From Bradyrhizobium sp. STM 3809 (lineage in GTDB: Bacteria > Pseudomonadota > Alphaproteobacteria > Rhizobiales > Xanthobacteraceae): a stretch of DNA of 32,994 bases. Made by a program: the position numbers and the translations under genes. Positions 1 to 32,994 of the stretch are shown here, piece after piece (position 1 is the stretch's first letter; each line of letters begins with the position of its first letter). The notes beneath the pieces were generated by a model. That model was not told the DNA's origin. It ran no database searches and was given only the letters and a program-made list of their open reading frames with translations. The stretch covers positions 1 through 32,994 of the forward strand of contig NZ_CAFJ01000137.1 in the NCBI RefSeq assembly GCF_000239795.1. Direction: 5' to 3'.

Positions 1-542
1 TGCCCTCTCGATGGATTTGGAGGGCGGACGGTCGTATCACCTGGGCGGAGAGCGCTGCGGGATGGCGGACGTGTGTCAGCTGGTTGGATATGGACGAAGT
101 GGGATGGTCCCCCCGTTGTAGAGAGTTCTATCGTATAGAGGATACTAGCTGTTGCGACGAACGATCGTGGAGCTTCGTTGCTCCGTCATGCCCGGGCGTG
201 TCCCGGACATAAGACTCGGCCTGCCGCATCACGTGGATGGCCGGGACAAGCCAGGACAAGCCCAGCCATGACGACCTGGAGGAAGATGAGCAGAAGCTCC
301 GATCGGATGTTGTTAGGGCGCGATGAATCTACCGACTTGCCTTACACAAGCGAGACCGTCGCCCTATCCGGAAAGGAACCGCTCGGTCTCGTTGCCCACA
401 TCTGGCCGCGCCTCTCCCATCCCCTTGTCCCCGCACGATCTTTTCCCCACCCCGGGCTGCCTTTTTCGCCCATCATGCTCTAGAACGAGTCCAACGCCGG
501 TGGCCGCACGCCGCCGGTCAAACTCAACAAGCAAGGCGAGCA
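1..542. other. non-coding lead-in upstream of glcE
   Basis: No open frame here has convincing codon usage, and base composition is less GC-biased than the genes that follow. It holds a palindromic repeat (184-273) and a small potential hairpin at the very start (GCCCTC at 2-7 against GAGGGC about 12 bases later). The rest (274-542) shows nothing I can name. glcD usually precedes glcE, so this may be a glcD-glcE spacer, but glcD itself is not in the window. Confidence 0.6.
184..273. repeat. interspersed palindromic repeat, copy 1
   Basis: Imperfect inverted repeat. The left arm begins CGTCATGCCCGGGCGTGTCC and the right arm ends in AGCCATGACG. The right arm contains a short internal duplication of GGACAAGCC. 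A second member with the same ends lies at 9702-9785. The arms match the palindromic unit I know to be scattered between genes in Bradyrhizobium genomes; it may act as a REP-like transcript end or be a non-autonomous mobile unit, but neither role is shown here. Confidence 0.7.
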
Positions 543-1784
543 GTGGTGGACGCCCTCAGAGTACGGAACGCAGCCGATGTAGAGGAGGTGGTCCGCGCGG
601 CCATCGCCAATGAGCAGCCGCTCGAGGTGATCGGGCATGGGTCGAAGCGCGGGATTGGCCAGGTGACGGCGACCAATGCGGTGCTGGACCTGTCGGCGCT
701 GAGCGCGGTGGTGGCGTATGAGCCGAACGAGCTCATCATCACAGCGCAGGCCGGCGCGCCGCTGGCGGACCTGCTGTCGCTGATCGATTCGAAGAGCCAG
801 CAATTCGCGTTCGATCCGATGGACACCGGGCCGCTGCTCGGCACGGCCGGGCGCGGCACGCTGGGCGGGATGATCGCGGCGGGGCTGGCGGGGCCGCGGC
901 GGATCAGGGCCGGCGGGGTGCGGGATCATCTGCTCGGGGCGCATGCCGTGTCCGGGTTCGGCGAGAGCTTCAAGACCGGCGGCAAGGTGGTGAAGAACGT
1001 CACCGGCTACGACCTCTGCAAGCTGCTGGCGGGCTCCTGGGGCACGCTCGCGGTCATGACGGAGGCGACGCTGAAGGTGATGCCGCGGCCGGAGGCCGAG
1101 CGCACCCTGGTGCTGCGCGGGCTGGACGACCTCCAGGCCAACCGGGCGATGACGGCGGCGCTGGGCTCGCCGTTCGACGTGTCGGGCGCGGCGCATCTGC
1201 CGGCCTCGTCGCTGCGGCCGGAGGTCGAGGGCCTGGGCGCGGTCGGCTCGCCGCGCGAGGCGGTGACGCTGGTCCGGCTCGAGGGCATTACGGCCTCGGC
1301 GGCGCATCGCGCGGGATCGCTGACCAAGCTGCTGGCGCCGTTCGGCGCGGCAGAGACCATCGCCGACGACGCCTCGGCGGCGCTGTGGAGCGCGGTGCGC
1401 GACGTGCTGCCGTTCGCGGCCCATGGCCAGCTCGGCGCCTGGACGGTGTGGCGGATCGTCTGCCCGCCGGTCTCCGGCGGCGCGCTCGGGCAGGCGCTGG
1501 CGCGGCAGAGCGGCGGCGAGGTGATCTATGACTGGGGCGGCGGGCTGATCTGGGCGGCGCTGCCGCCGGCGGCCGATGCCTCGGCCGGCGTGGTCCGCAA
1601 GCTCGCCGGGGCCGCGGGCGGCCACGCCACCCTGCTGCGCGCCTTCGACGAGGTGCGCCAGGCGGTCGACGTGTTCCCCCCGCAGCCGCCCGGTGTCGCC
1701 GCGCTGGAGGAGCGGGTGCGCGCGTCGTTCGATCCGAAATCCATTCTCAACCGCGGCCGCCTGCGTCGGAGCGTTGCGTCATGA
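543..1784 (+). CDS. glcE: glycolate oxidase FAD-binding subunit GlcE
   Basis: Subunit of the membrane-associated GlcDEF glycolate oxidase, which oxidises glycolate to glyoxylate. The 413-residue product has a PCMH-type FAD-binding N-terminal half: a PLEVIGHGSKRGIG segment near residues 27-40, then ELIITAQAGAPLADL, a GTLGGMIAAG segment and GGKVVKNVTGYDLCKLLAGS, all typical of GlcE/GlcD-type flavoproteins. It lacks the long C-terminal domain of GlcD, which points to GlcE. The start is GTG; two GTG codons stand in tandem (543 and 546) behind AAGGCGAG, so either may be used. Its stop overlaps the glcF start (ATGA), so the two are probably translationally coupled. The glcD partner is expected upstream, outside the window. 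Confidence 0.93.
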   Translation: MVDALRVRNAADVEEVVRAAIANEQPLEVIGHGSKRGIGQVTATNAVLDLSALSAVVAYEPNELIITAQAGAPLADLLSLIDSKSQQFAFDPMDTGPLLGTAGRGTLGGMIAAGLAGPRRIRAGGVRDHLLGAHAVSGFGESFKTGGKVVKNVTGYDLCKLLAGSWGTLAVMTEATLKVMPRPEAERTLVLRGLDDLQANRAMTAALGSPFDVSGAAHLPASSLRPEVEGLGAVGSPREAVTLVRLEGITASAAHRAGSLTKLLAPFGAAETIADDASAALWSAVRDVLPFAAHGQLGAWTVWRIVCPPVSGGALGQALARQSGGEVIYDWGGGLIWAALPPAADASAGVVRKLAGAAGGHATLLRAFDEVRQAVDVFPPQPPGVAALEERVRASFDPKSILNRGRLRRSVAS

Positions 1785-3100
1785 AGACCGAGTTCACCCT
1801 GGCGCAGCTCGCCGATCCCGACATCGCGGTCGCCGACAAGATCCTGCGCGCCTGCGTGCATTGCGGCTTCTGCACCGCGACCTGTCCGACCTATGTGCTG
1901 CTCGGCGACGAGCTCGACAGCCCGCGCGGCCGCATCTACCTGATCAAGCAGATGCTGGAGAAGGAGCAGGCGCCGACACCGGACGTGGTCAAGCACATCG
2001 ACCGCTGCCTGTCGTGCCTGTCCTGCATGACGACCTGTCCGTCGGGCGTGCACTACATGCACCTGGTCGACCAGGCGCGGGTGCGGATCGAGGAGACCTA
2101 TCAGCGGCCGCTGACCGACCGCCTGTTGCGCGCCGTGCTGGCCCATGTGCTGCCGCGGCCGCAGCTGTTTCGGCTGGCGATGACCCTGGCCCGGCTCGGC
2201 CGGCCGTTCAAGGCGCTGCTGCCGGCGTCATCGTCATCGACCCCGACGCCGAGCCTGTGGCGGCGGCTGCGGGCGATGCTGGATCTCGCCCCCGCTGCGG
2301 CGCTGCCGCCGCCGGGGCCCGCCGGCGGCAGCGTGTTTGCGGCACAGGGCGCGCGGCGCGGCCGCGTCGCGCTGCTGCAGGGCTGCGCGCAGGCCGCGCT
2401 GGCGCCGCGAATCAACCAGGCTGCGATCAACGTCCTGACGCGGCACGGCATCGAGGTGGTGCTGGTGAAAGACGAGCAATGCTGCGGTGCGCTCACCCAT
2501 CACATGGGGCAGGACGACGATGCGATGGCGCGGGCGCGCGCCAATGTCGGCGTGTGGACCGCGGAGGCTGCGCGCGGCGGCCTTGATGCGATCCTGGTGA
2601 CGACGTCGGGCTGCGGCACCGTCATCAAGGACTACGGCCACATGCTGCGCGAGGATCCGCACTATGCAGCACCTGCAGCAGCCGTCTCGGCGATGGCGAA
2701 GGACATCAGCGAGTATCTCGCCGGGCTCGAATTGAAGGTGACGGCGGAGACGCGCGGCCTCAACGTCGCCTATCACTCCGCATGCTCGCTGCAACATGGG
2801 CAGAAAATTACGAGCATTCCGAAAGAATTGCTTTCCAAGTCCGGCTTCGTGGTGAAAGATATACCGGAGAGTCATTTGTGTTGCGGTTCGGCGGGGACCT
2901 ACAACATTCTCCAGCCTGACATCGCGATGAGACTGCGCGATCGCAAGGTCGCCAACATCGCGACCGTCAAGCCGGATGTGATCGCGGCGGGCAATATCGG
3001 CTGCATGATGCAGATTGCCAGCGGCACCGGCATCCCCGTCGTCCACACCGTTGAGCTTCTCGACTGGGCGACGGGCGGTCCGCGCCCGGGACTGAATTGA
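1781..3100 (+). CDS. glcF: glycolate oxidase iron-sulfur subunit GlcF
   Basis: Iron-sulfur subunit that passes electrons from the GlcD/GlcE flavoproteins to the membrane quinone pool. The 439-residue product has two ferredoxin-like [4Fe-4S] motifs, CVHCGFCTATCP (Cys25, 28, 31, 35) and CLSCLSCMTTCP (Cys76, 79, 82, 86). Two CCG cysteine-rich motifs follow, at about 234-236 (CCGALTHHMG) and 367-369 (CCGSAGTYN), the hallmark of the GlcF/HdrB/LutA CCG-domain family. Length and domain order are normal for GlcF. It overlaps glcE by four bases. An Ala/Pro-rich linker near residues 145-185 separates the ferredoxin and CCG parts. Confidence 0.95.
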   Translation: MKTEFTLAQLADPDIAVADKILRACVHCGFCTATCPTYVLLGDELDSPRGRIYLIKQMLEKEQAPTPDVVKHIDRCLSCLSCMTTCPSGVHYMHLVDQARVRIEETYQRPLTDRLLRAVLAHVLPRPQLFRLAMTLARLGRPFKALLPASSSSTPTPSLWRRLRAMLDLAPAAALPPPGPAGGSVFAAQGARRGRVALLQGCAQAALAPRINQAAINVLTRHGIEVVLVKDEQCCGALTHHMGQDDDAMARARANVGVWTAEAARGGLDAILVTTSGCGTVIKDYGHMLREDPHYAAPAAAVSAMAKDISEYLAGLELKVTAETRGLNVAYHSACSLQHGQKITSIPKELLSKSGFVVKDIPESHLCCGSAGTYNILQPDIAMRLRDRKVANIATVKPDVIAAGNIGCMMQIASGTGIPVVHTVELLDWATGGPRPGLN

Positions 3101-3173
3101 GAGACGGGCGCGTGCGGTCTGCCGGCCCGTCCCGCCGGATGATCGATCGCTCGGCGCAACTGGAGGGTTTCGG

Positions 3174-3641
3174 ATGGCGAAGGACAAGAAAGACAAGAAG
3201 GATAAGAAGGACAAAAAGGACAAGAAGAAAGAGGCCAAGCTGATGGCGCAGGCCAAGTCGGCCAAGGGCACGAAGAAGTCCGCCAAGAAGGCGAAGAAGG
3301 CTGCCAAGAAGGCCGCCAAGGCGGCGAAGAAGGCCGCGAAGGCTCCGGCCAAGAAGGCCGCGAAGAAGGCCGCCAAGGCGCCGGCCAAGAAGGGCGCCGC
3401 CAAGAAGGGGGCTGCGAAGAAGACGGCCGCGAAGAAGGCGCCGGCGAAGAAGGCCGCCAAGTCGGCTTCCAAGGCGCCGGCTGCGCCCAAGAAGGCCGCC
3501 AAGAAGCGCGCGCCGAAGAAGGCTGCGCCGGTCGAGACTCCCGAACTGCACGAGGCCGAGACCGCCAGCGAGACCAGCTGGGCGACGCCCGCTGCCGCGG
3601 ATGCGCACGAGGGTGAGGACGGCACCAACTCCGAGACCTGA
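3174..3641 (+). CDS. histone H1-like lysine/alanine-rich protein
   Basis: A 155-residue low-complexity protein. Residues 1-20 are a run of DKK repeats, followed by a central KKAAKKAAKAPAKK-type region to about residue 120. The last roughly 35 residues are acidic and lysine-free (ETPELHEAETASETSW and onward). The Lys/Ala/Pro repeats resemble the C-terminal tail of histone H1 and bacterial Hc1/AlgP-like proteins, so non-specific DNA binding or nucleoid compaction is likely but not shown. GGAGGG lies nine bases before the ATG. It is 73 bases downstream of glcF and ends at a strong terminator, so it could be read through from glcF, but the good ribosome site suggests it can stand alone. The repetitive coding DNA is prone to length variation. 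Confidence 0.8.
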   Translation: MAKDKKDKKDKKDKKDKKKEAKLMAQAKSAKGTKKSAKKAKKAAKKAAKAAKKAAKAPAKKAAKKAAKAPAKKGAAKKGAAKKTAAKKAPAKKAAKSASKAPAAPKKAAKKRAPKKAAPVETPELHEAETASETSWATPAAADAHEGEDGTNSET

Positions 3642-3668
3642 TCATCCGATCATCGATGCACGGCAACC

Positions 3669-3704
3669 AGAGGCCGCAGCGCAACGACGCTGCGGCCTCT
3701 TTGT
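3669..3704 (+). terminator. rho-independent terminator after histone-like gene
   Basis: A perfect 13-bp stem (AGAGGCCGCAGCG at 3669-3681 with its complement at 3688-3700), a 6-base CAACGA loop and a short TTTG tail. It lies 28 bases after the stop codon. Confidence 0.85.
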
Positions 3705-3946
3705 CTGTCCGCTGATCTTGTTGTCCGCTGCTCTTGTCGTCCGCTCATCGTCTCCCGCAGCTTCTGCCCGTAAATCCACGGCCGCGCGAATCCGCGGTCC
3801 GGCACAGGGACGATTCGATGGTTGCCGGGTCGAAAAGCCCGGGTGCAGCCGGTCCTATCTGCACGCGGCATGGCGCTGCTACACGGAGATTTGTTGTTCA
3901 AATGCAACAGGCGCTGACAACCTGCCGTAGTTTTGTCAAAACGCCC

Positions 3947-3974
3947 AAAAAGGCGGCAGATGCCGCGCTTTTTT
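3947..3974. terminator. terminator-like hairpin upstream of porin gene
   Basis: GCGGC/GCCGC stem (3953-3957 with 3962-3966), AGAT loop, flanked by AAAAA on the left and TTTTTT on the right, so it could act in both directions. No gene immediately precedes it on the plus strand. It may terminate a short leader or untranslated transcript, or act as an attenuator ahead of the porin. Confidence 0.45.
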
Positions 3975-4092
3975 GCTTCACCTGCGGCGGTACCCTGTCA
4001 CAAATTGCGTCCGGATGACGCAGCAGATCCTGTGTGTGCCCTGGGGGGCCGGTCTGGGATCGCTGCTTGAAACTAGGGTGATGGGGATCGTC

Positions 4093-5085
4093 ATGAAGAA
4101 GTTGGCTTTGTTGGCAACGGCGCTGGCAATGTTTTCGGGTTCGGCTTCGGCCGCTGACATGGCCGTGAAGGCCCTGAAGGCTCCGCCTGCTCCGGCGTTC
4201 GATCCCTGGGACATCGCGTTCGGCGGCGGTATCGTCAGCGACTACGTGTTCCGCGGCGTGACCCAGTCGAACCACAAGCCGTCGGTGACCGCCTATTTCG
4301 AGCCGCGCTTCAACGTGAACAAGGACCTCCAGTTCTACGTCGGCGTGTCCGGCGAGAGCATCTCGTTCACCAACCGCGCCGCGGCCGAGATCGACGTGTA
4401 CGGCGGTATCCGCCCGACCTTCGGCGCCTTCGCCTTCGATATCGGCGTGTGGGGCTACCTGTATCCGGGCGGGACCTGCTTCTACGGCGCGCCGACCGAC
4501 TTCACCGGCCGCGCCGTCGGTGCGGAGTGCGCCGCGAACGCCCTGCTGAACGGCAACACCATGAAGAAGGACGTCAGCTTCTTCGAAGTCTACGGCAAGG
4601 GCACCTACACGGTGAACGACAACTGGGCGTTCGGCGTGACCGAGTTCTACTCACCGAGCTTCCTGAACTCCGGCGCCTGGGGCAACTACACCTCGGCCAC
4701 CGCCAAGTACACCGCTCCGTCGACCCTGTTCGGTTCGAGCGGCGTCGGCATGTATGTGTCGGGTGAGTTTGGCCGCCAGTGGTTCGGAAAGACCGACAGC
4801 TTCTACGGCACGCCCGCCTTCCCGACCGGCATCCACTACGCCGACTACAACACCTGGAACATCGGCGTGGGCTTCACCTACAAGGTCTTCACGCTGGATC
4901 TGCGTTACTCCGACACCAACCTGTCGAAGGGCGATTGCAGCGTCTTCACCGGCGCGTTCAACGCGGCGGCCGGCACGACCACCGTCACCGGCAACAACCC
5001 GCTCGGCGCAAGCTCCAACTGGTGCGGCGCCACCGGTATCGCCAAGCTGTCGTTCGACCTGACCGCGATGACCAACCTGAAGTAA
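4093..5085 (+). CDS. TorF-family putative outer-membrane porin
   Basis: A 330-residue secreted protein. Residues 1-20 form a signal peptide (MKKLALLATALAMFSGSASA) with cleavage before ADMAVKA. The segment GGIVSDYVFRGVTQSNHKPS is the signature of the TIGR02001/TorF putative-porin family. The rest is rich in alternating aromatic/polar strands (YVGVSGESISF, VYGGIRPTFGAFAFDIGVWGY, WNIGVGFTYKVFTLDLRYSDT), as in an outer-membrane beta barrel. A probable disulfide pair lies near SKGDCSVF and SNWCGATG. The start at 4093 is preferred because GGGGA lies six bases upstream and it places the signal peptide at the N-terminus; an in-frame ATG at 4081 is the alternative. The substrate is unknown. It is monocistronic, with a terminator immediately downstream. 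Confidence 0.85.
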   Translation: MKKLALLATALAMFSGSASAADMAVKALKAPPAPAFDPWDIAFGGGIVSDYVFRGVTQSNHKPSVTAYFEPRFNVNKDLQFYVGVSGESISFTNRAAAEIDVYGGIRPTFGAFAFDIGVWGYLYPGGTCFYGAPTDFTGRAVGAECAANALLNGNTMKKDVSFFEVYGKGTYTVNDNWAFGVTEFYSPSFLNSGAWGNYTSATAKYTAPSTLFGSSGVGMYVSGEFGRQWFGKTDSFYGTPAFPTGIHYADYNTWNIGVGFTYKVFTLDLRYSDTNLSKGDCSVFTGAFNAAAGTTTVTGNNPLGASSNWCGATGIAKLSFDLTAMTNLK

Positions 5086-5114
5086 TCATCGCCAGGGCGG
5101 ATCGAATCTTTAGG

Positions 5115-5143
5115 AGGGCGGCAGAGCAATCTGCCGCCCTTTG
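5115..5143 (+). terminator. rho-independent terminator of the porin gene
   Basis: A perfect 11-bp stem AGGGCGGCAGA (5115-5125) / TCTGCCGCCCT (5130-5140), GCAA loop, then TTGCTTTTG. It lies about 30 bases after the porin stop. Confidence 0.88.
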
Positions 5144-5321
5144 CTTTTGCGCGGATGCCGCCGCACGGCGCCCTCTCCAGGCCGCGGATGCCGGGCGCGG
5201 GGGGCGGGACACCGCACGCCTCGTCATGGTCCGGGCTGTCGCAGCCGCCCCGGCCGTCCTGCGACGGAGGCCGGACACGCCTGTGTTCACGGTCCCCCGC
5301 AATGTCCGACCGGGCGGGCTG

Positions 5322-7082
5322 CTACTCCGCCCCGCCCGCGGGGGCGTCGGCCGCCTGAGCCGTCGGCCGCAGCGCGAACCGGTCGCCGTCGCGAATCAGC
5401 TCGACCTTGCGGTCATGGAGCTCGTGCAGGGTCGAGCGGTGGCCGATCGAGACCACGGTGGTCTGCGGCAGCCGCTCCGCGACCACCCGGTACAGCCGGG
5501 CCTCGCTCGGCTCGTCCAGCGACGCCGTCGCCTCGTCCAGGAACAGGAACTGCGGCGCGTGCAGCAGCGCGCGCGCGATGCCGAGCCGCTGCTGCTCGCC
5601 GAGCGACAGCATCCGGTTCCAGTGGCCGTCCTCCTCCAGCCGATCCGCCAGCTGCGGCAGGCCGACCGCGGCGAGCGCGTCCTTGATCTTGTCGGCCCCG
5701 AACGCCTCCGCCGCCGCCGGATAGACGATGGCGGCCTTCAGCGTGCCGATCGGGAAATACGGCCGCTGCGGCAGCATCATCAGCTTGGCGTGGCCAGGCA
5801 CGCTGATCGCGCCGCTGCCGAACGGCCAGACGCCGGCGATGGCGCGGAACAGCGTCGACTTGCCGGCGCCGGACGGGCCGGTCAGCAGGGTGCGCTCGCT
5901 GCTTTTGATGCTGAAGCCGTCGGCCGCGATCAGCGGCAGGCCGTTCGGCAGCTTCAACAGCAGCTGGGCGAGCTCGATGCTGTCGCCGGCATGGCTGACG
6001 ACGTCGATCGTCTGCGGCTCCTCGGCCATCCTGGCGGCGTTCGCGATCGACATCTCGAACCCGTCGAGACGGGCGACGGTCGAGCGCCATTCGGCCAGCG
6101 TGCTGTAGGTATTCACGAAAAAGGACAGCGCCCGCTGCACGCTCGAGAACGCCGATGCCGTCTGCATCATGCCGCCGAGCTGGACCTTCTTGGCGAAATA
6201 GGCCGGCGCGACGATGACGTAGGGAAAGATCGTCGCGACCTGCGAATAGCCGCTCGTCACGGCGGTCAGCCGCTTGGTCCGGCTCATGATCTGGTACCAG
6301 TTCTGCACCACGCGGCCGTACCGGGTCGAGAGCAGGCCATGCTCGGCGGTCTCACCGCGCAGCAGCGCGATCTGCTCGGAGTTCTCGCGGACGCGCACCA
6401 GGTTGAAGCGGAAATCCGCCTCGAAGCGCTGCTGCTCGAACCTCAGGTTCACCAATGGCGAGCCGATCCAATGCGTCAGCGCAGTGCCGGCGATCGCATA
6501 GAGCAGGGCCGCCCAGACCAGATAGCCCGGGATGTTGTACTCCATGCCGAACAGCGTCAGCGGCGCCGCTTCCGACAGGCCCCAGAGGATGACCACGAAG
6601 GAAGCGAGCGTCACGATCGAGCTGAGCAGATTGACCGTGATGCTGAGGGTCTGCTCGACGAACTGCTTCACGTCGTCGGACATGCGCTGGTCGGGGTTGT
6701 CGGCCGCGTCGCCCTTGAGCTGCATCCGGTAGTGATTGGCGTGATCGAGCCAGTGCCGCATATAGGTCTCGGTCAGCCACCGCCGCCAGCGGATCTGCAG
6801 CCATTGTTGAAGATAGAGCTGGTAGATCGCGAGCACGATGAAGGTGGTCGCGAGCACGGCGAAGACGCCGATCTCCCAGATGAAGCTGCTCCAATTGTAT
6901 TCCTGCAGCGCGTTATAGAACCGGTTCTGCCACTGGTTCACCAGCACGTCGATCGCGACCAGGGCGAGCTCGATGGCGATCACGGCCGCGAGCAGCACGC
7001 GGCCGGCGACCTTGTCCTCGGAGCGGAAGTAGGGAATGGCGATCCGCCAGACGATGGCGAGGGTCGAGCGCAAATTGTTCAC
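5322..7082 (-). CDS. SbmA/BacA-like ABC transporter, fused permease and ATPase
   Basis: A 586-residue half-transporter with an N-terminal ABC_membrane_2/SbmA-BacA-like membrane domain (about residues 1-340; hydrophobic segments near 28-48, 70-90, 145-168, 185-202 and 280-296) and a C-terminal ATPase. Walker A GPSGAGKST is at 402-410, Q-loop Gln439, signature LSLGEQQR at 492-499, Walker B FLFLDEA at 512-518 and H-loop His548. The FYNALQ and WRRWLT segments in the membrane domain are typical of the YddA/Rv1819c/ABCD group. Family members import peptides, cobalamin or acyl chains; Bradyrhizobium BclA, needed against plant NCR peptides, belongs to the same superfamily, but Bradyrhizobium genomes hold several paralogues and I cannot say that this is BclA. 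The start is GTG with AGGAG about a dozen bases upstream. Confidence 0.88.
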   Translation of the reverse strand: MNNLRSTLAIVWRIAIPYFRSEDKVAGRVLLAAVIAIELALVAIDVLVNQWQNRFYNALQEYNWSSFIWEIGVFAVLATTFIVLAIYQLYLQQWLQIRWRRWLTETYMRHWLDHANHYRMQLKGDAADNPDQRMSDDVKQFVEQTLSITVNLLSSIVTLASFVVILWGLSEAAPLTLFGMEYNIPGYLVWAALLYAIAGTALTHWIGSPLVNLRFEQQRFEADFRFNLVRVRENSEQIALLRGETAEHGLLSTRYGRVVQNWYQIMSRTKRLTAVTSGYSQVATIFPYVIVAPAYFAKKVQLGGMMQTASAFSSVQRALSFFVNTYSTLAEWRSTVARLDGFEMSIANAARMAEEPQTIDVVSHAGDSIELAQLLLKLPNGLPLIAADGFSIKSSERTLLTGPSGAGKSTLFRAIAGVWPFGSGAISVPGHAKLMMLPQRPYFPIGTLKAAIVYPAAAEAFGADKIKDALAAVGLPQLADRLEEDGHWNRMLSLGEQQRLGIARALLHAPQFLFLDEATASLDEPSEARLYRVVAERLPQTTVVSIGHRSTLHELHDRKVELIRDGDRFALRPTAQAADAPAGGAE

Positions 7083-7405
7083 AGAGGGGCTTGCTCCTGA
7101 GAGAAGGGCTTAACAGGTTGACGTGGAACGAGAATTCCGTACCCTTCGGCGCCTGTCTAGACGAAAGTCGTAAGGTGCCCGGCGACCATCGGCCTGTCCG
7201 TCGGCTGTGGCAAACCGTAGCATGCTGCATACAAGAGGCATCGCGGCCGCTGCCAGATTTCGCGAGAATTTGAGCAGAGTGGGGCGTTGCCGCGTTCGTG
7301 ATCTGGTTTTCGGGCCGGCCGATCCGGCCCGGCCGCCGGTGGGGACAGGCCTGATCCGCCATGACGGACCGGGTCCAACAACAAGAATTGGGGGGAGACG
7401 TCACG
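7083..7405. other. divergent intergenic region, ABC transporter / lctP
   Basis: Holds the promoters of two divergent genes; I cannot place either promoter securely. The lctP side has a strong hairpin (7311-7331) about 75 bases before the start codon. Nothing here has coding character. Confidence 0.5.
7311..7331 (+). promoter_or_regulatory. leader hairpin upstream of lctP
   Basis: A perfect 8-bp GC stem CGGGCCGG (7311-7318) / CCGGCCCG (7324-7331) with a 5-base CCGAT loop. No T-run follows, so it is not a classical terminator. It may be a structured leader or a protein-binding site. Confidence 0.4.
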
Positions 7406-9070
7406 ATGTGGAATCAAATCTACGATCCGTTGGGGAGCCCGGCGCTGTCGACGCTGGCCGCTGCCGTGCCCGTGGTGACGCTGCTGGTGCTGATCGCCAG
7501 CGGCAAGGTGAAGGCGCACATCGCCGCGATCATCGCGGTCGTGCTCACCAACATCATCACGATCTTCGTCTTCACGATGCCGGCCAACATGTCGATCCGC
7601 GCGACGGTGCTGGGCGTCGTCACCGGCTTCTTCCCGATCGGCTGGATCGTGCTGAACGTCATCTTCCTCTACCAGGTGACGGTCTCGACCGGCCGCTTCG
7701 AGCTGCTCAAGCGCGCGATCGGCGGCGTCACCGAGGACCGACGGCTGCAGCTCCTGCTGGTCGCGTTCTCCTTCGGCGCCTTCTTCGAGGGCGCCTCCGG
7801 CTTCGGCACCCCCGTCGCGATCACCGGCGCCGTGCTGATCGGTCTCGGCTTCTCGCCGCTCGCCGCCTCCGGCCTGTCGCTGATCGCCAACACTGCGCCG
7901 GTCGCCTATGGCGCGCTCGGCACGCCGATCCAGGGCCTCGCCTCGGTCACCGGCCTCGACCCCTACATCCTCGGCGCGATGGTCGGCCGGCAGCTGCCGG
8001 TGTTCTCGCTGATCGTGCCGTTCTGGGTGATCTGGGCGTTCGCCGGCTGGAAGGGCATGAAGGACATCTGGCCCGCGATCCTGGTGACCGGCGTCTCGTT
8101 CGCGGTGCCGCAGTTCCTGATCTCGAACTACGTCAACCCGTGGATCGTCGACATCGGCGCCTCGCTGATCTCGATGGGCGCGCTGATCCTGTTCCTGCGG
8201 GTGTGGCAGCCGAAGCAGCTGTGGCTCTCCCCGGCGCTGCGCGGCCGCGACGAATCGGCCGCCACGATGGCGGCGGCGAAGCCGCTCGACCGCACGCCGT
8301 TGACGCAGGCCGAGCTGTGGGGCGCGCTGCTGCCCTGGATCATCGTCTGCATCATCATGCTGATCTGGGGTAACGGCGCCTTCAAGAGCTGGGCGAACTC
8401 GATCTTCACCTGGAGCTATCCGGTGCCCGAGCTCGACAAGCTGATCAACAAGATGCCGCCGGTGGCCGCGAAGCCGACGCCGGAGGGCGCGGTGTTCTCT
8501 TTCACCTATCTGACCTTCACCGGCACCGGCATGCTGATCGCGGCGATCATCTCCGGCTTCCTGATGGGCGTCGGACCGGGCAAGCTGATCGCCGAATATG
8601 GCCGCACCATCCGGCTCTGCGCGATCTCGCTGATCACGATCTCGGCGATGCTGGCGATCGGCACGCTGACGCGCCTCTCCGGCGTCGACGCCACGCTCGG
8701 TCTCGCCTTCGCCGCGACCGGCGTGCTCTATCCCTTCTTCGGCACCTTGCTCGGCTGGCTGGGTGTGGCGCTGACGGGATCGGACACCGCCTCCAACGTG
8801 CTGTTCGGCAATCTGCAGAAGATCACCTCCGAGCAGCTCGGCCTGTCGCCGATCCTGATGGGGGCGGCCAACTCCTCGGGCGGCGTGATGGGCAAGATGA
8901 TCGACGCGCAATCGATCGTGGTCGCCTCGACCGCCACCAACTGGTACGGCCACGAGAGCTCGATCCTGCGTTACGTCTTCCTGCACTCGATCGTGCTGGC
9001 CTGTCTGGTCGGCCTGTTCGTGACCCTGCAGGCCTATGTCTATCCGTTCACCGCGATGGTGCTGAAGTAG
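7406..9070 (+). CDS. lctP: L-lactate/glycolate permease, LctP family
   Basis: A 554-residue integral membrane symporter of the LctP family (E. coli LldP and GlcA), which take up L-lactate, D-lactate and glycolate with protons. Recognisable family segments include MWNQIYDPLGSPALSTLAA at the start, FGAFFEGASGFGTPVAITGA, APVAYGALGTPI, and near the end LTGSDTASNVLFGNLQK and ANSSGGVMGKMIDAQSIVVA. Length and number of hydrophobic segments (about 12-14) are normal. The start at 7406 is chosen because GGGGGAGA sits nine bases before it and because it matches the family N-terminus; an in-frame ATG at 7361 would add 15 non-conserved residues. glcEF about 4 kb upstream makes glycolate a plausible substrate. 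A strong terminator follows. Confidence 0.93.
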   Translation: MWNQIYDPLGSPALSTLAAAVPVVTLLVLIASGKVKAHIAAIIAVVLTNIITIFVFTMPANMSIRATVLGVVTGFFPIGWIVLNVIFLYQVTVSTGRFELLKRAIGGVTEDRRLQLLLVAFSFGAFFEGASGFGTPVAITGAVLIGLGFSPLAASGLSLIANTAPVAYGALGTPIQGLASVTGLDPYILGAMVGRQLPVFSLIVPFWVIWAFAGWKGMKDIWPAILVTGVSFAVPQFLISNYVNPWIVDIGASLISMGALILFLRVWQPKQLWLSPALRGRDESAATMAAAKPLDRTPLTQAELWGALLPWIIVCIIMLIWGNGAFKSWANSIFTWSYPVPELDKLINKMPPVAAKPTPEGAVFSFTYLTFTGTGMLIAAIISGFLMGVGPGKLIAEYGRTIRLCAISLITISAMLAIGTLTRLSGVDATLGLAFAATGVLYPFFGTLLGWLGVALTGSDTASNVLFGNLQKITSEQLGLSPILMGAANSSGGVMGKMIDAQSIVVASTATNWYGHESSILRYVFLHSIVLACLVGLFVTLQAYVYPFTAMVLK

Positions 9071-9087
9071 CACCACACACGCGACAA

Positions 9088-9119
9088 AAACCCCGCGCCG
9101 CAACCGCGGCGCGGGGTTT
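9088..9119. terminator. terminator after lctP
   Basis: A perfect 14-bp stem AAACCCCGCGCCGC (9088-9101) / GCGGCGCGGGGTTT (9106-9119) with an AACC loop, beginning 18 bases after the lctP stop. Confidence 0.88.
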
Positions 9120-9219
9120 GCTATGTTTGGACCACATTTCTGCGGGAGCCGTGCTGGCGGCCATCCGGCCGATCGCCTACAAGGCGGACCCCATGCGCGA
9201 TGATCTGTCGAGAGGAACG

Positions 9220-9651
9220 ATGCGAGTTGTGAAGCGAGCCATGACGCGATCCGTGACGCGAACCATGGCCGGCGTGGTTGCAAGCCTGTTGATATCGGGT
9301 GTGCCCTTGGCCGCCGCGTCGGCAGAGGAGTTTCCGTTCGGCATGGAGATGACGCTCGACGCGCTGCCGCAAGCAGGCTCCAAGCGGGTGCCGGATCTCG
9401 ACATCGGCGAGAATGGCGACACCGTGCTTGAGCTCTGGTGCAAGGGCGGCAAGGGCCAGTTCTCGGTGGCCGGCAACACCGTCGTGTTCATCGCAGGCAC
9501 CATCGAGGACCGCAACTGTCCTGCGGCGCGTGCCCAGGCCGATGACGAACTGATCGCCGCGCTGAGCGCGGTCACCAACTGGAAGCGCCAGGGCGATCTG
9601 ATCACCTTCATCGGACCGAAGACGCTGCGCTTCCGGCTGAATACGAATTGA
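9220..9651 (+). CDS. secreted META/HslJ-like domain protein
   Basis: A 143-residue exported protein. Residues 1-27 (MRVVKRAMTRS then a hydrophobic core ending AAASA) are a signal peptide, with cleavage before EEFPFG. The mature part, with LELWCKGGKGQFSVAGN, then a Cys-containing DRNCPA segment and WKRQGDLITFIGPKTLRFRLN, resembles the META/HslJ small beta-barrel domain, including the late strand that carries F-x-G-x-x-x-L-x-F. Two cysteines (WCKGG, DRNCPA) could form a disulfide in the periplasm. The start at 9220 follows GAGAGGAACG; in-frame upstream ATGs (e.g. 9193) lack a good ribosome site. The role is unknown; META proteins are often linked to envelope stress or metal handling, but nothing here says which. 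Confidence 0.68.
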   Translation: MRVVKRAMTRSVTRTMAGVVASLLISGVPLAAASAEEFPFGMEMTLDALPQAGSKRVPDLDIGENGDTVLELWCKGGKGQFSVAGNTVVFIAGTIEDRNCPAARAQADDELIAALSAVTNWKRQGDLITFIGPKTLRFRLNTN

Positions 9652-9701
9652 GCCGAGACAAGAGCGTCCAGCTCAAATTGTGCGCTTTTCTCTCTCAACG
9701 T

Positions 9702-9785
9702 CGTCATGGCCGCGCTTGTCCGGCCATCCACGTCGTCGACATCCTGAGAAGGGCGTGGATGCCCGGGTCAAGCCCGGGCATGACG
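9702..9785. repeat. interspersed palindromic repeat, copy 2
   Basis: The left arm CGTCATGGCCGCGCTTGTCC and onward to CCATCCACG pairs with CGTGGATGCCCGGGTCAAGC and onward to CATGACG, around a spacer of about 20 bases. It is the same family as 184-273 and here is the better-preserved copy. It sits between convergent genes (plus-strand META protein, minus-strand secreted protein), a usual location for such units. Confidence 0.75.
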
Positions 9786-9912
9786 GCGTAACGAACTGGA
9801 AGTCTCGTTCGTCGGGACGGGCCCTATTCCCACATGCCGGCGACCATGTCCCTCAAGTCATCCTCGAGGCGATGGTGATACTGGGTTCGCGACGTCTGCC
9901 GTCGTGACCTGC

Positions 9913-11103
9913 TTACTTCCACACCGAGTTGTCGGCGTCCCAGCGCTTGGCCTTGAAGACCTTCGCCAGTTCGTCGATGGCGCCGCCATCGTCGCGGGTG
10001 TCGCTTTCCTCATCGCCCGAGGACTCGTCCGACAGGATCAGCTTGGCGGCGGAGCTCTCGTCGATGGTGCTCGTCGTCGGGCTGCTGATCCACAGGATCA
10101 GCGCATCCGCACCGCCCGGCTTATCGGGCGAGACGAGGCCGGTGACCTCGATGACATCGGTCAGCTCCAGCGAGGGCATCAGCTGGCTCGGCCGCTTCAA
10201 GGTCAGCTTCAGCTTGCCGGTCACCGGGTTCCAGACCGCACTCGCCGGCTTGGCGTTATAGGTCTTGGCCAGCACGTCGGAGATGGTGTTCGCCAGCTTG
10301 TCGCGGTTGATCTTGTCGCCGTCGCGCCAGTCGGCGGCCGCGAAGCGGATGGTGCGATCCATTTCCACGGTGCCTGCGGTCCAGCCGGCCGTGACGACGC
10401 CGGTCGTGGCGCGGGCCTTGGCGATCAGGGCGCCGGCGCGTTCGGGGTCGACCGTCATGCTGACGGTCTGTTCGCCCGCGCGCAGCGCATCGCAGCTCAC
10501 GACCAGGCTGGACAGCGAGACCTCGACGTTCTCGCCTTTCAGGCTCTTCAGGAAGTCGGCGACCGCGTCGAGCTTGAGGCGAACGGACACGGCCTCCGGC
10601 GAAACATCGGTGAAGTCCTTCGGCTGCGCGGTGATGCCGTCGTCGTTCGACTGGCTTTCCTGGAACTCCTTCTCGCTGACATCGGCGTTGTCGGTCGACG
10701 CCACTTCGGTCACCGTCTTGCCGATGACGATCTGGCCGCGGAACTCGAAATTGTCGCCGGTCGGCTTGCGCGTCAGCTTCACCGTCACCGGCTCCTTGGC
10801 GCCGTTGCTCTGGGTCGCGCCGGTCAGGGTCTGGCCATTGACGGTGAGGTTGACGACGAAACGGTCCTTGCGGTCGGAGTTCTTGGCAACGGGATAGCAG
10901 ACGTCGAGCGTGGCCGCAGTGACGGTCTTGCCCTGGCGCGTCTCCTTCAGGATCACGTCGGCATTGCCGTCCATCAGGCCGTCGAGGGCGGTGAAGTAGC
11001 GAACCTCGTTGGCGGGGGCCTTGGTGCCGCTCTTGCTCTGGGCCCAACCGAGTTCCGGCGCGGCCGCTGCAATCACGGCCAGCGCCACCAAAATCGCGCG
11101 CAT
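9913..11103 (-). CDS. secreted protein of unknown function
   Basis: A 396-residue exported protein that I do not recognise as a named family. Residues 1-21 (MRAILVALAVIAAAAPELGWA) are a signal peptide, with cleavage before QSKSG. The mature protein looks soluble and beta-rich. It contains paired repeats of similar character: VTVKLTRKPTGDNFEFRGQI in the first half and KLKLTLKRPSQLMPSLELTD in the second, suggesting two related domains. The C-terminal region is acidic (DESSGDEESDTRDDGG) before a basic tail ending WDADNSVWK. Only two cysteines (VCYP, SCDAL) are present. AAGGA lies seven bases before the ATG. It is downstream of groEL on the same strand but separated from it by a terminator, so it is probably an independent unit. 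Confidence 0.72.
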   Translation of the reverse strand: MRAILVALAVIAAAAPELGWAQSKSGTKAPANEVRYFTALDGLMDGNADVILKETRQGKTVTAATLDVCYPVAKNSDRKDRFVVNLTVNGQTLTGATQSNGAKEPVTVKLTRKPTGDNFEFRGQIVIGKTVTEVASTDNADVSEKEFQESQSNDDGITAQPKDFTDVSPEAVSVRLKLDAVADFLKSLKGENVEVSLSSLVVSCDALRAGEQTVSMTVDPERAGALIAKARATTGVVTAGWTAGTVEMDRTIRFAAADWRDGDKINRDKLANTISDVLAKTYNAKPASAVWNPVTGKLKLTLKRPSQLMPSLELTDVIEVTGLVSPDKPGGADALILWISSPTTSTIDESSAAKLILSDESSGDEESDTRDDGGAIDELAKVFKAKRWDADNSVWK

Positions 11104-11185
11104 CTGAAAATCCTTGTGGGAGCGGAATCGGCGCTAGCTGTAGCGCCAAACTGCCATCACTGCACCCCCACTTCGACACTCGGCC

Positions 11186-11214
11186 AAAAAGAAGGCCGCC
11201 CGGAGGCGGCCTTC
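11186..11214 (-). terminator. rho-independent terminator of groESL
   Basis: Read on the minus strand: GAAGGCCGCC, a 4-base loop, GGCGGCCTTC, then TTTTTGG. The 10-bp stem is perfect (11191-11200 with 11205-11214) and the T-run is on the groEL-downstream side, about 40 bases past the groEL stop. Confidence 0.88.
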
Positions 11215-11253
11215 GTGACGGTGTGGTGATGGAGGCTCGGGACTGGGCCTGGC

Positions 11254-12951
<1,698 letters not shown>

Positions 12952-13032
12952 TCACCGGATCGAGGTTGAAAAGCGCTGGTCGCCCGGGGCGGCTCAAGGC
13001 CGCCCAGAGCTGTTCGGATCACGCGGTTCGGA

Positions 13033-13329
13033 TCAGGCGACGACGCCCATGATGTCGGACTCCTTCATGATGAGGAGTTCCTCGCCGTCCAGCTTGACCT
13101 CGGTGCCGGACCACTTGCCGAACAGCACGCGGTCGCCGACCTTGACGTCGATCGGGATCAGCTTGCCGCTCTCGTCGCGGCCGCCCGGGCCGACGGCGAC
13201 GACCTCGCCCTGCGAGGGCTTTTCCTTGGCGGAGTCGGGGATGATGATGCCGCCCTTGGTCTTCTCTTCGGCGTCGATGCGCTTAACCACGACGCGATCA
13301 TGCAGGGGACGAAACTTCGATTTGGCCAT
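13033..13329 (-). CDS. groES: co-chaperonin GroES (Hsp10)
   Basis: 10-kDa cap of the GroEL ring. The 98-residue product [20 protein letters not shown] to [11 protein letters not shown] contains the GroES signature [13 protein letters not shown] and the mobile-loop segment [18 protein letters not shown], whose GGIII residues contact GroEL. The start at 13329 is chosen over upstream in-frame codons because AAAGGG precedes it by a normal distance and because it gives the family N-terminus. It is first in the groES-groEL operon. CIRCE lies about 100 bases upstream of the start. Confidence 0.97.
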
Positions 13330-13429
13330 GACGGATCCCTTTGCGGGTGCTTTGGTAGAGGTTGCTGTCGGAGGAATCTGAATGCGGCCACAATTGACGC
13401 CCAACTGGGCCTCCAACCGGCGCGCAGCT

Positions 13430-13456
13430 TTAGCAATCGTGCCCTCCGAGTGCTAA
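13430..13456. promoter_or_regulatory. CIRCE operator (HrcA binding site)
   Basis: TTAGCAATC (13430-13438), a 9-base spacer, GAGTGCTAA (13448-13456). The consensus is TTAGCACTC-N9-GAGTGCTAA, so the site has a single mismatch. It lies just downstream of the predicted groESL minus 10 box, where HrcA binding would block transcription until heat shock. Confidence 0.95.
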
Positions 13457-13469
13457 AGACCGCTGCCGG

Positions 13470-13497
13470 AAATATGGCTTGGCGCTGTTCCTGTCAA
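13470..13497 (-). promoter_or_regulatory. predicted groESL promoter
   Basis: On the minus strand TTGACA (13497-13492) is followed after 15-16 bases by CATATT/ATATTT (13476-13470). The expected start point falls next to or inside the CIRCE operator. The perfect minus 35 box and the coupling to CIRCE make this a sound housekeeping-sigma call. Confidence 0.75.
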
Positions 13498-13662
13498 GCA
13501 AAGGCCGGCGGTTAAGCCCTTGTTCAGGCTGTTAAGGGGATGTTGAACCGGGCCAGACATGTTAGTGGAGCGGCGCCGTCGTCCGACGTCGTTGCTCTGA
13601 CGCGCGTTTTGCGCTTGGTTGCCGGACGGGGCAGCCACGATTTTGTTCCTTAAGGGGATGCC

Positions 13663-14169
13663 ATGACGAGTTCACGGTGCGCGCGGTCGATCGCCAATCT
13701 CGGTGTCGCGTCGGCGCTCACGATGCTTCTGGGAGCGTGCACGGGCTTCAGCCTGTCGCCGTCGACTCCCATGCAGTCCGAGGCGCCCGTCGAGCCGGAG
13801 GTGCCGTCGACGATCCGTCCCGAGGATCTCGTCGGCAAATGGGGCCTGGCCGCCTATAACAATCCCAATGACCGCGCGCGCACCGAGAAGATGGCGCTGG
13901 CGCAGTGCAAGCAGCCCTACACGATCGGGCAGGGAACATCCGGCGGCGTGATCATGCACCTCGCCGACCAGGCCACCCCGCAGGAGCTGCGGCTGAAGGG
14001 GTCCGCCGGCGGCAAGAACTATATCGGTCCCGCCGGCCCCCCTGGCGGCGAGCAGGATCGCGAGGTCATCTCGTTCGACGGACGGGTGCTGATCACCCGC
14101 TTCGTCGACAAGGATGCGGCCACCCGATACCAGACCATGGTCTATGTCCGCTGCGGACCGCGCGCCTGA
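13663..14169 (+). CDS. small lipoprotein of unknown function
   Basis: A 168-residue exported protein with a lipobox: a hydrophobic N-terminal stretch ends LLGAC at about residues 22-26, so Cys26 should be acylated. A Ser/Pro/Glu linker follows (SPSTPMQSEAPVEPEVPST), then a compact domain with GKWGLAAYNN, QCKQPYTIGQGTSGGVIMHL, GGKNYIGPAGPPGG and a final YVRCGPR. Apart from the lipobox Cys there are two cysteines, which may pair. AAGGGG lies six bases before the ATG. I recognise it only as a conserved Bradyrhizobium-type hypothetical protein. It is monocistronic, ending at a bidirectional terminator. Confidence 0.8.
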   Translation: MTSSRCARSIANLGVASALTMLLGACTGFSLSPSTPMQSEAPVEPEVPSTIRPEDLVGKWGLAAYNNPNDRARTEKMALAQCKQPYTIGQGTSGGVIMHLADQATPQELRLKGSAGGKNYIGPAGPPGGEQDREVISFDGRVLITRFVDKDAATRYQTMVYVRCGPRA

Positions 14170-14205
14170 GATCGGCACGCGCATCGAGAGGCGACGATAC
14201 GAACG

Positions 14206-14234
14206 AAAAACGCCGGCTGACCGCCGGCGTTTTT
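14206..14234. terminator. bidirectional terminator, lipoprotein / cheZ-like
   Basis: A perfect 12-bp stem AAAAACGCCGGC (14206-14217) / GCCGGCGTTTTT (14223-14234) with a TGACC loop. A-run and T-run flanks allow termination on both strands of two convergent genes. Confidence 0.92.
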
Positions 14235-14259
14235 GTTTGGCGTGAAGGCCGATCGCGGC

Positions 14260-15042
14260 TCAGTTGAACATCGCGTCGATATCGTCCTGCGAGGCGTGGC
14301 CGACATCGCCTTCCGCCTTCGGGCCGTTCAGCAGCCTGGCGTCGCCCTCGCGGGTATCGACGATCGGCGGCACATGCGCCTTGATCGCGTCGACGCCGCC
14401 CCAGATGTCCATCATCACCACGATGTGGTGCTCGATGAACTTCATGGTGGTCATGACCTTGTTGATGCGCTGGCCGGTCAGGTCCTGGAAGTTGCAGGCC
14501 TCGAAGATCGAGACCACGCGCTCCTGGATCTCCTCGCTGAGGATCTTCTGCTGGTCGGCCGAGTCGACCTTGCCGAGCGCGCTCGCGGCGTTGTCGATCG
14601 CCTCCGCGGCTTCGAGGATCTGCTGGGTCGCCTGCTCGGTGCCGCCGACGACCGCGCCGAGCTCGCCATTGACCTTGGCCATCTCCTCGCCGTTGAAGCT
14701 CTTGGCATGGAGGGTCGCGATCTCGCCCTTGGTGCGGTTGATCGCGTCATGAATCAGGTCGAGCTCGACCTTGAGCTTCTCGCACTGCTCGATCTGCGCG
14801 CGATAGGTCTCGAGCAGGGCGCGCGCCTCGGCGACTTCGCGTTGCGCGGATTCCTCGATGGCGGCATTCGTCGTGCTGTGTCCGCCGCCGCCGCGAATGG
14901 CGTTAGCCATCTGGGCGCGGATCGCACGGAGCTCGTCCATGATTTCCTTGTGGTTGGGGCCGATCTCGCCGCCCACGAAGTCGGGCTCCGGCATATGGCC
15001 GACGATTGCTTCTTCGATACGGAAACGCTTGCGAACCGGCAT
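14260..15042 (-). CDS. CheZ-family protein phosphatase (orphan)
   Basis: A 260-residue, mostly helical protein. NFQDLTGQRI holds the CheZ active-site motif: Asp187 and Gln191 align with E. coli CheZ Asp143 and Gln147, which position water to dephosphorylate CheY-P. The C-terminus SQDDIDAMFN matches the CheY-docking tail of CheZ (SQDDVDxLL). Residues about 65-180 (QREVAEARALLETYRAQIEQ and onward) should form the long helical hairpin. The N-terminal 55 residues, with a Gly-rich patch (RGGGGHS), are extra. No cheA, cheY or flagellar gene is in the window, so the response regulator it acts on is unknown. AGGGA lies eight bases before the start. Confidence 0.87.
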   Translation of the reverse strand: MPVRKRFRIEEAIVGHMPEPDFVGGEIGPNHKEIMDELRAIRAQMANAIRGGGGHSTTNAAIEESAQREVAEARALLETYRAQIEQCEKLKVELDLIHDAINRTKGEIATLHAKSFNGEEMAKVNGELGAVVGGTEQATQQILEAAEAIDNAASALGKVDSADQQKILSEEIQERVVSIFEACNFQDLTGQRINKVMTTMKFIEHHIVVMMDIWGGVDAIKAHVPPIVDTREGDARLLNGPKAEGDVGHASQDDIDAMFN

Positions 15043-15348
15043 GAGAGTATCCCTGACCTTTTACTGAGCACAGTTCTACGCGGAGGCATTTAACATCGCG
15101 TTCACGCCAGGAACCGCGCATCACGCAACGCCCGCGTGCGCTGTCAGGAGCGGTTAACCATGCCGCTTTGGCCTTCACGCAAAAGTAACGCTAGCCATCA
15201 AAACCGCGGTCATCGGCGGCAATGGTGAATCCCGACGGGGCCTGTGTTTACCAAAGCGATCGGGTTTTGCTCTTTATTGACGATAAGCGGCGGCCGCATG
15301 GCCTCGCGCGACGACCAGTCTCCAGACGAAACAGTACAGAGTACGTCG
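15043..15348. other. divergent intergenic region, cheZ-like / L,D-transpeptidase
   Basis: Contains two TTAAC words: TTAAC at 15090-15094 and TTAACCAT at 15154-15161. The latter equals the CtrA half-site described in Caulobacter and relatives. The stretch 15244-15348 is open in the transpeptidase frame (a GTG at 15244, an ATG at 15298) and might encode an N-terminal extension, but a signal peptide begins cleanly at 15349. Confidence 0.5.
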
Positions 15349-16137
15349 ATGTTCAGATCATTCTCCACAGCGCTGCTGGCCGGCGCATGCATCTTCTATT
15401 CGGGTCTGGATCAGGCCATGGCCCAGGGCTTTCAGCAGCCGACGGTGATCTATAGCGGCCCGTCGCAGAGCGCGCCGGTGCGCACGGCCTATGTCGAGCG
15501 CTCGCGAATGGGCGGCGGCTTCATCGAATTCCTGTTCGGCGACCCGCAGGGCGGACGCGGTGCTCCGCCGCCGGCACAGCCGATGTATCAGCAGCAGCCG
15601 TCCTATTACGGGGCGCAGCCGTCGATGCCGGGCAGCGCGCCGCAGCAGGGCTATCCGGACGAGGAAGCGTATGAGCAGACGCAGCGCCCGCTCGATCCGA
15701 AATACGAGAAACAGGTCGTTGACTATGACGGCAAAGAAAGGCCGGGCACGATCGTCATCGATACACCTAACAAGTTTCTCTATCTGGTTCAGGGCGAAGG
15801 CCGCGCATTGCGCTATGGCATCGGCGTCGGCCGTCCCGGTTTCACCTGGTCGGGCGTCAAGACGATCTCGGCGAAGCGCGAATGGCCGGACTGGACGCCG
15901 CCGGCGGAGATGCTGGCGCGCCGGCCGGACCTGCCGCGCCACATGGAGGGCGGCCCGCAAAACCCGCTCGGCGCCCGCGCGATGTATCTGGGCTCCTCGC
16001 TCTATCGCATCCACGGCTCCAACGAGCCGTGGACGATCGGGACCAACGTGTCGTCGGGCTGCATCCGCATGCGCAACGAGGACGTCATCGACCTCTACAC
16101 GCGTGTCAACGTCGGCACCCGGGTCATCGTGCTGTAA
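15349..16137 (+). CDS. L,D-transpeptidase (YkuD domain), secreted
   Basis: A periplasmic enzyme that crosslinks peptidoglycan stem peptides or attaches proteins to them. The 262-residue product has a signal peptide (1-25, ending DQAMA before QGFQQ). A Pro/Gln/Tyr-rich linker (about 65-110) follows, then a YkuD domain from about residue 133 (GTIVIDTPNKFLYLVQ). The catalytic motif is HGSNEPWTIGTNVSSGCIRM, with His222 and Cys238. Rhizobiales encode many such enzymes, and some attach outer-membrane proteins to peptidoglycan; the role of this one is not evident. The start is uncertain: ATG 15349 gives the signal peptide but has a weak ribosome site; ATG 15298 and GTG 15244 are in frame upstream. 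It ends at a bidirectional terminator. Confidence 0.9.
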   Translation: MFRSFSTALLAGACIFYSGLDQAMAQGFQQPTVIYSGPSQSAPVRTAYVERSRMGGGFIEFLFGDPQGGRGAPPPAQPMYQQQPSYYGAQPSMPGSAPQQGYPDEEAYEQTQRPLDPKYEKQVVDYDGKERPGTIVIDTPNKFLYLVQGEGRALRYGIGVGRPGFTWSGVKTISAKREWPDWTPPAEMLARRPDLPRHMEGGPQNPLGARAMYLGSSLYRIHGSNEPWTIGTNVSSGCIRMRNEDVIDLYTRVNVGTRVIVL

Positions 16138-16163
16138 CCGCGATCGTTCCGCCGATCAGATGC

Positions 16164-16192
16164 AAAAGGCCGCCCGGACGGGCGGCCTTTTT
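16164..16192. terminator. bidirectional terminator after L,D-transpeptidase
   Basis: A perfect 12-bp stem AAAAGGCCGCCC (16164-16175) / GGGCGGCCTTTT (16180-16191) with a GGAC loop and a further T. It separates two convergent genes. Confidence 0.9.
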
Positions 16193-16224
16193 CCATTCGG
16201 GTTGGGCTCGAGACGGCACGCTCG

Positions 16225-17034
16225 TCAGGCGTAGTCACTGCCACCGTCGTCATCGCCGCCATAGCCGTCGTCGGCATCGAAATCGGCGGCGTCGTTGTCG
16301 TTGCCGCTGTCGTCATAGTTCGCCTGATCGAACAGGCCGGCGCGGCCGCCGGCGTCACCGGAGCGGCCGATGTCGTCGAGGCCGGCATCGCGCGCCAGCG
16401 AGCCGCTGGACGCGTCACCGCCCCATGGACTGGCGCCGCCGCCGCGTTCCTCGATGATCGTGGTGTCGCCGAACGCCTGGTGCGAGCCGCCGCCCATCAT
16501 CGAGCGGATGCCGCCGAGCAGCAGCGAGCCGCCGACCATGCCGGCCGCCGCGGCCGCTGCCGTGCCCAGGAACGAGCCGCCTCCGCCGCCAAAGACGCCG
16601 CCGCGCGGCTGGCCGAAGCCGCCCTGGTCATAGGGACCGCCCTGGCCGGGATAACCGGGCTGGCCCTGGTAGCCGGGAGGCATGGCCTGACCGCTGTTCC
16701 AGACCGGCCGGCTGGTGGACGGCGGCGGCACGGGCGGGACCGAGCCGCGGTTGCCGCTGGATCCGAAGATGCTGTCGCGCATCGAATCCAGGAAGCTGCC
16801 GGACTGCGCCTGCGGCGCGCTTTGCGCATGCTGCAGCTCCTCGATCCGGGCATTGGCGCGCTTCAAGGCTTCGTCCTGCACCAGCACGGTCTGCACCAGC
16901 GCATAGACGGCGTTGGGGGCCTGCTGCAGTCCTCGGGCGATGGCGGCGGCGGCCTCCGGATCACGCGGCGCACTCTCCAGCTTGGCAAGCCGGTCGAACA
17001 GGTCGTCGATGAGTTGGCGTTCTTGCGGTGTCAT
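16225..17034 (-). CDS. DUF2076 family protein
   Basis: A 269-residue protein starting MTPQERQLIDDLFDRLAKLE, the hallmark N-terminus of DUF2076. Residues 1-85 are helical and charged (NAVYALVQTVLVQDEALKRANARIEEL). They are followed by a Pro/Gly/Gln-rich disordered region, then a Gly/Ala-rich hydrophobic stretch near 150-180 (FLGTAAAAAAGMVGGSLLLGG) that may be membrane-associated. The tail is very acidic (DDSGNDNDAADFDADDGYGG and onward). DUF2076 proteins are annotated as periplasmic ligand-binding or sensor proteins, but no signal peptide is visible, so location and role are unclear. Its stop is about 30 bases beyond the shared terminator. No partner gene is evident. Confidence 0.85.
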   Translation of the reverse strand: MTPQERQLIDDLFDRLAKLESAPRDPEAAAAIARGLQQAPNAVYALVQTVLVQDEALKRANARIEELQHAQSAPQAQSGSFLDSMRDSIFGSSGNRGSVPPVPPPSTSRPVWNSGQAMPPGYQGQPGYPGQGGPYDQGGFGQPRGGVFGGGGGSFLGTAAAAAAGMVGGSLLLGGIRSMMGGGSHQAFGDTTIIEERGGGASPWGGDASSGSLARDAGLDDIGRSGDAGGRAGLFDQANYDDSGNDNDAADFDADDGYGGDDDGGSDYA

Positions 17035-17245
17035 GTGCTTCTCCTGCCGCTTGCCGGTTCCGGCTCAGCGCGGCCAAGATTTAGGGGACCTTTGTGGTGC
17101 GGCTAGTCGGGCTGCGGATTAAATTTCCGTATGCGACAGAACGTCTGCGGGGCTTGCGAATCGCTGTCGATCTCCACGCCGCCCGACTGGAGGGAGAAAC
17201 GCGGTTAGCCGGCTTTTTGTTCGGTCTGGCGCGCGAAAGATCGGT

Positions 17246-18088
17246 TCAGGCCAGCGTCACCTTGCGACGCTCCAGCAGGCCGGGAAACTGCTCGCCGGCG
17301 AGATAGGCATGCTCATGCTCGCGCTGCACGGTCAGCGGATCGAGCTCGATCAGGACGTCGTCGACGAAGCCGGGATGGCACATGACGAGCCCGTGTTCGG
17401 GCAGGGCGTCCAGGAAGCCGTCCATCAGCGAACCGAAATCGGCGGCCTTGGTGAAGTCGTAGGCGCCGGCGAACGCGGGGTTGAAGGTGATGGCGGCGCG
17501 CGCGGCGTGGCGGCGGAATTGCGCGCTCAGCACGTCGAGCAGCAGCGCCTTCGGCGCGCCCAGCCGCTGCATCAGCGGCGCATTCCGGCCGCCCTGGCGG
17601 ACCCAGGCCGACGGCGCGGCCTCCTTCACGGCGGCCAGGAAACCCTCGCGCACCTGCGGATAGAGCTGGGCGTGCTGATGGCCGTCGACGAAATCCGGGG
17701 CGCGGCCGAACAGCTCGCCGAACGCGGCGAGCTGAACCGCCACCTCGGCGCGGATCATCTCGGGGTCGAGCCGGCGCAGCAGCCCGGCGCGCAGCAGCTT
17801 GGGGAAGGGCAGGAACATGCCGCCCTCGGCGGGGCGGAAATGCATGGTCAGCGGCCGGAACGGCGCGGTCAGCGTGACGTGCAGGCCGATCGCGCAGCGC
17901 GGGCTGTCGGCCGCGACCTTGGTCAGCTCCGTCACCTCGTCGCGCCCGATCGCCGCGCCGACGGTCATCACCGATGTCGCGTTCAGGCGGCCGCGCGCGA
18001 TCAGGTCGCGGATCGCGCGGTTGACGCCGGGACTGAGGCCGTAGTCATCGGCGCACAGCCAGATGCGCCGGTGCGGCGCCTCGCTCAT
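17246..18088 (-). CDS. ChbG/HpnK (YdjC-like) carbohydrate deacetylase
   Basis: A 280-residue YdjC-fold enzyme that removes acetyl groups from N-acetylated sugars or lipid-linked sugars using a divalent metal. The N-terminal motif IWLCADDYGLSPGVN carries the Asp14-Asp15 pair; GLHVTL (His70) and DGHQHAQLYP (His137/His139) supply further metal ligands. Family members include ChbG (chitooligosaccharide deacetylase) and HpnK (hopanoid-associated); no other hopanoid genes are visible here. The start codon overlaps the stop of the upstream glycosyltransferase (ATGA), so the two are translationally coupled and likely act on the same glycolipid. The frame stays open far upstream through the glycosyltransferase gene, but ATG 18088 gives the family N-terminus. 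Confidence 0.87.
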   Translation of the reverse strand: MSEAPHRRIWLCADDYGLSPGVNRAIRDLIARGRLNATSVMTVGAAIGRDEVTELTKVAADSPRCAIGLHVTLTAPFRPLTMHFRPAEGGMFLPFPKLLRAGLLRRLDPEMIRAEVAVQLAAFGELFGRAPDFVDGHQHAQLYPQVREGFLAAVKEAAPSAWVRQGGRNAPLMQRLGAPKALLLDVLSAQFRRHAARAAITFNPAFAGAYDFTKAADFGSLMDGFLDALPEHGLVMCHPGFVDDVLIELDPLTVQREHEHAYLAGEQFPGLLERRKVTLA

Positions 18089-19128
18089 TCGGCGGCGTTC
18101 CGTTCGGTGCCGTCGCTGCGGGCGTCGAGCGTGGCGCGCTTCTCGCTGTGCTCGGCGACGAAGTAGATCGGCCGTGCCTTCAGCTCGGACAGGATCTTGC
18201 CGATATATTCGCCCATGATGCCGATCATGATCAGCTGCACGCCGCCGATCGTCATCAGGCCGACCATCAGCGAGGGATAGCCGGGCACCGACTTTCCGGT
18301 GGTGAAGGTCTCCCACAGGATCGACAGTCCGAACAGGAACGCGGCCGAGGCGAGCAGGATTCCGAGCAGGCTGGCGAAGCGCAGTGGCGCGACCGAGAAC
18401 GAGGTGAGGCCCTCGATCGACAGGCCGAGCAGGCTGGTGACGTTGAAGGTCGTGACGCCGTGCGCGCGCGCCGCCGGCTCGTAGTCGACGCGGATCTGGC
18501 GGAAGCCGATCCAGCTCGCGAGGCCCTTGAAGAAGCGGTTGCGCTCCGGCAGCTGGCGCAGTGCCGCCACCGCGCGCGGCGACAGCAGGCGGAAGTCGCC
18601 GGCATCCTCCGGAATCTTCTGCCGCGCGCCCCAATTGATCAGCGCGTAGAAGCCGTGCACGGCGACGCGGCGCAGGAACGGCTCGTTGTCGCGATGCGCC
18701 TTCGCGGTGTAGACGACGTCGTAGCCGTCCTTGATCCAATGCGTGACGAGCTGCTCGACCAGCGCCGGCGGATGCTGCCCATCGCCATCCATGAACAGCA
18801 CGGCGCCGCGGCGGGCATGGTCGAGGCCGGCCATCAGCGCCGCCTCCTTGCCGAAATTGCGCGACAGCGACACGACCTGGACGTCGAGCGCATCGGCCTG
18901 CAAGGTGCGGGCGATCGCGAGCGTGTTGTCGCGGCTGCCGTCGTCGACATAGACGAGCTCGCAGGCGAGCCCGAAGCGCTGCCGCAGGGTGCGGGCGAGC
19001 GTGTTCAAGCGCTCGTGCAGCGCCGTCAGTCCCGCGCCCTCGTTGTAGACGGGGATAACGATCGACAGGCCCTGCGACGCGGCGTCGGCCGCGGTCGTGG
19101 TCAGGTCGGACACGTCAGTTCCCAGCAT
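18085..19128 (-). CDS. family 2 glycosyltransferase, DPM1/ArnC-like
   Basis: A membrane-anchored glycosyltransferase expected to move a sugar from a nucleotide sugar to a polyprenyl phosphate at the cytoplasmic face. In the 347-residue product, a GT2 domain starts at residue 21 (LSIVIPVYNEG). DDGS at 62-65 binds nucleotide, and the DGDGQHP segment at 114-120 holds the DxD metal motif. RNRFFKGLASWIGFRQ is the acceptor-side motif of this subfamily. Two hydrophobic segments at about 240-262 and 275-300 form the C-terminal membrane anchor seen in ArnC, GtrB and DPM1-type enzymes. GAGGA precedes the ATG by eight bases. It is coupled to the deacetylase downstream. hisG ends 69 bases upstream. The sugar is not predictable from sequence. 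Confidence 0.9.
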   Translation of the reverse strand: MLGTDVSDLTTTAADAASQGLSIVIPVYNEGAGLTALHERLNTLARTLRQRFGLACELVYVDDGSRDNTLAIARTLQADALDVQVVSLSRNFGKEAALMAGLDHARRGAVLFMDGDGQHPPALVEQLVTHWIKDGYDVVYTAKAHRDNEPFLRRVAVHGFYALINWGARQKIPEDAGDFRLLSPRAVAALRQLPERNRFFKGLASWIGFRQIRVDYEPAARAHGVTTFNVTSLLGLSIEGLTSFSVAPLRFASLLGILLASAAFLFGLSILWETFTTGKSVPGYPSLMVGLMTIGGVQLIMIGIMGEYIGKILSELKARPIYFVAEHSEKRATLDARSDGTERNAAE

Positions 19129-19197
19129 TGCTCAGATCCTCGTTCGCCCGCCAACATATGGTAGCTGCCGCTGCCTGTCGCTACGATGAACGGCGAT

Positions 19198-20175
19198 TTA
19201 TGATCGCAGGAAGGCTTCGAGGCGGGCAAACAGCGGATTCTCGCGGTCGAGCACGTAGTCGAGCGAGGCGACCGACACCGTCTCCGCGCCATGGGCGCGG
19301 AGGAAGCTGCCGAGCGCGTAGATCTGCGCCGGCGGGCAGTGCAGGGTCAGCATGCCCGACGAGGTCGGGCCTCCGAACGGCGCGACGACGCCGAAGCGGT
19401 TGTGCGCCTCGGTCAGCATTGCTGCGTCGCACCCTTTGAAGCGGGTGCGGACCTCGCGGTATTTGCTGGCGCGGGCGCGGGCGTGGATGTGGTCGAGGAT
19501 GATCCGGGCGCTCTCGCGCGGGCCATCCGACCAGTCGGCGTCGCGCGAGGCGACGAGATTGGCCTGGCTGCGCAGGATGACGCCGTCGTCGAGCACCTTC
19601 AGGCCGTTGGCGACCAGCGTGGAGCCGGTTGAGGTGATGTCGACGATCAGCTCGGCGGTGCCGACGGCGGGTGCGCCCTCGGTGGCGCCGGCGCTCTCGA
19701 CGATGCGATAGTCGACGATGCCGTGATGCGCGAAGAAGCCGCGCGTCAGGTTGATGTATTTGGTGGCGACGCGCATGCGGCGATTGTGCTGGGCGCGGAA
19801 GCCGGTGGCGACGTCGTCGAGATCGGCCATGGTGCGGACGTCGATCCAGGCCTGCGGCACTGCGACCACGACATTGGCGCCGCCGAAGCCGAGCGTGTCG
19901 ATCAGCAGCACGCGCTTGTCGGCGTCGGTGATTTCCTCGCGCACCAGGTCCTCGCCGGTGACGCCGAGATGCACGGTGCCGCGCGCCAGTTGCGATGCGA
20001 TCTCGCTCGCAGAGAGATAGGCGATCTCGACATTGTCGAGCCCGGAGATCGTGCCGCGATAGTCGCGTGCGCCGCCGGGCTTCGACAGGTTCAGCCCGGC
20101 GCGGCCGAAGAACGCTTCCGCATTCTCCTGCAGGCGGCCCTTGGAGGGAACGGCGAGGACGAGGGGGCCGCTCAT
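19198..20175 (-). CDS. hisG: ATP phosphoribosyltransferase HisG
   Basis: First step of histidine biosynthesis: condenses ATP with PRPP to give phosphoribosyl-ATP. The 325-residue product starts [15 protein letters not shown] and has the PRPP-site segment [19 protein letters not shown] near residues 173-191. The preceding VTGEDLVRE segment is also typical. The C-terminal 100 residues, with [20 protein letters not shown] and [14 protein letters not shown], resemble the HisG C-terminal regulatory domain, so it is longer than a classical short HisG (about 210-230 residues). It nevertheless overlaps hisZ by four bases, implying a joint HisG-HisZ enzyme. Confidence 0.96.
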
Positions 20176-21332
20176 GATGCTCTCCCGCGCGGGCTGTGGC
20201 TCGCGGCGCTCGACTGGGCCAGGCGCTCGATCCAGATCGAGAAGCCGACGGCCGGAATGGACGAGGCGGCGCCGAGCTGGCTCAGCAGGCCGTCATAGCG
20301 GCCGCCGGCGACCAGCGGCTCGTCGCCATTGCCGGGGTGATGCAGCTCGAACTCGAAGCCGGTGTAGTAGTCGAGGCCGCGGCCGAACGCGGTGGCGAAG
20401 CGCACCTTGGTCAGGTCGATGCCGCGCTGGGCCATGAAGCCGGCGCGCGCCTCCAGCGCGTCGATCGCGGCTGCAATGTCGAGCCTGGCGTCGGCCGCGA
20501 GCGCACGGAGCTGCTGGACGGCTTCGGTCGGAGTGCCGGCGATGACGAGGAAGCGCTTGATCAGGTCGAGGGCGTGGCGCGGCAGGGCGCCGCTCTTCAG
20601 GGTGGATTGCTCCAGGAACCGGTCGGCGATCTCCGCGACCGTGCGGCCGCCGACGGCGCTGGCGCCGGCGATCGACATCAGGTCGGTGACGAGGGCGAGC
20701 GCGGCCTTGCGGTCGGAGCCGGCCAGCGCCGCGAGCACGCCCTCATATTCGTTGCGCGGCGCCAACTCGGCGATCGCGAGCCGCTCCAGGTCCTGGGCCA
20801 GCGTCCGCTTGCGGTTGAAGTCCTTGAGCAGCCTGCGCCGCCAGACCGGATAGAGATCGAGCGCGTCGATCAGGGCTGCGAACAGCGCGACGTCGCCGGT
20901 GTGGATCTCGACCTCGCTGAGACCGGCCGCGGCTGTCGCCTCGATCGCCAGCGCCAGCATCTCGGCATCGGCGGCAGGACGATCCTGGCGTCCGAAGGAT
21001 TCGATGCCGGCCTGCAGGAACTCGCTGGGGCGGCCGTCACGGTAACGAAACACCGGGCCGAGATAGCTGAACCCGGCCGGCTGTCCGGAGCGCGGCGACG
21101 CCAGATAGTCGCGGGCGACGGGAATGGTCAGGTCGGGACGCAGGCAGAGTTCCTCGCCGCCGCCATCCGTCGTCAGATACAGGCTCTTGCGAATGTCCTC
21201 GCCGGAGAGGTCGAGGAACGGCTCGGCCGGCTGCAGGATCGCCGGCTCGGCGCGGGCATAGCCGGCCTCGGCGAAGGACTGCAGCAGCGTGTCCGCCCGC
21301 GCGGCGGGTCCGGTCGGAGCGGGTCCGGTCAT
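20172..21332 (-). CDS. hisZ: ATP phosphoribosyltransferase regulatory subunit HisZ
   Basis: A catalytically inactive histidyl-tRNA synthetase paralogue that joins HisG and makes it active and histidine-sensitive. The 386-residue product has HisRS-like motif 2 ([15 protein letters not shown], then [20 protein letters not shown]) and the [15 protein letters not shown] and AGGRYDGLL segments. It lacks a C-terminal anticodon-binding domain, as expected for HisZ. The start at 21332 gives a normal length; a GTG at 21416 would add 28 residues of no family resemblance. The ribosome site is weak for either. Its stop overlaps the hisG start. A 7-bp GC hairpin (21362-21378) lies 30 bases before the start. 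Confidence 0.94.
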
Positions 21333-21452
21333 GTCAATCTTGGTTCCAAACAGGGAGTCGTGCCGCCCGGAGGGCGGCGGCAGCCCCTTAGCACGCTCAT
21401 GGCGCGGTTTCGACACCGAATGGTCGCCGCGCGCGACAATCGCCGGCGGGCC

Positions 21453-22205
21453 TTAACGGCCTTGGCCGTGCCAATCCCCCAGGGTCGCCTGCAGCAGGGC
21501 CAGCGCCGCCACCCCCGCGGTATCGGCCCGGAGGATGCGTGGCCCGAGCGCCAGCCTGACCAGTTGCGGCTGCCGCAGCAGGAGCTCGCGCTCCTCGGCG
21601 GCGAAGCCGCCTTCGGGGCCGATCAGGAGATCGATGCCGGCATGCGCGCCGGCGCCGCGCAGCGCCTGCACGGGATCGGCGACGTCGGCCGCCTCGTCGC
21701 AGAACACCAGCAGGCGCGAAGCCTGCCGCTCGCGCAGGAAGCGCTCCAGCGGCACCGGGTCCCTGACCTCGGCGAGGCTGAGGATGCCGCATTGCTCGGC
21801 CGCCTCGATCACATTGGCGCGCATGCGCTCGCCGTTGATCCGCGACACCTGGGTGTGGCGCGTGACGACCGGCTGCAGCACGGCCGCGCCCATCTCGACC
21901 GCCTTCTGCGCGATGTAGTCCAGCCGCGCGTGCTTCAGCGGCGCAAACACGTAGGCGATGTCGGGGAGCCGGTCCTGCGGCCGGAGGCGCTGCTGGACGG
22001 TCAGCAGGTCCGCCCGCTTGCGGCCGGCGATCGTGGCCTGCCATTCGCCGTCGCGGCCGTTGAACACCAGCACCCGGTCGCCGGCGCCGAGGCGCAGCAC
22101 GTTGCCGAGATAGTTGCTCTGGTTGCGATCCAGTGCGACGGCGCCGCCCTCCAGCAGCGGGGCGTCGACGTACAGGCGCGGGGCGTTGGAGTCGTAGTCG
22201 GGCAT
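21453..22205 (-). CDS. rsmE: 16S rRNA m3U1498 methyltransferase RsmE
   Basis: Methylates N3 of U1498 in 16S rRNA, in the mature 30S subunit. The 250-residue product has an N-terminal PUA-like domain (RLYVDAPLLEGG to VLVFNGRDGEW) and a SPOUT knot domain. The cofactor-binding motifs LLIGPEGGFAAEE and LALGPRILRADTAGVAAL are the RsmE signature. KAVEMGAAVLQPVVTRHTQV is also characteristic. It heads the minus-strand run rsmE-hisZ-hisG, with 120 bases between rsmE and hisZ, and is divergent from the four-cysteine gene pair and ubiA. Confidence 0.96.
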   Translation of the reverse strand: MPDYDSNAPRLYVDAPLLEGGAVALDRNQSNYLGNVLRLGAGDRVLVFNGRDGEWQATIAGRKRADLLTVQQRLRPQDRLPDIAYVFAPLKHARLDYIAQKAVEMGAAVLQPVVTRHTQVSRINGERMRANVIEAAEQCGILSLAEVRDPVPLERFLRERQASRLLVFCDEAADVADPVQALRGAGAHAGIDLLIGPEGGFAAEERELLLRQPQLVRLALGPRILRADTAGVAALALLQATLGDWHGQGR

Positions 22206-22423
22206 GGCGCGGCGAGTGTGAGGTCAGTGACGTTGCTTATCGAACCGGGCCCCGGACGGAAAGCCGGAGCCTGGTGGCTGCGTGCATCGGCGATGGCCCG
22301 TTTTGGCCGTGCTGTCGACAGATTTTACCGTTTGGATGTGGTCCAAACTGGCGATTGCGTCCCGCTGCACCTCGGGGCGACGCCGGCAGCCTCGGCTTCA
22401 TGCCCCGGCGAGGAGAGACAGCC

Positions 22424-22909
22424 GTGATCAACAGATGTTCCACTTGGGCCGTCCTGGCCCTCGCCGCGGCCACCGTGCTGCTGCCCGCCGTGCCCGCTCG
22501 GGCCGATGACAAGAGCGTCGGCGCGCCGCAGGCGGCCAATCCGGCGGCCTCCAACGGCACGAGCGTGGGCAACTTTCGTCCGCCCGAGAGCTGCCTGAAG
22601 GAATTCACGCCGCTGCGCGACGAGGCCGCCCGCCGCGCCCAATTGCTGAAGATGGCGCCGGGACACCGATTCGCGCCAGGAGAGGCCTGCCGGCTGGTGC
22701 ATGATTACGAGCTCGCCCAGACCAAGATGCTCGAATACGCCGTCGCGCATGCCTCGACCTGCGGCATCCCGGCCAAAATCACCGACCAGCTCAAGGCGAA
22801 TCACGAAAACACCCTGACCGTGATGCGTAAGGTCTGCACCGTGACATGGAACGTTGCGCCCGGCGTGGGCTCGTTCCTCTCCGCGTCCGGACCGAAGCAG
22901 CCCGGTTGA
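22424..22909 (+). CDS. secreted four-cysteine protein, paralogue 1
   Basis: A 161-residue exported protein of unknown function. Signal peptide residues 1-26 end VPARA before DDKSVG. The conserved domain runs from PPESCLKEFTPLRDEA through EACRLVHDYELAQ and TCGIPAKITDQLKANH to MRKVCT. It has four cysteines at equivalent places to the next gene, so two disulfides are plausible. The start GTG at 22424 is chosen because AGGAGAGA lies five bases before it and because the paralogue begins with an equivalent xTGATCA start. The domain is helical and charged. I do not recognise it as a named family; similar proteins are conserved hypotheticals in Bradyrhizobium. Confidence 0.82.
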   Translation: MINRCSTWAVLALAAATVLLPAVPARADDKSVGAPQAANPAASNGTSVGNFRPPESCLKEFTPLRDEAARRAQLLKMAPGHRFAPGEACRLVHDYELAQTKMLEYAVAHASTCGIPAKITDQLKANHENTLTVMRKVCTVTWNVAPGVGSFLSASGPKQPG

Positions 22910-23163
22910 GCGAAGGCTTCCGACCGGCGCGAGGACATCGTCACCGAGCGGAAGCGGAGATGAACGAAATCCGAGGCTGGATCTCGGAATGCAAATCAGC
23001 GGCCCGTGGGTTCACCGGCATGGAACCGCGGCTGCGTCCCTGCGCCGCGGGGGCGGCCAACTCCGCAGTTGTGCTGGGCGGGCGAGAATCGTAAAAGCCC
23101 CGGATTGGATCGCGCTTTCGTCCGGAAGTGTTGAGGATTCTTGGTCTTGCCGGAGAACCAGCC

Positions 23164-23850
23164 TTGATCAGCCGCCATCCCATCGTGCCATTCGTCGTCG
23201 CTGCTGCCCTGCTGTCCAATGGCGGCCATGCAATGGCGCAAGGCGCGTTTCCCGCGCCGCTGCCGGGCCAGACTCAAACCCAGACGCAGAGCAACGCTTC
23301 ACCGTTTCCGCCCATCAATGGCAGTGCGCCCGCGCCTGCGCCGATGGCGGCGCCCGCCAATGCATTTCCCCCTGCCGGCCCGGCGGCTTTCGGTGGCGGC
23401 GGCGGTGGCTTCGCGGCGCCGCCGCAGCAGGTCGGCCCCGGCGAAAGCTGCATGAAGGAGTTCGTGCCGCTGCGTGAGGAGGCCGAGCGCCGGGGCAAGC
23501 TGATCCAGGCTGCGAGCAAGCGCAAGGCGACCCCGGTCGAGGCCTGCAAGCTGTTCAAGAGCTTCAGCCAGGCCGAGGTCAAGATGATCAAATACATCGA
23601 GGCCAACTCGGCACGCTGCGGCATTCCCGGCCAGATCGCCGAGCAGTTGAAGACCAACCACAAGGGCACCGAGGGCATTCAGCAGAAGGTCTGCACCGTC
23701 GCCGAGCAGATGCAGAAGGGCGGCGGCCCGGCCGCCCAGCCTGGCCTGAGCGACGTGCTCGGCACGTCGGCTGCACTGCCGGAGGCGAATGCGACGAAGA
23801 AGGGCGGCTCGACCTTCGATTCGCTCACCGGCAACCCGCTCACCCGATGA
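23164..23850 (+). CDS. secreted four-cysteine protein, paralogue 2
   Basis: A 228-residue exported protein, a tandem duplicate of the preceding gene. Signal peptide residues 1-25 end GHAMA before QGAFPA. A Pro/Ala/Gln-rich linker of about 60 residues follows, with a Gly run, GGGGGGFAAPP, just before the domain. The four-cysteine domain has GESCMKEFVPLREEAERR, EACKLFKSF, RCGIPGQIAEQLKTNH and QQKVCT. A tail of about 45 residues beyond the last Cys includes KKGGSTFDSLTGNPL. The start is probably TTG 23164 (GGAGA nine bases upstream; same TGATCA context as paralogue 1); a GTG at 23128 is less likely. Its stop overlaps the ubiA start, so it is co-translated with ubiA. Confidence 0.82.
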   Translation: MISRHPIVPFVVAAALLSNGGHAMAQGAFPAPLPGQTQTQTQSNASPFPPINGSAPAPAPMAAPANAFPPAGPAAFGGGGGGFAAPPQQVGPGESCMKEFVPLREEAERRGKLIQAASKRKATPVEACKLFKSFSQAEVKMIKYIEANSARCGIPGQIAEQLKTNHKGTEGIQQKVCTVAEQMQKGGGPAAQPGLSDVLGTSAALPEANATKKGGSTFDSLTGNPLTR

Positions 23851-24779
23851 GCGACAGCGCCGTCCGCGTAGCTGACGCGACCGGCAACTGGGTCGACACG
23901 CTGGCGCCGGTGTGGAGCCGGCCGTATCTGCGGCTCGCCCGCTACGATCGCCCGATCGGGTCGTGGCTGCTGCTGATGCCGTGCTGGTGGTCGGCCGCGC
24001 TGGCTGCGGGGATTTCCGGCGACCTCTCGATGCTTCCGCTCTGGGTCGGCTTGTATTTCGTCGGCGCCTTCGCGATGCGCGGCGCCGGCTGCACCTGGAA
24101 CGACATCACCGACCGCGACCTCGACGCCAAGGTGGAGCGTACGCGCTCCCGGCCGATCCCCGCCGGGCAGGTGGGCGTGAAGCAGGCGCTCGCCTTCCTG
24201 GTGGCGCAGGCCCTGGTCGGCCTCGTGGTGCTGCTGCAATTCAACCGCTTCGCGATCGGCACGGGCATCGCCTCGCTGCTCATCGTCGCGATCTATCCCT
24301 TCATGAAGCGCATCACCTGGTGGCCGCAGACGGTGCTGGGGCTGGCCTTCTCCTGGGGCGCGCTGATGGGCTTTGCCGTCGCGTTCGGCCGCATCGATGC
24401 GACCGCGCTGCTGCTCTACGCCGGCTCGATCTGCTGGGTGATCGCCTACGACACGATCTACGCGCATCAGGATGCGGAGGACGATGCGCTGATCGGCATC
24501 AAGTCGACGGCGCGGCTGTTCGCCGAGCGCACGCATCTGGCGCTGGTGGTGTTCTATTCGCTCGCGGTCGTGCTGATCGGAGCAGCCTTCGCCACCGCTC
24601 ATGTGCACGTGGCGGCGTGGCTGGGCCTCGCCTGCTTCGCCGCGCATCTCGCCTGGCAGGTCCGCAGGCTGAACACCGCGGATCCCGCGCTGTGCCTGCG
24701 GATTTTCAAGTCCAACCGCGATGCTGGATTGCTGCTGTTCGCCGCTCTCCTGGTCGACGCCGTGCTGCGCGCGAGCTGA
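23847..24779 (+). CDS. ubiA: 4-hydroxybenzoate polyprenyltransferase UbiA
   Basis: Integral membrane enzyme that attaches the polyprenyl tail to 4-hydroxybenzoate in ubiquinone synthesis. The 310-residue product has the two aspartate-rich motifs of the family: NDITDRDLDAKVERTRSRP (first, binding the polyprenyl diphosphate through Mg2+) and AYDTIYAHQDAEDD (second). It has about eight or nine hydrophobic segments. The N-terminal RLARYDRPIGSWLLLMPCWW is typical of proteobacterial UbiA. It overlaps the upstream secreted gene by four bases (ATGA). Its stop abuts the stop of the convergent gene with no spacer. Confidence 0.96.
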   Translation: MSDSAVRVADATGNWVDTLAPVWSRPYLRLARYDRPIGSWLLLMPCWWSAALAAGISGDLSMLPLWVGLYFVGAFAMRGAGCTWNDITDRDLDAKVERTRSRPIPAGQVGVKQALAFLVAQALVGLVVLLQFNRFAIGTGIASLLIVAIYPFMKRITWWPQTVLGLAFSWGALMGFAVAFGRIDATALLLYAGSICWVIAYDTIYAHQDAEDDALIGIKSTARLFAERTHLALVVFYSLAVVLIGAAFATAHVHVAAWLGLACFAAHLAWQVRRLNTADPALCLRIFKSNRDAGLLLFAALLVDAVLRAS

Positions 24780-25304
24780 TCAGCTCCGCGCGATGATCTC
24801 GCGTTCGCCGCGATGGACCGAGGCGGGATTGAGAAGGTGCCCGACACGGCGGCGCATCAGGAAACGCGGACGGCGCGACCGGATGGCATTGCGGCGCCGG
24901 CGCCGCGGCGCAGCGTCGCGCTTCGGCTCCTGAAGCTGCGGCAGCGCGAAGGTCTCGCTCCACATCGCCCAGGCGGTCACGATCTCGTCCTGGTCGTCGC
25001 TGACGCAGATCGGGATGCTCAGCGAGGGGTCGCGGTGCGCGAGGATCAGCATCATCTGCGTGTCGTCGATCTCGCGCAGCGCGATGCCGAGGAAATCGCT
25101 GACCCGGAGGTTCAGGGCCATGCGCATGCCGCTCACGGCACGGCGCAGGACCACGCGCTCCCGGTGCAGTTCGATCTGCCGGATCCCGCCATCGGCACGG
25201 GTGTCGTGCGCGCTGTACGAGACGGGCAGGGAAAGAGGGTCGAGCCGCAGGACGCGGCCCGACCCAGCGGAATTGCTTCCGCCTGTTGCTGTTTGACGCC
25301 TCAC
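24780..25304 (-). CDS. DUF6101-like protein of unknown function
   Basis: A 174-residue protein, probably cytoplasmic. The N-terminal two thirds look like a compact beta-rich domain (SLPVSYSAHDTRADGG, QIELHRERVVLRRAVSGMRM, RVSDFLGIALREID, MLILAHRDPSLSIPICVS). A strongly basic segment follows (RRRRRNAIRSRRPRFLMRRR). It resembles a short conserved family seen in Bradyrhizobium and Rhodopseudomonas that I recall as DUF6101; the match is from memory. The GTG start is preceded by GGGGAGA at eight bases. It is convergent with ubiA, with adjacent stop codons. The basic tail might bind nucleic acid or acidic lipid, but this is a guess. Confidence 0.75.
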   Translation of the reverse strand: MRRQTATGGSNSAGSGRVLRLDPLSLPVSYSAHDTRADGGIRQIELHRERVVLRRAVSGMRMALNLRVSDFLGIALREIDDTQMMLILAHRDPSLSIPICVSDDQDEIVTAWAMWSETFALPQLQEPKRDAAPRRRRRNAIRSRRPRFLMRRRVGHLLNPASVHRGEREIIARS

Positions 25305-25424
25305 GGCTCGGTCTCCCCGCCGGGATTATGTTCCCGGTCGATACGTGAGACCTTGCCACGCGAGCGGCCCGTATCAGCTTAAGAAGCCTGGTTAATCAGT
25401 CCTCACGCCCGACCCTCTTACCGT

Positions 25425-25469
25425 CATGATTGACAAGCGCTTGCCCAGCATGATTGACGAGACCTTGCC
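25425..25469 (+). repeat. 24-base tandem duplication
   Basis: CATGATTGACAAGCGCTTGCC (25425-25445) recurs as CATGATTGACGAGACCTTGCC (25449-25469) with three mismatches in 21 bases and a period of 24. It lies in the pmbA leader. The period is a multiple of three and the copies are in frame with the short open frame at 25426-25557. Confidence 0.7.
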
Positions 25470-25557
25470 GATTTGCCGACAATCCGATGTGGTGTCTGAC
25501 CTGCTGCTTGAAGTCGGCGTGATCAGGCCACATTTCGTCTGGATTGAGCCGTCTTAG
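25426..25557 (+). CDS. possible 43-codon small ORF upstream of pmbA
   Basis: Begins ATG ATT GAC and ends TAG at 25555. The peptide starts MIDKRLPSMIDETLPICRQS, containing an 8-residue near repeat, and ends VGVIRPHFVWIEPS. It lies 24 bases before the pmbA start. No ribosome site is visible, which argues against translation. It may be a leader peptide or chance. Confidence 0.22.
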   Translation: MIDKRLPSMIDETLPICRQSDVVSDLLLEVGVIRPHFVWIEPS

Positions 25558-25581
25558 CCGCCACCTGACATCGATCGGATC

Positions 25582-26982
25582 GTGTTCGTGACCTCTTCCC
25601 CAACAGCTGCCGCATCATCGACCTCCGCCCATTCAGATCTGCTCGATCAGTCCGCCCTGAGAACGCTCGCCGAGCGGCTGGTCGAGGCCGCGAAGAAGGC
25701 CGGCGCCGATGCCGCCGATGCGATCGCCGTGCGTGGCATCTCGCAGGGCGTGGAGGTGCGTGACGGGCGCGTCGAGGAATCCGAACGCTCCGAAGGCGAC
25801 GATGTCGGCTTGCGCGTGCTGGTCGGCAAGCGCCAGGCCGTGGTGTCGACGAACGACGTCAGCGGCGACGGCGTCGCGCGGCTCGCGGAGCGCGCGGTCG
25901 CGATGGCGCGCGTGGCGCCTGATGACAAATATGTCGGGCTCGCCGATCCAGAGCTGCTGGCGCGCGAGATTCCGGAGCTCGACCTGCTCGATCCGCACAT
26001 CCCGGGGACTGCGGAGCTGGAGCGGCGGGCCCAGGAAGCGGAGGCTGCGGCGCTCGCGGTCAAGGGCGTCACCAAGTCGGGCGGCGCGTCGGCCTCGGCC
26101 GGCATCGGCGGCATGGTGCTGGTGACGAGCAGCGGCTTTCACGGCGCCTATCTGCGCTCGAGCCAGAGCATCTCGACGACCGCCATCTCCGGCGAAGGCA
26201 CCGGCATGGAGCGCGACTACGACTACACGGCCGCACCGCATGGCGCCGACCTGCTGGCACCCACGGCCGTCGGCCGCAGCGCCGGCGAGCGCGCGGTGGC
26301 GCGCGCCAATCCGCGCAAGGTCGCGACCTGTCAGGTCCCGGTCGTGTTCGATCCCCGCGTGTCGGGCTCGCTGGTCGGCCATCTCGTCGGCGCCATCAAC
26401 GGCGCCTCGATCGCGCGCAAGACCAGCTTCCTCAAGGACAAGCTCGGCGCGCAATTATTCGCCAAGGGCATCCGCATCATCGACGATCCCTTGCGTCGGC
26501 GCGGCCTGCGCTCGCAGCCCTTCGACGCCGAGGGGGTGAAGGTGAAGAAGACGGCGCTCGTCGACGACGGCGTGCTGACGACCTGGCTGCTGGATTCCGC
26601 GACGGCGCGCGAGCTGGGTCTCGTGACCACCGGCCACGCGCATCGCGGCGTCTCGTCCTCGCCGTCGCCGGGCCCGTTCAATCTGCATCTCGAGGCCGGC
26701 GTCGTGACGGCCAAGGAGCTGATCTCCGACATCAAGCAGGGCTTCTACGTCACCGACCTGATCGGCTCCGGCGTCAATGGCGTCACCGGCGACTATAGCC
26801 GCGGCGCCTCCGGATTCTGGATCGAGAATGGCGAGATCGGCTATGCCGTGAGCGAGGTGACGATCGCCGGCCATCTGTTCGAGATCTTCAAGTCGATGAC
26901 CCCGGCTAGCGATCTCGAATTCCGCTATGGCGTCAATGCGCCGACGGTGCGCATCGAAGGGCTCACGCTTGGCGGACGGTGA
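25582..26982 (+). CDS. pmbA: TldD/PmbA family metalloprotease-like protein (TldE)
   Basis: Member of the TldD/TldE family; in E. coli the TldD-TldE heterodimer degrades unfolded peptides and processes microcin B17 and the CcdA antitoxin. The 466-residue product has the family N-terminal domain (GRVEESERSEGDDVGLRVLVGKR, residues about 59-85) and the C-terminal GFWIENGEIGYAVSEVTIAGHLFEIF segment. It lacks the HExxxH zinc motif of TldD, pointing to the PmbA/TldE partner. The tldD gene is not in this window. The start is GTG 25582 or GTG 25588; neither has a strong ribosome site. Its last 14 bases overlap the next gene. Confidence 0.93.
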   Translation: MFVTSSPTAAASSTSAHSDLLDQSALRTLAERLVEAAKKAGADAADAIAVRGISQGVEVRDGRVEESERSEGDDVGLRVLVGKRQAVVSTNDVSGDGVARLAERAVAMARVAPDDKYVGLADPELLAREIPELDLLDPHIPGTAELERRAQEAEAAALAVKGVTKSGGASASAGIGGMVLVTSSGFHGAYLRSSQSISTTAISGEGTGMERDYDYTAAPHGADLLAPTAVGRSAGERAVARANPRKVATCQVPVVFDPRVSGSLVGHLVGAINGASIARKTSFLKDKLGAQLFAKGIRIIDDPLRRRGLRSQPFDAEGVKVKKTALVDDGVLTTWLLDSATARELGLVTTGHAHRGVSSSPSPGPFNLHLEAGVVTAKELISDIKQGFYVTDLIGSGVNGVTGDYSRGASGFWIENGEIGYAVSEVTIAGHLFEIFKSMTPASDLEFRYGVNAPTVRIEGLTLGGR

Positions 26983-27787
26983 GCTCGAGACATCCGGCGA
27001 GACCGGCCCGGCGGCTGATGCCGGGCTGCTGAAGGAGGCGGTGCGCGAGGCCGGCGAGCTGGCGCACGCGATGTTCGGCACCGAGCTGCGCAAATGGACC
27101 AAGGGCGCCTCGTCGCCGGTGTCCGAAGCCGACATGGCGGTCAACGCGCTGCTCGAAGACCGGCTGCGATCGGCAACACCGGAGTATGGCTGGCTGTCCG
27201 AGGAGAGTGCCGACGACCCGGCCCGGCTCGGCCGGCGGCGGGTCTGGATCGTCGATCCGATCGACGGCACGCGCTCCTATCTCGGCCACCGAAGCGACTG
27301 GTGCGTCAGCGTCGCGCTGGTCGAGGACAATGTGCCGGTCCTGGCTGCGGTCTATGCCCCGGTCACCACCGAGTTCTTCTTTGCGGCGCGGGGACAGGGC
27401 ACGCTGCTCAACGGCCAGCCGGTCCGTGCCAGCGAAGGGACTGCGATCGACTTTGCACGCGTCGCCGGTCCCAAACCGCTGGTTGAAAGATTAGCGCATG
27501 CTTTGCAGCCGATCGAGCTGCATCCTCGTATCGGGTCCCTGGCGCTGCGGTTGTGCCGGGTCGCGCATGGCGCGCTCGATGCCGCTTTTGCAGGCGGACA
27601 AAGCCGCGATTGGGATCTTGCGGCGGCTCATCTGATCGTGCAGGAAGCGGGTGGTAAAATGACCGCGTTGTCCGGCGAGCCGATCCACTATAATCGTCCG
27701 GAGGTGGTGCACGGGGTGCTGGTGGCAGCGGGCCGCGACCGACATGCTGATATCGTCGCGCAGTATCGCAGATTACCGCCGGTCTGA
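26969..27787 (+). CDS. inositol monophosphatase family phosphatase (SuhB/CysQ-like)
   Basis: A Mg2+-dependent phosphatase. The 272-residue product carries the IMPase motifs: SPVSEADMAVNALLEDRL (residues about 46-63), LSEES, VDPIDGTRSYLGH and the C-terminal SRDWDLAAAHLIVQEAGGKMT. Substrates in the family include inositol phosphates, 3'-phosphoadenosine 5'-phosphate and sugar phosphates, and the motif alone does not decide. The start TTG 26969 is preferred: GAAGGG lies just upstream and no ATG/GTG is in frame before the conserved region except far inside pmbA. It overlaps pmbA by 14 bases. DUF4170 genes typically follow this phosphatase in Hyphomicrobiales, linking it to the lipid A cluster downstream. 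Confidence 0.88.
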   Translation: MADGELETSGETGPAADAGLLKEAVREAGELAHAMFGTELRKWTKGASSPVSEADMAVNALLEDRLRSATPEYGWLSEESADDPARLGRRRVWIVDPIDGTRSYLGHRSDWCVSVALVEDNVPVLAAVYAPVTTEFFFAARGQGTLLNGQPVRASEGTAIDFARVAGPKPLVERLAHALQPIELHPRIGSLALRLCRVAHGALDAAFAGGQSRDWDLAAAHLIVQEAGGKMTALSGEPIHYNRPEVVHGVLVAAGRDRHADIVAQYRRLPPV

Positions 27788-27809
27788 ACGGTCCCCGAGC
27801 GGCACTCTC

Positions 27810-27849
27810 CCGGACTTCACTTTCCGGATTTCATCTTCCGGACTTCACG
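27810..27849 (+). repeat. 14-base tandem repeat, three units
   Basis: CCGGACTTCACTTT (27810), CCGGATTTCATCTT (27824), CCGGACTTCACGG (27838). It lies in the gap between the IMPase gene and the DUF4170 gene, about 40 bases before the latter's start. Confidence 0.8.
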
Positions 27850-27889
27850 GTCGAGCTCGCCTGCAAGGCGTTGATTAGGAACGGACCCG

Positions 27890-28129
27890 ATGACAGATAG
27901 CGCCTCGCAGCAGCTCCTTCACCTCGTGATCGGCGGCGAGCTCGTCAACCTCGACAAGAACGAGTTCAAGGATCTCGACAAGGTCGACATCGTTGGCGTG
28001 TATCCGAACTATGCGGCGGCCCACGCCGCCTGGCGCGCCAAGGCCCAGATGACGGTCGACAACGCCCACATGCGCTATTTCATCGTTCACCTGCACCGGC
28101 TGCTCGATCCCGGCCAGGACGCGAAGTAA
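27890..28129 (+). CDS. DUF4170 domain protein
   Basis: A 79-residue cytoplasmic-looking protein containing HLVIGGELVNLDKNEFKDLD, VDIVGVYPNYAAAHAAWRAK and MRYFIVHLHRLLDP, the DUF4170 pattern. This family is found beside IMPase and lipid A genes in Hyphomicrobiales, as here. The compact alpha/beta fold with the YAAAHAAWRAKAQ helix could serve as a small regulatory or scaffolding subunit, but no activity is known to me. A GGAACGG-type ribosome site precedes the ATG. It is 17 bases before the DUF374 gene, so co-transcription is likely. Confidence 0.85.
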   Translation: MTDSASQQLLHLVIGGELVNLDKNEFKDLDKVDIVGVYPNYAAAHAAWRAKAQMTVDNAHMRYFIVHLHRLLDPGQDAK

Positions 28130-28146
28130 GACGCGAAGCTTTCGAC

Positions 28147-28932
28147 TTGAAACATCTGATCCGCAATACGCTGCGCAGCGGCTGGTTCCAGCGCGCCGTC
28201 GGGTTCCTCGCGGCCGAGTACCTGCGTCTGGTGTGGCTCACCAACCGCTTCACCTTCGAGCCGCCCGACGTCTACGAGATCGTCGAGCCGCAGATGCCCG
28301 CGATCTTCGCGTTCTGGCACGGCCAGCATCTGCTGACGCCGTTCATCAGGAACAAGCCGAGCTATCGCGCCAAGGTGCTGATCTCCAAGCATCGCGACGG
28401 CGAGTTCAACGCGATCGCCGCCGAGCGGCTCGGTATCGGAACCATCCGCGGCTCGGGCGATCACGGTGGCTCCTTCCACCGGAAAGGCGGGGTCGGGGCG
28501 TTCAGGGAGATGGTGCAAGCGCTCGAAGACAACTATAACGTTGCATCGACCGCCGATGTGCCGAAGCGCGCGCGGATTGCGGGTCTCGGCATCATCATGC
28601 TCGCGCGTGAGTCAGGACGTCCGATCATGCCCTTCGCAATGGTCACGAGCCGCTTCATCCGTCTGAAGAATTGGGACAGCACCACCATCAATTTGCCATT
28701 CGGCCGCGGCGCATTGGTGGGAATCAAGGAAATCAGCGTGCCGCGCGATGCCGATGCCGCCGCCATGGAGCAGGCCCGCCTCGATCTCGAGGCGACGCTC
28801 AACGAATGCATGCGCCGCGCCTATGCGATCGTCGGCCGGCCCGAAGCCTGCCCGCCGCCGGTGAATTCGGGAGCCGACTCCTTGGGAGCCGGCTCTTCGG
28901 GAGCGGACTCTTTGGGAGCATCCAATGGCTAG
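28147..28932 (+). CDS. DUF374 family acyltransferase (LpxJ-like)
   Basis: A 261-residue membrane-associated acyltransferase-like protein. Motif FAFWHGQHLLTPF (residues 55-66, His58) and LISKHRDGEFNAIAAERLGI (78-97) followed by TIRGSGDHGG are the DUF374 signature. DUF374 includes LpxJ, a late acyltransferase of lipid A synthesis first described in Campylobacter and related bacteria. The waaA and lpxK genes directly after it support a lipid A role, perhaps addition of a secondary acyl chain. The start is TTG 28147. The C-terminus is a near-repeat GADSLGAGSSGADSLGASNG encoded by a 15-base tandem repeat, outside the conserved domain. The gene overlaps waaA by eight bases. Confidence 0.88.
   Translation: MKHLIRNTLRSGWFQRAVGFLAAEYLRLVWLTNRFTFEPPDVYEIVEPQMPAIFAFWHGQHLLTPFIRNKPSYRAKVLISKHRDGEFNAIAAERLGIGTIRGSGDHGGSFHRKGGVGAFREMVQALEDNYNVASTADVPKRARIAGLGIIMLARESGRPIMPFAMVTSRFIRLKNWDSTTINLPFGRGALVGIKEISVPRDADAAAMEQARLDLEATLNECMRRAYAIVGRPEACPPPVNSGADSLGAGSSGADSLGASNG
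28869..28919 (+). repeat. 15-base tandem repeat, four units, at 3' end of DUF374 gene
   Basis: GGGAGC recurs at 28869, 28884, 28899 and 28914, each followed by a variant of CGACTCCTT. The period of 15 keeps the frame and encodes GADSL-GAGSS-GADSL-GAS. The array ends five bases before the waaA start codon. Confidence 0.85.
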
Positions 28933-30232
28933 CCCGCTGCCGATGGCCCTGCGTGTCTACCGCGGGTTGTCCTCGGCGGCGGTGCCGCTTGCTCCGGCCC
29001 TGATCAGGCAGCGGCTCAAGCGCGGCAAGGAGGATCCGGAGCGCAGCGACGAGCGGCGCGGCCTCAGCCACGACACCCGCCCGCAGGGACCTCTGGTCTG
29101 GATACACGGGGCCAGCGTCGGCGAAGTGCTGGCGGCTGCGGCGCTGATCGAGCGGCTGCGGGCGCTCAACATCCGCATCCTGATCACCTCGGGCACGGTG
29201 ACGTCCGCGGCGATCGTCGCCAAACGTTTCCCGCCCGACGTCATCCACCAATACGTCCCCTACGACACGCCGCGTTTCGTCGAGCGCTTCATCGATCATT
29301 GGCGGCCGTCGCTCGGCCTGTTCATCGAATCTGATCTGTGGCCGAACCTGATCCTCGCCGGCGCGTCGCGGCGGGTGCCGATGGTGGTGATCAACGGCCG
29401 CATGTCGCAGCGCTCGTTCCCGCGCTGGCGCCGGATGGCCGGTGCGATCTCCGCGCTGCTCGGACGCTTCGATCTCTGCCTGACGCAGTCGCAGGCGGAT
29501 GCGGAGCGGTTCTCGGCACTCGGCGCCCGCAACGTCATCACGACAGGCAATCTCAAGCTCGACGTGCCGGCGCCGCCGGCCGATGCGGCGAAGCTCGACC
29601 GGCTCACCGCGATGACGCGCGGTCGTCCGGTGTTCGTCGCGGCGTCCACGCATCCCGGCGAGGAGGAGATCCTGATCGCCGCCCACAAGGCGTTGTCGGC
29701 GTCGCATTCCTCGTTGCTCACGGTGATCGTGCCGCGGCATCCGCATCGCGGTCCGGCGGTTGCCGAGCTCATCGCCGGCGCGGGGCTGCAAGGCGCGCTG
29801 CGCTCGCGCGAGGAGCAGCCGCTCGCCGGCACCGACATCTACGTCGCGGACACCGTGGGCGAGCTCGGCCTGTTCTACCGGCTGGCGTCGGTCGTCTTCG
29901 TGGGCGGATCGCTGGTCGAGCATGGCGGCCAGAATCCGATCGAGGCGGTCAAGCTCGGCGCGGCCGTCGTGCACGGCCCCCATGTCTTCAACTTCACCGA
30001 TGTCTATGACGCGCTCGACAAGGCCGCCGGCGCCCGGCTCGCCCATGATCCGGAAGCGCTGGTGCGGCAGCTCCGGCAGCTGCTGGCCGAGCCGGAGGCC
30101 TGCAACGCGCTGGTCGCGGCCGGATCGCGCGTCGTCGACCAGCTCGGCGGCGCGCTGGAGCGGACGATGACGGCGCTCGAGCCCTATCTGCTGCAGGTCA
30201 GGCTGGAGATGGGGGCTGCCGGCGATGCGTGA
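28925..30232 (+). CDS. waaA: Kdo transferase WaaA (KdtA)
   Basis: Transfers Kdo residues from CMP-Kdo to lipid IVA at the inner face of the cytoplasmic membrane. The 435-residue product has an N-terminal hydrophobic stretch, then PLVWIHGASVGEVLAAAALI (about 56-75, with the catalytic-type Glu in GASVGEV). NGRMSQRSFPRWRR follows, and the C-terminal CMP-Kdo site is GGSLVEHGGQNPIEAVKLGA followed by VVHGPHVFNFTDVYDAL. All are diagnostic of KdtA. ATG 28925 overlaps the end of the DUF374 gene; its stop overlaps lpxK by eight bases. The acyltransferase, waaA and lpxK are thus overlapping and probably translationally coupled. Confidence 0.97.
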   Translation: MASPLPMALRVYRGLSSAAVPLAPALIRQRLKRGKEDPERSDERRGLSHDTRPQGPLVWIHGASVGEVLAAAALIERLRALNIRILITSGTVTSAAIVAKRFPPDVIHQYVPYDTPRFVERFIDHWRPSLGLFIESDLWPNLILAGASRRVPMVVINGRMSQRSFPRWRRMAGAISALLGRFDLCLTQSQADAERFSALGARNVITTGNLKLDVPAPPADAAKLDRLTAMTRGRPVFVAASTHPGEEEILIAAHKALSASHSSLLTVIVPRHPHRGPAVAELIAGAGLQGALRSREEQPLAGTDIYVADTVGELGLFYRLASVVFVGGSLVEHGGQNPIEAVKLGAAVVHGPHVFNFTDVYDALDKAAGARLAHDPEALVRQLRQLLAEPEACNALVAAGSRVVDQLGGALERTMTALEPYLLQVRLEMGAAGDA

Positions 30233-31232
30233 GCCGGCCTTCTGGCATCGGCCTCCGACCTGGCAATCGCGATTGTTGTCCCCGCTCTCGATGCTGTATG
30301 GCGCCGTCGCCGCGCGCCGCATGGCCCAGCCGGGCATCAAGGCCGGCGTGCCCGTGATCTGCGTCGGCAATTTCCACGTCGGGGGTGCCGGGAAGACGCC
30401 GACCGTGCTGGCGCTGACGGCCCTGCTGCACGAACTCGGCGAGCATCCGGTGGTGCTGAGCCGCGGCTATGGCGGCCGGCTGCCGGGACCGGTACTGGTC
30501 GACCCGGCCGCTCATGTCGCCGCCGATGTCGGCGACGAGCCGCTGATGATGGCAGCTTCCGTCCCTGTGGTGGTGTCGCGTGCGCGCGCCGACGGGATCG
30601 GATTGGCGAAGGCGCAAGGCGCGTCCGTCATCCTGATGGATGACGGTTTTCAGAATCCGTCGATCGCCAAGGATCTCGCGCTGATCGTGATCGACGGCGG
30701 CCGCGGTCTCGGCAATGCCCAGGTGTTTCCCGCCGGACCGCTGCGCGCGCCGCTGCCGCCGCAGCTGGCGCGGACCGACGCCCTGATGGTCATCGGCCGT
30801 GGTGAGGCCGGGGAGGCTGTCGCATCCCGCGTGGCGGCGGCGGGCAAGCCCGTTCTCAGGGCGCAGCTGCGGCCGGATTCGCGCGTGGTCGCGGCGCTCG
30901 CCGGACGGCCCATCCTGGCCTTCGCGGGCATCGGCGACCCCCAGCGCTTCTTCAGAACATTGCGGGTAAGCGGGCTCGAGATCAGGGCGGAGCGGGCGTT
31001 CCCCGATCACCACCCCTTCAGCGCCGATGACATCGCGGCGCTCGTGCAGGCGGCCACGCGCGATGGGCTGACGCTGGTCACGACCGAGAAGGATCTCGCG
31101 CGGCTGCGCGGCCGCCGATGGGATCATCCGGAGCTTGCGCCGACGGCCTTTCCGGTGACCTTGCAGTTCGATGATGACATGGCGGTCCGCGCCTTGGTGG
31201 CGCAGCGGCTGTCAGCGTCGCGGCGGCCCTAG
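30225..31232 (+). CDS. lpxK: tetraacyldisaccharide 4'-kinase LpxK
   Basis: Phosphorylates the 4' position of the tetraacyl disaccharide to form lipid IVA, the WaaA acceptor. The 335-residue product has a P-loop GNFHVGGAGKTPT (residues 48-60) preceded by VPVICVG. MDDGFQNPSI is the second conserved segment with the catalytic Asp, and the C-terminal TLVTTEKDLARLRG is typical of LpxK. The start overlaps waaA by eight bases. Its stop codon overlaps the stop of the convergent DUF2093 gene through a shared CTAG. Gene order waaA-lpxK is usual in Hyphomicrobiales. Confidence 0.97.
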   Translation: MREPAFWHRPPTWQSRLLSPLSMLYGAVAARRMAQPGIKAGVPVICVGNFHVGGAGKTPTVLALTALLHELGEHPVVLSRGYGGRLPGPVLVDPAAHVAADVGDEPLMMAASVPVVVSRARADGIGLAKAQGASVILMDDGFQNPSIAKDLALIVIDGGRGLGNAQVFPAGPLRAPLPPQLARTDALMVIGRGEAGEAVASRVAAAGKPVLRAQLRPDSRVVAALAGRPILAFAGIGDPQRFFRTLRVSGLEIRAERAFPDHHPFSADDIAALVQAATRDGLTLVTTEKDLARLRGRRWDHPELAPTAFPVTLQFDDDMAVRALVAQRLSASRRP

Positions 31233-31456
31233 CCGTTCGCCTTCAGCGCGCCGGGATAGTGGCGCTGCAGGACCGCGCTCGGCAGCGCATAGGCCTCCTG
31301 GAGGTCGACGCTCCAGTATTTCAGCTCGTCGAGCGGAATCCGTGCATCGGTCACCGCGCAGCGCACGTAGCTTCCCGGTGAGATCACGCGGAAATCACCA
31401 TCCAGATACTGCACCTGCGCTTCCCCCTGGCCCGAGGGACCGAACTTGTTGAGCAC
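31229..31456 (-). CDS. DUF2093 domain protein
   Basis: A 75-residue protein: LNKFGPSGQGEAQVQYLDGD, VISPGSYVRCAVTDARIPLD and ELKYWSVDLQEAYALPSAVL are characteristic of DUF2093, a small family in alphaproteobacteria. The start GTG 31456 is chosen because the family begins at this LNKFG segment and because GGAG lies nine bases upstream; the frame is open further upstream without family resemblance. Only one cysteine is present. Function unknown. It commonly lies next to lpxK and xseA in Hyphomicrobiales, as here. Confidence 0.85.
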   Translation of the reverse strand: MLNKFGPSGQGEAQVQYLDGDFRVISPGSYVRCAVTDARIPLDELKYWSVDLQEAYALPSAVLQRHYPGALKANG

Positions 31457-31642
31457 GTCCGCGATCTCCAATCCATGTACGCCGCCGCCGCGCGCACAAC
31501 CCGACGATATCAGGCAGTTTTCGTAGCATAGATAGGGGGGACTGTCGCTTCCGCAAACCCACTGATTTGTGATGCGGTGCCTCAAAGGACCGTGCTAGCT
31601 AGGATTTTGGGTCTCCGCCGCTTGTCTCGTCCGGCTGGTTTG

Positions 31643-32467
31643 ATGCGCTTCCTCGCCACCGTCGTCGCTGTCCTGCTCTGTGCCACGGCATCGCTGGCCG
31701 CCGCGGAGCCATTGCCGGTCGCGGTCGAGATTCCCTCCGGCGGCTACGTGTTGCACGCGCAGCTTTATACTCCGGTGGGGAAGGGCCCTTTTCCGACCGT
31801 GATCGCGCTGCATGGCTGCGGCGGACTGGCCGGCCGCACCGAGCCGGTGCTGCCGCGCTACCGCGACTGGGCGCTCGACCTCGTCAAGGACGGCAAGGCG
31901 GTGCTGCTGCCGGACAGCTACGGCTCGCGCGGTCTCGGCCCGCAATGCCGTGTCAAGGAGCGTCGCATCAGCGGCCGGCGCGAGCGGGTCGCAGACATCG
32001 TCGCCGCGCAGAAATGGCTGCTGCAGCAATCCTGGGCGATGCCGGACCGCATCAGCCTGGTCGGCTGGGCGAGCGGCGCCAGCGCGCTGCTCTGGGCGGT
32101 GCGGCCGCAACTGCCCGACCATGTCTCGCCGGACTTCCGTGCGGCCATCGCCTTCTATCCGGATTGCCGCGCCTCGTCGGGCCTGGGCTGGAGCGCGCGC
32201 GTGCCGACGCTGATCCTGATCGGCGGTCTCGACGACGTCTATTCGCCGCCGGCCTGCCGGCAGATGATCGACGGCGCCCGCGGCCGCAGCGCGCTGACGC
32301 GCATCGTGGTCTATCCCGGTGCCTATCACGATTTCGACCGGCTCAATCTGCCGGTCCATCAGGTGGCGGGCGCCGATGCCGCCGCCCCCGAACGCGGCCA
32401 TGTCGGCTCCGATCCCGAAGCCCGCGCCGATGCGCAGAAGCTCGTGGCCGACTGGCTGGCGCGCTAA
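31643..32467 (+). CDS. secreted dienelactone hydrolase-like alpha/beta hydrolase
   Basis: A 274-residue exported hydrolase. Signal peptide residues 1-21 (MRFLATVVAVLLCATASLAAA). PTVIALHGCGGLAGR (51-65) forms the oxyanion region. The nucleophile elbow is GWASG with Ser144, where classical dienelactone hydrolases have Cys. Asp197/Asp198 (GGLDDVYSP) and His229 (AYHDFDR) complete the triad. The LPDSYGSRGLGPQC segment, with YPDCRAS, is typical of the secreted DLH branch and holds cysteines that could pair. The substrate is unknown. The start is uncertain: ATG 31643 gives the signal peptide but has no good ribosome site; GTG 31577 and 31592 are in frame upstream. It is convergent with xseA, 7 bases apart. 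Confidence 0.86.
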   Translation: MRFLATVVAVLLCATASLAAAEPLPVAVEIPSGGYVLHAQLYTPVGKGPFPTVIALHGCGGLAGRTEPVLPRYRDWALDLVKDGKAVLLPDSYGSRGLGPQCRVKERRISGRRERVADIVAAQKWLLQQSWAMPDRISLVGWASGASALLWAVRPQLPDHVSPDFRAAIAFYPDCRASSGLGWSARVPTLILIGGLDDVYSPPACRQMIDGARGRSALTRIVVYPGAYHDFDRLNLPVHQVAGADAAAPERGHVGSDPEARADAQKLVADWLAR

Positions 32468-32474
32468 GGCGCCG

Positions 32475-32994
32475 TCAGAACAGGCTGCCCTGATCGGCGG
32501 GATCGGGCGTGCGCTTCGGCGCCGCCGGCTTGCTCTCCCGCGCAGGCTTCGGCGCGGCGGGAGCTGATGCCGGGACAGGGCTTCCCGCGCCGGCCGTCGC
32601 CGCGATCCTGCCATCGGCGAACTCGATCGACAGCGCCGCACCCGATTCGATCCCTGCCGCCTGGTGCAGCGGATGGCCGGCCTCGTCGCGCACCAGCGCG
32701 AAGCCGCGGGCCAGCACGCTGCGATACGACAGCGCCGACAGCAATTGGCCGGCGTGATCGGTCCGCGCCCGCAGCCGCAGGATCGAGGTGGCCAGCGCGC
32801 GGCTGGCGCGATCGGCGAGCCGCTCGGTGCGGTCACGCTCGCGCGCGATCGCCTGCCGCTTGGCCTGCGCATAGGCCTGGCGCGACGCCTTGAAGCGGGC
32901 GTCGAGCGCCTCGAAGCGCTCGCGCCGCCGGTGCAGCAGCGCGCGCGCCGACAGCGACAGCCGCTCGGAGGACACCACCAGGCGATGATCGGCC
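32475..32994 (-). CDS. xseA: exodeoxyribonuclease VII large subunit XseA (3' part)
   Basis: The gene runs off the right edge; only the last 172 or so codons are here. The coiled-coil region ([20 protein letters not shown] and onward, many Arg/Ala/Leu) and the C-terminal [20 protein letters not shown] segment identify XseA, which with XseB degrades single-stranded DNA to oligonucleotides. After the domain there is a Pro/Ala/Lys-rich tail of about 60 residues ([20 protein letters not shown] and onward, ending DQGSLF). The frame is open through the window edge with no start codon inside. Confidence 0.93.

Follow-up and report, generated by a model that had tools for sequence, protein, structure and literature searches.

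The window analysed here is a stretch of 32,994 nucleotides from Bradyrhizobium sp. STM 3809. It contains two neighbouring genes, referred to as GeneA and GeneB, that lie between a divergently oriented rsmE and ubiA (Table 1). Among UbiA-family enzymes, the product of the gene downstream of GeneB is an ordinary UbiA; it matches the NCBIfam model TIGR01474 with an E value of 5e-106 and 354.3 bits, above the curated cut-off of 275.45. The stop codon of GeneB and the ATG of ubiA (23847) overlap as ATGA, which confirms the four-base overlap described in the first-pass annotation. A DUF6101 gene on the minus strand (24780-25304) is convergent with ubiA and abuts it, and its linkage to ubiA is patchier. 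A promoter and terminator scan of the window gave no signal exceeding shuffles, and no Rfam family matched the window at gathering scores.

Table 1. Features of the rsmE-ubiA interval and its flanking genes, in window coordinates.
Feature	Position	Strand	Description
rsmE	21453..22205	-	divergent upstream neighbour; PF04452 and PF20260
GeneA	22424..22909	+	161 aa, GTG start, signal-peptide-like N-terminus, four-cysteine domain; tail-less tandem paralogue
GeneA four-cysteine domain	22580..22846	+	89 residues, C-x31-C-x23-C-x24-C
GeneB Shine-Dalgarno core GGAG	23152..23155	+	8 nt before TTG
GeneB	23164..23850	+	228 aa, TTG start, conserved ubiA-proximal member, ATGA overlap with ubiA
GeneB Pro/aromatic-rich linker	23239..23436 (approximate limits)	+	FPAPLP and SPFPPxNG motifs
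GeneB four-cysteine domain	23437..23715 (end approximate)	+	predicted three-helix bundle
GeneB C-terminal tail	23740..23847	+	LSDVLGT...GGSTFDSLTGNPLTR; conserved, lowest pN/pS of the protein; GeneA without tail
ubiA, 4-hydroxybenzoate octaprenyltransferase	23847..24779	+	TIGR01474, PF01040

GeneA and GeneB are paralogues, as had been claimed, with 45% identity over 97 ungapped residues (BLASTP E 9e-32, single comparison). The motifs ESC, EAC, CGIP and KVCT are present in both, with the four cysteines in the same order and register, and both proteins show the family pattern C-x(30 to 40)-C-x23-C-x24-C. The linker before the domain is long and proline-rich in GeneB and shorter in GeneA, so the difference in linker length also holds. 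In the GeneB linker (23239-23436) and in relatives (e.g. L018, L019), the number of SPFPPVNG/FPAPLP-like motifs varies, as if they were duplicating. By eye, both N-termini resemble signal peptides, and both proteins are probably exported, as was first supposed. A Shine-Dalgarno core lies a few bases 5' of both starts. GeneB starts with TTG at 23164, followed by ATC at 23167; the GeneB queries used in the searches started at 23167, one codon inside the open reading frame. The GTG and TTG starts are confirmed. Their shared xTGATCA context had been taken as a relic of a local duplication and does not bear this out. The best starts assigned by script in the 80 named loci (the best 80 of 224 relatives, mostly Bradyrhizobium) are ATGATC in 53, TTGATC in 14 and GTGATC in 2, with none found in 5; xTGATC is the usual start of the family in Bradyrhizobium and is not peculiar to GeneA and GeneB.

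Both genes are under purifying selection. For GeneB, dN/dS is 0.16-0.22 against strain SSBR45G, B. aeschynomenes and BTAi1 and 0.25 against STM 3843; the corresponding values for GeneA are 0.24-0.32 and 0.41. Together with the conservation described below, these values rule out chance open reading frames in both cases.

GeneB belongs to a probably exported family to which the libraries searched assign no named domain. Neither GeneA nor GeneB has a match in Pfam or PHROGs, and nothing in NCBIfam comes near its cut-off (a dihydroorotase match of GeneA reaches 13.7 bits against a cut-off of 645), in agreement with the earlier failure to recognise a named family. A sequence search of the PDB with GeneB gave no match, and a search with the family profile gave non-significant matches alone (best E 0.059, to a molecule named sohair); no convincing relative among solved structures emerges from either search. 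No account of the GeneB family or of its role was found in the open-licence PMC literature, nor was an exported accessory protein of UbiA found there. To our knowledge, no such accessory protein has been described.

Members of the GeneB family were found in 193 of the 196 genomes sampled from four Hyphomicrobiales families. These are the family of the window's genome (f1, 116/119) and the families f42 (60/60), f50 (5/5) and f20 (12/12), the last three counted by targeted searches. The three misses in f1 are probably assembly gaps, because a convincing UbiA is missing as well: G042 and G049 have no UbiA match, and G030 has weak ones (best E 8e-6) of the sort given by other prenyltransferases. 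A profile search of the order matched 39 of 297 genomes, which come from f1, f20, f42 and f50, and a profile search of the class matched 4 of 289, all from f1 or f42. Most genomes sampled from other families, within the order and within the class, are without the gene, and ubiA was seen in 26 of these. The nearest named relatives are in strain SSBR45G and B. aeschynomenes (best 80 of 224), and tblastn found no plasmid copies. A contig labelled as a Reyranella metagenome-assembled genome (L250) carries a Bradyrhizobium-like GeneB locus, possibly owing to a binning or naming error.

Within the family, the cysteines are invariant. All four are found in 116/116 f1 loci, in 28/28 loci of the other families (11 of f42, 5 of f50 and 12 of f20), in 4/4 further loci and in 80/80 named loci (best 80 of 224); a looser pattern finds them in 50/50 more f42 loci. 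The last two spacings (x23 and x24) are exact in 114/116, 28/28, 4/4 and 80/80 (best 80 of 224) of these sets, respectively, and the two remaining f1 loci have four cysteines with shifted spacing. According to a simple script, a signal-like N-terminus is present in 115/116 f1, 28/28 other-family and 80/80 named (best 80 of 224) members.

AlphaFold2 predicts three helices in the GeneB domain (2-28, 33-61 and 65-93 of the modelled stretch, most of which has a pLDDT of about 96) and a disordered tail. A second model, from 19 rows of f42, f50 and f20 members only, places the helices at 7-27, 34-58 and 66-106; the two models are not independent, because 14 of the 19 rows are common to both alignments. 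The C2-C3 and C3-C4 distances hardly vary, and C1-C2 absorbs the loop changes. An up-down-up bundle would put C1 with C3 at one end and C2 with C4 at the opposite one. Since the predicted helix geometry puts those cysteines at the same ends, 1-3 and 2-4 disulfides are favoured, and the core is probably pinned by them. Structure prediction had been proposed as a means to see whether the four cysteines pair; it yields the bundle and a geometry that favours 1-3/2-4 pairing, the pairing itself being read from the model.

The predicted fold does not point to a particular family. Foldseek gave no match at E 0.001 (best E 0.62). VIA-align returned MIT domains and designed bundles, the best natural row being the MIT domain 4a5x (Z 9.8, rmsd 1.5, 73 residues); such Z scores are, as the tool notes, common for helical bundles. 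The MIT domains of Vps4, MITD1 and spartin are three-helix bundles, as is predicted for the GeneB domain, but they have no sequence match to GeneA or GeneB. Pfam gives no MIT match for either protein, and MIT is not among 25 of the 28 families listed for 60 members. MIT domains are cytoplasmic. A fold name is therefore withheld: the rows are generic helical bundles, and the absence of a family among them excludes nothing.

ScwA of Salmonella, a protein with an LprI domain, may serve as an example of a possible mode of action, as an analogy and not as a relative of GeneB. According to its report, ScwA is exported and has four conserved cysteines, which form two disulfide bridges needed for stability and predicted to run first-to-third and second-to-fourth; it is periplasmic and controls the levels of cell-wall enzymes (PMC7933661). 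Four conserved cysteines and, to judge from the predicted signal peptide, export are common to ScwA and the GeneB family. However, the cysteines of ScwA are at positions 30, 100, 237 and 259, a different spacing, and, unlike for GeneB, no link to ubiA is reported in the part of the source available (PMC7933661). The LprI profile (PF07007) matched neither GeneA nor GeneB at E up to 1, and LprI is not among 25 of the 28 families listed for 60 members (E up to 0.5).

The position of the gene is also nearly constant. In 198 of 200 genomes of the four families and in 80/80 named loci (best 80 of 224), the next gene downstream is ubiA; the two sets overlap in species and are not independent. In all of the 116 f1, 28 other-family, 4 further f1 and 80 named loci, the gene is on the same strand as ubiA and ends at most 300 nt from the inferred ubiA start. 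The same distance holds for 49 of 52 further f42 genomes, with one more at 396 nt and two (G724 and G729) in which the genes are apart. By adjacency to ubiA, GeneB is a member of this family, and GeneA is one gene further off. A neighbourhood survey had been expected to show whether a pair of genes always precedes ubiA. It is one gene and not a pair: a single copy is present in 114/116 f1 loci and 73/80 named loci (best 80 of 224), and the pair as a conserved unit is rejected. The link to ubiA itself stands, apart from G724 and G729, where it is broken. The flanks are kept less well than the GeneB-ubiA pair: rsmE is not found in 13 of 78 f1 loci that extend some 2.5 kb upstream, and 34 of 78 have no DUF6101 gene in the 2 kb downstream.

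In 18 of the 26 ubiA loci from genomes without the gene, rsmE lies in the upstream stretch (at most 1.5 kb) of ubiA, and a search of these 26 loci with the family profile at E 0.1 picks up no open frame of at least 60 codons. The GeneB family probably arose between divergent rsmE and ubiA in an ancestor of the four families. The gene order could reflect one insertion kept by synteny alone. An unrelated envelope protein would then have been inserted between rsmE and ubiA and kept as a carrier of the ubiA promoter and ribosome entry, the two products being independent. Because rsmE lies close upstream of ubiA in most of the gene-less loci, such an insertion would have captured the expression signals of ubiA, and the persistence of GeneB without a downstream ubiA in two genomes also fits. 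Yet a gap separates the gene from ubiA in 115 of 220 loci with an assigned start, where the two would be easily separable, and they are split in just 2 of 200 genomes. We consider this account rather unlikely, though a serious contender.

The end of GeneB is its most constrained part. In 79 of the 80 named loci (best 80 of 224), pN/pS is 0.10 for the last 15 residues, 0.23 for the tail, 0.31 for the domain and 0.39 for the linker. Synonymous change is also lower in the last 15 residues (pS 0.28 vs 0.37-0.49 elsewhere in GeneB), so selection may act partly on the nucleic acid itself. The tail is present in 116/116 proximal f1 copies (112 by pattern, 4 by eye). Its motif differs by family, with GGTFDTLTGN in f1 and PxGxL or LRLQ-like endings elsewhere, and a search for the GeneB tail in other proteins of the window's own genome found none (second match E 2.0).

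In overlapped loci, the same region precedes the ubiA start. All 102 overlapped ubiA starts of the f1 and named loci (best 80 of 224) are without GGA, GAG or AGG in the Shine-Dalgarno window, which fits termination-reinitiation and is no proof of it. Among gapped starts, a four-base core, a three-base core and no core are found in 11, 18 and 26 of 55 f1 loci and in 1, 14 and 20 of 35 named loci (best 80 of 224); all these starts are assigned by script, and two scripts differ and give different overlap counts. As a test of coupling the comparison is weak, because gapped starts are often coreless, because in other families a three-base core precedes two of the three overlapped starts, and because the bases scanned in overlapped loci fall in conserved tail codons. 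The coupling-like anatomy would also be expected if the region were a mere leader for ubiA with a dispensable peptide. This explanation is disfavoured to the point of being scarcely credible: the protein is under purifying selection, its cysteines are invariant across four families, the tail is conserved, and the gene is retained in two genomes without ubiA downstream.

Additional copies of the gene set the tail apart from the core. Thirteen were found: in the window (GeneA), SSBR45G, B. aeschynomenes, BTAi1, STM 3843 (two), B. jicamae, B. lablabi (two), B. erythrophlei, G004 and G725 (two). None of the 13 has the tail. GeneA forms a clade (100/99) with copies from SSBR45G, B. aeschynomenes, BTAi1 and one from STM 3843; BTAi1 and STM 3843 are, we assume, photosynthetic strains. 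The B. erythrophlei copy clusters with the proximal gene of the same genome (99/90), and a B. jicamae copy pairs with a B. lablabi copy (100/99), so several duplications are indicated. The local duplication seen at first is real insofar as GeneA is a tandem copy. A duplication private to the window is ruled out, since copies from five strains make up the GeneA clade and separate events gave rise to others. The placement of a very long copy (L069) is unsure. The B. erythrophlei copy ends short of the fourth cysteine and may be decaying. In G725, the two dispersed tail-less copies are far from ubiA (L297 4308-4757 and L298 4347-4784), and one of them precedes, by eye, a thiolase-like open reading frame. 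The function of GeneA has probably changed or is partial, because it keeps the core and lacks the tail.

These observations could be explained by a dedicated periplasmic partner of UbiA, which would dock on the outer face of the enzyme or on prenylated intermediates and stabilise or regulate it through the C-terminal peptide. Adjacency in 198 of 200 genomes, the ATGA overlaps, the survival of the GeneB-ubiA pair when other neighbours change, and the tail in all 116 proximal f1 copies and in none of the 13 extra ones are in its favour. However, most sampled genomes of other families are without the gene, 26 of these having ubiA, and G724 and G729 keep the gene and its tail at the old place, with ubiA elsewhere and outside the family clade. 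On balance, such a dedicated partnership is unlikely.

In G724 (L303) and G729 (L324), the gene with its tail stays at the apparent old place, where no ubiA is found. Downstream are a weak DUF6101 match (E 0.001-0.002) and IMP and DUF4170 genes, and in G729 rsmE is divergently upstream. Each genome has ubiA elsewhere (L351 and L350, respectively). In the UbiA tree, the 25 f42 rows sampled, two of which are identical, fall into a single clade (100/99). G724 and G729 pair with each other (100/100) outside this clade, and their position near f50 is weakly supported (83/73; the bootstrap is not fully settled). The likeliest explanation is that in both genomes a ubiA from outside the family, located elsewhere, has taken over from the native gene, and that GeneB stayed at an old locus that otherwise looks largely intact. 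The GeneB orthologue would then be more than a leader and not bound strictly to the native UbiA, because it is kept with a foreign-looking ubiA elsewhere. This suggests that GeneB is worth keeping without an adjacent ubiA, which weakens the case for a dedicated partnership. A single origin was also considered and rejected: it needs one change in the UbiA tree, but support is weak (31/13), and once further f42 rows are added together with the two displaced genes, the labels need two to three changes.

The reading we favour, tentatively and with a little less than even confidence, is that GeneB is an exported envelope adaptor with its own function, the production of which is tied to UbiA. GeneB would be exported by its signal peptide, fold into a disulfide-pinned three-helix core, and bind a partner through its disordered, strongly conserved C-terminal peptide. 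To judge from the anatomy of the overlap, ribosomes that finish GeneB most likely begin ubiA by termination-reinitiation where the two genes overlap, and GeneB and UbiA would be made together because of this. GeneB most likely acts as an adaptor on the periplasmic side and not just as a leader, and GeneA is a tandem copy with the core and without the tail. A link of GeneB to quinones may be read from gene order alone.

A bolder proposal builds on the DsbA/DsbB relay, in which electrons pass to ubiquinone. GeneB could be a periplasmic reporter of quinone status, its disulfides made via DsbA/DsbB, within an exported feedback loop on ubiquinone synthesis. When quinone is scarce, GeneB would be reduced and unstable; the C-terminal peptide would pass the redox state to UbiA or another envelope partner, and copies that lack the tail, GeneA among them, would serve as uncoupled receivers or as decoys. 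We regard this proposal as very improbable.

GeneB occurs in 193 of 196 sampled genomes of the four families, Bradyrhizobium included, nearly always beside a gene for a core respiratory cofactor. Quinone synthesis, the envelope or ubiA expression alone may depend on it, and each outcome would be informative; G724 and G729, with their displaced ubiA, provide a natural comparison. Elsewhere in the window, an open reading frame of the inositol-phosphatase family begins within the end of the PmbA/TldD gene (26927-26982), and the matches overlap in many relatives.
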